DNA of 49,018 bases from Deltaproteobacteria bacterium. Its GTDB lineage: Bacteria; Desulfobacterota; RBG-13-43-22. Shown here piece by piece: positions 1 through 49,018 of the stretch. The notes below the pieces were generated by a model. The model made no database searches and had not been told where the DNA came from. It was given only the letters and a program-made list of their open reading frames with translations. Each line of letters begins with the position of its first letter. Within the stretch, counting starts at the first letter, position 1. The DNA lies in assembly GCA_016219225.1 (NCBI GenBank), contig JACRBX010000039.1, forward strand, positions 1 to 49,018, given 5' to 3'. Position numbers and translations under genes: made by a program.

Positions 1-1809
1 CAGCCTGCCGGACTGGAGATAGGAAACCAGTCTGCCGCTTTCGACCGTGAATTTACAAAACCGGTCGAGGCCGCCGTCGATGATCTGCTGATCCGTACGG
101 GTAAAGGGATCGGCAAAAGTCCGATAGATGACCAAATTTAAAATGATCCGATAGAAATGGTCCAGGTACCAGCGCTCGGCCAGGAAATCCCGAAGCCTGG
201 GAAGGCGTTCAGCCAGGCCCAACCGGGGGGACTCTTTGCGGCCGAATTCGATCCAGGCCAGGGCCACAGCCGAAAGGACCAGGGCCAGGGAGACATAGGT
301 GATCCATCCCCGCTTTTCTCCGGCGGTTGGTTGATCCGACAGGAAATCCTTTAATAAGGGTTCAATAAATCCCGCCGTCAGTATAAAGGCTGCCAGGATG
401 ATGAGGGGAATGGTCATGGTCCAGTAGAGCCTGTTTCCCGGTCGTTTCTCGTAAAGGTCTTGCCGGTCTATTTTTTGAGGGAATAGGATAATAAAGATGG
501 GCCGGAAGGTATAGTAAGGCGTCAGAAAGAGGCCCAGGAATCCGGCGATAAGCCAAAAGGGATTCTTCAAATCGGACAGAGTAGCCAGGATGGCCTCTTT
601 ACTGAAAAATCCGGCCAGGGGGGGGAGGCCGGAAAGGCTGGCCCCGGCCAGGACAAGACAGATCATGGGGATTTTCATTTCCCGTCCGGAACGTCGGCCG
701 ATTTCGAAGAGGTCATTGGTCTTATAATAGTGGACCCAGATGCCGGATCAGAGAAAGAGCAGGGCCTTAAAACCGGCATGAGTAGTCAGATGAAAGAGCC
801 CTGAAAAATATCCCCCGGCACTGAGGGCCATAATCATCATTCCCAACTGACTGATGGTGGAATAGGCCCAGACCTTCTTGATATCCCGTTCCACAAGGGC
901 CATGGAGGAAGCCATCAGCATGGTGAGGGTGCCGGTGGCCAGGAAGATGGACAGGGCCGTCTCGGAATGGCTCAGAAAAGGAAAAAGTCTGGCCAGAAGG
1001 TAGACCCCGGCAGCCACCATGGTGGCTGAATGGAGCAAGGCACTGACCGGTGTCGGCCCTTCCATGGCTTCCGGCAGCCAGGTCAGCAAGGGGAATTGGG
1101 CGCTCTTGCCCACGATTCCGCCGAAAATCAGAAGGGCCGCCAGGGTCAGAAGCCCCGGGGACATGGCGGGGATGGCCTCGGCCTTGTTCATTTCCAGGAT
1201 ATTTAAATTACCAAAGTTAATCAGAATCATCAGGAGGCCGAGAAAAAAGGCCGTGTCGCCGAGCCGGGTCATGACAAAGGCCTTTTTCCCGGCCTGGGTG
1301 GCGCTGAACTTCTCATACCAAAAACCGATTAACAGGTAGGAGCAAAGACCGACCAGCTCCCAAAAGACGTAGAGTTGAAGTAAGGAAGAGGAAAGAACCA
1401 GGGCCATCATGGCCCCGGCAAAAAGGGACTGGAAGGCATAATAGCGGGCGAATCCCGGATCTCCGGCCATGTAGCCCAGCGAATAGATCTGGACCAGGAA
1501 ACTGATCGCGGCCACAACCAGGAGCATGAGCAGGCTGGTCGGATCCAATAAAAACCCAAAAGGGATGGAGATATCCCCGGTCACCAGCCACCTTCCGGCA
1601 AATTGGACGGGATGCTCCAGGGACCGGAGGCTGATGAGCAGAAAAAGGGCGTTTGTCAGGGAAAGGGATACGGCTCCGATGGATAGGGCCGCAGAAATCC
1701 TGGGACAGGAAGGGGTGAAGACCATGATCCAGGCAAAAGCCAGGAAAGGGATGATGACCGCCGTCCAGGCTGCCAGGAGATTCGGGTCTTGGAATAAAGT
1801 CGAGATCAT
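1..1809 (-). CDS. nuoL: NADH-quinone oxidoreductase subunit L (NuoL), in-frame TGA at codon 354, truncated by window edge
   Basis: NuoL is the largest antiporter-like membrane subunit of complex I and carries part of the proton pathway. The first 353 residues are a typical NuoL: several hydrophobic helices, then the conserved antiporter core with GPTPVSALLHSATMVAAGVYL and THAGFKALLFL. Directly after KALLFL the frame meets TGA (positions 748-750). The same frame then continues without another stop for 249 codons to base 1, reading SGIWVHYYKTNDLFEIG, LAGASLSGLPPLAGFFSKE and further membrane helices, exactly what NuoL should contain. So this is one gene with an internal TGA, not two genes. Gly, Ala or Cys normally follows KALLFL, so one base change (GGA or TGC/TGT to TGA) would explain it. 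Alternatives are a consensus error, a pseudogene or, less likely, selenocysteine. Gap to nuoK is 6 nt. Confidence 0.9.
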
Positions 1810-1815
1810 TTTATC

Positions 1816-2121
1816 CTACCCATTTAAGACATCGTAGGCATCGGGATCCACGGTCCCGCTGCGCAGATAGGCCCCGACAATCAGGGCCAGACCTACCGAG
1901 ACTTCGGCAGCAGCAACACCGATAATAAAAATGACAAAGGCCTGCCCATCGAGCTGCTGCCAGCGCAGGGCCCCTGCTACAAAGAGGATGGCAGCGGCAT
2001 TCATCATGATCTCTACGCCGATCAGGGTCATGATCAGGTTCCGGCGCGTCAGGAGGCAGAGGAGACCCAGGGAAAAAAGGATCGAGGCCAGGAGGATTAC
2101 CTGGGAATAAGGAACGATCAT
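1816..2121 (-). CDS. nuoK: NADH-quinone oxidoreductase subunit K
   Basis: Small membrane subunit of complex I, 101 residues, the usual length. Three predicted transmembrane helices are visible. The conserved GVEIMMNAAAILFV segment holds the helix-2 glutamate needed for proton translocation, and EVSVGLALIVG the helix-3 one. The ATG overlaps the nuoJ stop by 4 nt (ATGA), so the two are translationally coupled. It sits between nuoJ and nuoL in the standard order I-J-K-L. Confidence 0.96.
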   Translation of the reverse strand: MIVPYSQVILLASILFSLGLLCLLTRRNLIMTLIGVEIMMNAAAILFVAGALRWQQLDGQAFVIFIIGVAAAEVSVGLALIVGAYLRSGTVDPDAYDVLNG

Positions 2122-2636
2122 AACCCCTCCCTATCCGGCTTTTTCCCCCTCTGTCGGCCTAATTGGACGGCGGCCATCAGGCCTATGAGGAGGACCAGGG
2201 AAATGATTTCCACGGAAAACCAATATCGCTCGAAGACGAACCGGCCCAGGGCCATGGGGCTGGCCATGGCTGTTTTGAGAGGGATTTGACTCCGGGGATC
2301 GGTAAAAACAAGCATCAGGGCCAATAAGAAATAGCTCAGGGACAGTATAATAGCCGGCTCCCATTGCCGCCAGGCCATTCGGTTCTCGGTTGCTGTCTCG
2401 GGTTTAACCATCATGATCACAAAGAGAAACAGGACCATGATCGCCCCGGCATAGATAATGACCATAAGGGCTGCTAAAAAGGGGGCCCCGAAGAGATAGA
2501 AAAGCATGGCGCTTCCCAGGAAGGACAGGATCAGATAGACCACGGCGTGAACCGGATTACGCCGGGTGATGGCCAGGGCGGCCGTAACCAGGATCAATCC
2601 CGCAATGAGATAGAAGAAAAGGGCGTAAAGGGTCAT
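2118..2636 (-). CDS. nuoJ: NADH-quinone oxidoreductase subunit J
   Basis: Membrane subunit J of complex I, 172 residues with about five hydrophobic helices. The family signature is clear: NPVHAVVYLILSFLGSAMLFYLFGAPFLAALMVIIYAGAIMVLFLFVIMM, the helix-3 region with the pi-bulge that couples quinone chemistry to proton pumping. The start overlaps the nuoI stop by 4 nt. The C-terminus is basic and cytoplasmic. Function and operon position leave little doubt. Confidence 0.96.
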   Translation of the reverse strand: MTLYALFFYLIAGLILVTAALAITRRNPVHAVVYLILSFLGSAMLFYLFGAPFLAALMVIIYAGAIMVLFLFVIMMVKPETATENRMAWRQWEPAIILSLSYFLLALMLVFTDPRSQIPLKTAMASPMALGRFVFERYWFSVEIISLVLLIGLMAAVQLGRQRGKKPDREGL

Positions 2637-3184
2637 GGCCAGTTACTCCAAAGATCCAGAGGTCTTTCTTCATTGATATGCTCGCCCTTGCCCCCGGCTA
2701 TGGTGATGCCGGCATGACGGTAATAATTGTAGTCCTGGTTTTTCCCGCCGTGATTTACCAGCAGATTTTCCTTTTCAGCTACCAGGGTCAGGATATCATA
2801 TTGAGAGAATTCAAAATGGGGGGTCAGTTGGATGGCCAGGGTAGGGCAGGCCTCTTCGCAGAAGCCGCAGTAGATACAGCGGGCGAAATTGATCCGGAAC
2901 CAGGGGGCGAAGCGCCGGCCGTCTTCCCGTTCGGCGGATTGCATGGAGATACAACTGACCGGACAGACGGCCGAGCACAGATAACAGGCCACACAACGCT
3001 CTTGGCCGTCCGGGTCCCGGGTAAGGATGATCCTGGCCCGGGAACGGCCGGGCAGAGTCCGTTTATACTCCGGATATTGTTCGGTCACCGGCTTTCGGAA
3101 AAGATGCTTCAAAACGGTCCAAAAGCCCCTGGACAATCCAGGAAGGGCATCGGACCATATTTTGAATCCTTTAGACCTCTCCAT
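2633..3184 (-). CDS. nuoI: NADH-quinone oxidoreductase subunit I (2x[4Fe-4S] protein)
   Basis: Peripheral-arm subunit that carries clusters N6a and N6b toward the quinone site. Two full ferredoxin motifs are visible: CVACYLCSAVCPVSC and CIYCGFCEEACP (each CxxCxxCxxxCP). The N-terminal stretch GFWTVLKHLFRKPVTEQYP is the usual amphipathic region before the ferredoxin fold. 183 residues is within the family range. It is the first nuo gene in the window; the preceding bases on the minus strand contain an AGGGG ribosome site. No nuoA-H genes lie upstream, since the next gene is divergent, so the rest of complex I must be encoded elsewhere or downstream of nuoL. Confidence 0.96.
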   Translation of the reverse strand: MERSKGFKIWSDALPGLSRGFWTVLKHLFRKPVTEQYPEYKRTLPGRSRARIILTRDPDGQERCVACYLCSAVCPVSCISMQSAEREDGRRFAPWFRINFARCIYCGFCEEACPTLAIQLTPHFEFSQYDILTLVAEKENLLVNHGGKNQDYNYYRHAGITIAGGKGEHINEERPLDLWSNWP

Positions 3185-3232
3185 AACAAGCCCCTTTTTT
3201 GGTTCCAGCTTAATTCTATTTAGAATAATTAT

Positions 3233-3266
3233 TGCGTGTATCGGCGAAAATCTGCGTCCTAATTTA
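3233..3266 (+). repeat. Short dispersed repeat, copy A (inverted relative to 13002-13035)
   Basis: About 34 bases including TATCGGCGAAAATCTGCGTC. The reverse complement recurs at 13002-13035 with two mismatches. Both copies lie in intergenic DNA. Function unknown. Confidence 0.7.
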
Positions 3267-3443
3267 AGAGGATTGTTTAGAACAGTTTTTAAGTCAATAC
3301 AGTGTATCCCGTATTTTCAGAATAAATTTAATGTAACGGAGTCAAACCCAGTTAAAAATACATCCTTTTTTTTCAAAAAATACCCCTTTTACCCTATTTA
3401 GCTTCGAGACCTTGTTCAATTAAAATAAAATTTTATTTTATAA

Positions 3444-3624
3444 TACTACAGCGTATTTTTTACTAATGGGCCCACTTAACCCTCATTCCGACATGCTTTA
3501 AGCTTGTCCCCGACATTCTTAATCGGGGAGCGGAATCCAGGGACTTTGGTTTTCTCATTTTCTTGAAAAAACTGGATTCCCGATAGAAACATTCGGGAAT
3601 GACGGGAAAACTGTCGCTGTAGTA
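3444..3624. mobile_element. MITE-like element, copy 1 (TA-flanked, about 8-bp terminal inverted repeats)
   Basis: 181 bases bounded by TACTACAGCG and its inverse CGCTGTAGTA. This reads as TA target dinucleotides around CTACAGCG ends, the pattern of IS630/Tc1-mariner derivatives. Inside are palindromic blocks such as TCATTCC and GGAATGA and the phrase GGAATCCAGGGACTTTGG. A second copy in the same orientation is at 11353-11505. No transposase is encoded, so it would depend on one elsewhere. Confidence 0.65.
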
Positions 3625-3752
3625 ATAATTTCCCTGCTAAAGCTCCAGGCCGTTTTATATTTATGGGAAGGCGCCACGAAACACGAAAACGGTTTTTTCC
3701 GAACATTGAACCTTGAACGGTAATTTTGTTTTAAAAAAGGTGACGGAACTAT

Positions 3753-6700
3753 ATGACCGACCCGACAAAACCAAATGATCATGAGAAGCGGGCCATCTGC
3801 GGCATCTGCTCTGCCGGCTGCTGGGTCATCGTCACTTACAATGAGGCCGGTCGGATCAAGACCGTCCGGGCCGATGAAACCTCGCCGTTAGGGGCTATTT
3901 GTAAGGTCGGTGAGCACTCTGCGGAAATCGTCTATTCCCAGGATCGGCTGCTTTACCCCTTAAAGCGTAAAGGTCCCAAAGGGACTTATAACTTCGAGCG
4001 GATAACCTGGGATGAAGCTTACGAGACCATCGTTGGAAGGCTCCAGTCCATTAAGGCCGAATCAGGGCCGGAGGCCACGGCCATCTACACCGGCAGCGGG
4101 AGTTTTGAACTGGCCTTCTGCGACATGTTTCAACCGAAAGACGTGGCCATTTCCTCGGCCGCCAGCGTCCTGTTTCCCTTCGGCTCCCCCAACACCCTCG
4201 GAGTGGGTGCCCTTTGCTATGTGGCCTTTGCCATGATCGCCCCCCATGTGACCATGGGTCGCATGTTCATGAACATGTTTTCTGATATTGAGCAGGCCGG
4301 GCTCATCGTCATTTGGGGTAAAAATCCGGCCGCCCATTGTCCGCCCCATGACTTCCATCGAATCCAGGAGGCCTGCCGACGGGGTGCAAAGTTAGTGGTT
4401 ATCGATCCCAGGAAAACGTCCCTGGCCAAGTCCTTCAATTCCCAGTGGATACCGATCCGGCCCGGTACGGACGGGGCCCTGGCCCTGGGAATGTGTCAGG
4501 TCATCATCGAAGAGGATCTCTACGAGGGAGACTTTATCAGGAACTGGACCGTCGGGTTTGAACCCTTCGCCCAATATGTTCAACACTTCCGGCCGGAGGT
4601 CGTCGAGCATATCACCGGGGTTCCGGCTGAGACGGTCCGGTCTCTGGCCCGGCGGATCAGCACCACCGACGGCGTTTCTCCGGTGATGTACAGCGGCCTG
4701 GAATACAGCGACGGGGCCGTTTCCGCCATCCGGGCGACACTGGTCCTATGGGCCCTGGCCGGCCAGCTCGACGTGCCCGGCGGGTCCTGCTTCAGTATGT
4801 CCCAAAATCAGTTTCCGATTAATCGGGAAGGACTCATTCCCAACCCCAATGCGCAAAAGGCCGCAGGCTATAATAACTTCCCCATCTACACCAGGTATCG
4901 GGGCGAGTTCCACGCCAATATCCTGCCGGAGGCGGTGCTGAAAAAAAAGCCTTATCCCATCCGATTGCTCCTCAGTCTGGGGGCTTCGATGATCACCTCC
5001 TGGCCCCAATCGGAGATCTGGCGAAAGACCCTTGGCGCCCTGGATTTCCTGGTCTGTATCGACCGCCAGCTTACCGCCGATATGGCCTACGCAGACATCA
5101 TCCTACCGGCCGCTACGTATTACGAAATCGAATCCTACATGCGTTACGGCCCTATCTACCGGATCAGGGAACCGGTGATCCCCCCGGTCGGAGAGGCCCG
5201 GAGCGATTTCTTTATCCTCTCCGAACTGGCCCGGCGTCTGGGATACGGCCATCTCTATCCCCAGACTCCGGTCGAACTTTTGGATCGATCCCTCGGGGGG
5301 TCGGGATTTACCCTGGAAGAGGTCCGTCAGGCCGGCGGGCTCGTCAAAGTCCCAACGGTAATGATGGAGTATAAAAAATGGGAAAAGGGCTTGCTCCGGG
5401 AAGACGGACAGACCGGTTTTGAGACGCCTTCGGGCAAGTTTGAAATTGCCTCTTCTATCCTGGAGGAACATGGTTATGATGCCTTGCCGATTTATGTGGA
5501 ACCCGGAGAAAGTCCGCACTCGCAGCCGGAACTGGCCAAAGAGTTCCCCCTGGTTTTCAACTCCGGGGCCCGTTCCAGGGTGGATATCCACACCCTCCAT
5601 CAAACCATCCCGGCCCTGATGGAAGAAAGGCCGGTCCCGACGGTGATGATCAATACCGCCGATGCCCGGGTTCGGGGTATTCAAAACGGCGATGAGGTCC
5701 ATCTTAAGACCAGGCGCGGTCAGATACGCCTGTACGCACTGGTCACCGACGACATAGTGTCCGGGGCCGTCGAGGCCAGTGCCATGGGGGGCGGGGCCTT
5801 GGGTTCTAAAGCCTGGCAGCAGGCTTGCGTCAATGACTTGACCGACCTGGCCCGCTTTGATCCGATTTCCGGCTTTCCTGTTTACAAGGCCTTGCTCTGT
5901 GAGGTATCCAAGATTTCGGAAGGAAAAAAAGTCCGGACCGGCGGCAGGGGTGAGTATACTTTTGATAGACCTCCGAAACCGTCGAAGGTTACCAGGCCCA
6001 TCTATTTGGATCATAATGCTACTACCCCCATGGCCGAGGAGGTCAAGGCCGCCTTGGTTGCATCTATGGATTCTTTCGGTAATCCCTCCAGCCTCTACGC
6101 CCTGGGGAAGGAAACACGACTGAGCCTGGACAAGGCCCGACGGAGCGTGGCTTTACTCCTCAACACCACGGCCCGGCGCATCATTTTCACCGGCGGGGGT
6201 TCGGAGGCCAATAATCTGGCCATCAAAGGGGTGGCCTTGGCTGACGGGCGGACCCGGAAACATATCATCACCAGCACAGTCGAACACCCTTCAGTGCTAA
6301 ACACCTGCCGTTGGCTGGAAAAGCAGGCCTTCGTCCTGACCCTTCTGCCGGTCGACGGCCAGGGGCTGGTGGACCCCGGAGACCTTAGAAAGGCGATTAC
6401 GGAAAAGACCTGTCTGGTCAGTATAATGCTGGCCAATAACGAGACCGGTTCCATCCAGCCCATTGCCGAATTAGCCGGGATCGCCCGGGAGCAGGGGGTG
6501 CCCTTTCATACCGATGCGGTCCAGGCATTGGGTAAACTGCCCGTTGATGTAGAACGACTGGGTGTGGACCTGCTGACCTTTTCCGGGCATAAGTTTTATG
6601 GGCCCAAGGGTGTGGGTGTTCTCTATGTGCGCAAGGGGATGATGCTCGACCCCCTGATCGCCGGAGGCCATCAGGAGCAGGGATTCCGGGCCGGGACCGA

Positions 6701-7148
6701 GAACATTTTGGGGATCATCGGGCTGGGCCGGGCAGCGGAACTGGCCATCGACAATTTCTCGAAAATGAACCGTGTGCAAGAGCTGCGGGACAGACTGCAT
6801 CAAGGCATTTTGGAAGTGGTTCCCCAGGCCCGGCTGAATGGCCATCCCCGGGAACGGCTGCCCAACACCTTAAACCTGACACTTCCCGGCATCCGGGGAG
6901 AGTCGCTGGTCCTGGCCCTTGACCGGAAAGGAATCGCCATTTCATCGGGGTCTGCCTGCCAGTCGGGTTTTCCCGAGCCATCAAAGGCCTTGACGGCCAT
7001 GGGGCTTACGGTAGAAGAGGCCCATGGCGCGGTCCGCTTTTCTCTCGGCCTCGGCAATACGGAGGAAGAGATCGACCGGACCATCATGGCTATTGATCAG
7101 GTCATTCGTGAAACCAATGAAGTCATCCGGTTCGTTTCCTGCAGATAG
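3753..7148 (+). CDS. Molybdopterin oxidoreductase-cysteine desulfurase fusion; probable metallopterin-dependent ergothioneine synthase (Mes-like)
   Basis: A 1131-residue fusion. Residues 1 to about 735 are a DMSO-reductase-family bis-MGD enzyme. The N-terminal [4Fe-4S] motif uses C16, C19, C23 and C50; FPFGSPNTLGVGALC places C155 as probable Mo/W ligand; a C-terminal molydopterin-dinucleotide-binding domain follows around 590-715. Residues 749-1131 are a complete NifS/IscS-type cysteine desulfurase: LDHNATTP, GSEANN, EHPSVLN, NNETGSIQP, SGHKFYGPKG with PLP lysine K947, RAGTEN, and SSGSACQSG with catalytic C1069. The next gene, 27 nt downstream, is egtD, so hercynine is the likely substrate. 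I infer that cysteine sulfur is passed as persulfide to the metal domain and inserted at C2 of the hercynine imidazole, giving ergothioneine. I recall such an enzyme (Mes) reported from Caldithrix abyssi but cannot verify it here. A formate-dehydrogenase-like role is the alternative. Confidence 0.82.
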   Translation: MTDPTKPNDHEKRAICGICSAGCWVIVTYNEAGRIKTVRADETSPLGAICKVGEHSAEIVYSQDRLLYPLKRKGPKGTYNFERITWDEAYETIVGRLQSIKAESGPEATAIYTGSGSFELAFCDMFQPKDVAISSAASVLFPFGSPNTLGVGALCYVAFAMIAPHVTMGRMFMNMFSDIEQAGLIVIWGKNPAAHCPPHDFHRIQEACRRGAKLVVIDPRKTSLAKSFNSQWIPIRPGTDGALALGMCQVIIEEDLYEGDFIRNWTVGFEPFAQYVQHFRPEVVEHITGVPAETVRSLARRISTTDGVSPVMYSGLEYSDGAVSAIRATLVLWALAGQLDVPGGSCFSMSQNQFPINREGLIPNPNAQKAAGYNNFPIYTRYRGEFHANILPEAVLKKKPYPIRLLLSLGASMITSWPQSEIWRKTLGALDFLVCIDRQLTADMAYADIILPAATYYEIESYMRYGPIYRIREPVIPPVGEARSDFFILSELARRLGYGHLYPQTPVELLDRSLGGSGFTLEEVRQAGGLVKVPTVMMEYKKWEKGLLREDGQTGFETPSGKFEIASSILEEHGYDALPIYVEPGESPHSQPELAKEFPLVFNSGARSRVDIHTLHQTIPALMEERPVPTVMINTADARVRGIQNGDEVHLKTRRGQIRLYALVTDDIVSGAVEASAMGGGALGSKAWQQACVNDLTDLARFDPISGFPVYKALLCEVSKISEGKKVRTGGRGEYTFDRPPKPSKVTRPIYLDHNATTPMAEEVKAALVASMDSFGNPSSLYALGKETRLSLDKARRSVALLLNTTARRIIFTGGGSEANNLAIKGVALADGRTRKHIITSTVEHPSVLNTCRWLEKQAFVLTLLPVDGQGLVDPGDLRKAITEKTCLVSIMLANNETGSIQPIAELAGIAREQGVPFHTDAVQALGKLPVDVERLGVDLLTFSGHKFYGPKGVGVLYVRKGMMLDPLIAGGHQEQGFRAGTENILGIIGLGRAAELAIDNFSKMNRVQELRDRLHQGILEVVPQARLNGHPRERLPNTLNLTLPGIRGESLVLALDRKGIAISSGSACQSGFPEPSKALTAMGLTVEEAHGAVRFSLGLGNTEEEIDRTIMAIDQVIRETNEVIRFVSCR

Positions 7149-7175
7149 AGCAGATAGTACAAGGGAGATTAGGCC

Positions 7176-8186
7176 GTGAACCATCCAACTTTGTCCGCGA
7201 TTGAAGATTTTTTGCAAGAATCGATAACCGAAATAAATAATCGTCCGAAGGGACCTTATGGGATCAATGGTGTCGCGGACCTGGCTGCAGGTCTGACGGC
7301 CCGGCAGAGATACATCCCCTGCAAATATTTTTATGATGCCCAAGGGTCCAGGCTTTTCGAAGCCATCTGCAGGCTTCCGGAATATTATCCAACCCGAACG
7401 GAAATGGGCCTTCTCAAAGAGGTTGCCCCTGGGCTGGCCGGGACCTTGAACCACAAAGACCTGGTCGAACTCGGTTCCGGGGCCGATCGGAAGATAGGCA
7501 TCCTGCTCCGGGCAACAACCCAGGATACCCGGTCCACCCTGCGTTATATCCCGGTGGACATCAGCGATTCGGCGGTCCTTAATTCTTCTCTTAATCTGAA
7601 AACCCGTTTCCCGGAGTTAAAGGTAAAAGGGCTCGTGGCCGATTTTACTTCCCAACTGAAACCGCTTCCTACGGATAGGCCGACCATGTTCCTTTTCCTG
7701 GGAAGCACAATCGGCAATTTTGACGATGTCGAAAGCGTCGTCTTCCTACGGAATATGGCGGCCGTCATGAAACCGGAGGATACCATGCTGATCGGTTTCG
7801 ATATGCTCAAGCCCCTTCCGCTCATCGAGGCAGCTTATAATGATACAAGGGGAGTCACCGCTGCATTTAACAAGAATATCCTGAGGGCAGTCAATAAGGA
7901 ATTGCAGGCCCTTTTCGATCCTTCCTGCTTCGACCATTTGGCCTTCTTTAATGAAAACCACAGCCGGATAGAAATGCACCTGAAAGCCAATCAGGATGTG
8001 GCGGTCAGGATTGACGCACTCAATATGACCCTTGAGATTAAAGAAGGCGAAACCCTTCACACGGAAAACTCACGGAAATTCACCAGGGAAAGTATCGAGT
8101 GGATGGCCGGCCTGGCCGGCTTGACCATTCACGACTGGCGCCAGGATTCCAGTGGGTGGTTTTCTCTGGTGTCCATGGGGTTGTAA
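7176..8186 (+). CDS. egtD: L-histidine N-alpha-methyltransferase (EgtD), hercynine synthase
   Basis: SAM-dependent trimethylation of histidine to hercynine, the first step to ergothioneine. The start is GTG at 7176 with AGGGAG nine bases upstream. 336 residues is close to the family length (about 320). EgtD signatures are present: YFYDAQGSRLFEAICRLPEYYPTRTE near residues 50-75, the SAM-binding ELGSGADRK (from E98), YIPVDISDSAV, and FLGSTIGNF. The last third carries a C-terminal SGWFSLVSMGL. Only 27 nt separate it from the fusion gene, so they are probably cotranscribed. No egtB (oxygen-dependent sulfoxide synthase) or egtA/C/E lies nearby, which fits an anaerobic route. Anaerobic EanA proteins belong to the same methyltransferase family. 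Confidence 0.93.
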   Translation: MNHPTLSAIEDFLQESITEINNRPKGPYGINGVADLAAGLTARQRYIPCKYFYDAQGSRLFEAICRLPEYYPTRTEMGLLKEVAPGLAGTLNHKDLVELGSGADRKIGILLRATTQDTRSTLRYIPVDISDSAVLNSSLNLKTRFPELKVKGLVADFTSQLKPLPTDRPTMFLFLGSTIGNFDDVESVVFLRNMAAVMKPEDTMLIGFDMLKPLPLIEAAYNDTRGVTAAFNKNILRAVNKELQALFDPSCFDHLAFFNENHSRIEMHLKANQDVAVRIDALNMTLEIKEGETLHTENSRKFTRESIEWMAGLAGLTIHDWRQDSSGWFSLVSMGL

Positions 8187-8317
8187 AATAGTTTTTGATC
8201 GAATTTTTCTCCTTGACCGTCATTTCCGCACTATCTTATAATTTTTTAATCGATTTTAGGATTTAATGGAGTGAACATCGTTTTACTTGCTTAAAACTTT
8301 TAGGAAGAAAAATAATC

Positions 8318-8646
8318 ATGAGTTCCCTTGAAAAGGTTGAAGAAATTTTGTCAGGGCTGACCAAAGCGGAAAAGGCTCAAGTTCTCCAGTGGGTAGTTCG
8401 GGACATGGGGGATGCCTTTCCCGGGATTGACGTCATCACTGGGGTCTGCGGGGGGAACCGTGCATTGTCCGGACCCGTATCCCGGTCTGGCTGCTTGTCC
8501 AGGCCAGGTGCTTGGGAACAAGTGAGGCCGATCTGCTCCGGTGTTATCCAACATTAAGGGCAGAAGATCTAAGCAATGCCTGGGCTTATTATCGTTCCCA
8601 TCGGGACGAGATAGACAAACAGATAGCAGAAAACGAGTCAGCCTGA
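8318..8646 (+). pseudogene. DUF433 antitoxin-like gene, frameshifted in a G run
   Basis: The first frame gives MSSLEKVEEILSGLTKAEKAQVLQWVV through GVCGG, then loses homology and stops at 8557. In the next frame the family sequence resumes: CIVRTRIPVWLLVQARCLGTSEADLLRCYPTLRAEDLSNAWAYYRSHRDEI, ending at the TGA at 8644-8646. Adding one G to the six-G run at about 8450-8455 restores GVCGGEPCIVRTRIPVW, the normal DUF433 sequence. So this is either a one-base deletion pseudogene or a consensus error. The remnant of the partner toxin starts one base after its stop. Confidence 0.8.
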
Positions 8647-8647
8647 T

Positions 8648-8897
8648 ATGGGAAGATTGTACGCAAATGAAAATTTTCCCTATCCGGTTATAGAAGAATT
8701 AAGACGTCTGGATCATGATGTTCTAACTATTTATTTATCTTCATCACCACAATCCGAATCATGCAGGCCTAATTGCCTGTACTTATAATCCCGATTTTGC
8801 GGCCTTGGCCCGACAAATTCATTCCGTTATTGAAGATGATAATGCGCTTACCGGAAGATTGATAAGAATTAATCGGCATGGTCCACAAAATGAATAA
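8648..8897 (+). pseudogene. DUF5615 (PIN-like) toxin remnant with internal deletion
   Basis: It starts MGRLYANENFPYPVIEELRRLDHDVLTI, the family's N-terminus with its conserved acidic residue. It then jumps frame to LHHHNPNHAGLIACTYNPDFAALARQIHSVIEDDNALTGRLIRIN, the family's C-terminal third. The middle, about 30 codons that should hold the second acidic cluster and the LTLNRRHF segment, is missing. It directly follows the DUF433 remnant, as in intact pairs. It cannot be active as it stands. Confidence 0.75.
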
Positions 8898-8988
8898 TTC
8901 CGGGCAATCACAAAAGAAAGACTTGTTTTAGTCCGGTAATCAAGTCCGCCAAAGCGAAGGGGCGGTTCTGGATTTTACAAGAAATTTT

Positions 8989-9016
8989 TTGACAAATTAT
9001 GAAGTTATGTTATCCA
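8989..9016 (+). repeat. 28-bp direct repeat, copy 1, flanking a toxin-antitoxin pair
   Basis: Begins TTGACAAATTATGAAGTTAT and ends TATCCA. An identical 28-mer is at 9800-9827. The two copies bracket the intact DUF433/DUF5615 pair. The TTGACA start resembles a -35 box, but I see no well-spaced -10. Confidence 0.85.
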
Positions 9017-9079
9017 AAGCACATTGAGGAGAGACCGTCTGAACGGAGCAGAAGGCCAGGGCTCGATAATTATTAGATT

Positions 9080-9469
9080 TCAGTTTTGTTGAACCCCAGG
9101 TCCTGTTGTTATCCACTTTACCCTTTGCGCGGAAAGGATAACCAGGCGATCTTTAAATTGGGAGGGGGACTGACGGCGTAAAAAAGGGACTAATAGCTTT
9201 AAAACATTTCTCGATGTGGTCGGGTTTACTTTTAATCGAATAACACCGGGATGATGACTCAAAGGGAGAACAACCCAGTCGCCGAAATGCTGATCCAGAG
9301 TAATAAGAATCCTGTTTTCAGAAACAGCTCTGTCCAAGATCTCTTTATCATCGGCCCGGGATTGTCCAATCTCAGAAGCCCGGATTACATTATACTCCTC
9401 TTTATTTAAGGCCTGGGCGACATCCAGATTAAACATTTGATCCAGATAAAGTCGAAATGCCTCAGGCAT
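9080..9469 (-). CDS. DUF5615-family PIN-like toxin
   Basis: 129 residues, predicted PIN-like ribonuclease toxin of a type II toxin-antitoxin pair. It has LYLDQMFNLDVAQAL (first acidic residues), ADDKEILDRAV and NRILITLDQHFGDW, the acidic pattern of DUF5615/Mut7-C-like PIN proteins. It is transcribed after the DUF433 antitoxin and overlaps it by 8 nt, the usual antitoxin-first order. It looks intact. It belongs to the same pair type as the decayed module just upstream, but on the opposite strand. Confidence 0.82.
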   Translation of the reverse strand: MPEAFRLYLDQMFNLDVAQALNKEEYNVIRASEIGQSRADDKEILDRAVSENRILITLDQHFGDWVVLPLSHHPGVIRLKVNPTTSRNVLKLLVPFLRRQSPSQFKDRLVILSAQRVKWITTGPGVQQN

Positions 9470-9692
9470 TGACCGCTCTTACTTCCGTGTGGTCAATGGA
9501 TTCCCTGGCATAAAAGAGTGCGGCCTGGAGGTCTTCTCTTTTTAACTCAGGATAACCGGCAAGTATTATTTCCCAAGATTCCCCCTCAGCAATTTGTTCT
9601 AAAATTACCGAAATGGGTATCCTGGTCCCTTTAATTACCGGCCGCCCATTACAGACCCTGGGATTTATTTCTATCCGGTTAAGAAAATTCAC
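9462..9692 (-). CDS. DUF433-family antitoxin
   Basis: 76 residues, full-length DUF433. INPRVCNGRPVIKGTRIPISVILEQIAEGESWEIILAGYPELKREDLQAALFYA contains the family's GxPVIxGTRIPV core and the helix-turn-helix-like segment that follows. It probably binds its own promoter and neutralises the overlapping toxin. The start is preceded on the minus strand by GGAGGTATACCT, a good ribosome site. Confidence 0.88.
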   Translation of the reverse strand: MNFLNRIEINPRVCNGRPVIKGTRIPISVILEQIAEGESWEIILAGYPELKREDLQAALFYARESIDHTEVRAVNA

Positions 9693-9799
9693 AGGTATAC
9701 CTCCACCAACACATCTAAATTGTTAATATTTTATCTTTCTTAAAAGTATAGGATAGAAAATTACCAAAGGTCAAGAAGAAAAAAATGGTACTTTTTCTC

Positions 9800-9827
9800 T
9801 TGACAAATTATGAAGTTATGTTATCCA
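9800..9827 (+). repeat. 28-bp direct repeat, copy 2
   Basis: Identical to 8989-9016 and in the same orientation. It lies upstream of the DUF433 antitoxin gene, so it could include its control region or mark the edge of a duplicated or inserted segment. Confidence 0.85.
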
Positions 9828-10288
9828 GAGATCATTGATCCATTTATAAAAACCTCTCCTCTAAATCTTGAGGATATATATGGTCAGGATACACATCCCA
9901 AAAGATCCACCCGGTCAGCCAAGGATTAACTTTACCGCGTTTCCCTATTTATTTTAAAGACATCCATGGTCATCAAAATAGTCGGCATGTGGAATTTGTC
10001 TATTTCTGTATATCCCGAAAAATATCATGATATCCGAGAAACAAAATCGTCGAAAAATTCTATCAAGAATTTGTGGAGTATCTTTGTGAATCAAGTTGGT
10101 TATGGTATAGTTGATGTCCCCAGGCAAGATGGGTAGGATAAATTGATAATATCTCTTTAATGCTGAAGATCTTTTTGGATGGGGAGATATGAAGAAAACT
10201 TTAGAATGACTTGTTAGCAAGTTCGAGGAGGTATGTCTGAAGCGAGTTTGTGGTTTAAATAGCCTACCGTGGAATGGAGGGGTAGTCC
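9828..10288. other. AT-rich gap without a recognisable gene
   Basis: About 460 bases. An 88-codon minus-strand frame (9954-10220) has no family signature, no ribosome site that I can see and low-complexity composition, so I do not call it. Around 10210-10221 lies CTTGTTAGCAAG, the complement of the left core of the attC-like site at 10768. This may mark the start of the cassette that carries the DUF3795 gene. Confidence 0.5.
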
Positions 10289-10627
10289 ATGTCTCAAATG
10301 ATCGCCTATTGTGGCCTTGTCTGTTCGAATTGTCCTACATTTCTGGCTACTCAGAATGATGATGATGTTGCCAGGGAAAGAACCGCTGCGTTGTATTCTG
10401 AGAAGTTTGGCTTTGATTTGAAACCTGAAGAGATCAACTGTGATGGATGTAAGTCAGAGGGAGGGAAGCTGATCGGATATTGCCAATCTTGCGCTATCAG
10501 GAAGTGTTGTAGCGGAAAGGGTCTGGACAATTGTGCCATTTGCACTGATCAGCCGTGCGAGATCCTTATTCGCTTCCATGAGTTTTCTGTGGATGCAAAA
10601 GCATGCTTCGAAGCGCTCAAGAAGTGA
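10289..10627 (+). CDS. DUF3795 cysteine-rich protein
   Basis: 112 residues with twelve cysteines in paired motifs: YCGLVCSNCPTF near the N-terminus, CDGC, YCQSCAIRKCC and CAICTDQPC. This is the DUF3795 pattern, likely a zinc- or iron-sulfur-binding fold of unknown function. GGAGGGG lies at a normal distance before the ATG. It is followed by an attC-like site, so it may be an integron gene cassette, a common setting for small orphan proteins. No partner gene is coupled to it. Confidence 0.82.
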   Translation: MSQMIAYCGLVCSNCPTFLATQNDDDVARERTAALYSEKFGFDLKPEEINCDGCKSEGGKLIGYCQSCAIRKCCSGKGLDNCAICTDQPCEILIRFHEFSVDAKACFEALKK

Positions 10628-10767
10628 ATCGGATAGGCCTATGCCTCTCGCGCTGTCAGGTTTTGTCCTCGGCTGAGACCGGATCTTTTTGTGTTCTCTG
10701 AGCTGCAGGCAATCGCTTGAGAGAATATCGTAGCGGCATGAGAACGAAAAAGTGTGGAAATTCGTTT

Positions 10768-10875
10768 GCTAACAAGGCATGCACGCGGACATACAACCAC
10801 GCGGGGCGCATTTTTCGGTGCTCTTTCAAGCTCATTGGCCGCGTGGTTGCGTGCCGGTGATGCCCGTCGTTGGCC
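10768..10875 (+). other. Integron attC-like recombination site
   Basis: 108 bases that fold into an imperfect hairpin with arms of about 36 nt. The left arm runs from GCTAAC through GGCATGCAC to CAACCACGCGG; the right arm mirrors it, CCGCGTGGTTG through GTGATGCC to GTTGGC. The outer ends resemble attC core sites (xxxTAAC ... GTTGGCC). The GGCATGCAC / GGCATCAC mismatch leaves one unpaired G, as the extrahelical bases of attC do. It lies just after a small orphan gene and just before another. The right core deviates from GTTRRRY by one base, and no integrase gene is in the window. Confidence 0.6.
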
Positions 10876-10941
10876 GCTCATTATAGAATGCTTCTATGTC
10901 ATATGAATCCAAGTGGAATGAATACAAAAAAAGGAGGTCCT

Positions 10942-11265
10942 ATGTCTCTTCTCAATTTCATCTTGCAAGGTAAGGCTTCAGGCTATGCCAGTGGTGGCGA
11001 AGGGCAAGAAAGGATATTTGAGGATGGATCACGGGGCTTTGAGTTCGTGGGAGAGCACTATCGGTATTTGGACCGTTACTTCGGCTTTAACCCATTTGCA
11101 GGAACTGAACATATCTATGCCGCGAATGGCCCTTTACTCTGGGTTATGAACTACTATGGACAAGTCCTCCCCACATGTTCCGACCCCATGAAAGTGTACA
11201 CATTTCTCAAGGAAGCTATGCGGTTGGTTTCACCAGCATACCCCTTTCGAGGCCCATCTGCTTAG
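10942..11265 (+). CDS. DUF5680-domain protein, C-terminus probably shortened
   Basis: 107 residues from MSLLNFILQGKASGYASGGEGQ. The ATG at 10942 follows a near-perfect AAAGGAGGT at 10930-10938; an ATG further upstream has no ribosome site. The sequence SRGFEFVGEHYRYLDRYFGFNPFAGTEHIYAANGPLLWVMNYYGQVL matches my memory of DUF5680, a small domain often found alone or after an HTH. Family members usually continue past YPFRGP, but here a stop comes two residues later, so the end may be lost. It lies directly after the attC-like site. Function unknown. Confidence 0.65.
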   Translation: MSLLNFILQGKASGYASGGEGQERIFEDGSRGFEFVGEHYRYLDRYFGFNPFAGTEHIYAANGPLLWVMNYYGQVLPTCSDPMKVYTFLKEAMRLVSPAYPFRGPSA

Positions 11266-11304
11266 GATTGAGACGATCCTGAAAGGTCGGTTTCCTGCCC
11301 AGGC

Positions 11305-11740
11305 AGAGATTTTAACGTAGTTAATTTTTACATTTATAGTCTTACGAATTAGTACGACAGCGTATTTTTTGCTCATGCGCCCCTTAACCGTCATTCCGGC
11401 ATGCCTTAAGCCGGAATCCAGGGACTTTGGTTTTCTCATTTTCTGGAAAAACCTGGATTCCCGATAAAGACATTCGGGAATGACGGGAAAAGTGTCGCTG
11501 TAGTATTAGAAAGTATTCGAGACAATTGATTAACTCGCAATGTTTTTTTAAAATAAAATATGGCGGTAATTTCTGGAGCTTGGTTGTAGCTGAAAACGAA
11601 AAGACTCTAAAAATAGGTCATTTCGAATCATATTTTTTTGAAAACCGCCATAATTAATTTGACAAGATTATTGCATAATTTTTAACGAATAAAGGAAAAA
11701 CCAGACTAAATGTAAAATAAAAAGTCCCTTTAAAATCTCT
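11305..11740. mobile_element. 436-bp non-coding element with 11-bp inverted ends and an 8-bp target duplication
   Basis: The ends are AGAGATTTTAA and its exact inverse TTAAAATCTCT. Both sides are flanked by the same octamer GCCCAGGC (11297-11304 and 11741-11748), a clean target-site duplication. The inside has no gene and contains the MITE-like copy at 11353-11505 as a nested insertion. It also has internal inverted blocks TATGGCGGT and ACCGCCATA. It is probably a non-autonomous derivative of an insertion sequence that makes 8-bp duplications. Confidence 0.7.
11353..11505. mobile_element. MITE-like element, copy 2
   Basis: 153 bases, same orientation and strongly similar to 3444-3624. It starts TACGACAGCG (one change from copy 1) and ends CGCTGTAGTA, with TA at both edges. 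It is shorter because one internal segment around the first palindrome is missing. It is nested inside the 436-bp element. Confidence 0.65.
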
Positions 11741-12001
11741 GCCCAGGCGGGATTCAAGAAGCCAGGCGGTATTATTATGGATTTATATAGATAGGGTAAA
11801 GGTTCGATACAGGATGAACTGAGGAGTGATCCATGCGGTGAGTGTCGGACTCACAGGATTGAAAAGGATGTAATAACAACAAACAAAACATAACCTGAAT
11901 CAACCACAACTTGGTTGCCTCCTCATAGGGACCATCCAAATGATGATCTTCCCTAAGACTCAACTAAATGGTATTATTATTCGATTTGGAGGAATATGGT
12001 A

Positions 12002-12280
12002 ATGGCTAGAATCACCAAGGTTAAGGTATTACAGGATTATCGTCTGAAATTATCTTTTGACAACGGGGTTTGTGGGGAAGTGAACCTCTCCGAGTTAGTT
12101 GGCAAAGGTGTTTTTTCTTTATGGCACGACCGGGATTTTTTTCAACAGGTACGGATTGGTTCTTTCGGTGAACTGGTTTGGGGCGATCAAATTGATCTCT
12201 GCCCGGACTCCTTGTTCCTTAGGATAACGGGCAGGAAGCCGGAAGACATTTTTCCCGTCCTGCGCCGTAAGGCCGCCTAG
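12002..12280 (+). CDS. DUF2442-family protein
   Basis: 92 residues: MARITKVKVLQDYRLKLSFDNGVCGEVNLSELVGKGVFSLWHD, then WGDQIDLCPDSLFLRITGR, the usual DUF2442 sequence. GGAGGA at 11988-11993 is 8 nt before this ATG but only 2 nt before the ATG at 11996, so I prefer 12002. DUF2442 genes commonly pair with DUF4160 genes, as here, and the pair has been suggested to be a toxin-antitoxin system. The role remains unproven. Confidence 0.85.
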   Translation: MARITKVKVLQDYRLKLSFDNGVCGEVNLSELVGKGVFSLWHDRDFFQQVRIGSFGELVWGDQIDLCPDSLFLRITGRKPEDIFPVLRRKAA

Positions 12281-12317
12281 GCCTGAGATCAGTCGTTTTT
12301 TTGGCATCATCATTAAG

Positions 12318-12482
12318 ATGTTCTTTGATGAACATAACCCACCGCATTTTCATGCCGAGTACGGCGGAGATGCTGCTTTGATCGATATCCGTAACCTGTC
12401 AGTCTTTTCCGGCAGATTACCACCACTTCAAAAAATCACGGCAATAAGGGCTGAGCAATGGCAATGGAAAAAGGCTTTATAA
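12318..12482 (+). CDS. DUF4160-family protein, normal start codon apparently lost
   Basis: The frame reads PEISRFFGIIIKMFFDEHNPPHFHAEYGGDAALIDIRNLSVFSGRLPPLQKITAIRAEQWQWKKAL. The HNPPHFHAEY motif is diagnostic of DUF4160. The family normally begins MPxI, but the codon before CCT (12279-12281) is AGG, not ATG, and overlaps the DUF2442 stop. The first ATG in frame is at 12318, which would drop about 12 N-terminal residues and leave 54. It may be a start-codon mutant or may use a weak internal start. Probable partner of DUF2442. Confidence 0.6.
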   Translation: MFFDEHNPPHFHAEYGGDAALIDIRNLSVFSGRLPPLQKITAIRAEQWQWKKAL

Positions 12483-12544
12483 CCGGGTACAGCGCGACTT
12501 GCTACGCCGCGGCTGATCCAGGGCGTTCGGTCTAAGGATAAAAC

Positions 12545-12880
12545 ATGGCAGAATACGGTGAATGGAATCTCAAAGGAGCAACTCTAAGCGATGTAACGGC
12601 GAAGAAGGAATATGGAGTTGACCGAGAATTTATTGTGAGGGGCATACGGGCCGCCAAACTTGAATATCGAGACGGAGCAATGTGGGGAAACTCATATCTC
12701 AGAGTCCTGAGGAACCAACTCGAAAAGTATATAACCGAGGAGCTTGGAAAGGACTACCTGGTGAGAGTCAAGGCTGAGACCGAGTTACTAAAGATCAAGA
12801 AAGAGATATCCGATCTCAAAAAAAAACTGAAGGAGCTTGAGAACAGAAGGATCGCTCTTGAGCATTCATTAAGGAAATGA
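12545..12880 (+). CDS. Conserved hypothetical protein with C-terminal coiled coil
   Basis: 111 residues, family not named. The N-terminal 60 residues (MAEYGEWNLKGATLSDVTAKKEYGVDREFIVRGIRAAKLEYRDGAMWGNSYLRVLRNQLEKYI) look like a small DNA-binding or adaptor domain of the kind seen in excisionase-like proteins. Residues 75-111 are a charged heptad-like coiled coil (LLKIKKEISDLKKKLKELENRRIALEHSL). It stands alone after the DUF2442/DUF4160 pair. A weak attC-like stem precedes it (12479-12536), so it could be a cassette gene. Confidence 0.65.
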   Translation: MAEYGEWNLKGATLSDVTAKKEYGVDREFIVRGIRAAKLEYRDGAMWGNSYLRVLRNQLEKYITEELGKDYLVRVKAETELLKIKKEISDLKKKLKELENRRIALEHSLRK

Positions 12881-13001
12881 TAGGGCAAGCTACATTGGTC
12901 CAAAACGTAAACCGATTCTTAGCGATGAATTGTAAATATATGCCAACAAGGACGATTACTACACATTAACCAAAGGGTCAAATTGACGACGAAAGTCGCC
13001 G

Positions 13002-13035
13002 TAAATTAGGACGCTGATTTTCGCCGATACCCGCA
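13002..13035 (-). repeat. Short dispersed repeat, copy B
   Basis: Reverse-complement match of 3233-3266. A partial echo (TCTGCGTCGATCTGCGTCC) follows at about 13069-13088. Intergenic; function unknown. Confidence 0.7.
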
Positions 13036-13176
13036 GATAACTACTCTATATATTCAAAATCTTGGCAATCTGCGTCGATCTGCGTCCAAAAAGGAAATTC
13101 CTATACCCTCAAGTTACCATCGGACGTTCGGTGACCTGAATATGAAATGTCTTTGCGACGACGGTGAGGGATCGGT

Positions 13177-14295
13177 ATGGTAAGAATCTGGAGGGCGGAA
13201 GCAGTCTATCCGCTGATTGGACGATTGGTCGGTGTTTTTCTTGTTTTCACCATTTTGAGCTGCCTGGTTGAAGCGTCGAACGCAAGTGGAGCAGCATCCC
13301 AGCCCCTGTTTAATGTCGGCTATCAGGCCATTGATTTCAAGTATCGCAAGGACGGGCAGGAGCAAAGGCTTACCGTGGCCGTCTGGTATCCGACCGTGGC
13401 GCAGCCGAAACCCCACACCTACGGGGGACCGACAAGCGGCAACGTCGCGGTCGATGCGGCACCCCGTGCCGAAGGCTCCCCCTATCCTTTGCTGGTTTTT
13501 TCCCACGGATACGGGGGCGGTGGAATCGGCTCGGTATTCTTTACCGAAGCCCTTGCCGCTCGCGGCTGGATCGTGGCCTGCCCGGACCACCACGACAAGC
13601 ACTCGGTCGTCCGCATACGGACCGGTCAAGAGAAGCACTTCGACCGTCTCGGCTTCCTGCAGCAGGCCAGGGAGATAACCGCTTCGGGTCCAGGCGACAG
13701 AGACCGGTATCTGTACCGACTGGACGAGATGAGTCTCGTATTGGACAGCATGATGACTTCCGGCCTTTTCGGGAGGCTCATCGACCAGGACCGCATCGCT
13801 GTCGGGGGGCACTCTTTGGGCGGATTCACGGCGCTGGGACTCTGCGGAACCCTCAAGGAACGCCATGATCCCCGCATCAAGGCCCTATTATTATTCTCGA
13901 CGGGGGCCGGTGGGTATCTGTTCCGGGAAGACGAACTTGCCGGAGTGCGGATTCCATCCATGCTATTTATGGGAGAGCGGGAAGAAAACCAACAGCGCGG
14001 CTTCCAAAAGATGTCGGACCTTTCGGCCAAGATTTACAGAAACGTATCGTCTCCCAAGTACTTCCTTGAGGTCAAAGGGGCCGGTCATTTTTCGTTCAAC
14101 AATCGCTTCTCGGATAATCCCGGGTCGAGACTACTGAGTGGCACCGAAGAGCAGTACGAGGTTATCCGACGCTACTCGATTGCTTTTTTGGAGCAGTACG
14201 TTGCAGGAAAAAAGGACTCCGGTCATGTGCTGGAGCAGAGCGATCCGCACCTTAACCGCTATATCGCGAATCCGGTTGCAGGCGCATCCAGATAA
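13177..14295 (+). CDS. Secreted alpha/beta hydrolase (dienelactone hydrolase / PAF-acetylhydrolase-like)
   Basis: 372 residues. Residues 10-42 form a signal peptide or anchor (LIGRLVGVFLVFTILSCLVEASNA). The mature part has the alpha/beta-hydrolase core: VAVWYPT, oxyanion region FSHGYGGGG, nucleophile elbow GGHSLGG with S213, and GAGHFSF with H304 as likely base. The acid is less certain, possibly in the LFMGERE strand. Proteins of this group hydrolyse esters of short or oxidised acyl chains; the substrate here is unknown. It is a stand-alone gene with a GAGGGA ribosome site. Confidence 0.82.
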   Translation: MVRIWRAEAVYPLIGRLVGVFLVFTILSCLVEASNASGAASQPLFNVGYQAIDFKYRKDGQEQRLTVAVWYPTVAQPKPHTYGGPTSGNVAVDAAPRAEGSPYPLLVFSHGYGGGGIGSVFFTEALAARGWIVACPDHHDKHSVVRIRTGQEKHFDRLGFLQQAREITASGPGDRDRYLYRLDEMSLVLDSMMTSGLFGRLIDQDRIAVGGHSLGGFTALGLCGTLKERHDPRIKALLLFSTGAGGYLFREDELAGVRIPSMLFMGEREENQQRGFQKMSDLSAKIYRNVSSPKYFLEVKGAGHFSFNNRFSDNPGSRLLSGTEEQYEVIRRYSIAFLEQYVAGKKDSGHVLEQSDPHLNRYIANPVAGASR

Positions 14296-14429
14296 GATTT
14301 GGAGAAACTGGAAGCGAGAAGGCAATTATTATTATTTTCCCTGTGGTCCACCTTACGGAATATCCGCATAAAAATGGATAAAAGCCTTTGTGCGGTGGGC
14401 CCAACCCTTTCTTTAAGGAGGAAAAAGCC

Positions 14430-14918
14430 ATGGATAAAGATCAGGTCCTTCGTCAGGAATTGCTGGCCCTTTTAAAAGGTGGAAACGCCCACATGGGTTT
14501 TGCCGATGCCGTTTCCGATTTTCCCATGAAGGCAATCAATACCAAAGTGCCCAACGGCAGCTATACCGTCTGGCACCTTTTGGAGCATATACGCATCGCC
14601 CAGTGGGATATTCTCGATTTTGTCATAAATCCTGACCATCAATCTCCAAAGTTTCCCGACGGCTATTGGCCCGGGGTCGATGAAAAGGCTTCCCCCGGGC
14701 ATTGGAAAAAGACGGTTAAAGGTTTTCAGGCCGACTTGAAGGTCCTGGAAAAATTGGTCAAAGATCCTCAAACGGATTTTTTCGGCCCCATTCCCCATGC
14801 CAAGGATTACACGATTCTTCGGGAGGTCCTCCTGGCGGCTGACCACAATGCCTATCATCTGGGAGAGTTGGTCGGTCTCAGGCGGATTCTCAACCTGAAG
14901 CCCATTTTTGAATATTAA
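14430..14918 (+). CDS. DinB-family protein
   Basis: 162 residues from the ATG at 14430, which follows AAGGAGG at 14415-14421; a longer frame from 14388 lacks such a site. It is a four-helix DinB/YfiT-like fold: histidines in VWHLLEHIRIAQWDI and AADHNAYHLGELVGLR form the usual three-histidine metal site. Such proteins are metal-binding, sometimes thiol-transferases (mycothiol or bacillithiol dependent), often of unknown role. In another context DinB-like domains also occur in the EgtB ergothioneine synthase, but this gene is 6 kb away from egtD and I do not link them. Confidence 0.85.
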   Translation: MDKDQVLRQELLALLKGGNAHMGFADAVSDFPMKAINTKVPNGSYTVWHLLEHIRIAQWDILDFVINPDHQSPKFPDGYWPGVDEKASPGHWKKTVKGFQADLKVLEKLVKDPQTDFFGPIPHAKDYTILREVLLAADHNAYHLGELVGLRRILNLKPIFEY

Positions 14919-15126
14919 ACTCTCACTGGAAGTTTGAAAATTCTCAAGACAAAGGACGGGGAGCAAGAGAAATATTTCTGTTGACTTTCAAGGGCAAGGC
15001 GATTAATAAGAGAGGAATCCGATGGAGCTCTACGTAGCATCCTTTAAGGTTTACTACGGGAGGGTGCTCGCATTATATTTTCAACAATTTTCTTCTGCTT
15101 CCAAAAATAGAAAACAGGTCTAAGAT

Positions 15127-15432
15127 ATGACGGGACATAAGGATCTCGTCTTGATCTATTTAGAAAATCAGCCCGTTTTTTTCGCCCGTATCGAAGATGT
15201 AATCCCGGATATAAAACCCGGCTGGGTACGCATGAAGTTTTTGATTCTTCAAGTACCGCTCTCTCTCGGGGAATGGATCCTCCTGCCGGAATATATTCAG
15301 GGCGAAGAATTTACCATGGGGGGTAAAAAAGTCCGGATTGAAAAAGTTGAGGTTCCTCAAGAAGCCCCGGAACCTCTTCCCCCCAAAACGGAAGGCAAAG
15401 TCGTTTCTATTTCAGATCGAAGGCGAAGATAA
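15127..15432 (+). CDS. Conserved hypothetical protein
   Basis: 101 residues, soluble. HKDLVLIYLENQPVFFARIEDVIPDIKPGWVRMKFLILQVPLSLGEWILLPEYIQGEEFTMGGKKVRIEKV is a compact beta-rich domain that I associate with small conserved proteins of Desulfobacterota-type genomes. The C-terminus is a basic tail (SISDRRRR). It lies 22 nt before the DUF169 gene, so the two are probably cotranscribed. Function unknown. Confidence 0.75.
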   Translation: MTGHKDLVLIYLENQPVFFARIEDVIPDIKPGWVRMKFLILQVPLSLGEWILLPEYIQGEEFTMGGKKVRIEKVEVPQEAPEPLPPKTEGKVVSISDRRRR

Positions 15433-15454
15433 AGTTCTTTAAGGAAACCATCCC

Positions 15455-16210
15455 ATGGAAAATGTGCAGGAATTGGATCGGGCTTTTCGTCGAATCCTTC
15501 AGCTTAAATCGAGCCCGGTGGCTGTCCGGATCATCAAAAACCATGAAGAAATGCCGGTGTTGTTTAAAAGACCGGAAAAACCCCTATCCAGTTTTTGTTT
15601 CGCGGTTATGGAGTCCTTTAAAGGAAAAGGGTTTTTTTTAACCCGGGCCGATGTTCAGTGTACCATGGGGTTGACCACCCTGGGTCTTCGAAAAGAAGGT
15701 TCGAAATTAGGGAAAAACAAACAAGGCGTTCAAATCGGGGTGTTTGGGAATGAACAGGCGGCCCAGAATTATTTTTCGAAGGGGATCTGTCTGCCGGCCG
15801 GCCAAACCCAAGGGGTGGCCATGAGTCCCTTAGAAAAGGCTGTCATGGGTGTGGATGTGGTCCTCTTTAAGGTCAATTCGGAACAAGCCATGTGGTTGTT
15901 GACGGCCACCCAATATCTGACCGGCGGTAGAAACGACCTCTCCGTTGGAACCGGGTTCCAGGGGGTCTGCGGAGATGCCATTGCCTATCCCCTGATGAAT
16001 AAAAAAGTGAACCTGACCGTTAATGGGGTAGGGGACCGCATAGCGGCCACTATGGGTAAAAATGAATTATTTATGGGAATACCGGCCCAATTGATTAGTA
16101 AAATCGCCGCCAATCTCCTTGAAATTTGTCATAAACCCATTTTTAAGGCGCATCATTCCCCAAGGGGTTTTCAGAAAGCCCTCTCTTCGCGGAACGGGCC
16201 CCGGCCTTAA
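15455..16210 (+). CDS. DUF169-family protein
   Basis: 251 residues. SSPVAVRII near the start, FCFAVMESFKGKGFFLTRADVQCTMGLTTLGL and NDLSVGTGFQGVCGDAIAYPLMNKKVNLTVNGVGDR are the DUF169 (COG2043) hallmarks, with conserved cysteines C48, C64 and C172. The family is common in anaerobes and its function is unknown. The last 68 bases overlap the 3' end of the convergent korC-type gene, an unusually long convergent overlap that ties the two transcripts as antisense partners. Confidence 0.85.
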   Translation: MENVQELDRAFRRILQLKSSPVAVRIIKNHEEMPVLFKRPEKPLSSFCFAVMESFKGKGFFLTRADVQCTMGLTTLGLRKEGSKLGKNKQGVQIGVFGNEQAAQNYFSKGICLPAGQTQGVAMSPLEKAVMGVDVVLFKVNSEQAMWLLTATQYLTGGRNDLSVGTGFQGVCGDAIAYPLMNKKVNLTVNGVGDRIAATMGKNELFMGIPAQLISKIAANLLEICHKPIFKAHHSPRGFQKALSSRNGPRP

Positions 16211-16712
16211 GGGCTTTTTGGTTCATATCCAGCAACTCTTTCTTAAAATGTCCGGCTAAAGTTTTCGAAAGGGCCTGAAGGGATACTTGTTTTGTGTAGA
16301 CCGCCAAGGCCCCCAAAGCCACCATATTGGCCGGTTGCGGGCTTTGAGTCACATCCAGGGCGATACGGGTCAGAGGCAGGGAGACCAGATGGGTGGTGGG
16401 TAATTCCTTGACCAATCCCGAATCAACGATCAAGATCCCCCCTTTTTTTAAATCCAGGAAATTTAAATCCAGGGCTTTTTGATTCATAGCCAACAAGACG
16501 TCCAGATGGATGGACTTGGGATAATCAATGGCCTCTTCACTGATGATAATATCGGTTTTGCTGGCCGTCCCCCGGGCTTCCGGCCCGTAACTTTGGGATT
16601 GAACCACAAATTTTTTCTCGTAGAGGGCTATGGCTTCGGCCAGGATCATGCCCGCCAGGATCAACCCCTGCCCCCCTGAACCCGAGAGGCGGATTTCATA
16701 TCTGGGAACCAT
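16143..16712 (-). CDS. korC: 2-oxoacid:ferredoxin oxidoreductase, gamma subunit (KorC type)
   Basis: Gamma subunit of a CoA-dependent, ferredoxin-reducing 2-oxoacid oxidoreductase. I place the start at 16712 (MVPRYEIRLSGSGGQGLILAG), preceded by AAGGTG; it overlaps the beta gene by 17 nt, and the longer frame to 16775 has no reason. The family signature GSGGQGLILAGMILAEA and SQSYGPEARGTASKTDIIIS are clear. 189 residues is normal. Last gene of the korDABC operon. Confidence 0.9.
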   Translation of the reverse strand: MVPRYEIRLSGSGGQGLILAGMILAEAIALYEKKFVVQSQSYGPEARGTASKTDIIISEEAIDYPKSIHLDVLLAMNQKALDLNFLDLKKGGILIVDSGLVKELPTTHLVSLPLTRIALDVTQSPQPANMVALGALAVYTKQVSLQALSKTLAGHFKKELLDMNQKALKAGARSAKRGLSENPLGNDAP

Positions 16713-17568
16713 GGTCACCTTTTTCAGTTGCGTTAAGCGAAGCGATCCTTTTTGCCTGGGCCTTGACCTTTTCATATTCTTCTAAAAATCCCGGAGCTTC
16801 TTTGTCCATCAAGACCCCGATGCTGAATTTACCTTCTCTTTCCTCCGGAGAAAGCCCTTCCCATTTTTCAACCGGAACGGCCGAGTCCCGCTGCCATTCC
16901 ATCATTTCGACGGCCGTTCCCATCCTGTTCTTACGGCCGTAAAAAGTCGGACATTGGGTAATAATCTCCAAAAGCGAAAAACCGTTTTTGTGCAAGGCCT
17001 TTTCAATAAGCTTGTGGAGCAGATCGGCGTGATAAGCCGTCCCCCGGGCCACAAATACGGCACCGGCCGTTACGGCCAGTTCGGCGATGTTGAAGGCCGG
17101 TTCGATATTGTATAAAGCGGTCGTTGTGGCCATCTTGCCATAGGGGGTGGCCGGAGAATGCTGCCCGCCGGTCATGCCGAAAATACTGTTATTAATGATC
17201 AGGGCCGTTAAATTGATATTTCTTCGAGCCGCATGAATAAAGTGGTTTCCGCCAATGGCCAGGGCATCCCCGTCGCCCATAATGACAATGACCTTTAAAT
17301 CCGGTTTGGCCATCTTGATCCCGGTGGCAAAGGTCAGTGCCCGGCCATGGGTGGTATGCAGGGTATTGAAATCTACATAAACACTCATGCGACCGGAGCA
17401 GCCGATTCCCGAAACCAGGACGATTTCATCCTTGGAATATTCCAAATGATCGATAGCCCGGATCAAGGCCCCAAGAACGATACCGTTACCGCAGCCCGGG
17501 CACCAGACATGAGGAAACTTTTTGTCATGCCGCAGGTACTGATGGATTAATTTAGTGATGTCTTTCAT
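16696..17568 (-). CDS. korB: 2-oxoacid:ferredoxin oxidoreductase, beta subunit (KorB type)
   Basis: TPP-binding subunit, 290 residues. WCPGCGNGIVLGALIRA, GIGCSGRM and the Mg/TPP motif GDGDALAIGGNH followed by NNSIFGMTGGQ are the beta-subunit signatures. With the alpha subunit it forms the active site that decarboxylates a 2-oxoacid and transfers the acyl group to CoA while reducing ferredoxin. Gap to korA is 4 nt. The substrate cannot be fixed from sequence; 2-oxoglutarate is most usual for this gene order. Confidence 0.92.
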   Translation of the reverse strand: MKDITKLIHQYLRHDKKFPHVWCPGCGNGIVLGALIRAIDHLEYSKDEIVLVSGIGCSGRMSVYVDFNTLHTTHGRALTFATGIKMAKPDLKVIVIMGDGDALAIGGNHFIHAARRNINLTALIINNSIFGMTGGQHSPATPYGKMATTTALYNIEPAFNIAELAVTAGAVFVARGTAYHADLLHKLIEKALHKNGFSLLEIITQCPTFYGRKNRMGTAVEMMEWQRDSAVPVEKWEGLSPEEREGKFSIGVLMDKEAPGFLEEYEKVKAQAKRIASLNATEKGDHGSQI

Positions 17569-17572
17569 AATT

Positions 17573-18718
17573 TTAATTTTGATCTTGCATCATTTTTTTT
17601 AAAATTTCTTTGGGTGTTATCAAAGTCCCATCGAATTTGTTTAAGGTGACGACCCGGCAGCGCCCCCGGTTGACCCTTTTGACCTCCCGGGAAATCTGGC
17701 CCCAGTTCATTTCCGGGACCAATAAGGATTGGCAGGCAATGGCCGCCTTTTCCACGGCCGCCCTGGGAAAAGGGAAAAGGGTCAACAATTTGAGCAGGCC
17801 GGCCTTAAGGCCCATCTCCCTGGCCTGACGGACGGCATGGAGGGCCGAGCGGGCCACCGAGCCATAGGCGATGATGACCTGTTCGGCGTCTTCCAGATAA
17901 AAAGGTTCCACCCATTGGATGTCGGTATAATGTTCGCTTATTTTTTCCTGCAACCGTTTCTGAAAGGCGAAAACTTCGTCGGGACGATTGGTCGGAAATC
18001 CCCGAACGTCGTGGATGAGACCGGTCACATGGTAGCGGTAGCCGTCTCCAAAAGAGCTCATGGCCGGGACCAGGCGACCTTGGGTTTCGAAAGGAACAAA
18101 CCATTCCGGAGGTACGGTAGGCCGGATCCGTTCGATCATCGGAAGCTCATCCCCCCGGGGCAGGGTCAGGACTTCACGGGTATGGGAAACGACTTCATCG
18201 GAGAGGATGATGACCGGCGTTCGGTATTTTTCTGAAAAATTAAAGGCTTGCAATGTTACCAGATAGCAGTCCAGGGTGGTGGAAGGGGCTAAGACGATAA
18301 TCGGATGATCGCCGTGGGTCCCCCAACGGGCCTGCAACACATCCCCCTGGGCCGGACTGGTCGGCAGTCCGGTGCTGGGACCTCCCCGCATGACGTTGAC
18401 CACCACACAGGGGACTTCCGCTACACAGGCAAAGCCGAGGTTTTCCTGCATTAAAGAAAATCCTGGGCCGCTGGTGGCTGTCATGGCCTTGACCCCGGCC
18501 AGAGATGCACCGATAACGGCCCCCAGGCTGGCGATTTCGTCTTCCATCTGGATGAAGGCCCCATCCAGGGCCGGCATCTTCTGAGCCATCATCTCCATAA
18601 TCTCGGTAGCCGGTGTTATGGGGTAACCGGCGTAGAAACGGCAGCCGGCAGCCAGGGCCCCCTCGACAATGGCCTCATTCCCCTGCCAGAAGACCCTCTG
18701 GGGTTTATGACGGTTCAT
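17573..18718 (-). CDS. korA: 2-oxoacid:ferredoxin oxidoreductase, alpha subunit (KorA type)
   Basis: 381 residues. The N-terminal pyrimidine domain reads GNEAIVEGALAAGCRFYAGYPITPATEI, with QMEDEIASLGAVIGASLAG and TATSGPGFSLMQEN, the classic Kor/Vor alpha-subunit motifs. The C-terminal domain (VIIAYGSVARSA, LLKLLTLFPFP) is the CoA-side domain. The start overlaps the ferredoxin gene by 14 nt. Operon order is D-A-B-C on the minus strand. Confidence 0.92.
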   Translation of the reverse strand: MNRHKPQRVFWQGNEAIVEGALAAGCRFYAGYPITPATEIMEMMAQKMPALDGAFIQMEDEIASLGAVIGASLAGVKAMTATSGPGFSLMQENLGFACVAEVPCVVVNVMRGGPSTGLPTSPAQGDVLQARWGTHGDHPIIVLAPSTTLDCYLVTLQAFNFSEKYRTPVIILSDEVVSHTREVLTLPRGDELPMIERIRPTVPPEWFVPFETQGRLVPAMSSFGDGYRYHVTGLIHDVRGFPTNRPDEVFAFQKRLQEKISEHYTDIQWVEPFYLEDAEQVIIAYGSVARSALHAVRQAREMGLKAGLLKLLTLFPFPRAAVEKAAIACQSLLVPEMNWGQISREVKRVNRGRCRVVTLNKFDGTLITPKEILKKMMQDQN

Positions 18719-18929
18719 GGCTATCCTTTTCCTGTTCTTTTACTGAGATTGCAAAATCCGGACAGCGTAGTTCACACAACCGGCAGCCGATACAGGCCTT
18801 CGGATCGGCCAGAAAAGGCATCCCTTCCGCATCTCTTTGCAAGGCCTTTTTAGGGCAGAAGGCCGTACAGAGGCCGCAATTTTTGCACCAGGACTTATAG
18901 ATTTCTATTTTGGGGGCCGTTTTTTTCAT
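18705..18929 (-). CDS. korD: 2x[4Fe-4S] ferredoxin subunit (KorD type)
   Basis: 74 residues with two motifs, CKNCGLCTAFCPKKAL and CIGCRLCELRCPDFAI, both full CxxCxxCxxxCP. It is the first gene of the kor operon and overlaps korA, so it is the delta subunit that passes electrons to external ferredoxin. Confidence 0.92.
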   Translation of the reverse strand: MKKTAPKIEIYKSWCKNCGLCTAFCPKKALQRDAEGMPFLADPKACIGCRLCELRCPDFAISVKEQEKDSHEPS

Positions 18930-18976
18930 AGATTTAGTTTAAAAAGGTTATTGATGGAAGTAAAGGTGTTGGGGTT

Positions 18977-18999
18977 AAAAAGGCGGCACAGACCTTTTT
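18977..18999 (-). terminator. Possible rho-independent terminator of the L,D-transpeptidase gene
   Basis: AAAAAGG and CCTTTTT form a 7-bp stem around a 9-nt loop, with the T side downstream on the minus strand and overlapping the stop codon of the gene. The stem is AT-rich and short, so this is tentative. Confidence 0.35.
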
Positions 19000-19942
19000 A
19001 TTTACGGGTTATCTCATCGGCAATCCCGATTCTATCGTTCAGGACCCGAAAGGCCTTGGACCACTCGATTTGGTCAATCAATCCGTTTTGTTGAGCCAGT
19101 TTCTGGACATGATTCCAATAGGAGAATTGTTTTTGATAGGTATTGGCGTGGGCCTCCAGAAATATCTTCTTGTCCGGGTTGACCGCCACTTTTATTGGTT
19201 CATAGACGATGGTTATGGGGACACCGGATTTAATACGGCCGTATAAGTCTTCGATATCCTTGGTGGTCATTCGAATACAGCCATGCGACGTGGAATGCCC
19301 GATGCTTTCAGGCCAGATAGTGGCATGGATCCCATAGCCCGGAATCGACAGCGGGAGCCAGTATTTCCCCAGAGGGTTGTCCGGGCCGGGTGGGACTTTT
19401 TCCAGGACGAATTTCCCTTCTCTCCTCATTTCCTCCTGGATCGATTTGGGGACCGTCCAGGTGGGATTTTTAAACCGGCCGGTTATGGTAAATGATCCGA
19501 TAGGGGTCGGCCAGTCCTGCCGTCCAAGTCCGACCGGGTATCTTTTGCGCAGCAGGCCATTTTCAAAAAAATAGAGCATGTGACCCGGGATGTTCAACAA
19601 CAGCCCGTCGGTCATTTGGGTCTGGGGAATAATATGCCGGCTGTTGGCCACTAATCGTTGCCCGACGTTTAGCTTAAAAGGGGGGGTGAGCAGGTTTCTC
19701 GAAGCCAGATATTGCCAGATTGACCCGTACCTTCCGGAAATCGAATAGAGAGAATCTTTGCTTTGAACAACGTACCAGTGTTCTCCCCCTTCGACTTCTG
19801 AAAATACCGGCCAGGTGGGTTGATAGGCTGTCCCCAGGGCTGGGGAAAGCAGGATTACCCCATAGATGATCAAAAAGGCCGGAAGCGTGGCCCGGGGCCG
19901 GCCCTTCATCAGGACGTTCCAGGCTGAAAGGAAATTTACCAT
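18998..19942 (-). CDS. L,D-transpeptidase with LysM domain
   Basis: 314 residues. A signal peptide lies at about 15-40 (ATLPAFLIIYGVILLSPALGTAYQ). A LysM-like peptidoglycan-binding segment covers about 55-95 (WYVVQSKDSLYSISGRYGSIWQYL ... PPFKLNVGQRL). The YkuD catalytic domain follows at 110-250: YPVGLGRQDWPTPIGSF, IHATIWPESIGHSTSHGCIRM with catalytic C222. It would make 3-3 crosslinks in peptidoglycan or attach proteins in the periplasm. A later start at residue 12 (19909) is also possible because no strong ribosome site separates them. Single-gene unit, between kor and cysK. Confidence 0.88.
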   Translation of the reverse strand: MVNFLSAWNVLMKGRPRATLPAFLIIYGVILLSPALGTAYQPTWPVFSEVEGGEHWYVVQSKDSLYSISGRYGSIWQYLASRNLLTPPFKLNVGQRLVANSRHIIPQTQMTDGLLLNIPGHMLYFFENGLLRKRYPVGLGRQDWPTPIGSFTITGRFKNPTWTVPKSIQEEMRREGKFVLEKVPPGPDNPLGKYWLPLSIPGYGIHATIWPESIGHSTSHGCIRMTTKDIEDLYGRIKSGVPITIVYEPIKVAVNPDKKIFLEAHANTYQKQFSYWNHVQKLAQQNGLIDQIEWSKAFRVLNDRIGIADEITRK

Positions 19943-20117
19943 GGGAACCCCAAAATTTCGTATTGTTCATTTTAGATAGTTTTCTTTAATCAAGATGTCA
20001 AGAAATAGTTTTTGAAAAAACCAACAGCTTATAAGTGGGGCCGAGAATATTGGATTGACCCTCACCCGGATTTCAATTAAAATAAAAAATAAAAAGGCCT
20101 TAGAAAAGGACAACTCC

Positions 20118-21041
20118 ATGAAAATTTACGACAGCATTACCCAGGTGATAGGAAAAACGCCTTTGATCCGGCTCAGGCGGATTACACAGGATTGCCGGGC
20201 AGAAGTCGTTGGAAAACTGGAATCCTTTAACCCTTTGAGTTCGGTCAAAGACCGGATTGCCTTATCGATGATCGAAACCGCAGAAAAGGAAAACCGTCTC
20301 GGACCGGGCACCCTGATCATTGAACCCACCTCCGGCAATACCGGGATCGGATTGGCCTTCGTCTGTGCGGCCCGGGGTTATCGATTGGTCCTGACCATGC
20401 CTGAAACCATGAGTCTGGAGCGCCGAAAGCTGCTTAAATTATTAGGGGCGGAACTGATCCTGACCCCTGGTGGCGAAGGGATGAAAGGGGCCATTCAAAA
20501 GGCCGAAGAACTGGCTAAAGAACACCCCAATTCTTTTATGCCCCAGCAATTCAAAAACCCCGCCAATCCGGAGGTCCATAGAAAAACCACGGCTGAAGAA
20601 ATTTGGATGGATACCGAAGGCAAGGTGGATATCCTGGTGGCCGGTGTCGGGACCGGGGGGACCCTGACCGGAATTGCAGAGGTAATAAAAATGAGAAAAC
20701 CTGCCTTTCAGGCCATTGCCGTGGAACCCAAAGACTCCCCGGTCTTATCCGGGGGTAAGGCCGGGCCTCATAAGATCCAGGGGATTGGCGCCGGATTTAT
20801 ACCCGACATCTTGAATTTGAACCTGATTGACGAGATCATTCAATGTAATAACGAAGAGGCCTTCGAATCGGCCCGAAGATTGGCCCGGGAAGAAGGGATC
20901 GTCTGCGGCATCTCTTCCGGGGCGGCCCTCTGGGCCGCTCTTGAGGTGGCGAAACGACCGGAGAACACGGGGAAATTATTGGTCGTCATTTTTCCTGATT
21001 CCGGAGAACGGTATTTGAGTACCGCTCTGGCGGAGTTTTGA
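20118..21041 (+). CDS. cysK: Cysteine synthase A (O-acetylserine sulfhydrylase)
   Basis: PLP enzyme that makes cysteine from O-acetylserine and sulfide. Start at 20118 with AAAAGGA seven nt upstream; the longer frame from 20055 is not family sequence. 307 residues. The motifs are [20 protein letters not shown] with the PLP lysine, [11 protein letters not shown], the glycine loop [10 protein letters not shown] and GIGAGFIP, and the C-terminal GISSGAA. Standard length, no fusion. It could supply cysteine for the desulfurase domain encoded at 3753, but nothing ties them beyond the pathway. Confidence 0.94.
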
Positions 21042-21102
21042 TACTGGATGCTGGATGGTGGATACTGACAAGCTCCCTGGGACATGAGGGTTTAACACAA
21101 GA

Positions 21103-21137
21103 ATAGAGTTCGGAGTATAGAGTTCGGAGTTCGGAGT
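21103..21137 (+). repeat. Tandem 14-bp repeat
   Basis: ATAGAGTTCGGAGT occurs twice head to tail (21103-21116, 21117-21130), followed by a half copy TCGGAGT. Intergenic, between cysK and the acyl-CoA synthetase gene. Confidence 0.85.
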
Positions 21138-21246
21138 AAACCATTTTCAGGCTTCGTGGCGCCCCAAGGGGATGGGGGACCGGGATCAGGGGCCGGGGGT
21201 CAGTGAAAGATATTTCCATAATGCCGATCAGGAAGGGAAAAAGGGG

Positions 21247-23340
21247 ATGAAAAACTTTTTTTATCCGAACAGTGTGGCCGTTATCGGGGTATCGAACTCT
21301 CCGGACAATTTAGGAAAGAATATTGTTTCCAATCTGATGGAATTTCAGTTTAACGGGCAGATTTTTTCGGTCGGCCCCAAAGGGGGAGTCCTTTTCGGAC
21401 AGAGGATCTATCCGGAACTCAGGCAAATACCGGATGAAATCGATTTAGCCGTCATTCTGACCCCGGCAGTAACCGTCGCGGACCTTTTAGGCCAATGTGG
21501 CGAAAGAGGGATCAAGAGGGTAGTTATCGAATCCGGAGGGTTTCGGGAGTTTGCCAAAGACCGGGCCCATCTGGAAAAAGAGATGGTGGACGTAGCCGAA
21601 AAATATTCGATTCGTTTTCTCGGACCCAATGGGATCGGCAATATCAATATGGAAAACGGTTTGTGTCTCCCCTTTATGGCCATGCATAAAGATATGCGCC
21701 CTGGTCCAATCTCCATTTTAGCCCAGAGCGGGGGCGTGGGCTTGAGTTATCTCGGATTTCTGGCCAGCGAAAATATCGGGATCAACAAATTTGTCAGCAT
21801 GGGTAATAAATTGAATGTGAACGAGAACGATCTCCTGGAATACTTGATCCAGGACCCGGGAACCGAGGTTATTTGCCTCTACCTGGAAGGCATTTCGGAC
21901 GGAAGGCGATTGCTGGAGATCATCAGCCGTTCCTCAAAACCGATCATTATCCACAAGTCCAATATAGGTCCGGTCAGCGCCCAGATCGCCTTCTCCCACA
22001 CGGCGGCCCTCCTTTCAGACAACAATGTGGTCGAGGCGGGATTAAAACAAGCCGGGGCCATTCGCGTCCAGGATTTCGAGGAGGCCATGAATTATCTTAA
22101 GATCTTAACCCTGCCCCGTCTGAAGGGAAACAGACTGGCCGTGGTTTCCCGCTCCGGCGGTCAGGCGGTAGTGGCGGCCGACTCCTGTTCTAAATATGGA
22201 TTTGATCTTCCGGCCTTTCCGGAAACTTTTTTTGAAGACATCGAAAAACATTTTCGGGCCAATGTGATCAAATTGTCCAATCCTCTCGACCTGGGAGATC
22301 TTTTTGATCTGCCGGTTTATGTCCGGATCGTGGAAGAAACGATTAAACGCGATGATATCGACGGCCTTATCCTGATTCATGTCTACCGGGAAGGAGGGGA
22401 ACAGGAAGGGTCACGCAAAATGATCCAGAAGGCCGAGAAATTGGGCTTGCGTTATCAAAAACCGGTGGCGGTTTGTATTTTTTCCGAAGAATGGGAGATC
22501 GCCTACATTAAAAAGCACTTTACCATGCCCATATTCCTGTCTCCGGAAAAAGCGGCCCAGGCCCTCCACCTCTCTTTGCGGTTCAGCCAACAAAAGGTTC
22601 AGGGATGGAAGGGTGGAGAGATCGGCCCTGAGGTGAACCACCAGGCCGTGGTCGAAATTTTTTCCAAGGCCAAAGCCGAAGGCCGGCCCTTATATCTTTT
22701 TGAGGGATTGGAAATCCTTTCTCATTATCAATTCCCGGTTATCCCCTTTGCCAGGGCCTGGTCCCTGGATGAGACCCTGGAGAAAGGCGAACAACTGGGC
22801 TTTCCCTTATCCCTTAAGCTGGCCATCCCTTATATGGCCCATAAATTTGATGTCGGAGGCGTTATCCTCCATATCAAAGATCCGAAAGACCTCGAATCGG
22901 CTTATTATCAATTAGAAGAGGTGGCCCGGAGAGAACCCGGGGATCTGGAGGATTTTACGGTAGTCCTCCAAAAAATGAGTTCCAGAGGACGGGAGGTCAT
23001 TTTAGGCGGCAAACAGGACCCTTCCTTCGGACCGGTACTACTTTTTGGAATCGGGGGAATTTATGTGGAGGTCATTGGCGATGTGGTTTTGAGAATCGCC
23101 CCTATAAATCGGATCGAAGCTCAGGGCATGATTCATGAAATCAAAGGCATCAAGCTTTTGAAAGGGGTCCGGGGCCAAAAACCCTCCGACGTTGAGGCTG
23201 TGGTTGAAACCATTCTGAAACTTTCCCGGCTGATGGTCGATTTTCCCGAGATCGCCGAGATTGATATCAATCCGGTTATGGTCTGTGAAACCGGCCAGGG
23301 CTGTCAGGTGCTGGATGTCCGGCTGGTGCTGGGGGAATAG
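21247..23340 (+). CDS. Acyl-CoA synthetase (NDP-forming)
   Basis: 697 residues from the ATG at 21247 (AGGAAGG upstream); the 25 codons before it are not family sequence. Domain order: CoA-binding Rossmann domain (NSVAVIGVSNSPDNLGKNIVSNL, 8-130), succinyl-CoA-ligase-like domains (150-450) with the phospho-histidine motif FSHTAALLSDNN (H251), and ATP-grasp domain (about 490-697; LVDFPEIAEIDINPVMV near the end). Single-chain enzymes of this family interconvert acyl-CoA and ADP/ATP with acetate or other acids, giving substrate-level phosphorylation in anaerobes. Substrate not determined. Confidence 0.9.
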   Translation: MKNFFYPNSVAVIGVSNSPDNLGKNIVSNLMEFQFNGQIFSVGPKGGVLFGQRIYPELRQIPDEIDLAVILTPAVTVADLLGQCGERGIKRVVIESGGFREFAKDRAHLEKEMVDVAEKYSIRFLGPNGIGNINMENGLCLPFMAMHKDMRPGPISILAQSGGVGLSYLGFLASENIGINKFVSMGNKLNVNENDLLEYLIQDPGTEVICLYLEGISDGRRLLEIISRSSKPIIIHKSNIGPVSAQIAFSHTAALLSDNNVVEAGLKQAGAIRVQDFEEAMNYLKILTLPRLKGNRLAVVSRSGGQAVVAADSCSKYGFDLPAFPETFFEDIEKHFRANVIKLSNPLDLGDLFDLPVYVRIVEETIKRDDIDGLILIHVYREGGEQEGSRKMIQKAEKLGLRYQKPVAVCIFSEEWEIAYIKKHFTMPIFLSPEKAAQALHLSLRFSQQKVQGWKGGEIGPEVNHQAVVEIFSKAKAEGRPLYLFEGLEILSHYQFPVIPFARAWSLDETLEKGEQLGFPLSLKLAIPYMAHKFDVGGVILHIKDPKDLESAYYQLEEVARREPGDLEDFTVVLQKMSSRGREVILGGKQDPSFGPVLLFGIGGIYVEVIGDVVLRIAPINRIEAQGMIHEIKGIKLLKGVRGQKPSDVEAVVETILKLSRLMVDFPEIAEIDINPVMVCETGQGCQVLDVRLVLGE

Positions 23341-23343
23341 GGT

Positions 23344-23392
23344 TTGACAGGATTGACAGGATTAAAATCCAGATAATCCGGTAAATCCTGTC
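23344..23392 (+). repeat. Tandem/inverted TTGACAGGA repeat
   Basis: TTGACAGGA occurs twice in tandem (23344-23361), and the inverse AATCCTGTC follows at 23384-23392, so the transcript could form a weak hairpin just after the acyl-CoA synthetase stop. A dispersed-repeat type sequence. Confidence 0.6.
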
Positions 23393-23449
23393 TAATAAAG
23401 TTTTTTTATTATACTCTCATGTCCACGGGGCCCGCGAAAAATGAAAATA

Positions 23450-23534
23450 CGAATATCGAATATCGAATATCGAATCATGAATGTCGAAGGAGAGTTTCCA
23501 CTAAATTCCGAAATCCGAAATCCGAAATCCGAAA
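23450..23534 (+). repeat. Two heptamer tandem arrays before recD2
   Basis: First array: about three copies of GAATATC. Second array: four copies of AATCCGA-type heptamers (23506-23534). Both have a 7-bp period and similar sequence, so they may share an origin. They lie inside the open frame upstream of the recD2 ATG, which makes that frame look longer than the gene. Confidence 0.85.
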
Positions 23535-23550
23535 CAGGAATCACTCCCTA

Positions 23551-25725
23551 ATGGAAAGCAAAACCCCGGTAACTCTGGAAGGCCATATCGAGCGCATCAC
23601 CTTTCAGAATCAGGAAAACCATTTTACCATTGCCAAGATGAAAATCAAAGGGCGAAGGGATACGATTACCGTTATCGGCCATTTATTTTCCATTTCTCCC
23701 GGAGAGGTTTTAAAAATCCAGGGGTATTATGAACAGCATGCCAAGTATGGCCTTCAGGTCCGGATCGAAAGCTATGAGTCGTTAATCCCGGCTACGGTGG
23801 TGGGTATAGAAAAATATCTCGGCTCCGGGTTGGTTAAGGGTATCGGGCCGGAAATGGCCAAAAGGATCGTGAAGCGATTCGGATTGACGACTTTGGATAT
23901 TATCGAAAAAGACATCCAAAAACTTTCCCTGGTAGACGGCGTGGGGCCTAAACGGATTGTTCAGATCAAAGAAGCCTGGAAAGAACAAAAAGAAATCCGT
24001 CGCATCATGATTTTCCTGCAAGGCTATGGGGTCAGTACGGGACTTGCCACCAAAATCTTTAAGACCTACGGCCAACAGGCCGTAACCAGGATGCAGGAAA
24101 ACCCTTATACCCTGGCTTCCGATATCTTTGGAGTCGGTTTTCTAACGGCCGATCGCATTGCTCAAAAAATGGGCATAGAAAAAGAGGCCCCTGTCAGACT
24201 TCAGGCCGGCCTGACCTATATTCTTCAGCAGAAGAGCGACGAGGGGCAGGTCTGTCTCCCGAAAGAACTATTGATTCAAACCGCCGAAAAACAATTAGAG
24301 GTGGATTCCAGCCGGCTTGATCAGGCCCTGGAAGCACTCATTCAAAAAAAACACCTCCGGACCCGGCAAAACGATCATGGAGAAATCCTGGTCTTTTTAC
24401 CCTATCTCGATCTCTCCGAGGAAGGTATTACTCAAAGGATTGAGGCCTTGTTAAAAGGAAAACCGAAAAGCGACGGCCGGACCGGGGAGATCATTGCGTA
24501 TGTAGAGAAATCCATGCGCCTGAATTTGTCCGGTCAGCAAAAGGAGGCGGTTCAAAAGGCCCTGACCCAAAAAGTCTTGGTCATTACCGGCGGTCCCGGT
24601 ACCGGGAAAACCACCATTATCCGTTCTATCTTAGAGGTTTTTAAACAATTAGACCGTCGATGCCTCTTAATGGCCCCCACCGGCCGGGCGGCCAAACGGC
24701 TGTCGGAGGTTACCCATTATCCGGCGGCAACCATCCATCGCAGCCTGGGGTACAACCCCAAGATGGGTGGGTTTCAAAAAAATGAGGAACATCCCTTATC
24801 TGCCGATCTGGTGGTCATCGATGAAGCCTCCATGGTCGATACCTATTTGATGTACCATCTCCTGAAAGCCGTTCCGGATCCTGCGATTTTGATTATGGTT
24901 GGTGATATTTTTCAACTGCCGTCGGTGGGTCCGGGAAACTGCCTTTCCGATTTCATCCAATCCCATAGGGTTCCGGTGGTCCATTTGGAACAGATTTTCA
25001 GACAGGGTGAAGGGAGCCTGATCGTCATCAACGCCCATCGGATCCATCAGGGGGATATGCCGATCTTGCCAAAAGAAGAGGGGGGCCGAAACCAGGAGTT
25101 TTATTTTCTGGATCAGGAGGACCCGGAAAAGGCCGCCCGCTGGATACTGGAACTGGTCCAGGAAAAGTTGCCCAAACGCTACGGACTTGACCCCTTTCAG
25201 GACATCCAGGTCCTGACCCCCATGTATAAAGGGGCGGTGGGAGCAGAAAATTTAAACCTCTTTCTGCAGCAACAATTAAATACCGAACAGCGTTGCATCC
25301 AAAGAGGCCCCCGTTCTTACAAGCTTGGGGACAAGGTTATGCAAATCAGGAACAATTACGACAAGGAGATCTTTAACGGCGACATCGGCCGTTTGTCCAA
25401 AATCGATCCGGAGAACCAGGAGGTCTGGGTCAATTTCGACGGCCGGTTTGTGGTTTATGACTTCAGCGAATTGGAAGAGCTGGTATTGGCCTATGCCATC
25501 TCCGTCCATAAATCACAAGGGAATGAATACCCGGCGGTAATCCTCCCGGTCATGATCCAACACTTTATCCTGTTGCAGAGGAACCTGATCTATACGGCCG
25601 TTACCCGGGCTAAAAGAGTGGTCGTTTTAGTGGGAACCAAGAAGGCCCTGGCCATAGGCATCAAAAATAATAAGCCCCAATTGCGGTACAGTTTTTTAAA
25701 GGAAAGGTTAATCCATCTGCCTTGA
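23551..25725 (+). CDS. recD2: RecD2-type ATP-dependent DNA helicase (SF1B)
   Basis: 724 residues from the ATG at 23551 (MESKTPVTLEGHIERITFQ); the upstream extension encodes only heptamer repeats. The N-terminal OB-like domain is followed by helix-hairpin-helix segments (KGIGPEMAKRIVKRFG, LVDGVGPKRIVQI, ASDIFGVGFLTADRIA) typical of RecD2 rather than RecBCD RecD. Helicase motifs: Walker A GGPGTGKTT with K353, VVIDEASMVD, VGDIFQLPSVGPG, and YAISVHKSQGNEYPAVILP, TAVTRAK. It would unwind 5' to 3' in repair. Its last 28 codons are duplicated beyond the MNT-HEPN module (26511-26594). Confidence 0.93.
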   Translation: MESKTPVTLEGHIERITFQNQENHFTIAKMKIKGRRDTITVIGHLFSISPGEVLKIQGYYEQHAKYGLQVRIESYESLIPATVVGIEKYLGSGLVKGIGPEMAKRIVKRFGLTTLDIIEKDIQKLSLVDGVGPKRIVQIKEAWKEQKEIRRIMIFLQGYGVSTGLATKIFKTYGQQAVTRMQENPYTLASDIFGVGFLTADRIAQKMGIEKEAPVRLQAGLTYILQQKSDEGQVCLPKELLIQTAEKQLEVDSSRLDQALEALIQKKHLRTRQNDHGEILVFLPYLDLSEEGITQRIEALLKGKPKSDGRTGEIIAYVEKSMRLNLSGQQKEAVQKALTQKVLVITGGPGTGKTTIIRSILEVFKQLDRRCLLMAPTGRAAKRLSEVTHYPAATIHRSLGYNPKMGGFQKNEEHPLSADLVVIDEASMVDTYLMYHLLKAVPDPAILIMVGDIFQLPSVGPGNCLSDFIQSHRVPVVHLEQIFRQGEGSLIVINAHRIHQGDMPILPKEEGGRNQEFYFLDQEDPEKAARWILELVQEKLPKRYGLDPFQDIQVLTPMYKGAVGAENLNLFLQQQLNTEQRCIQRGPRSYKLGDKVMQIRNNYDKEIFNGDIGRLSKIDPENQEVWVNFDGRFVVYDFSELEELVLAYAISVHKSQGNEYPAVILPVMIQHFILLQRNLIYTAVTRAKRVVVLVGTKKALAIGIKNNKPQLRYSFLKERLIHLP
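25642..25725 (+). repeat. 84-bp direct repeat, copy 1 (3' end of recD2)
   Basis: The final 84 bases of recD2. The first 59 are identical to 26511-26569; the last 25 differ only at synonymous positions. Both copies encode the same ending, KALAIGIKNNKPQLRYSFLK then ERLIHLP and stop. Confidence 0.95.
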
Positions 25726-25786
25726 ATCTTTTTGGCGGATTTAACTTTTGACGAAAAGCGTGATAGAGAGAAAGGACGGTGAGCCT

Positions 25787-26110
25787 ATGAAGCTGGCGAA
25801 GAATGAAGAACGGGCGCTGAAAGAACTGCGCGATTTTTTATATAAAAGATACCCGATAGTTGATTTTCGTCTCTTCGGTTCAAAGGCACGGGGAGAAGGA
25901 AGCCAGGACTCAGACCTTGATGTGATGATAGAAATTCCTGATTATGACCGGATGACTGTGGATGAGATTGATGACATCATTTATAGAATTAATTTAGAAA
26001 ATGATGTTTTCATTTCCGCCATTATTTTCGGGAAGGATGAAATTGAACAAGGGCCGATGTCCGAATCGCCAATATACAAAGCCATCCAGCGAGAAGGATT
26101 ATCTTTATGA
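25787..26110 (+). CDS. MNT-type minimal nucleotidyltransferase antitoxin
   Basis: 107 residues from the ATG at 25787; a longer frame from 25748 has a weaker start. FRLFGSKARGEGSQDSDLDVMIE carries the nucleotidyltransferase signature GSxARGE...SDLD (G31-S32, D43, D45). In MNT-HEPN pairs such proteins AMPylate and silence the HEPN toxin. The stop overlaps the HEPN start by 4 nt (ATGA). The pair sits between two copies of the recD2 3' end. Confidence 0.9.
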   Translation: MKLAKNEERALKELRDFLYKRYPIVDFRLFGSKARGEGSQDSDLDVMIEIPDYDRMTVDEIDDIIYRINLENDVFISAIIFGKDEIEQGPMSESPIYKAIQREGLSL

Positions 26111-26511
26111 CCACGGATGATAAGAAAAAGACCTTGGCTCAATACAGATTACAACAAGCTCAGGAGAGTCTGGAAGAAGCCCATTATCTTTTCAACGGTA
26201 GTAAAAGCCTTCGCTCCGTGGCCAATCGTCTTTATTATGGAATGTTCTATGCTGTCCTGGCCCTTTTGATCTTTGAACCATACACATCGTCAAAACATAC
26301 AGGTGTGATTGCCTACTTTAATAAACGCTTTGTCAAGGACGGAATTTTTCCCGAGACGATGGGGCGCTCTTTCAACAAAGCTTTCGATTTAAGGAATCGA
26401 GGGGATTATCGCGAATATTTTGAATTGACCAAAGAAATAGTAGAACCTCTACTTGTCGAGGCTACTCAATTTGTTCTATCCATCAGAACATACCTGGATA
26501 AGAATTCGTAA
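26107..26511 (+). CDS. HEPN-domain toxin
   Basis: 134 residues, all-alpha HEPN domain: YRLQQAQESLEEAHYLF, a RLYYGMFYAVLALL helix, and R96-xxx-D100-Y101 (RNRGDY) in the last helix pair, the site that acts as RNase or is AMPylated in this family. Translationally coupled to the MNT gene. Its stop codon's last base is the first base of the second recD2-end copy. Confidence 0.88.
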   Translation: MTTDDKKKTLAQYRLQQAQESLEEAHYLFNGSKSLRSVANRLYYGMFYAVLALLIFEPYTSSKHTGVIAYFNKRFVKDGIFPETMGRSFNKAFDLRNRGDYREYFELTKEIVEPLLVEATQFVLSIRTYLDKNS

Positions 26512-26594
26512 AGGCCCTGGCCATAGGCATCAAAAATAATAAGCCCCAATTGCGGTACAGTTTTTTAAAAGAGAGACTGATCCATCTTCCTTGA
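26511..26594 (+). repeat. 84-bp direct repeat, copy 2 (orphan recD2 3' end)
   Basis: Carries the last 27 codons plus TGA of recD2, starting exactly at the HEPN stop. Its third-codon changes (for example GAG AGA CTG against GAA AGG TTA) keep the peptide. It has no upstream part of recD2. Confidence 0.95.
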
Positions 26595-26626
26595 TTTTTC
26601 CTTTTCCCTAATCAGAGAGGCGAAAC

Positions 26627-27742
26627 ATGAATGGAAGCAGAAAGATAGTTGAGGAATTGCTTTCCGGAGCCGGCGTCCGGATCAATGGCCCGGATCCATG
26701 GGACATTCAAGTACGGGATGAAAGTTTTTATACCCGGGTCCTTAAGGACGGCAGCCTCGGTCTTGGTGAATCGTATATGGCGGGCTGGTGGGACTGTGCC
26801 CGGATCGATGAGTTTATCTGGCGGGTTCTCAAAGGAAATCTGGAAGAGAAAGTCCGAGGGAATCTCGGAATGTTTTTGGCCACCCTCTCGGCCCGGTTAT
26901 TCAATCGCCAGTCGTTGGCCCGGGCCAAGATCGTCGCCCAGAGGCATTACGATCTAGGAAACGATCTTTTCTTTTCTTTCTTAGACCCCCGCAATCAGTA
27001 TAGCTGCGCCTACTTCCAGGGAACAGACGACCTGACCGAAGCCCAGCAGAAAAAACTCGATCTCCTTTGCCGAAAAATTGATCTGCACCCCCAGGATCAT
27101 ATCCTGGACATCGGCTGCGGCTGGGGTGGTTTTGCCCACTATGCGGCCGAACAGTACGGTTGTCAGGTTACGGCCGTCAATATTTCCGGGGAGCAGGTCC
27201 GGCACGTCCGCGAATCCTGTCGGGATCTCCCGGTAAACATCCTCTGTCAGGATTATCGGCAAATCGAGGGGCGCTTCGATAAGATCGTCTCTGTCGGTAT
27301 GTTCGAACATGTGGGACGGAAGAACTACCGGACATTTATGAAAATCGCCCACCGCTGTCTGAAGGAGGGGGGAATCTTTCTCCTCCATACCATCGGGGGC
27401 AATGTTTCACGGATCAACTGTGATCCCTGGATCCACCGCTATATCTTCCCCAACGGAATGCTGCCCAGCATCGCCCAGATTGCCAGGGCGGTAGAGGATC
27501 TTTTCACCATCGAGGATCTCCACAATCTCGGCCTTCACTACGATAGAACCCTCCTGGCCTGGAATGACCGCTTTCAAAAAGCCTGGGACGGCCTGGCCGG
27601 CAAATATGATCCGGTTTTTAAAAGAATGTGGGAATATTACCTCCTGTCGAGCGCCGGGGCCTTCCGTGCCCGAGATATTCAGTTATGGCAGATCGTCCTG
27701 ACCAAAACAGGCACCCGCCAACCGCTATGCCGGGTTGCTTAG
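26627..27742 (+). CDS. cfa: Cyclopropane-fatty-acyl-phospholipid synthase
   Basis: 371 residues, close to E. coli Cfa (382). It transfers a methylene group from SAM to the double bond of membrane phospholipid acyl chains. Seen: RHYDLGNDLFFSFLDPRNQYSCAYF with the conserved cysteine, SAM motif ILDIGCGWGG (about 160-170), VSVGMFEHVG, and LHNLGLHYDRTLLAWNDRF near the end, all family hallmarks. Before the MNT-HEPN insertion it probably followed recD2 directly, since the orphan recD2 end is 32 nt upstream. GAGAGG serves as ribosome site. Confidence 0.93.
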   Translation: MNGSRKIVEELLSGAGVRINGPDPWDIQVRDESFYTRVLKDGSLGLGESYMAGWWDCARIDEFIWRVLKGNLEEKVRGNLGMFLATLSARLFNRQSLARAKIVAQRHYDLGNDLFFSFLDPRNQYSCAYFQGTDDLTEAQQKKLDLLCRKIDLHPQDHILDIGCGWGGFAHYAAEQYGCQVTAVNISGEQVRHVRESCRDLPVNILCQDYRQIEGRFDKIVSVGMFEHVGRKNYRTFMKIAHRCLKEGGIFLLHTIGGNVSRINCDPWIHRYIFPNGMLPSIAQIARAVEDLFTIEDLHNLGLHYDRTLLAWNDRFQKAWDGLAGKYDPVFKRMWEYYLLSSAGAFRARDIQLWQIVLTKTGTRQPLCRVA

Positions 27743-27871
27743 GATGGGATAAGGGGGAGGTCTGACATTCTCCCCTGATTCTATGACACAGGGAATGAGG
27801 ATGTCGTAATTTTCTTTTTGACGAAGTTCCTGGGAGACGTTACTATAGAAGCCATAATAGAGGAGGTAACC

Positions 27872-28096
27872 ATGAATTTAAATTCTGTTTCCGTATTCGA
27901 TCTAAGTCCACCAGAAAAGCTTCAACTGGTAGAAGATCTCTGGGATGATCTGGCGGCTACCCCGCCAGAAGTTCCTGTACACGAATGGCAAAAGGAAGAG
28001 TTGGCTCGCCGAAAGGCTAACTTGATGAACAATCCGGCTTCGGGGCTTTCGTGGGCCGAGGTAAAACGCAAGGTACGAAGTCGGTATGGCCGCTGA
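27872..28096 (+). CDS. Addiction-module antitoxin (TIGR02574-like)
   Basis: 74 residues from the ATG at 27872, which follows GAGGAGGTAACC, a near-ideal ribosome site; the frame from 27818 has none. LSPPEKLQLVEDLWDDLAATPPEVPVHEWQKEELARRKANLMNNPASGLSWAEVKRKVRSRYG is the putative addiction-module component pattern. It overlaps the ParE-like toxin frame by 11 nt. Confidence 0.88.
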   Translation: MNLNSVSVFDLSPPEKLQLVEDLWDDLAATPPEVPVHEWQKEELARRKANLMNNPASGLSWAEVKRKVRSRYGR

Positions 28097-28386
28097 GCTA
28101 ATAATCGCGCCGGAAGCACAACAGGACGTCGATGAGGCATATTGTTGGTACGAAGATCGTCGGCTCGGTTTGGGGGAAGAGTTCCTCGGCAGTGTGGAAG
28201 CTTGTATTCAGGCAATTTGTCGAATGCCTGAACTTCACGATAGAATCCACGAGGAATATCGTCGGGCATTAGTGAGGCGATTTCCGTTCGCCGTTTTCTA
28301 CGACTAGACTGGTGGGGGTGGTGACCGTTTACTCCATCTTCCATACCTCCCAGGACCCAAAAAAGTGGCACAATCGCTTGATTTGA
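28086..28386 (+). pseudogene. RelE/ParE-family toxin, broken near its C-terminus
   Basis: MAAELIIAPEAQQDVDEAYCWYEDRRLGLGEEFLGSVEACIQAICRMPELHDRIHEEYRRALVRRFPFAVFYD is a normal ParE-like toxin for 73 residues, then meets TAG at 28305-28307. The expected ending VTVYSIFHTSQDPKKWHNRLI occurs in the next frame and stops at 28386. A five-G run (28312-28318) would need one G less, and the TAG would need to be TAT or similar. Two lesions suggest real decay, though a homopolymer consensus error is possible for one. The antitoxin looks intact. Confidence 0.78.
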
Positions 28387-28529
28387 AGGCTCATGGGGCG
28401 GATAGTGTGCAGCGTACCAAACCACCGGCCTTGATCTGCCGGCCAGAGGTTGATCTTATCCGAGTTTTCGCGCATCCGGAACGCGCGGCTTGAACGCTTT
28501 ACGCTTGATCGGATGATTACGATCCTTAC

Positions 28530-30038
28530 TTACGGCCTCACAAAGTCATAACTTTTATATCCATAACATCGATAAATCCGAAAAGTCCGCAGCAGGTGTT
28601 TCCCCCGATAAACCTTAAAAGGTTCCAGAGTTTCCACCCGTTCGAAATATTTTTCCAGGACCCCTGATTTTTCGTCCGGGAAGTGTTCAAAGTCGGACCA
28701 GATAAAGAGGGCATTCTTGCCCATTAACGGTTTGGGATTGAACCAGTAATCATAAGCCAGGGCTTTTTTCCCTAAAACGGTCTGGGCGAAGGTCTCCGGG
28801 TGACCTTTTAAATAGAACTGTAATTCCGAGGCCGTCTTATGCCCCCAGGAGAAGATAAAAGGGGACTCCTTCCAATTCTTTTCGCTCCGGATTGTTTCTA
28901 TGTGGCGGGCCAGTTCCGGCCAACCGGTCATGGTATCGGCCGATCCGGAAACCTTGATCTGCGGAATCAGGGGCCAAAGATGGAATACCAGAAAAAACAG
29001 CACCACGCTCACCCAAGTCCAGCGGGCATAGCCACGATAAATCCATTGCCATCCAAAGTTTCTATTTTGATAATAGGCCACCATCAATAGCAACAATGGC
29101 GGGTAGGCCGGGATCAACCAGTTCATCTTAACCCATTCCCGTGTGGCCACCAGGGTAAACAGGCCCACCATCGGCAGGGCCAGACTGAGCAGGAGCGTTT
29201 CCATAGAAGGTTTGATGCGCCAGAAGCGTTTAATGCCCAGTCCGATGGCCCACCAAAAACCGGCAAAAACCAAAGGGGTAGTGATCCCCATCTGAGAGGC
29301 AAAAAAGGCCCCTAATTCCCGGCTGCTGAAGGATTTCATCTCCCCGGCCCGCTCGGTGGATTGAAAGGCCAGAGAGGCCCAGTCGTGTTGCCCATTCCAG
29401 ATCAGGACCGGACTGAAGACCAGGAGGGCCAGGATCAGACCCGCATAGGGCTCGATCCTTTTTAAATAGTGCCGGTGTTCAGAGGATAAGATCAGGAATA
29501 AAAATAGGGAAAGTATGAAAAAAACGGCTGTGTATTTGGAAGTCAGGGCCAGACCCAAAGCGATTCCGGTCCAAAGATAAAAAGAATATCGTTTTTCCAT
29601 TAAGGCGAAAAGGAATAAAAACCAGCTCAGACACCAGAAAAAAACCAGGGGACAATCCGGAGTCATAATCAAAGCGGTGATGGAAAAAGTCGGCAGGAAG
29701 TTCATCAATAAAGCGGTCCTGAAGCCGGTCCGTTCATCAAACATCCTCTTCCCGATCAGAAAAATAAGCCAACTGAACCCGAAAGAATAGAGCAGGGCGC
29801 CTAAACGAATGGACAGTACCGTGGGGCCGAAAAGCTCGCCGAAGAGAAAAATGGTATAGGCCGTCAGAGGGGGATGATCAAAATAACTCAAGGCCGGATG
29901 GAGAGAGAAAACCCAGTAATAGGCCTCCTGGGGGGAGAGGGGCAAAAGCAGAGCATAGATCAATCGAAAACAAAACAGGCCGGATAAAAGAATAAAGAGC
30001 CTTTGTGGATAAGAAAGGGATTTAAGGAAATGGGTCAT
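28530..30038 (-). CDS. Membrane glycosyltransferase, dolichyl-phosphate-mannose / ArnT-like (PMT_2)
   Basis: 502 residues with about ten or more hydrophobic helices. The first periplasmic loop has SPQEAYYW (37-42) and YFDHPP (D54-P57), the acidic catalytic loop of GT-C enzymes that use polyprenyl-phosphate sugars. Later LTSKYTAVFF and KMNWLIPAYPPLLLL are family-like. The C-terminal 150 residues are soluble. It would transfer a sugar to lipid A, protein or another cell-envelope acceptor at the periplasmic face. Single gene. Confidence 0.88.
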   Translation of the reverse strand: MTHFLKSLSYPQRLFILLSGLFCFRLIYALLLPLSPQEAYYWVFSLHPALSYFDHPPLTAYTIFLFGELFGPTVLSIRLGALLYSFGFSWLIFLIGKRMFDERTGFRTALLMNFLPTFSITALIMTPDCPLVFFWCLSWFLFLFALMEKRYSFYLWTGIALGLALTSKYTAVFFILSLFLFLILSSEHRHYLKRIEPYAGLILALLVFSPVLIWNGQHDWASLAFQSTERAGEMKSFSSRELGAFFASQMGITTPLVFAGFWWAIGLGIKRFWRIKPSMETLLLSLALPMVGLFTLVATREWVKMNWLIPAYPPLLLLMVAYYQNRNFGWQWIYRGYARWTWVSVVLFFLVFHLWPLIPQIKVSGSADTMTGWPELARHIETIRSEKNWKESPFIFSWGHKTASELQFYLKGHPETFAQTVLGKKALAYDYWFNPKPLMGKNALFIWSDFEHFPDEKSGVLEKYFERVETLEPFKVYRGKHLLRTFRIYRCYGYKSYDFVRP

Positions 30039-30095
30039 GGGATGGTTATGCTAACCAAGGATTTTCAAGCCGTCAATATATTTTCTTTGATGCGT

Positions 30096-30214
30096 TCGTA
30101 AAAAGTCCAAAAGCGCCGTTTTACGTCATTCCCGTGAAAACGGGAATCCAGTGTTTTTAATTAGTTACATATAGCCTGGATTCCCGCCTGCGCGGGAATG
30201 ACGAGTTTTTACGA
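30096..30214. mobile_element. 119-bp MITE-like palindromic element
   Basis: The ends are TCGTAAAAAGTC and its near-inverse GAGTTTTTACGA. Inside lie TCATTCCCGTG ... CGGGAATCCAG and CTGGATTCCCGCC ... GCGGGAATGACG, so it holds nested inverted repeats. No gene. Related in style (CATTCCCG/CGGGAATG) to the MITE-like copies at 3444 and 11353 but with different ends. Confidence 0.6.
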
Positions 30215-30328
30215 GACCATCTTCTTTGAATTAAACTGAATAGTTGCTGCAGGGTTAACTAAAAAAATATTTTATAGTGAAATTTTTTCTTGACAAATTA
30301 ATTTGATAATGTTTTTCTATTTTTGAAA

Positions 30329-30350
30329 ATAGACCGGGAGGTCAGTCTAT
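30329..30350. promoter_or_regulatory. Probable TetR operator before tetR
   Basis: A palindromic site, ATAGAC-CGGGAGGTCA-GTCTAT, 6-bp outer arms with GACC/GGTC inside. It lies 42 bases before the tetR ATG and just downstream of TTGACA (30290-30295). The same core recurs at 31101, so TetR probably represses itself here. Confidence 0.65.
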
Positions 30351-30391
30351 TTCTGGTTTAACTGCCGATTAAAGATCTATTAATAAAGACT

Positions 30392-31018
30392 ATGAACAAA
30401 AACAATGAAGTAAAAGAAAGAATCATCGAGGAAAGTATTAAGGCTTTCCTATCCAGGGGTTTTAGAGGAACGACCACGAAAGAGTTAACCGATGCCGCTG
30501 GAGTGGCTAAAGGCACCCTGTACTGGCATTTCAAAAGTAAGGATGAGATTCTCGACGCAATTTTAGAAAAATTTTTCAAAGAGTTTATTGGGGGTATTAA
30601 GGACGCAGTCGATAGGTGTTCGGGAAATTTTCTTGCTAAGTTTAAAACGTTTTTTAAGTTCGGAAGTGAATTTAGCCGGGACAACCGGGAATTGATGTTG
30701 GTTTTTCAAACACTGCTGGGAGAAATCGCAGGGACCAATTCAGAAGCTGCAATGAAAATGAAGGCCATACAAAATAACTATGATCATTTCGTTCAAATGC
30801 TGCTCGATCAAGGTAAAAAGGAAGGCTTGTTTGGATGGGATATGGATACCTATATTCAGGCCCGAATTATGACCGCGACCCTGATGGGAAGTTATCTCCA
30901 GTGGTATCTGTATGCGGACCAACATGATGCCGAATATGACAGGCGTTATGCGCTTGCCCTCAGAAAGACATTGCTGAAAGGCATAGGAGTGGAAATTGAT
31001 AGAGACCTCCCCAGGTAA
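30392..31018 (+). CDS. TetR/AcrR-family transcriptional regulator
   Basis: 208 residues. The N-terminal HTH (residues 9-55) reads RIIEESIKAFLSRGFRGTTTKELTDAAGVAKGTLYWHFKSKDEIL, the classic TetR DNA-binding domain. The C-terminal ligand domain has a TetR_C-like end. It faces the same way as the catabolic genes that start 281 bp downstream, and the operator-like palindrome occurs before both. It is probably a repressor released by a CoA ester or other intermediate of the pathway, in the manner of FadR/PsrA-type TetR proteins. Confidence 0.9.
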   Translation: MNKNNEVKERIIEESIKAFLSRGFRGTTTKELTDAAGVAKGTLYWHFKSKDEILDAILEKFFKEFIGGIKDAVDRCSGNFLAKFKTFFKFGSEFSRDNRELMLVFQTLLGEIAGTNSEAAMKMKAIQNNYDHFVQMLLDQGKKEGLFGWDMDTYIQARIMTATLMGSYLQWYLYADQHDAEYDRRYALALRKTLLKGIGVEIDRDLPR

Positions 31019-31100
31019 TTTCCCAAATGTTCGAAACGAACATAACCATCATTACGAAAAAATTGCCGGTCCATCGGAAAGGAAATTTTTTTAATTAGTT

Positions 31101-31121
31101 ATAGACCGGGCGGTCAGTCAT
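31101..31121. promoter_or_regulatory. Probable TetR operator before the catabolic operon
   Basis: ATAGACCGGGCGGTCAGTCA, with perfect GACCG-GG-CGGTC arms. It shares 18 of 20 bases with the site before tetR (30329). It lies 80 nt after tetR and about 180 nt before the acyl-CoA dehydrogenase start. Confidence 0.65.
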
Positions 31122-31298
31122 TCTAAATAAAAGGAAACGGGAAGCCCCTTTCTATGAAGGAGGGATTACCTGGAACACTACTGAAAAGAGAGGTGAAATG
31201 ATTTTGAGATAAGATCTAAGTAAGAGTAAATCGAAAATATTAAATGGGGAGAGAATTTTTATGAAATTCACCATCCCAAAACGAGGAGGATCAATATC

Positions 31299-32567
31299 AT
31301 GGATTATTTAGATACTAATTTAAACCTGGCCGATGAAGATCTGGCGATAAGAGAGGCAGCCCATAAGTTTGCCAAAGAAGTTATGCGGCCGGCAGCTAAA
31401 AAATTGGAGCAACTGACACCGGAAAAGGTGATAGCGGACGATTCCCCCCTTTGGCCTTTTCTTAAAACAGCCTACGAATTGGGGTACCATAAGATCCTCT
31501 TTCCTGAAGAAGTGGGAGGCATGGGTCTAACCCCACTGCAGCAGGCTATTGTCATGGAGGAGATGGGTTGGGGGAGCAATGGGTTGTGCATCCAATTAGG
31601 GGCCGCGGGCGCCCACGCACTGGGAGGTTTAATGAGTATGAACCCGGCTCTGTTGGAGGAGTTCACCATACCCTTCTGTAACTGCAAGGATGGGAGCATT
31701 CGAGGGTGCTGGGGGGTCACTGAACCGGATCATGGCTCTGATACCCTTGGTTTTGGCGACCCTTATTTTGAATCCTCTCAACTGCGCGCCAGTTGCCAAG
31801 CCAAGCGTGATGGGGACGAATGGATTATCAATGGGCAGAAATCCGCTTGGGTCTCCGGCGCTCCGATAGCCACCCATTGCCTGCTTCATACGCAGATTGA
31901 TCCCACCAGAGGTTTTGCGGGGATTGGCGCGGCCATTGTACCGCTGGATCTCCCCGGATGCTCCAAAGGCAAACCCCACGAGATGTTGGGTATGAAAGAA
32001 CTCAATCAATGTGAGCTTTACTTTGATGATGTCCGGATCCCGGCCCATTACATGTTTTTGGATAATGCCGACTATTATCCTGCTTTTGGTAACCAGATTT
32101 TAGCCGGCTTCAATATGACCGTAGCCTGTTACGCGACGGGTATAGCCAGGGCCGCCTTTGAGGAAGCCTTTTCATATTGTCAGCAGAGGGTCCAGGGAGG
32201 ACAACTCCTTAAGGAGCACTATTCCATCAAACAGAAAATATTTGAAATGTTCAGCCGGGTTGAAGCCTGCCGGGCCTTGAGCCGGAACGCTGCCCTGTTG
32301 AATTCGAGTATCGTCCCTGCCTTTCCCGAGTATTCGATTGCGGCTAAGACTATGGCCACTGAAATGGCGTTTCAGAACGCCCATGATGCGATTACGATCT
32401 TCGGGGCCAATGGGTTGACCAAGGAATATCTTCCGGAGAAACTCTTTCGTGATGCCCGAGCAAACCTTGTTTGCGATGGTACCACGGAGACGCTCAGAAA
32501 GGTGGGAGGATATACACTGTTTGAAACTTATCCCAGACCTCGTGGGAGCATGCAGCGCATGCGTTAG
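31299..32567 (+). CDS. Acyl-CoA dehydrogenase
   Basis: 422 residues. Flavoenzyme that introduces the alpha-beta double bond in an acyl-CoA. The family layout is clear: N-terminal helical domain (LADEDLAIREAAHKFAKEV), substrate and FAD loop GCWGVTEPDHGSDT, WIINGQKSAWVSG, and the C-terminal helical domain with CDGTTETLRKVGG, where E397 is the likely catalytic base. GAGGAGG precedes the ATG. It is first in the operon after the regulator. The substrate is not set; the C-terminus PRPRGSMQRMR is unremarkable. Confidence 0.9.
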   Translation: MDYLDTNLNLADEDLAIREAAHKFAKEVMRPAAKKLEQLTPEKVIADDSPLWPFLKTAYELGYHKILFPEEVGGMGLTPLQQAIVMEEMGWGSNGLCIQLGAAGAHALGGLMSMNPALLEEFTIPFCNCKDGSIRGCWGVTEPDHGSDTLGFGDPYFESSQLRASCQAKRDGDEWIINGQKSAWVSGAPIATHCLLHTQIDPTRGFAGIGAAIVPLDLPGCSKGKPHEMLGMKELNQCELYFDDVRIPAHYMFLDNADYYPAFGNQILAGFNMTVACYATGIARAAFEEAFSYCQQRVQGGQLLKEHYSIKQKIFEMFSRVEACRALSRNAALLNSSIVPAFPEYSIAAKTMATEMAFQNAHDAITIFGANGLTKEYLPEKLFRDARANLVCDGTTETLRKVGGYTLFETYPRPRGSMQRMR

Positions 32568-32688
32568 AAGCAATTAAGAATAGGAGTTCTTAATATGCCA
32601 AGAATTTTTTAAATACCCAAAAGGAATAATGGGGCGGACCTTTTTATGACATTGATATTATAAACCATTTAAAAAAGGAGAAAAAAAG

Positions 32689-33015
32689 ATGGCCTTCACA
32701 AATGTAAAAGAGACTTTTGAAAAGATGCCGACCGTGTTTGATGCTACAAAGGCGCAAGGAATCAATGCTGTTGTCCAGTACGTCATCGATGGGGCGGGAG
32801 GAGGAAACTGGTTAATTGAAATAAAGGATGGCAATTGCCGGGTAGAAGAAGGCACACATGATTCTCCCAAGGTCACGATCACGATGAACGCCGAGACTTG
32901 GCTGGCCCTGGTCAACCAGGAAATAAGCGGCATGCAGGCCTTTATGGGCGGCAAACTGAAAGCGACCGGGGACATTATGCTGGCCCAAAAAATTCCTGTG
33001 ATTTTCCCCCTTTAG
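32689..33015 (+). CDS. SCP2 sterol-binding domain protein
   Basis: 108 residues, single SCP2 domain: WLIEIKDGNCRVEEGTHDSPKVTITMNAETWLALVNQEISGMQAFMGGKLKATGDIMLAQKIPVIFP, a hydrophobic-ligand carrier fold. It may hold the bulky acyl-CoA of the pathway. In other organisms SCP2 domains associate with SCPx thiolases, and such a thiolase lies four genes downstream. AAGGAG precedes the ATG. Confidence 0.9.
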   Translation: MAFTNVKETFEKMPTVFDATKAQGINAVVQYVIDGAGGGNWLIEIKDGNCRVEEGTHDSPKVTITMNAETWLALVNQEISGMQAFMGGKLKATGDIMLAQKIPVIFPL

Positions 33016-33121
33016 ATTGAGGTCTAGACGCCGATTTCTCATGCAGTCTTACCTTGGGGCCCGAAGTAGCGTAATTGCAGTAAAACGTGAAGTATAAATA
33101 AGGATACTCGGGAGGAATAGT

Positions 33122-35113
33122 ATGACAAAAAAACTCTTAGAGCCAATAGAGATTCATGGAATGAGACTGAAGAACCGGGTAGGGTTTGGCCCTATACTTG
33201 GTATGCCCGTCGACCCGGAGGGTTTTGTAAATAGCGAGACGGTAAGATGGTTCGAAGAACGGGCACGCGGCGAGGTAGGGTTCATAATGAGTGGGACCCT
33301 TGTGCCCCTGCCTCCCGATGCTATCGCCAAGAACGCCCCGGTGATGCCGGAAACAGGGGCCTGTATCTACGATGACAAGTACATCCCGGGATGGGCCAAG
33401 CTGATCGACGTGATCCATTCATACGATGTGAAGATCGGGGGTCAAGTGGCCGCCCCAGGCCCTATGATGGGGGAAGGCCCTTCGTCTTCTCCCTTTCCGG
33501 ATGAACAATCAGCCCGGTTTGGGATTTTCGATCTTATGGCGGGTACGATACTACCCGTTGATGAAATTTCCTTCGAACGGATGGAGGCGATCAAACGCTT
33601 TCTTACAGCGGCCGCCGGCCGGGTAAAGGCCGCAGGCTTTGACTGTGTAGAGCTGCATTGTGCTCACGGTGGTGCCAATCTTCATGCCTCCTTTCTCTCG
33701 CCTTACTATAACAGGAGGACGGATCAGTACGGCGGCAACTGGGAGAACCGGCTTCGCTTTATCGTCGAAACGATCGAGGCGATACGCCAGGTTGTGGGGA
33801 GGGACTACCCTCTTCTCGTAAGATTCTCTGCTGATGACTTGCTGGGAGAACGGGGAATTACACTGGAGGCCTCTGTGAAGTATATCGTTCCGGCCCTTGA
33901 AAAGGCCGGTGTGGACGCAATCGATGTGAGCCAGGGATCTGTCCTGCATTCCATTGAGGGTATTTCCATCCCCTTGTACTACCCGAGAGGCTGCTTCATC
34001 GAAAATTCCGCTGCCATTAAAAAGGCGACGAGTCTTCCCGTGATCGGTGTGGGCCGCATTGTCGATCTCGATATGGCCGAGCAGTTTCTCAAGCAAGGGA
34101 AAGCAGATGTCATCTATCTTGCGAGCCAGTTAGGTGCCGATCCTGAAACACCCAAGAAGTATTTTGAGGGGAGGTCGAATGAGACCAGGAAGTGCATCGG
34201 CTGTAAACCCATATTATGCAGCACCCCTTGTACCCTCAATTATGACTCCGAGGTTGGTCGCATCCCGTTGACCCCTGCGAAAACACCCAAGAAGGTCCTT
34301 ATCATAGGCGGCGGAGTGGGTGGCATGGAAGCGGCCAGGATTTCGGCCATGAGGGGACACCAGGTCACCTTGATGGAGAGAGAGCCTGAACTGGGCGGTA
34401 TCGTGGCCGCCTTGGGCCGGACGAAATTGATGAGTGAGTTTAAAAACATCATCGCCTTCTTGGGTACGCAGATGAGGAAGTTGAATGTTGATGTGAGGGT
34501 GTGTAAAGAAGCCACCACAGCCGATGTAGATGATATAAAACCGGATGTCATTATTATTGCCTGCGGTTCTTCCATGGTGATTCCCGAAATTGCCAAAGAC
34601 AAGCCAGGGGTGATGGATCATATCCATGCCTGCCGTGAGCCGGAAGCCGTGGGTCAGAGAGTCGTTATTTGGGGACTCGTCGCTGCGGAACTTGCCCTCT
34701 CCATGGCCCAGGAGGGCAAAGAGGTGACACTAATCGGCAGTGGAGATAAGACGACATTGGGTGGGGCCTGGGTAGAAGGCTCGCGTCAATTATATATTTG
34801 GAAAAAACTGACGGATATGCCCCTTGCCAGGGAAACACCCGAATCAGAACGGGTGCAGAATCCTCAGGTTCTTTATGGAGCGAATCTTGAGGAGGTCACT
34901 CCGGAAGGGGTGAGAATCCGGGATAAGGATGGATCGGAAAAGATCCTTCCTTATGACACCCTTATCGTATCTCGTTTGAGGGTGCCCAATAAATCCCTCT
35001 TTGAAGCTCTCGAGGGGAAAGTAAAAGAAGTGTACAAGATTGGTGACTGCGACAAAGTACGCAACATCAAAAATGCTATCTGGACGGCCAACGAAGTGGC
35101 CCGTAAGATCTGA
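33122..35113 (+). CDS. Old-yellow-enzyme / 2,4-dienoyl-CoA reductase-like flavoprotein
   Basis: 663 residues. Residues 1-350 form an FMN-binding TIM barrel (LKNRVGFGPI, HCAHGGANLHASFLSPYYNRRTDQYGGNWENRLRF with the conserved family motif, IGVGRI). Residues about 355-375 carry cysteines CIGCKPILCSTPC, a compressed variant of the usual [4Fe-4S] motif. Residues 390-663 form FAD/NAD(P)-binding domains (VLIIGGGVGGMEAARISAMRGHQVTLMER, YKIGDCDKVRNI). Such enzymes reduce 2,4-dienoyl-CoA or enones. Well placed in the operon. Confidence 0.9.
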   Translation: MTKKLLEPIEIHGMRLKNRVGFGPILGMPVDPEGFVNSETVRWFEERARGEVGFIMSGTLVPLPPDAIAKNAPVMPETGACIYDDKYIPGWAKLIDVIHSYDVKIGGQVAAPGPMMGEGPSSSPFPDEQSARFGIFDLMAGTILPVDEISFERMEAIKRFLTAAAGRVKAAGFDCVELHCAHGGANLHASFLSPYYNRRTDQYGGNWENRLRFIVETIEAIRQVVGRDYPLLVRFSADDLLGERGITLEASVKYIVPALEKAGVDAIDVSQGSVLHSIEGISIPLYYPRGCFIENSAAIKKATSLPVIGVGRIVDLDMAEQFLKQGKADVIYLASQLGADPETPKKYFEGRSNETRKCIGCKPILCSTPCTLNYDSEVGRIPLTPAKTPKKVLIIGGGVGGMEAARISAMRGHQVTLMEREPELGGIVAALGRTKLMSEFKNIIAFLGTQMRKLNVDVRVCKEATTADVDDIKPDVIIIACGSSMVIPEIAKDKPGVMDHIHACREPEAVGQRVVIWGLVAAELALSMAQEGKEVTLIGSGDKTTLGGAWVEGSRQLYIWKKLTDMPLARETPESERVQNPQVLYGANLEEVTPEGVRIRDKDGSEKILPYDTLIVSRLRVPNKSLFEALEGKVKEVYKIGDCDKVRNIKNAIWTANEVARKI

Positions 35114-35142
35114 CAGGAACCAGACAATAGAGGAGGTATTGC

Positions 35143-35898
35143 ATGGCAGGAACGATGACGGGGAAAACCGCGCTGGTCACCGGCGCGGGATCAGGAATCG
35201 GTCGGGCGGTTGCCCTGGCCTTCGCCAACGAAGGCGCCAGCGTGGTTGTAGCGGATATCGATCCCGATGGAGGCCGGGAGACCGTTCAACAGATTCAACA
35301 GGTGGGGGGGAAGTCCATCTTCTCTGAATGCGATGTGAGCCGGGAGGATATGGTCAAGACCATGATGGAAGCAGTGGTCAAGGAGTGGGGACGGATTGAT
35401 TGTGCCTGCAATAATGCAGGCATTCATAACGCCATGCCGGGAACATTGGTCGACACGGACCGGGACCTGTGGGATCGAACCATTGCAGTGAATTTAACCG
35501 GCGTTTTTTTGTGTATGAAATATGAGATCCTACAGATGGTAAAGCAGGGAGGCGGGGTAATCGTCAACATCGCCTCCCTGGCCGGCCTTATCGCGGAACC
35601 GGGATCTCCAGCGTATACCGCCTCCAAACATGGAGTGATGGGGCTCACCAAAGCGGCTGCTCTGGACTGTGCCAGGGACAAGATTCGGATCAATGCCGTC
35701 TGCCCGGCCTGCGTCGATACCCCCATGTTGGCTAAAGCTCCAGAGGAAGTAAGACAATACCTGAAAACTCTTCATCCCATAGGCAGGTTTGGGAAGCCGG
35801 AGGAAGTGGCGGCGGCTGTAATGTACCTTTGTTCTGACCTGGCCGGGTTCACAACCGGAGCCGGCATCGTATTGGACGGCGGTGCGAGTGCAGTATAG
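35143..35898 (+). CDS. SDR-family oxidoreductase (FabG-like)
   Basis: 251 residues, classical short-chain dehydrogenase. TGAGSGIGRAVALAF nucleotide motif, NNAGIHNAMPG, catalytic serine in IVNIASLAG, YTASKHGVMGL with Tyr and Lys, and the C-terminal GAGIVLDGGASAV. Probably a 3-hydroxyacyl-CoA or cyclic-alcohol dehydrogenase of the pathway. GAGGAGG before the ATG; 29 nt after the flavoprotein gene. Confidence 0.92.
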   Translation: MAGTMTGKTALVTGAGSGIGRAVALAFANEGASVVVADIDPDGGRETVQQIQQVGGKSIFSECDVSREDMVKTMMEAVVKEWGRIDCACNNAGIHNAMPGTLVDTDRDLWDRTIAVNLTGVFLCMKYEILQMVKQGGGVIVNIASLAGLIAEPGSPAYTASKHGVMGLTKAAALDCARDKIRINAVCPACVDTPMLAKAPEEVRQYLKTLHPIGRFGKPEEVAAAVMYLCSDLAGFTTGAGIVLDGGASAV

Positions 35899-35928
35899 AG
35901 ATCCGGGTTTAAGGTATCGGAGGCATAT

Positions 35929-37296
35929 ATGAATCAGGAACGCCCCTATTGGAACATGGAGATGGAGCCGCTCTATGGGACGTCCGAGATGGCGAAGATC
36001 CAATTTCAGAGGCTTAAGAATCAACTCATCAGGCTAAAGACCAAGGGTGGATACTATACCCGCATGATGGAACGGAACAAGTTGGATCCTGAAAAGCTAA
36101 GCGGGTTCGATGAATTCAAAGATAAGGCGGAGATATTCAGCAAGGCAACCTGGAAGAAGATTGTGGACGATTGCGAGGGCGATATGCTGAAGGCCCTCGA
36201 TGAACGAATTGCCTGCAGCCTTGATGATCTCATTATGATTGCCACCACAACGGGAACGACCGGTATCCCAAGCCCTTACGCATTTACGGCCAGGGACCTG
36301 TGGGAACTCTGGGGAGAGTATACCGCCCGTGGATGCTGGCGTGCCGGGATACGGGCTCATGATCGAGTCCTCCACTGCTTTGCCCTCTCTATGGTCATAG
36401 CCGGTCTCCCGGCAGCCATGGCCTACACCAAAGTCGGAGCTACAATATTACCAGTCGGTGCGGAGGGCAAAACCGAAAGAATTCTCATGACCCAGCGCAT
36501 GTGGAAGGGAACGGTATACCTCGGAACCCCCTCCTTGCTGGAATACCTCATCGAACAGACCCCAAAAGAGATCGGCAAGGAAGTGAGGGACCTTGGTTTC
36601 AAGTTCCTGGTTTGCGGGGCCGAGCCCGGGGCAGGTATTCCCGAAGTGAAGAGGAAACTGGAAATGTCCTACGGCGCCAAGATTTTCGATATTGGTGCAG
36701 GGCTCGGTTTTTCTTGTGACCATCACGAATATCAGGGTATGCATTGGCTGGGCGACGACCTGTCCTACTATGAGCTGGTGGACCCTGATACCAAACAATC
36801 CATCCCCATCACCAACGGGGCCAGAGGAGAGATGCTTATGACGACGCTCTACGCCGACGGGTTGGTGTCGGTTAGAGAAAGCGCCGGAGATGTCCATGAG
36901 GTGTTTACCGAGCCATGTCCCTGCGGCCTTACCGGATTCCGGTATAAAGTGGTCGGGCGGGCGGACGATATGCTCAAGGTGAAGGGTATCATGGTTTACC
37001 CAAGCCATATTAAAGGGGTGGTTAATGAGTTTGTGCCACGGGTCACCGGGGAGATTCGCATCATTCTGGACGAAAAACCCCCACGGGTAGTGCCTCCGCT
37101 GAAGATAAGGGTGGAGCATGCCGCCGGGGTTTCCGGCACGGAATTAGAGGCCCTGGGCAAGGAGATCTCCGAGGCCATGAGCAAACGACTCAAGATCAAT
37201 CCTCGGATTATCTGGGCCGAACCCGGTAGTCTCGAACGGAGCACATACAAAGGACAGATATTTGAAAAAAATTATATAAAACAAGGAGTTAGCTGA
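35929..37296 (+). CDS. PaaK-like acyl/aryl-CoA ligase (AMP-forming)
   Basis: 455 residues, similar in layout to phenylacetate-CoA ligases. TTTGTTGIPSPYAFTARDL is the phosphate-binding loop, GFKFLVCGAEPG and GLGFSCDHHEYQG follow, then the C-terminal hinge VGRADDMLKVKGIMVYPSHIKGVV and the lysine-containing end STYKGQIFEKN. It would activate the free carboxylic acid at the head of the pathway. Only 1 nt separates it from the thiolase gene, so the two are coupled. Confidence 0.88.
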   Translation: MNQERPYWNMEMEPLYGTSEMAKIQFQRLKNQLIRLKTKGGYYTRMMERNKLDPEKLSGFDEFKDKAEIFSKATWKKIVDDCEGDMLKALDERIACSLDDLIMIATTTGTTGIPSPYAFTARDLWELWGEYTARGCWRAGIRAHDRVLHCFALSMVIAGLPAAMAYTKVGATILPVGAEGKTERILMTQRMWKGTVYLGTPSLLEYLIEQTPKEIGKEVRDLGFKFLVCGAEPGAGIPEVKRKLEMSYGAKIFDIGAGLGFSCDHHEYQGMHWLGDDLSYYELVDPDTKQSIPITNGARGEMLMTTLYADGLVSVRESAGDVHEVFTEPCPCGLTGFRYKVVGRADDMLKVKGIMVYPSHIKGVVNEFVPRVTGEIRIILDEKPPRVVPPLKIRVEHAAGVSGTELEALGKEISEAMSKRLKINPRIIWAEPGSLERSTYKGQIFEKNYIKQGVS

Positions 37297-37297
37297 T

Positions 37298-38554
37298 ATG
37301 CGGGATGTCTATATCGTGGGCGTCGGAATGACGCGTTTTTTTAAATGGCTGGAGCGGGGGATCAAGGATTTGACCCAGGAGTCTGTAACGGAAGCCCTTA
37401 ACGACGCAGGTCTTCAGAAAAACCAGATAGAGGCGGCGTGGTTCGCCAATTCGACCTGGGGTTATTTCGAAGGCCAGGACCAGGTCCGAGGTCAGGTGGC
37501 TTTGGCCTCCTTGGGCATACACGAAATCCCCGTAAGCAATTCGGAAGGAGCCTGCGGTGGCGGATCGCAGGCGCTTCACGGAGCCTGGCTCGCAGTGGCG
37601 TCAGGAGCTTACGAGTGCGCTATGGCGGTCGGGGCCGAAAAGCTTTACAACGAGGACAAAACAAAGTCCTTCCGGGCGATAGCCTCAGGGACAGACGTAG
37701 AAAACACAAAGTTGATGACCGATTCCTGGATAAAGAGGTTGCACGATTTAGGCATTGCCACGTCAGCCGAGGATGTGGTCGACCAGGATAATATGACCCG
37801 CAGCCCCATGATGGACATTTATGCCTACATGATCCGATGGCACATGAAAGAATATGGCACCACGCAACACCAGTTGGCGCTGATTACCTCCAAGAATCAT
37901 CGGCACGGCTCGATGAACCCCAAGGCCCAGTATCAAAAAGAGATGACCGTGGAGGAAGTACTGGCAGGAAAGCCTATTGTTTACCCTTTGACGGCTCCTA
38001 TGTGTGCGCCCTTGGGTGATGGGAGTGCCGCGGCGATCCTGTGTTCCGGAGATTTCCTGAAAAGGATGAAGTCCCCGAGACCGGTCAAGGTGCTTGCATC
38101 GGTCTATGGAACGAGTACCCCGAGATGTTTTGACGAGCCGGAGAAAGGAATTGAAGTGAGGCTGTCTGCAAAAGCCTACCACCTGGCCGGAGTAGGCCCT
38201 GAGGATGTCAGCCTGCTCGAAATCCATGACGCAGCGTCATACGGGGAACTGAAGATGACCGAACAACTCGGTTTCTGCAAGCGAGGAGAAGGCGGACCAC
38301 TTGCCGAATCGGGTGGGACAACGCTCGGCGGGAAGATCCCCGTGAATGTCTCGGGAGGACTCATCGCCCGTGGACACCCCCTTGCGGCTACCGGCATCGC
38401 TCAAATCTATGAGCTTACGACGCAGCTTCGTGGAGAAGCCGGGAAGAGACAGGTCGAAGGGGCCAGAATAGGGATGTCCGAAAATGGCGGGGGACAGATC
38501 TACTTTGAAGAGGCCTCCATGGGCATACACATCCTGGAAAAGGTACTTAAGTGA
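37298..38554 (+). CDS. Thiolase family protein (SCPx / lipid-transfer type)
   Basis: 418 residues. Catalytic nucleophile C86 in EGACGGGSQAL; the C-terminal half has EIHDAASYGELKM, GGLIARGHPLAATGIAQIYEL with the catalytic histidine, and GMSENGGGQIYF. The sequence lacks the CxG motif of biosynthetic thiolases, as in SCPx-type proteins. It should split the beta-ketoacyl-CoA. Closely coupled to the CoA ligase. Confidence 0.9.
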   Translation: MRDVYIVGVGMTRFFKWLERGIKDLTQESVTEALNDAGLQKNQIEAAWFANSTWGYFEGQDQVRGQVALASLGIHEIPVSNSEGACGGGSQALHGAWLAVASGAYECAMAVGAEKLYNEDKTKSFRAIASGTDVENTKLMTDSWIKRLHDLGIATSAEDVVDQDNMTRSPMMDIYAYMIRWHMKEYGTTQHQLALITSKNHRHGSMNPKAQYQKEMTVEEVLAGKPIVYPLTAPMCAPLGDGSAAAILCSGDFLKRMKSPRPVKVLASVYGTSTPRCFDEPEKGIEVRLSAKAYHLAGVGPEDVSLLEIHDAASYGELKMTEQLGFCKRGEGGPLAESGGTTLGGKIPVNVSGGLIARGHPLAATGIAQIYELTTQLRGEAGKRQVEGARIGMSENGGGQIYFEEASMGIHILEKVLK

Positions 38555-38720
38555 TTCGATCGGTCTATGACCGGACGAAGTTATCTGCCTTTTCTACGAA
38601 AATACCGTTCGTCGTTCGGCGAAAACAATTTTCATGCTTCGTGGTGCCCGCTGTAGGTGGGCATGAGGGCTTAGTGCTTTGATGGAGCCGAGGCGATGGG
38701 GGCTCAAATAAGGAGATGTT

Positions 38721-39188
38721 GTGCCCGAATCGATTCTGAATCATAAAAAAGTGCTGGTCGTTGATGACGAACCGGACATTCTGGCGGTCGTTAAGGAAGA
38801 AATAATGGAGTCCTGTCCCGACACCGAGGTCGATACGGCAAACGACTATCCCGGCGCTGCCGAACTCCTGAATTCAAAGGAGTATGACCTGGTTATTCTC
38901 GATATTATGGGCGTTCGTGGCTTTGATCTCTTACCCATTGCGGTAGGCCGGAAGTTTAAAGTAGTCATGCTCACGGCTCACGTCCTTAACCCTGAAGCCC
39001 TCTCCAAAACCCATGACTTGGGCGCTATGGCCTACTTACCCAAGGACGAGCTTGGCAACCTGGTGCCCTTCCTCGAAGACGTCCTGCAACATAACCATGA
39101 ATCCATGTGGCAGTTGCTTATGCAAAAACTGGAGACTTACTTTACCAAAAAGTTCCAATCCCCAGATTGGAAGGACAAGATCCGTTGA
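38721..39188 (+). CDS. Single-domain response regulator (REC)
   Basis: 155 residues, GTG start with AAGGAG nine nt upstream. A receiver domain: KKVLVVDDEPDILAVV (acidic pocket), phospho-acceptor D61 in DLVILDIMG, VVMLTAHV, and lysine in YLPKDEL. No output domain follows; the last 35 residues are helical and end KDKIR. It is embedded in a metabolic cluster with no histidine kinase nearby, so its partner must lie elsewhere. Confidence 0.9.
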   Translation: MPESILNHKKVLVVDDEPDILAVVKEEIMESCPDTEVDTANDYPGAAELLNSKEYDLVILDIMGVRGFDLLPIAVGRKFKVVMLTAHVLNPEALSKTHDLGAMAYLPKDELGNLVPFLEDVLQHNHESMWQLLMQKLETYFTKKFQSPDWKDKIR

Positions 39189-39305
39189 CATAATTTCTAT
39201 GTTTGGGGTTATGAAACCCGTTCTTATCAAAGATTCATTATGGAACAGAAACGCACAACGGAAAAAAGTAAACATAAAAATAAAGACGATGGGAGGCAAT
39301 AAATA

Positions 39306-39998
39306 ATGAAAAAAACTGATAATGCAAGACCTAAGTTAACCACACTTTTTCAAATTATTTCCATAACGGCTCTTTTGTTATTTTACATGGCCTTGACAGG
39401 TTGCGCTTCAATGCAAAAAGGCTCCCAGGAGGTTACCAGACTTAAAGAATCGCGTATGGCCCCTTTGCCAGAGTCTCAATGGAATGTAGAGCAAACAAAA
39501 TTGCTCACCCCCTTGAAGAGAGATGGTCACGTGCCCAATGTATTTACCACAATTGCAAGAAATCAAAAATTATTTGAGCGTCATGGTAAATTTGGTTTCT
39601 ACGTGTTGTTTGAACAAACTCTGCCGGCCCGTGACCGGGAAATTCTTATTCTACGCATTGGCTGGCTGTGTCAGTCTGAGTACGAGTTCGGACAGCACAC
39701 GATTTTAGGTAAAATGGCAAAACTGACCGACGAAGAAATCCTGAACATCACCAGGGGGCCGAATGCTTCGGGATGGAACACTTTTGAGGCGGCCTTAATA
39801 AATGCCGTTGATGAGCTTTATTATAATGCAATCATTTCGGACAGCACCTGGAAGGTGCTTGCAAGTAAATATAATGAACAGCAGCTTTTGGACCTGATTT
39901 TTACTGTCGGGCAATACAATCTGGTTTCCTGGGCATTAAACAGTCTGGGTGTTCCATTGGATAAGGGTATTCCTGGATTTCCAGAAGGTTCAAAATAG
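39306..39998 (+). CDS. Lipoprotein of the carboxymuconolactone decarboxylase (CMD/AhpD-like) family
   Basis: 230 residues. The N-terminal signal peptide ends in a lipobox-like LTGC (LFYMALTGCASM), so it is probably an exported lipoprotein. The mature part has the CMD core: PARDREILILRIGWLCQSEYEFGQHTILG, with the conserved Cys and the YE...QH pair seen in AhpD-like proteins. Periplasmic CMD proteins are less common than cytoplasmic ones. A decarboxylase or peroxidase-like role is possible; the substrate is unknown. Confidence 0.85.
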   Translation: MKKTDNARPKLTTLFQIISITALLLFYMALTGCASMQKGSQEVTRLKESRMAPLPESQWNVEQTKLLTPLKRDGHVPNVFTTIARNQKLFERHGKFGFYVLFEQTLPARDREILILRIGWLCQSEYEFGQHTILGKMAKLTDEEILNITRGPNASGWNTFEAALINAVDELYYNAIISDSTWKVLASKYNEQQLLDLIFTVGQYNLVSWALNSLGVPLDKGIPGFPEGSK

Positions 39999-40138
39999 AT
40001 GATGGGACATCCATCTTTTCATAATCCCTCCTTTAAAACCAAAAGGATCCTGAAACATAAAGATCGGATGTTTATGACCATCCGAAAAAATAGCTTCCTG
40101 GCCGGTGATATCAATAGCCTCGGAAAGGGGAGGACACT

Positions 40139-40930
40139 ATGTCGGGCCTGAAAGCCAAATTGGAAAATCGCAATGCCCTGATTACTGGCGGGAGTAGAGG
40201 TATCGGCAAGGCGATCGCCTGCCGTTTTGTTGAGGAGGGGGCCAACGTCTTTCTCTGCGCGCGTGGTGAAAGATCTTTGAACGAAACTGCGGAAGAACTC
40301 CGGCAGATGGGAGGAAAAGTCGCCATCCATGTGGCCGATATTTCGGATCAAGGGTCCGTAGAACGCATGGTGGGCCAGGCCCTGGTCGAATTCGGGGGCC
40401 TCGACATCCTGGTCAACAACGCAGGAATAATGATGGCCAGGCGGTTTATGGATTATACCTTCGAGGAGTTCGACCGGATAATGAAGGTGAACTTTTATGG
40501 CGTCTGGTATGTAACCCGGGCGGTTCTCCCCTCCATGATGGAACGGAAAAGAGGCAAGATTGTAAACATAGCGTCTACTGCAGGCAAGTGGGGCTCCATG
40601 AATCAGAGCGCTTATAACACTTCGAAGCACGCCGTAGTAGGGTTGACAAGATGTCTGGCTCTTGAAATGGCACCGTTTCATATCAACGTCAATGCAATCT
40701 GTCCCGCCGGGGTAGAGGGCGACGAAATAGATTCCATGGTGGAACACTGGGCCAATGAGTTGAAGGTAACCAAGGAACAGGCACGGAAGAATATTTCCTC
40801 TCGATCTCCTATTGGTCGTTTTATCAATCCCGACGAGGTTGCAGCTCTTGCAGTATATCTCGCATCCGACGAATCGGATGCAATGACGGCCCAGGCGATC
40901 TCTCTTTGCGGGGGATACCTTATGGTGTAG
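40139..40930 (+). CDS. SDR-family oxidoreductase
   Basis: 263 residues, second short-chain dehydrogenase of the cluster. ALITGGSRGIGKAIACRF, DILVNNAGIMMARRF, IVNIASTAGKWG, YNTSKHAVVGL (catalytic Tyr/Lys) and a C-terminal ISLCGGYLMV. An insertion VEGDEIDSMVEHWANELKVT lies before the C-terminal helices, as in 2,3-dihydroxy or cyclohexanol dehydrogenase relatives. AGGGGAGG before the ATG. Confidence 0.92.
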   Translation: MSGLKAKLENRNALITGGSRGIGKAIACRFVEEGANVFLCARGERSLNETAEELRQMGGKVAIHVADISDQGSVERMVGQALVEFGGLDILVNNAGIMMARRFMDYTFEEFDRIMKVNFYGVWYVTRAVLPSMMERKRGKIVNIASTAGKWGSMNQSAYNTSKHAVVGLTRCLALEMAPFHINVNAICPAGVEGDEIDSMVEHWANELKVTKEQARKNISSRSPIGRFINPDEVAALAVYLASDESDAMTAQAISLCGGYLMV

Positions 40931-40983
40931 TGCATTGACGGATACTCTCTCGATGGAGAGCCGATCCGGGAAGGAGCGAACAC

Positions 40984-41052
40984 ATGAAATGGACAGAGAT
41001 CGATCATGAGTTGAAAGAGCGGATGCGCCTGAGGACAGATTCCATTGGATGA
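40984..41052 (+). pseudogene. Remnant of a gene start resembling DUF169 N-termini
   Basis: After a good ribosome site (GGGAAGGAGCG) an ATG opens MKWTEIDHELKERMRLRTDSIG and then stops. The peptide resembles the first residues of DUF169-like proteins, which commonly start with a helix and L(K/R)TxPIGV. Nothing of the rest is visible up to the ABC transporter genes, so the remainder seems deleted. Evidence is modest because only 22 residues remain. Confidence 0.4.
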
Positions 41053-41237
41053 CGGACGAAAAGGTCATGAAGAAGCCGCAGTGTCGATACGGCCTTCGGG
41101 CTGAGCGAAAGGAGGTGAGGAGCAGAAAGAACGGAACGAGAAAAACCGTCTAATTGGCTGATGAAGGGACCAGGGTAACAGAGCAAAGCCGCTCTTCTGG
41201 TACATGAGCGGCAATATCAGATTTAAAGGAGAGTCTC

Positions 41238-42287
41238 ATGAAAAAAGTGTGGAAAATGAATACATTGTTAATGATCTTGATGGTGACCTTGATGATGCTG
41301 GCCTTCGCCATCGGAACCTGTTTTGCCGAAGGTCCTGCGATGAAGATCGCACCAAAGGGGAAGAAAAAAATCACGATAGGTGTCATTGACCCGAATGCCG
41401 GCATCGAGGTCGCTGCGCAATTCAATAAGAAACACAGCGCCGAGGCGGCCAAGAGAGGCTGGGAAGTCCGATTTGTCGACCTGAAGGACAACATACCACA
41501 AGCAGCGGCGCAAATGGAGAATATGATCTCGGCGGGGTATGACGGCATCATCGTTCACTGGATGCCGATTCGACCCATAGATAAGCAGATCAAGATGGCT
41601 TTCGACAAAGGGATTCCGGTGATTACCATGATGTGCCAAGCCTCAAGGACTCCCGGCGTTCTGGCGGAGGTAGGATGGATGGAATCCGCTCATGGGGCGA
41701 TGCTCGCCGAATACCTGGGAAACAGGCTGCAGGGGGGAGACAAAGTAATGACGGTTACCATACCGATGATTGAAAAGCATGCCATTCAGCTTGGCGGTTT
41801 CAAGGGGGCAGCCGATGTATACAAACTGAACATTGTCCAGAATCTCCAGTTCCAGTTTTCGGGAGACCCCATCCAGTGGGCCTATGATCAGGTGACCAAT
41901 ACCTTGCTGGCCGACCAGAAGAAAGAAATCAAGGGCATATATATAAGCACGGACTCCCTCGGTATTTCGGCCGCACGGGCGACCCATGACCGAGGTCGGG
42001 ACGACGTCATCGTCGTGATGAGCGACGACTCCGCGCATGTCTACAAGGAGATGCCGAAGCTCCCCGCCCTCCAGGCGGTCGTGGCCCTGGGTATCCACGA
42101 AAAGTCGCTGAATGAGTTAGCCTTCGGTCTTTTTGGTAAGGTGTTTAAGGGTGAAAGCGTGCCGAGCCAAAAATGGTACCCGACCCTTGGAAGTCTCATG
42201 ACGAGGGACAAGCTTCCTCCTCCGGGATATCTATACGACGCTTGTGGAGGTTACAAGGCGCGTAAACCTGATTTCGCGGTAAAGTAG
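41238..42287 (+). CDS. Periplasmic sugar-type substrate-binding protein (Peripla_BP_4)
   Basis: 349 residues. A signal peptide covers residues 1-30 (LLMILMVTLMMLAFAIGTCFA). The mature part is RbsB-like: ITIGVIDPNAGIEVAAQFNKKHSAEAAKRGWEVRFVDLKDN, DNIPQAAAQMENMISAGYDGIIVHWMP, then IKGIYISTDSLGISAARATHD. It delivers the substrate to the transporter encoded next. The ligand may be a sugar, polyol or another compound; the neighbours suggest a non-sugar acid. A strong hairpin follows the gene. Confidence 0.9.
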   Translation: MKKVWKMNTLLMILMVTLMMLAFAIGTCFAEGPAMKIAPKGKKKITIGVIDPNAGIEVAAQFNKKHSAEAAKRGWEVRFVDLKDNIPQAAAQMENMISAGYDGIIVHWMPIRPIDKQIKMAFDKGIPVITMMCQASRTPGVLAEVGWMESAHGAMLAEYLGNRLQGGDKVMTVTIPMIEKHAIQLGGFKGAADVYKLNIVQNLQFQFSGDPIQWAYDQVTNTLLADQKKEIKGIYISTDSLGISAARATHDRGRDDVIVVMSDDSAHVYKEMPKLPALQAVVALGIHEKSLNELAFGLFGKVFKGESVPSQKWYPTLGSLMTRDKLPPPGYLYDACGGYKARKPDFAVK

Positions 42288-42299
42288 CAATAGTTCTAT

Positions 42300-42349
42300 G
42301 TGAGTCGTCCCCTTCCCTTGAGGATTTGGCGGGGAAGGGGGCGACTCAC
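42300..42349 (+). promoter_or_regulatory. Strong intercistronic hairpin between binding-protein and ATPase genes
   Basis: GTGAGTCGTCCCCTTCCC pairs with GGGAAGGGGGCGACTCAC, an 18-bp stem with one G-U, around a 13-nt loop. It has no T tract. In ABC operons such hairpins after the binding-protein gene commonly stabilise its mRNA or partly stop transcription, so the binding protein is made in excess. Confidence 0.7.
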
Positions 42350-42383
42350 GAAATGGTAGCGTGAAATCAGGAGGAACCGACCG

Positions 42384-43925
42384 ATGGAAAGCGGTATGAA
42401 TCAGGGCATTGTTCTGGAAACCAGAGGAATTGTGAAGAATTTCTCGGGTCAGCGTGCCCTTGACGGGGTAGATTTCGATGTCCGGGCGGGAGAGGTGCAT
42501 GCGCTCATCGGTGAAAACGGCGCGGGCAAATCGACGCTTATCAAGATTATCGCCGGTGTCTTCCGGGCGGATGACGGGGAAATACTGCTGGATGGCAAGC
42601 GGGTGAACATCGCGAGCCCCGGTGAGAGCCAGAAGTTGGGCCTGGCCTTCATTCACCAGGACCTTAACGTGGTACCCCATCTATCTGTTGCAGAGAACAT
42701 ATACCTGGGAAGGTATCCGAAAAGTGCATTCGGATTGGTACGAGTCAGCAAGATGGCCGAAAGGGCACGCACTATCCCCGAGGCAGTGCCCATAAACGCG
42801 GATCTCCGCATGCCTGTAGGAGCGCTGCCCCTCATCGAACAGTGGAAAACGGTCATTAACCGCGCCCTCGCCATGAATTCCCGGATCATTTTTATGGATG
42901 AGCCTACCACCTCTCTGACCCACAGCGAGGTCGAGGAACTCTTCAAATCCATCGCTCACTTAAAAGAAATGGGAAAAGCTATTGTCTATGTCTCCCACCG
43001 GATGGAGGAGATCTTCAAACTTGCCGATAGGGTGACGGTCATCAAGGACGCAAAGAATGTGGGGACCGCATCGGTGAGTGTGCTGAATTCGGGGCAGCTT
43101 TACAGCATGATGCTGGGAAGAGAACTCGAAGACGTCTTCCCAGCAAAGGCTCCCTCGGGAGAGAAGGTTTGCCTTGAGGTAAAGAATCTTTCCCGGGGGA
43201 ATGCCGTTCGGGATGTCAGTTTTCAACTTCGAGAGGGCGAGATTCTCGGACTTGCCGGACTTGTCGGCTCCGGAAGAACGGAACTATCGCGTTTGCTCTT
43301 TGGCGCGGACCGCAAGGACCGAGGGGATATCTTCGTAAACGGAGAAAAAGCGGACATCGGGTGTCCCACGGACGCTATCAGGAAGGGTTTCGGCCTGGTA
43401 CCGGAGCAGCGACACACACAAGGTTTGGTCCTTCCCATGGACGTGAAGCAGAATATTACTCTCGCGAGCCTCAAACAGCTATGGCGATCCATCAGGCTTC
43501 CTCTTTTGAGCCGCCGAAAAGAGAACACTCTTGCGCAGAAGTATGTGATCGTGACGGGTGTCAAGACCTATGGATTCGATCAGTCCGTATCTTCACTCAG
43601 CGGAGGAAATCAACAAAAGGTAGTCCTTTCTAAATGGCTCTGCGCCAAGTCGGCGGTCCTGATACTTGATGAGCCGACCAAGGGGATCGACGTAGGTGCG
43701 AAGTTTGCCCTCTATCGCCTCATAACTGATCTCGCCAGAGAGGGGAAAGCAGTTATTGTGATATCCTCCGATCTCATCGAGGTCGTAGGACTTTGTCATA
43801 GGATCCTCGTGATGGACCAGGGTAGGATCAAAGCAGACCTAAAGAGGGAGGACACGGATCTGCCGTCCATTCTGGCCATGTGTCTGGAGAAAGGGCCGAC
43901 GTCCCTGGAAACGTCTATTAACTGA
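42384..43925 (+). CDS. ABC transporter ATPase, ribose/xylose-type (RbsA-like, two nucleotide-binding domains)
   Basis: 513 residues with two ATPase halves. The first half has GENGAGKSTLIKIIAG and MDEPTTSLT. The second has the degenerate P-loop GLVGSGRTELSRLLFG and an intact LSGGNQQKVVLSKWL signature plus LDEPTKGID, as in RbsA/MglA. The first-half signature LPLIEQWKTV differs from the usual LSxGxQQ. AGGAGG before the ATG. It energises uptake with the permease next to it. Confidence 0.92.
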   Translation: MESGMNQGIVLETRGIVKNFSGQRALDGVDFDVRAGEVHALIGENGAGKSTLIKIIAGVFRADDGEILLDGKRVNIASPGESQKLGLAFIHQDLNVVPHLSVAENIYLGRYPKSAFGLVRVSKMAERARTIPEAVPINADLRMPVGALPLIEQWKTVINRALAMNSRIIFMDEPTTSLTHSEVEELFKSIAHLKEMGKAIVYVSHRMEEIFKLADRVTVIKDAKNVGTASVSVLNSGQLYSMMLGRELEDVFPAKAPSGEKVCLEVKNLSRGNAVRDVSFQLREGEILGLAGLVGSGRTELSRLLFGADRKDRGDIFVNGEKADIGCPTDAIRKGFGLVPEQRHTQGLVLPMDVKQNITLASLKQLWRSIRLPLLSRRKENTLAQKYVIVTGVKTYGFDQSVSSLSGGNQQKVVLSKWLCAKSAVLILDEPTKGIDVGAKFALYRLITDLAREGKAVIVISSDLIEVVGLCHRILVMDQGRIKADLKREDTDLPSILAMCLEKGPTSLETSIN

Positions 43926-43944
43926 ATAGTAAGGAGATAGTTCG

Positions 43945-44913
43945 ATGAAAGGAAGGGAATTAACCAGGGTTCGGTCTCTCTTATTTGTGGGCAAGTATGG
44001 AACGCTACTCTGTCTCTTGGCCATGATCGTTGTTTTCAGCATCCTCCTCCCCGCATTCCGGTCGCCCAATAACCTCGTGAATCTCTTGGGACAGACGGCC
44101 ATCCTCTCGATAATGGCCGCCGGGATGACCTGTACGCTCAAGATGGGGGACTTTGATCTTTCCATCGGAGCCATTGCGGCCTTGACCGGGATTGTCACCG
44201 CGAAGATCCTGTTGGCCGGTGGAGGCATTTCGCTGGCCATTGTCTCCGGCCTTGTGACAGGCATCATCGTCGGCTGCATTAATGGCGTCTTCGTAGCCTA
44301 CATTGGGCTTAACGCATTTGTGTGCACCCTGGCCACGATGAGCATAATCTTCGGATTATGCCTGACGGTCACGAAAGGCATAATGTTATTCGGGCTGCCC
44401 GAGAGCTTCGAATTTTTCGGGAGGGGAGATGTTCTTGGGATTCCTTTTCGCTTCGTTTTTATGTTCTGCCTGCTATTTCTCCTGTGGTTCTTCCACAAGT
44501 ACACGCCGACTGGAAGAAGGATGGAAGCCATCGGAGGCAATCCCGTTGCTGCGCAACTTTCCGGGATAAAGGTGGAAGCAAACCGGGTTATCGGTTACCT
44601 TTTATCGGGATTTTGTGCGGCGGCCGCCGGGATATTCCTGGCCTCATCAACCATGAGTGCAACCTCTACGCAGGGGGGCGCCTACCTGTTGGATGCTTTT
44701 GGTGCCTCCTTCATCGGCGCTTCGACGATCCGTGTGGGCCAGTTTCATATTCCGGGGACCTTCGTTGGTGTTCTCATCGTCGTCATTGCTGTCAATGGCC
44801 TTGTCATTCTTATGGTGCCAGGCTATCTGACGGACATGATCAAGGGGGTAATTCTCCTTCTGGCCATTATGTTGTCCGGAGTTGTAGGGAAGTTTTTGCA
44901 GACCGGGAGGTAG
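43945..44913 (+). CDS. ABC transporter permease, ribose-type (RbsC-like)
   Basis: 322 residues, about eight to ten transmembrane helices, BPD_transp_2 family. MGDFDLSIGAIAALTGI (from helix 3), GCINGVFVAYIGLNAFVCTLATM, and the cytoplasmic ATPase-contact loop YTPTGRRMEAIGGNPVAAQLSGI. 19 nt after the ATPase gene. Probably a homodimer with the RbsA-like ATPase. Confidence 0.92.
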   Translation: MKGRELTRVRSLLFVGKYGTLLCLLAMIVVFSILLPAFRSPNNLVNLLGQTAILSIMAAGMTCTLKMGDFDLSIGAIAALTGIVTAKILLAGGGISLAIVSGLVTGIIVGCINGVFVAYIGLNAFVCTLATMSIIFGLCLTVTKGIMLFGLPESFEFFGRGDVLGIPFRFVFMFCLLFLLWFFHKYTPTGRRMEAIGGNPVAAQLSGIKVEANRVIGYLLSGFCAAAAGIFLASSTMSATSTQGGAYLLDAFGASFIGASTIRVGQFHIPGTFVGVLIVVIAVNGLVILMVPGYLTDMIKGVILLLAIMLSGVVGKFLQTGR

Positions 44914-44935
44914 AAAAGGAAGAGAGGTAGAGTAG

Positions 44936-45075
44936 ATGGCCTATCAGGATTACAGTTGTCTCAAAATCAATGTCGACAGGAGAGGGGCCTTCACCACAAT
45001 AGACCATCCTTCCTTTTAATCTCATAGATATAGCTCTCATTCAAGAGTTGGATCGGTTTTCCAAGGTGGTGGTGA
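44936..45075 (+). pseudogene. Enoyl-CoA hydratase gene remnant, frameshifted and cut by IS21-type element
   Basis: It starts MAYQDYSCLKINVDRRGAFTTIDHPSF, the N-terminal strands of the crotonase fold, then a stop (TAA). Dropping one T from the TTTT run gives NLIDIALIQELDRFSKVVV, the next family segment. Homology ends where the IS21-type inverted repeat begins (about 45076). A GAGAGG site precedes the ATG, 22 nt after the permease gene, so it was once the next gene of the operon. An enoyl-CoA hydratase would have completed beta-oxidation here. Confidence 0.75.
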
Positions 45076-45269
45076 TATCACCGGCCAGGAAGTCTACCAT
45101 TTACTTCGGTTAGAAAGTAGGCCAGGCAAACCGGACTAAAAACCTACCAGAGATTCTTTTCTTTTTTCTTCCCAACATTTTCTTGCCGTTAAATTTATTT
45201 TCTCTCTTCTTAATTTTCTTCCCAATCAGAGGATCAGTGACTGATTAATGGTTTCCCAGGAGGGAAGTC

Positions 45270-45773
45270 ATGAATCAGAACCGATGTCGGCATTGTCATA
45301 CTATTTTTCTTCCGGACCCTCGGGTTAAGAACCAGCGCTATTGTCATCGTCCCGAGTGCCAACAAGCCAGGAAAGCCCTTTGGCAAAAACAAAAGATGCA
45401 TCAAGACCTGGATTACCAAACCACTCACCGTGAGTCTCAAAAGAACTGGCTGGAACAAAATCCCGGCTATTGGAAAAACTATCGGGCCGGACATCCCGCC
45501 TACGTACATAAAAACCTTCAAAGACAACAAATCAGGGATCGGAAACAGCGTTTGGCCCATCTTGCAAAGATGGACGCGTTAAGGCCTTATTCTTTTGTAA
45601 AACCAGGAAGTTACTTGTTAGTTCCCGATCTTGCAAAGATGGACGCGTTCGCTCAAAAAATATTCCTTATTCCAGATACTTCCAGAGATTGGGCTAATCT
45701 TGCAAAGAAGGACTTGATAGACCCAGCCTTAAGCTTTTCTTACAATAACCCCCAAACAGGAGGTACTTTATGA
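45270..45773 (+). CDS. IS21-associated Cys-His small protein with tandem LAKMDA repeats
   Basis: 167 residues. The N-terminus MNQNRCRHCHTIFLPDPRVKNQRYCHRPECQQARK looks like a zinc-binding motif (C6, C9, C25, C30 and histidines). The C-terminal half carries a repeated unit: LAKMDAL (residues about 97-103), LAKMDAF (121-127) and LAKKDLI. The DNA repeats CTTGCAAAGATGGACGCGTT exactly in the first two. It ends 4 nt inside the next gene. I know no function; its place before istA suggests a role with transposition or regulation of the element. Confidence 0.72.
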   Translation: MNQNRCRHCHTIFLPDPRVKNQRYCHRPECQQARKALWQKQKMHQDLDYQTTHRESQKNWLEQNPGYWKNYRAGHPAYVHKNLQRQQIRDRKQRLAHLAKMDALRPYSFVKPGSYLLVPDLAKMDAFAQKIFLIPDTSRDWANLAKKDLIDPALSFSYNNPQTGGTL

Positions 45774-46096
45774 TTGAGAAGAACCCGATCAACCCTTCAC
45801 GGATACGCAAGATCGCCGGCAGTTTCGCTTTTATCGAACACCGCTTCCGATACTTTATCAAAACCCTGACCCATCAGGAGCTTTTACTGTATCTCTTTCT
45901 GGTCTTAGCCGCTGATAAACAAGGACTTTCCTATTATACCGCGGATAGCATCTGCTCCTGCCTGAAGATCAGTCTGAAGCAATATCTGAAAGCCCGGCAA
46001 TCGTTGATCCGAAAGGACCTGATCGCTTTCGATGGCCAGTTATTCCAGGTCCTTTCATTACCTTTTTTTACACCATGGAGAGGTCTCTATGATTGA
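45770..46096 (+). CDS. IS21-associated small HTH-like protein
   Basis: 108 residues, ATGA overlap with the previous gene. RYFIKTLTHQELLLYLFLVLAADKQGLSYYTADSICSCLKISLKQYLKARQSLIRKDLIAFDGQLFQVLSLP looks like a winged-helix DNA-binding domain. Its stop lies 8 nt inside istA. It may control the transposase genes. Not a family that I can name. Confidence 0.72.
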   Translation: MIEKNPINPSRIRKIAGSFAFIEHRFRYFIKTLTHQELLLYLFLVLAADKQGLSYYTADSICSCLKISLKQYLKARQSLIRKDLIAFDGQLFQVLSLPFFTPWRGLYD

Positions 46097-47555
46097 TCAC
46101 CGTACTATCTTCGAGATCCACCGTCTGTCTCATGAAGGCTATGGTCTTCGTAAAATCGCCCGGACCCTCAAACTCAGCCGGGACAGTGTCAAACGATATC
46201 GGGATAATCCGAATCCACCCAGACCGGTAATAGTACGCACCAGCAAGCTGGATCCGTTTAAAAACGAGATCCAAAAGTATTTAGAGCAAGACCCCTCGGT
46301 CAGCGGTGCGGTTCTGTATCAACGCTTAAAGCCCCAAGGCTATGCCGGAGGCAGGTCTATTCTGGGGGAGTACTTACAACAGATCAGACCCAAGAAAAAA
46401 CGAGCCTATATCCGCTTCGAATCGCCTCCAGGGGAACAGTTCCAGATCGACTGGGGCCACTTCGGTTCTTTGACTTACGGGAAGACCCCCCGAAAGCTCT
46501 ACTGTTTGGCGGTCATCGAGGCCCATAGTCGGATGCTTTACGCCGAGTTCACCCACTCTCAGAAACAAGAGGCCCTCCATCAGGGTTTACTTAATGCCTT
46601 TCGTTTCCTCCAAGGCACCCCCAGGGAAATCGTCACCGATAATATGCTCACCGCTGTCTTAGAGAGGGAAGGCTCTTTAGTCCGTTTTAATGAAGCTTTC
46701 CTGGATTTCTTACGACCCTTCCGGATCACCCCTAAGGCCTGTCACCCCTATCAACCCCACGAAAAAGGTAAGATCGAAAAAGGGGGCATCCATTACCTCC
46801 GTCATAACTTCTGGCCCCTCAGAACCTTTACCGATCTTTTCGATATCAATCGCCAGCTATGGCACTGGTTGGATACCCAGGCGAATATCCGGCTCCACGG
46901 TACTACCGGCGAAAGGCCAGTCGATCGTTTCAACCCCCAGGCTCTTCAACCCTTGCCCGAGTTTACCCCCGACTGCCGGGAAACCCTCTCGGTTAAGGTA
47001 CACTCCGACTTCGCCATCCGTTTCGACAGCAACTTTTACTCCGTCCCTCCCTGGGCCATCGGTAAAACCGTCATCCTCAAGGCCGATTACCAAACCATCA
47101 CTATCTATCTTCACGAAAAAACTCTGGCTATCCATACCCGTTGTTGGGAGAAAAAACAACGCCTGGAACTTCCGGCCCATCGCGAAGCCGCTTTTAAGCG
47201 TCGGCCTCAGGAATGGCTGGCTACTGAGGTCTCCGCCTTTATCTCCTTAGGCGAAGAGGCCAAGGCCTTTCTGGAGGGTCTGGCCCACAGCGGTCAGCCC
47301 ATTAAAAAAAACCTGGCCAAACTCCTGGCTTTAAAAGACCGCTATGGAACCCCTTTATTGATCCAGGCCCTTAAACGGGCCATGATCCACAAGGCCTATG
47401 GCGCCCACTATGTGGAAAACATCCTCCATCAGGAAACGTCTCCTAAACAGGATCACCCCCCGGTCCAACTCAAACGCCAGGATTTAAACCGTATCCGCCT
47501 GGAGGAGCCCCTCCTGGCCGAGTATGATGCTTATATCCTCAAACGGAAGGACTAA
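46089..47555 (+). CDS. istA: IS21-family transposase IstA
   Basis: 488 residues from the ATG at 46089, which has GGAGAGG upstream and overlaps the previous stop. N-terminal HTH (IFEIHRLSHEGYGLRKIARTLKLSRDSVKRY), then an RNase H-type DDE core with D121 (FQIDWGHFG), D184 (IVTDNML) and E230 (KGKIEKGG). The C-terminal half is normal for IstA. Works with IstB. Looks intact. Confidence 0.93.
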   Translation: MIDHRTIFEIHRLSHEGYGLRKIARTLKLSRDSVKRYRDNPNPPRPVIVRTSKLDPFKNEIQKYLEQDPSVSGAVLYQRLKPQGYAGGRSILGEYLQQIRPKKKRAYIRFESPPGEQFQIDWGHFGSLTYGKTPRKLYCLAVIEAHSRMLYAEFTHSQKQEALHQGLLNAFRFLQGTPREIVTDNMLTAVLEREGSLVRFNEAFLDFLRPFRITPKACHPYQPHEKGKIEKGGIHYLRHNFWPLRTFTDLFDINRQLWHWLDTQANIRLHGTTGERPVDRFNPQALQPLPEFTPDCRETLSVKVHSDFAIRFDSNFYSVPPWAIGKTVILKADYQTITIYLHEKTLAIHTRCWEKKQRLELPAHREAAFKRRPQEWLATEVSAFISLGEEAKAFLEGLAHSGQPIKKNLAKLLALKDRYGTPLLIQALKRAMIHKAYGAHYVENILHQETSPKQDHPPVQLKRQDLNRIRLEEPLLAEYDAYILKRKD

Positions 47556-47557
47556 TC

Positions 47558-48298
47558 ATGTCTGACTTGGAAACGCTTAAAGATAAACTGATCCAACTCC
47601 GTCTAAAAACCATGGCCCAACAACTGGACTCCGTCCTGGATCAGGCCGCTCAAAAAAATCTCAACCTGCCGGCAGTCTTGAACCGTCTGGCCGATTACGA
47701 ACTGGAGGCCCGTCGCCAGACGGCCATTGCCCTTAAGTTCCGTCAATCCCAATTAAGTGATAAACCTACGATTGACCAGTTTGACTTCCACCACCATAAG
47801 TCCCGGCTTGATCAGAAAACCCTCATCCTGAACTTATTCTCCCTCGATTTTATCTCCAAGCATCAGGATATCATCCTCATCGGCAATCCCGGTACCGGTA
47901 AAACCTTCCTGGCCAAAGCCTTAGTCTTTGCCGCCTGTAATGCCAATATCAAGTGTCTCTTTACCAATACCATGGATATGATCAATCACCTCATTGCCGC
48001 TGAAGCCGATCACTCTTTACTTAAAATGCTTCACTTTTATCAATCTCCGGACCTCTTAGTCTGTGACGAACTCGGTTATCTGTCTCTCGGCCCCCAGGGC
48101 TCGCACCTTTTCTTCCAGGTCATCAGTCAAAGGCATGCGGTTAAATCAACTCTGTTGACAACCAATTTGCCCTTTACTGACTGGGGAAAGGTCTTCGATT
48201 CCACCCCGGTGGCCACGGCTATCGCTGACCGTCTCGTTCATAACTCCGAGGTCCTTATCCTGGAAGGACCAAGCTATCGAAGAAAAAATAAATCCTAA
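47558..48298 (+). CDS. istB: IS21-family helper ATPase IstB
   Basis: 246 residues, DnaC/DnaA-like AAA+ ATPase. Walker A GNPGTGKT (109-116), Walker B LLVCDELGYL, then STLLTTNLPFTDWGKVF and the C-terminal ATAIADRLVHNSEVLILEGPSYR, typical of IstB. Begins 2 nt after istA. It selects the target DNA and activates IstA. Confidence 0.93.
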   Translation: MSDLETLKDKLIQLRLKTMAQQLDSVLDQAAQKNLNLPAVLNRLADYELEARRQTAIALKFRQSQLSDKPTIDQFDFHHHKSRLDQKTLILNLFSLDFISKHQDIILIGNPGTGKTFLAKALVFAACNANIKCLFTNTMDMINHLIAAEADHSLLKMLHFYQSPDLLVCDELGYLSLGPQGSHLFFQVISQRHAVKSTLLTTNLPFTDWGKVFDSTPVATAIADRLVHNSEVLILEGPSYRRKNKS

Positions 48299-48614
48299 TC
48301 TGTAAAATAAATTATGGCGGAAAACCTTCGGGGTGCACCCTATTCCCGGTGATCCCCCCAGCGTCGTGGCTTGCTCTTAGGCCTGTCCCGTGTCGCTGAA
48401 TACCGCCCATTCTACCCCTTGGCCGGTTTCTTAACCGGTCACTTTGGTTGGTTTCCTGACCGGCGATAATAGGACGATCAGGATTCCAAGATTCGAGGAT
48501 TCCAGAGCTTAGTTTTTAAAGGTTGTCGCACTTTAAGCATCTTTTTATACTATCCTGAATATTCCTGAAGTTTAAATGATAAACCATCTCACATAGTTTT
48601 CCGAAGATCCCAAA

Positions 48615-48995
48615 CTATTGTTTTGCTCCCCTTTTTCTCCGGAAGACCAAGCCTTCGAGAAAAAAGGCGGCCAGGATGCCGACCACAAAGCCGTTTCCCA
48701 ACACCGGACGCAGGGTCACCGGCAAAGAGTCGATCTGCCCGGCCGGTAAAAAGGCGACTTCCATTCCGAGAAGGAGCGGCAGTCCGACGACCAGCCCGGT
48801 CTCGAACTTCAACCCGCCATCGGTCTGGAGTAGGATCATGAGACCGGCCATGACCTGAAAAAAGAGGATGTAAACCAGAACGCTTCCGACAACCACTGAT
48901 GGAACGATCCCGATCGCTCCCAGGACCGCCGGTGAAAAAGAAAGGAGAAAAAGAGCCAGGGATGTCGGGACCAGAGGGTAAAGGGACGCTGTTAA
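48615..48995 (-). pseudogene. C-terminal part of an NCS2-type xanthine/uracil permease, incomplete
   Basis: Reading minus strand from 48995: ASLYPLVPTSLALFLLSFSPAVLGAIGIVPSVVVGSVLVYILFFQVMAGLMILLQTDGGLKFETGLVVGLPLLLGMEVAFLPAGQIDSLPVTLRPVLGNGFVVGILAAFFLEGLVFRR, four hydrophobic helices like the last part of NCS2 nucleobase permeases (IPSPVVG and LRPVLGNGFVVGI in relatives). In the same frame a TAG occurs at 48996-48998 just upstream, so the N-terminal two thirds are not continuous in this window. It may be cut by another insertion, or the window ends in a rearranged region. A GTG inside the fragment is not a true start. Confidence 0.7.
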
Positions 48996-49018
48996 CTATT
49001 AAATATGCCTGATAAAAG

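Follow-up and report, generated by a model that had tools for sequence, protein, structure and literature searches.

The window, that is, the whole analysed stretch of 49,018 nucleotides, carries a two-gene locus that, judging from its sequence, very probably belongs to the already published family of metallopterin-dependent ergothioneine synthases (MES). It consists of a gene fusing a bis-MGD (Mo/W) module to a cysteine desulfurase, followed by egtD, and it is highly probable that the pair constitutes an O2-independent ergothioneine pathway. The family, named in the initial annotation, is real: MES was described from Caldithrix abyssi (CaMES; Beliaeva and Seebeck 2022, PMC9516567), and the window adds a well-supported member to a pathway known from this one paper. 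The window locus itself is ordinary. The greater value lies in relatives outside the window, namely MES that lack the desulfurase and a sister clade that is a concrete candidate for anaerobic ovothiol synthesis.

The fusion of a bis-MGD oxidoreductase to a cysteine desulfurase, noticed in the initial annotation, is encoded by one uninterrupted reading frame (Table 1). In Pfam, the product matches Molybdopterin (PF00384, 6e-42), Molydop_binding (PF01568, 3e-18) and Aminotran_5 (PF00266, 2e-82), the last being a class-V aminotransferase of the cysteine desulfurase type. The NCBIfam NifS model TIGR03402 is matched with 3e-147, yet under its own cut-off. The top solved relative of the Mo/W module is acetylene hydratase (2e7z, 5e-75), in agreement with what was reported for CaMES (PMC9516567). 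Acetylene hydratase shares the Cys-ligated bis-MGD and the N-terminal 4Fe4S site with the window module, but it is a hydratase without a desulfurase domain and only distant kin. The second gene begins after a gap of 27 nt, as had been annotated. Its product scores 350 bits against TIGR03438 (cut-off 291) and aligns over nearly its full length with the M. smegmatis EgtD structures 4pim and 4uy6 (7e-62). The GSTIGN, AYND and TEnS motifs, which contain substrate-binding residues in the EgtD structures, are retained in this alignment.

Table 1. Positions of the features discussed, in the window or in the named locus.
Feature	Sequence	Position	Strand	Remarks
MES fusion gene	window	3753-7148	+	ATG start, 1131 aa, single ORF
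N-terminal bis-MGD (Mo/W) module of MES	window	3753..5936	+	residues 1-728; PF00384/PF01568
C-terminal cysteine desulfurase module of MES	window	5988..7148	+	residues 746-1131 + stop; PF00266, TIGR03402
EgtD gene, histidine N-alpha-trimethyltransferase (to hercynine/TMH)	window	7176-8186	+	GTG start, 336 aa; TIGR03438; 4pim/4uy6
Desulfurase-free MES, Methanophagales-class archaea (ANME-1-type)	L082	5962-9157
Desulfurase-free MES, Methanophagales-class archaea (ANME-1-type)	L085	1918-5108
Desulfurase-free MES, Methanophagales-class archaea (ANME-1-type)	L086	3123-6321
Desulfurase-free MES, Nitrospirota MAG	L098	449-3749
Desulfurase-free MES, deltaproteobacterial MAG	L090	320-2533
FMN-reductase-type flavoprotein	L082	9302-9925
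FMN-reductase-type flavoprotein	L085	5183-5851
FMN-reductase-type flavoprotein	L086	6598-7161
Methyltransferase, sister-clade example	L041	7723-8679
Mo/W module, sister-clade example	L041	8701-10908
In-frame TGA in nuoL	window	~746-748	-
Pair like IS21-type transposase and helper ATPase	window	46032-48298		near contig end

The possibility that the contig is foreign to this Desulfobacterota genome, in which case the locus would be real and the taxonomic claim would fail, is improbable. It would fit the contamination estimate of 4.81%, the nearest MES being those of Chloroflexota and Bipolaricaulota, and a window NuoJ just 27–29% identical to its same-genus homologues. NuoJ is, however, short and fast-evolving, with its best match (42%) in a genome of the same phylum, and it is too divergent to decide the matter. 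The composition of the contig is like that of the rest of the genome and therefore makes a binning error unlikely. Its tetranucleotide correlation with 18 other contigs of the genome is 0.956–0.984, with matching GC content; the genome's own contigs give 0.93–0.986, other genomes 0.43–0.885, and a Dehalococcoidia contig gives 0.43. The binning error was rejected on this basis.

The protein of L073, from a record titled Caldithrix abyssi HyVt-577, carries all nine published CaMES residues at exactly the published numbers and was therefore taken as the CaMES reference. The window MES has the same domain order and nearly the same length (1131 versus 1136 aa). The residues essential in CaMES are the metal ligand Cys153, the PLP-binding Lys952, and Cys1074 and Cys1135 of the persulfide relay; four N-terminal Fe–S cysteines are also described (PMC9516567). 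The window MES retains every essential residue. The 4Fe4S cysteines C16, C19, C23 and C50 correspond to C14, C17, C21 and C48 of CaMES, the Mo/W ligand C155 to C153, and the PLP lysine K947 to K952, all of which are invariant in 78 aligned homologues. The relay cysteines C1069 and C1130, the latter in the C-terminal tail, correspond to C1074 and C1135.

The one deviation is Gly1092 (GGC, window 7026-7028) in place of CaMES Cys1097, a glycine unique among the 78 homologues, 74 of which have a cysteine at this position. Its codon is one base away from TGC (Cys), and it may be a true variant or a sequencing error. Cys1097 has been called strictly conserved in MES, yet its exchange for serine in CaMES causes only about a two-fold loss (PMC9516567). 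Gly1092 is therefore no bar to MES membership. Cys1097 would thus be a non-defining catalytic feature, whose absence does not exclude the window protein from the family, and a cysteine called strictly conserved in MES may not be so. The comparison with characterised MES that the initial annotation had proposed thus recovered every defining feature accessible to sequence, with the exception of one non-essential cysteine.

Trees of both domains, also proposed there, place each module in the MES clade. The metal module of the window falls into a clade with a support of 100, apart from the formate dehydrogenase and PhsA-like (thiosulfate-reductase-like) enzymes of its own genome, and the MES desulfurases form one clade, supported at 99, which leaves out the NifS/IscS paralogues encoded in their genomes. 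A position of the oxidoreductase inside the formate dehydrogenases, which would have spoken against the proposal, was not observed. The window MES does give generic matches to the Fdh-alpha and PhsA models, and desulfurases commonly sulfurate molybdenum cofactors (PMC9516567), which would suit an ordinary formate-dehydrogenase- or thiosulfate-reductase-type enzyme whose desulfurase only sulfurates its cofactor, as with FdhD/IscS or ABA3. The scores, however, lie far under the cut-offs (252 versus 666 bits for Fdh-alpha, 259 versus 694 bits for PhsA). This low score, the separate clade, the linkage to EgtD and the conservation of the C-terminal relay cysteine that is essential in CaMES leave such an ordinary enzyme with very little probability.

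In the proposed MES pathway, EgtD would supply hercynine (TMH) by trimethylating histidine. The desulfurase half of MES would draw sulfur from cysteine via PLP on K947 and hold it as a persulfide on C1069, from where it would be passed via C1130 in the C-terminal tail to the C155-ligated bis-MGD metal. The metal-sulfido group would then be transferred to the imidazole C2 of hercynine, giving ergothioneine and a reduced metal, which would be re-sulfurated in the next cycle. This chemistry and sulfur route, drawn from the work on CaMES, most likely apply to the window MES as well, and its substrate specificity is predicted from its clade and its linkage to EgtD. The bis-MGD cofactor is presumably made by the host, because the genome encodes many other bis-MGD enzymes. 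Residues, EgtD linkage and clade together support the earlier claim that the pair makes ergothioneine without O2 and with cysteine as the sulfur source. That the locus yields another 2-thioimidazole, e.g. a further-modified hercynine product, instead of free ergothioneine could be argued from the unusual Gly1092, but is hardly to be expected of an operon of EgtD and MES only, which no further tailoring gene adjoins; moreover, four homologues yielded ergothioneine in E. coli (PMC9516567).

As in the CaMES system, EgtD adjoins the window MES and EgtB is missing. The absence of egtB, noted at first for the neighbourhood only, extends to the whole genome, where a profile search found nothing over the TIGR03440 cut-off; two FGE-sulfatase proteins were rejected as EgtB because they score far under it. 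EanB, the rhodanese-type enzyme of Chlorobium limicola, resembles MES in its O2-independent sulfuration of hercynine and in having a histidine methyltransferase as partner, but its fold is unrelated and it obtains its sulfur from polysulfide. Rhodaneses are present in the window genome, none of them adjoining EgtD. The long ones were rejected as EanB since they are secreted and the one compared, the longest multi-domain rhodanese (L033), has no EanB match among the solved structures of the PDB. By solved-structure search and gene context, EanB was thus not recognised in the genome.

The full fusion occurs in 13 of 395 sampled Desulfobacterota genomes, including that of the window. The other 12 fusions are 58–64% identical to the window MES, and EgtD adjoins every one of them, which argues against a chance fusion. 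The initial annotation considered the locus an extension of the pathway to a Desulfobacterota-like genome; MES is indeed present, but the step is not a large one with at least 13 of the 395 genomes of the phylum already carrying it. Two genomes of the window's genus are without MES. A wider scan, in which the aligned N-terminal modules served as the query against genomes, yielded 371 relatives. The best 80 of these 371, mostly from MAGs, include members of Desulfobacterota, Chloroflexota, Nitrospirota, anammox Planctomycetota, Calditrichota, Zixibacteria, Gemmatimonadota, Aminicenantes, Spirochaetota and Chromatiaceae, and also of methanogenic archaea. MES is patchily distributed across many phyla. 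In the wider set, 53 MES-clade loci leave enough room on either side of the gene, and EgtD lies in 46 of them; in the others (L074, L077, L092, L093, L099, L125 and L158), it may be encoded elsewhere or the substrate may be imported.

Among anammox bacteria, the Scalindua MAG OFTM180 carries two copies of the MES gene, each on a contig of its own (L063 and L066). MES was also found in Jettenia, Kuenenia and Loosdrechtia and is therefore widespread in this group.

In the trees of both the metal module and the desulfurase, the window sits with MES of Dehalococcoidia and Bipolaricaulota. It differs from CaMES in this position, on a branch with Chloroflexota/Bipolaricaulota MES and part of those of Desulfobacterota. 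The window EgtD is also closest to the EgtDs of Dehalococcoidia and Bipolaricaulota (61% identity, versus 37–51% for the others listed). Since both trees and the EgtD identities point to the same relatives, the unit appears to move together, which suggests that whole MES–EgtD units were transferred between phyla. The single desulfurase clade and the separation of the metal modules from FDH/PhsA-like enzymes fit a single fusion event.

In five loci of the wider scan (L082, L085, L086, L098 and L090; Table 1), the MES protein stops behind its metal module. The three archaeal ones come from separate assemblies, and the record of L085, although titled Methanomicrobiales, belongs to the same class as those of L082 and L086. 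In these three and in L098, no desulfurase was found in the locus and EgtD begins directly after the stop codon of the metallopterin (MPT) module, for which reason a frameshift or contig-edge artefact was rejected. In the genome of L090, EgtD is located on a different contig. L072, L094 and L121 were set aside from the split forms, as they have frame breaks with the desulfurase still there.

The desulfurase-free MES are 66–68% identical to the window and nest within the fusion clade, the archaeal copies beside the fused L070 in the metal-module tree. A desulfurase split off in relatives had been named beforehand as a finding that would count against the fusion. Some relatives have indeed lost it, but their nested position implies secondary loss and is no sign of an accidental fusion. 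A single origin of the desulfurase-free forms was rejected (AU p 6e-50); the desulfurase was therefore lost at least two times, probably three. The archaeal copies have pairwise dN/dS values of 0.13–0.22 and are thus under purifying selection. A search of the archaeal genomes found only distant desulfurases (29–33%) in G395 and G397, and none reached the search threshold in G396.

For CaMES, intramolecular sulfur transfer was concluded to be obligatory, but the desulfurase-dead enzyme still gave a little ergothioneine with unlabelled sulfur from other sources (PMC9516567). We infer that the desulfurase-free MES take their sulfur from a free donor or from another protein. Their occurrence with EgtD bears on the published claim that a desulfurase of the same chain must supply the sulfur. 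A conserved FMN-reductase-type flavoprotein is encoded after the archaeal MES–EgtD pairs, joined in L085 and L086 by an aminotransferase on the opposite strand. This flavoprotein might serve the desulfurase-free MES as a redox partner.

The sister clade comprises six Desulfobacterota genomes of three families (L021–L026, which are L037–L042 in the wider scan) and is set apart from MES in the metal-module tree, where the branch between the two has strong support. Its protein is a stand-alone MES-like Mo/W module of 735 aa, 49–51% identical to the window, which retains the Fe–S cysteines and the metal-ligand cysteine and ends in an invariant GCVG tail. In all six loci, it is preceded on the same strand, at a distance of about 20–25 nt, by a methyltransferase gene. 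The methyltransferase (313–318 aa) combines a Trm112-like zinc ribbon with a class I methyltransferase domain. For all six, the top NCBIfam model is TIGR04345, the C-terminal 4-mercaptohistidine N1-methyltransferase of OvoA, with 89–113 bits against a cut-off of 170 and 31–51 bits for the next model; as these scores lie below the cut-off, the substrate is a prediction. Among solved structures, the three top matches are the N-methyltransferases of the ovothiol and ovoselenol enzymes OvsM, OvoM and OvoA, both for L038 (3e-26 to 3e-17) and for L041 (3e-20 to 5e-13). EgtD is absent from all six genomes and present in every MES-clade genome of the same search. Known ovothiol synthesis proceeds via the sulfoxide synthase OvoA (PMC12631010), whereas no OvoA sulfoxide synthase exceeds the cut-off in any of the six genomes. 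This gene content predicts a two-gene, O2-independent 5-thiohistidine (ovothiol) locus.

Taken jointly, MES and the sister clade may form a family of Mo/W imidazole sulfurases, in which the sister clade with its OvoM-like methyltransferase leads to 5-thiohistidine or 5-selenohistidine and on to ovothiol or ovoselenol, and some MES use another sulfur donor; we regard this combined proposal as evenly poised between right and wrong. If both leads are true, Mo/W-dependent imidazole sulfuration would be a broader activity, as the MES authors speculated (PMC9516567). Neither the sister-clade type of enzyme nor desulfurase-free MES, nor any O2-independent enzyme for ovothiol synthesis, is described in the open-access journal papers searched, and both forms appear to be unreported.

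Two further features of the window concern its ends. The nuoL gene contains an in-frame TGA, past which the frame continues with recognisable NuoL sequence (TNDLFEIG..., GLPPLAGFFSKE) up to the contig end; the TGA is either a premature stop or a sequencing error. Near the contig end lies a gene pair resembling an IS21-type transposase and its helper ATPase (IstA/IstB), as judged by eye from the translations.

Follow-up and report, generated by a model that had tools for sequence, protein, structure and literature searches.

The window, by which we mean the whole stretch of 49,018 nucleotides analysed, carries on its plus strand a single unbroken frame of 1131 codons with an ATG start, followed by a frame of 336 codons with a GTG start that begins 27 bases past the stop of the former. 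We assign these genes as mes and egtD, and the gene and module boundaries are as follows.

3753-7148 (+), mes, metallopterin-dependent ergothioneine synthase (MES), 1131 aa, fusion of a Mo/W module with a cysteine desulfurase
3753-5918 (+), N-module, residues 1-722, Mo/W-bis-MGD module of the DMSO-reductase family (PF00384, PF01568)
5919-5999 (+), inter-module linker, residues 723-749, with residues 731-746 predicted to be disordered
6000-7145 (+), C-module, residues 750-1131, PLP cysteine desulfurase of the NifS/IscS type (PF00266)
7176-8186 (+), egtD, histidine N-alpha-trimethyltransferase (TIGR03438, 350.2 bits against a cut-off of 290.9; PF10017)

Pfam placed PF00384 at residues 65-494, PF01568 at 606-713 and PF00266 at 750-1109 of the 1131-aa protein. 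The best PDB sequence match of the N-module is acetylene hydratase 2e7z (E 4.6e-75), with thiosulfate reductase 2vpw also among the best, and the best NCBIfam model of the C-module, TIGR03402, scored below its cut-off. In a fold comparison of the predicted model, the C-module matched human Nfs1 with a Z of 54.3; the listed matches are all desulfurases or related class-V PLP enzymes, a list filled by the C-module and thus uninformative on the N-module. NifS/IscS cysteine desulfurases share the fold and the PLP/Cys chemistry with the C-module, whereas the latter is fused and ends in a C-terminal tail, FxxC[RK], that is specific to MES. As 371 relatives were confirmed in the genome collection, chance is excluded. 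On the upstream side of mes, nuo-like genes lie on the minus strand and run away from it. A NuoL-like gene among the window's frames seems to be split in two, 1-678 and 748-1809 (-), one of them cut by the window start, which appears to reflect a frameshift or an assembly error.

Conservation was assessed on the window protein and the best 80 of the 371 relatives (81 rows); setting aside 5 copies with a broken frame, 8 at contig edges and 5 lacking the desulfurase left 63 intact fusions. The residues considered are the following.

3798-3902 (+, first to last codon), Fe4S4 cysteines C16, C19, C23 and C50, in 63/63 intact fusions
4215-4217 (+), C155, predicted to be the only protein ligand of Mo/W (C153 in CaMES), in 63/63
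6591-6593 (+), K947, PLP Schiff-base lysine (K952 in CaMES), in 63/63
6957-6959 (+), C1069, first persulfide cysteine (C1074 in CaMES), in 63/63
7026-7028 (+), G1092, at the position of C1097 in CaMES, Cys in 61/63, the window being an exception
7140-7142 (+), C1130, penultimate residue and second relay cysteine (C1135 in CaMES), in 62/63

The original prediction had held that the key residues of both halves (the four cluster cysteines, C155, K947 and C1069) are intact, and each of them is indeed invariant among the intact fusions; it had overlooked C1130 and the adjacent egtD. The comparison with CaMES, the MES of Caldithrix abyssi, was made through a MAG labelled Caldithrix abyssi (L085) that encodes a 1136-aa MES with 67% identity to the window protein over the N-module. 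In this alignment C16/C19/C23/C50/C155/K947/C1069/G1092/C1130 of the window correspond to C14/C17/C21/C48/C153/K952/C1074/C1097/C1135, positions that coincide exactly with the published CaMES numbering, and at the compared N-module positions the two proteins are identical save for residue 20.

CaMES was described in 2022 together with its egtD partner (PMC9516567). According to that paper, for which CaMES was expressed in an E. coli K-12 strain supplied with TMH, the K952A, C1074S, C1135S and C153S exchanges each abolished ergothioneine formation, while C1097S caused only an approximately two-fold loss, C1097 being called strictly conserved there; co-expressed K952A and C153S variants did not complement each other, and sulfur transfer within the same chain was concluded to be obligatory. 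The four residues found essential in CaMES are all kept in the window protein, and the only cysteine missing from it is the dispensable third one. The window protein thus shares with CaMES the two-module layout, all catalytic and relay residues reported there as essential and the egtD partner; it differs in G1092 and in its host lineage, its MES being close to Dehalococcoidia copies.

We therefore read mes-egtD as very probably an oxygen-independent ergothioneine operon in which C1069 and C1130 would relay sulfur to the Mo/W of the same protein, acting as CaMES does. Within this analysis the reading draws on the domains, the intact residues, the operon, the co-inheritance with egtD and the fact that full EgtB was not found. 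EgtD would methylate histidine three times to give trimethylhistidine (TMH), and the C-module would strip sulfur from L-cysteine with the PLP on K947, leaving a persulfide on C1069. From there the sulfur would pass to C1130 on a flexible C-terminal tail, presumably in the order C1069, C1130, metal, and the tail would put sulfur back on the reduced Mo/W that C155 ligates in the N-module. TMH would then pick up the terminal sulfido sulfur to yield ergothioneine; the Mo=S chemistry assumed here, with Mo(VI)=S attacked by TMH, is a tentative proposal in the CaMES paper as well (PMC9516567). An AlphaFold2 model of the full-length monomer, built with no cofactors, has a mean pLDDT of 84.9 and a pTM of 0.64. 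Its pLDDT falls below 50 at residues 152-162 (the loop of the metal ligand C155), 731-746 (linker), 1068-1073 (loop of C1069) and 1129-1131 (tail with C1130), and also at 1-7, 191-196 and 608-613. A mobile C1130 tail would be compatible with a relay but is no proof of one.

Transfer of a persulfide from the built-in desulfurase to the metal site, as originally predicted, is probable in the light of the inactive and non-complementing CaMES variants (PMC9516567); for CaMES it is already published and hence not new here. The prediction had left it undecided whether the desulfurase donates sulfur to the product or to the cofactor. The first role holds and the second does not, at least by analogy: the desulfurase-dead CaMES mutant is reported to still swap sulfur between ergothioneine and TMH (PMC9516567), and the CaMES desulfurase accordingly feeds each turnover instead of cofactor maturation. 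The window's MES, near the Dehalococcoidia copies, is one more member of an enzyme type already described and of an anaerobic ergothioneine route that came to light only recently; existing work largely explains it. Ergothioneine is an antioxidant, which the MES route makes without oxygen by moving sulfur from cysteine onto methylated histidine. The EanB and EgtB pathways share with MES the substrate TMH, the product and EgtD as first step, but EanB is a rhodanese that uses polysulfide and EgtB an O2-dependent iron enzyme, in contrast to a metallopterin enzyme with a desulfurase.

The partnership of mes and egtD was followed in 395 genomes drawn from the phylum of the window. Full-length MES fusions occur in 13 of these, including one with a stop near its end (G078), and one more genome (G042) holds a copy at a contig edge; egtD adjoins all 12 full-length fusions other than the window's (11 downstream, 1 upstream) as well as the contig-edge copy. 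It is present in 14/14 MES genomes as opposed to 0/12 genomes in which a non-fused N-module homologue was the best match. Across the draw, 14 genomes have MES and egtD, 6 have egtD only and 375 have neither (Fisher p 1.9e-21, a value that ignores the kinship of the genomes); p becomes 2.8e-20, with kinship likewise ignored, when genome G211 is counted as MES without egtD. The latter genome carries a frame-broken MES-like fragment at about 2137-3136 of contig C47 (L061), with 77% identity over residues 374-624, which is either a decayed copy or an assembly fault. All six egtD-only genomes have a full-span EgtB match, above the cut-off in G018, G092 and G378 and below it in G056, G197 (in two pieces) and G359. 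By comparison, full EgtB was not found in any of the five fused-MES genomes examined, the window's included, where matches were absent or partial (at most 92 bits). In the wider collection egtD is present in 61/80 loci (best 80 of the 371 relatives). Twelve genomes were checked for the 19 loci without it; eight have egtD elsewhere and four have none anywhere, which MAG gaps or uptake of TMH may explain.

These four genomes, the G211 fragment without egtD and the glycine at 1092 in place of cysteine speak against the ergothioneine reading, and three other functions have to be weighed. Formate dehydrogenases (FDHs) need a desulfurase together with FdhD for sulfuration of their cofactor. This known need, and a match of the N-module to the FDH model TIGR01591 at 252 bits, favour an FDH-like enzyme whose built-in desulfurase would sulfurate its own cofactor at maturation, as the original prediction had framed it. 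The score is, however, far below the cut-off of 666 bits, and the Cys/Sec-His pair of FDHs, aligned to the C-H of 7qv7 and 7bkb, is C155-Y156 in the window. The FdhD part of the framing finds no support either, since fdhD is found on another contig of the genome (269 bits); with its own fdhD, the genome need not depend on MES for FDH maturation. The two systems have the bis-MGD family and desulfurase-derived sulfur in common, but sulfur enters FDH once at maturation, at a Cys-His site, and is used by MES in each turnover, at Cys-Tyr. Together with the linkage to egtD and, in CaMES, a metal site that is active without the desulfurase (PMC9516567), this makes the maturation reading extremely improbable; a formate dehydrogenase as such is rejected because of the Cys-Tyr residues and the egtD linkage, and the 'formate dehydrogenase' label to be expected for 3753-7148 is hereby corrected.

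The best PDB matches 2e7z and 2vpw could point to a Mo/W enzyme with the desulfurase as a mere appendage, either a hydratase like acetylene hydratase or a sulfur reductase like thiosulfate or polysulfide reductase. Acetylene hydratase is the closest solved relative of the N-module by sequence and shares the 4Fe4S cluster and the Cys metal ligand, but it has no desulfurase, and the Asp of its CxxCD motif, which is catalytic, is replaced by Ser20 in the alignment of the window protein to 2e7z. No co-directional gene for an electron-transfer subunit lies beside mes among the ORFs of the window, and the egtD partner and its co-inheritance argue against this reading as well, which we regard as hardly credible; acetylene hydratase itself is rejected because of Ser20 and the egtD linkage. 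A MES-fold enzyme that sulfurates a congener, i.e. another methylated histidine or imidazole rather than TMH, is conceivable insofar as the N-module is only 67% identical to that of L085. Since EgtD scores over the equivalog cut-off and residue 20 is the sole difference from L085 at the compared positions, we deem it very unlikely.

Against the background of ergothioneine synthesis by fused MES, five of the 80 loci (best 80 of the 371 relatives) are of particular interest, as they encode a full N-module with no desulfurase in the locus, the frame ending well inside the contig. These are L093 and L096 (Methanophagales, ANME-1), L094, L109 (a Nitrospirae MAG) and L101 (a Deltaproteobacteria MAG); L094 is titled Methanomicrobiales, yet was grouped with genomes of the order of L093. 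In the ANME-1 and Nitrospirae copies the desulfurase and both relay cysteines are absent, whereas the metal-site cysteines are kept. At the compared N-module positions L093 and L101 depart from L085 solely at residue 24, which is variable, and L109 does so at 24, 124, 278 and 462. All five genomes have egtD, which directly follows the gene in L093, L094, L096 and L109; in the genome of L101 (G399) it lies on another contig beside a full EgtB and scores 283 bits, under the cut-off, and L101 may be a relic. The N-module tree nests the five copies inside fused MES and calls for three separate changes, read as losses of the desulfurase, on starred branches. An assembly error is unlikely for the three ANME-1 copies, which share 97% identity and were recovered from different MAGs; L109 and L101 stem from one MAG each.

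A detached MES-type desulfurase was not found when the PF00266 matches in the five MAGs, which are possibly incomplete, were compared with the C-module. Genomes G395 and G397 contain a full-length but distant enzyme (29% identity) and G396 a fragment, and the matches in G398 and G399 are NifS/IscS-like with 45-51% identity to the C-module, plus one of 29%. The FxxC[RK] tail was seen in none of the 13 PF00266-protein ends inspected in these genomes. Desulfurase-less MES is rare: 395 Nitrospirota genomes gave 12 MES matches, comprising 1 desulfurase-less, 10 of fused length and 1 short, and 3 of the 5 MES matches in 392 archaeal genomes are desulfurase-less. The 53 genomes of the ANME-1 order gave 4 matches, one of them a fragment.

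Our search of a limited collection of literature found no published account of desulfurase-less MES, and its occurrence in ANME-1 and in a Nitrospirae MAG, with L101 as a weaker third case, is possibly new to the literature. As these natural homologues show, fused MES is not universal, which suggests that some hosts can do without the fused donor. Unless the desulfurase-less copies are inactive, the obligatory same-chain transfer concluded for CaMES may not be valid family-wide, and such copies beside egtD lend themselves to testing whether it is dictated by the chemistry or peculiar to one protein. The 2022 paper assigned no TMH-sulfurising enzyme to roughly 25 of about 80 genomes (PMC9516567), a gap that desulfurase-less MES could fill in part.

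Six further homologues (L044-L049, e.g. L044:8686-11861) fall outside the MES clade of the N-module tree as a sister clade, with 48-51% identity to the N-module and no desulfurase. The Fe-S cysteines and the cysteine that ligates the metal are conserved in them, but a block of positions around the latter departs from MES; a genome-wide search for egtD found none in their genomes. In 6/6 the gene ahead of that for the Mo-enzyme spans 313-318 codons and encodes a SAM methyltransferase whose N-terminus resembles Trm112. Five of the six were run against Pfam and all matched Trm112p with E under 0.001, only two of them over the cut-off, and that of L049 was recognised by alignment only. The Trm112-like methyltransferase and the Mo-enzyme thus form a conserved two-gene cassette. 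Tentatively, and as a possibility rather than an expectation, we speculate that at least two MES lineages (ANME-1 and the Nitrospirae MAG) lost the desulfurase and relay cysteines and receive the sulfur for ergothioneine in trans (from a separate carrier, sulfide or polysulfide); on this view the sister clade would represent a further metallopterin pathway of sulfur insertion, hitherto undescribed, that acts on a different methylated substrate.

The N-module tree comprises 97 rows and was calculated with a quick IQ-TREE run with SH-aLRT support only. The window MES groups in it with Dehalococcoidia and Bipolaricaulota copies (support 95*), and the closest EgtDs among the best 80 of the 371 loci come from the same lineages, with 61% identity in L063 and L064. 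MES is absent from both same-genus genomes of the phylum draw (G009 and G047). Because the nearest MES relatives also hold the nearest EgtDs, mes and egtD probably moved together, which fits a joint horizontal transfer of the pair. Elsewhere in the window, an IS21-type pair, consisting of a transposase with an rve/Mu-transposase C domain and an IstB ATPase, lies at 46032-48298 (+). MES is also encoded in MAGs titled anammox planctomycetes (L072-L076, L080, L081, L092 and L098), the Scalindua MAG OFTM180 carrying two copies (L073 and L075).
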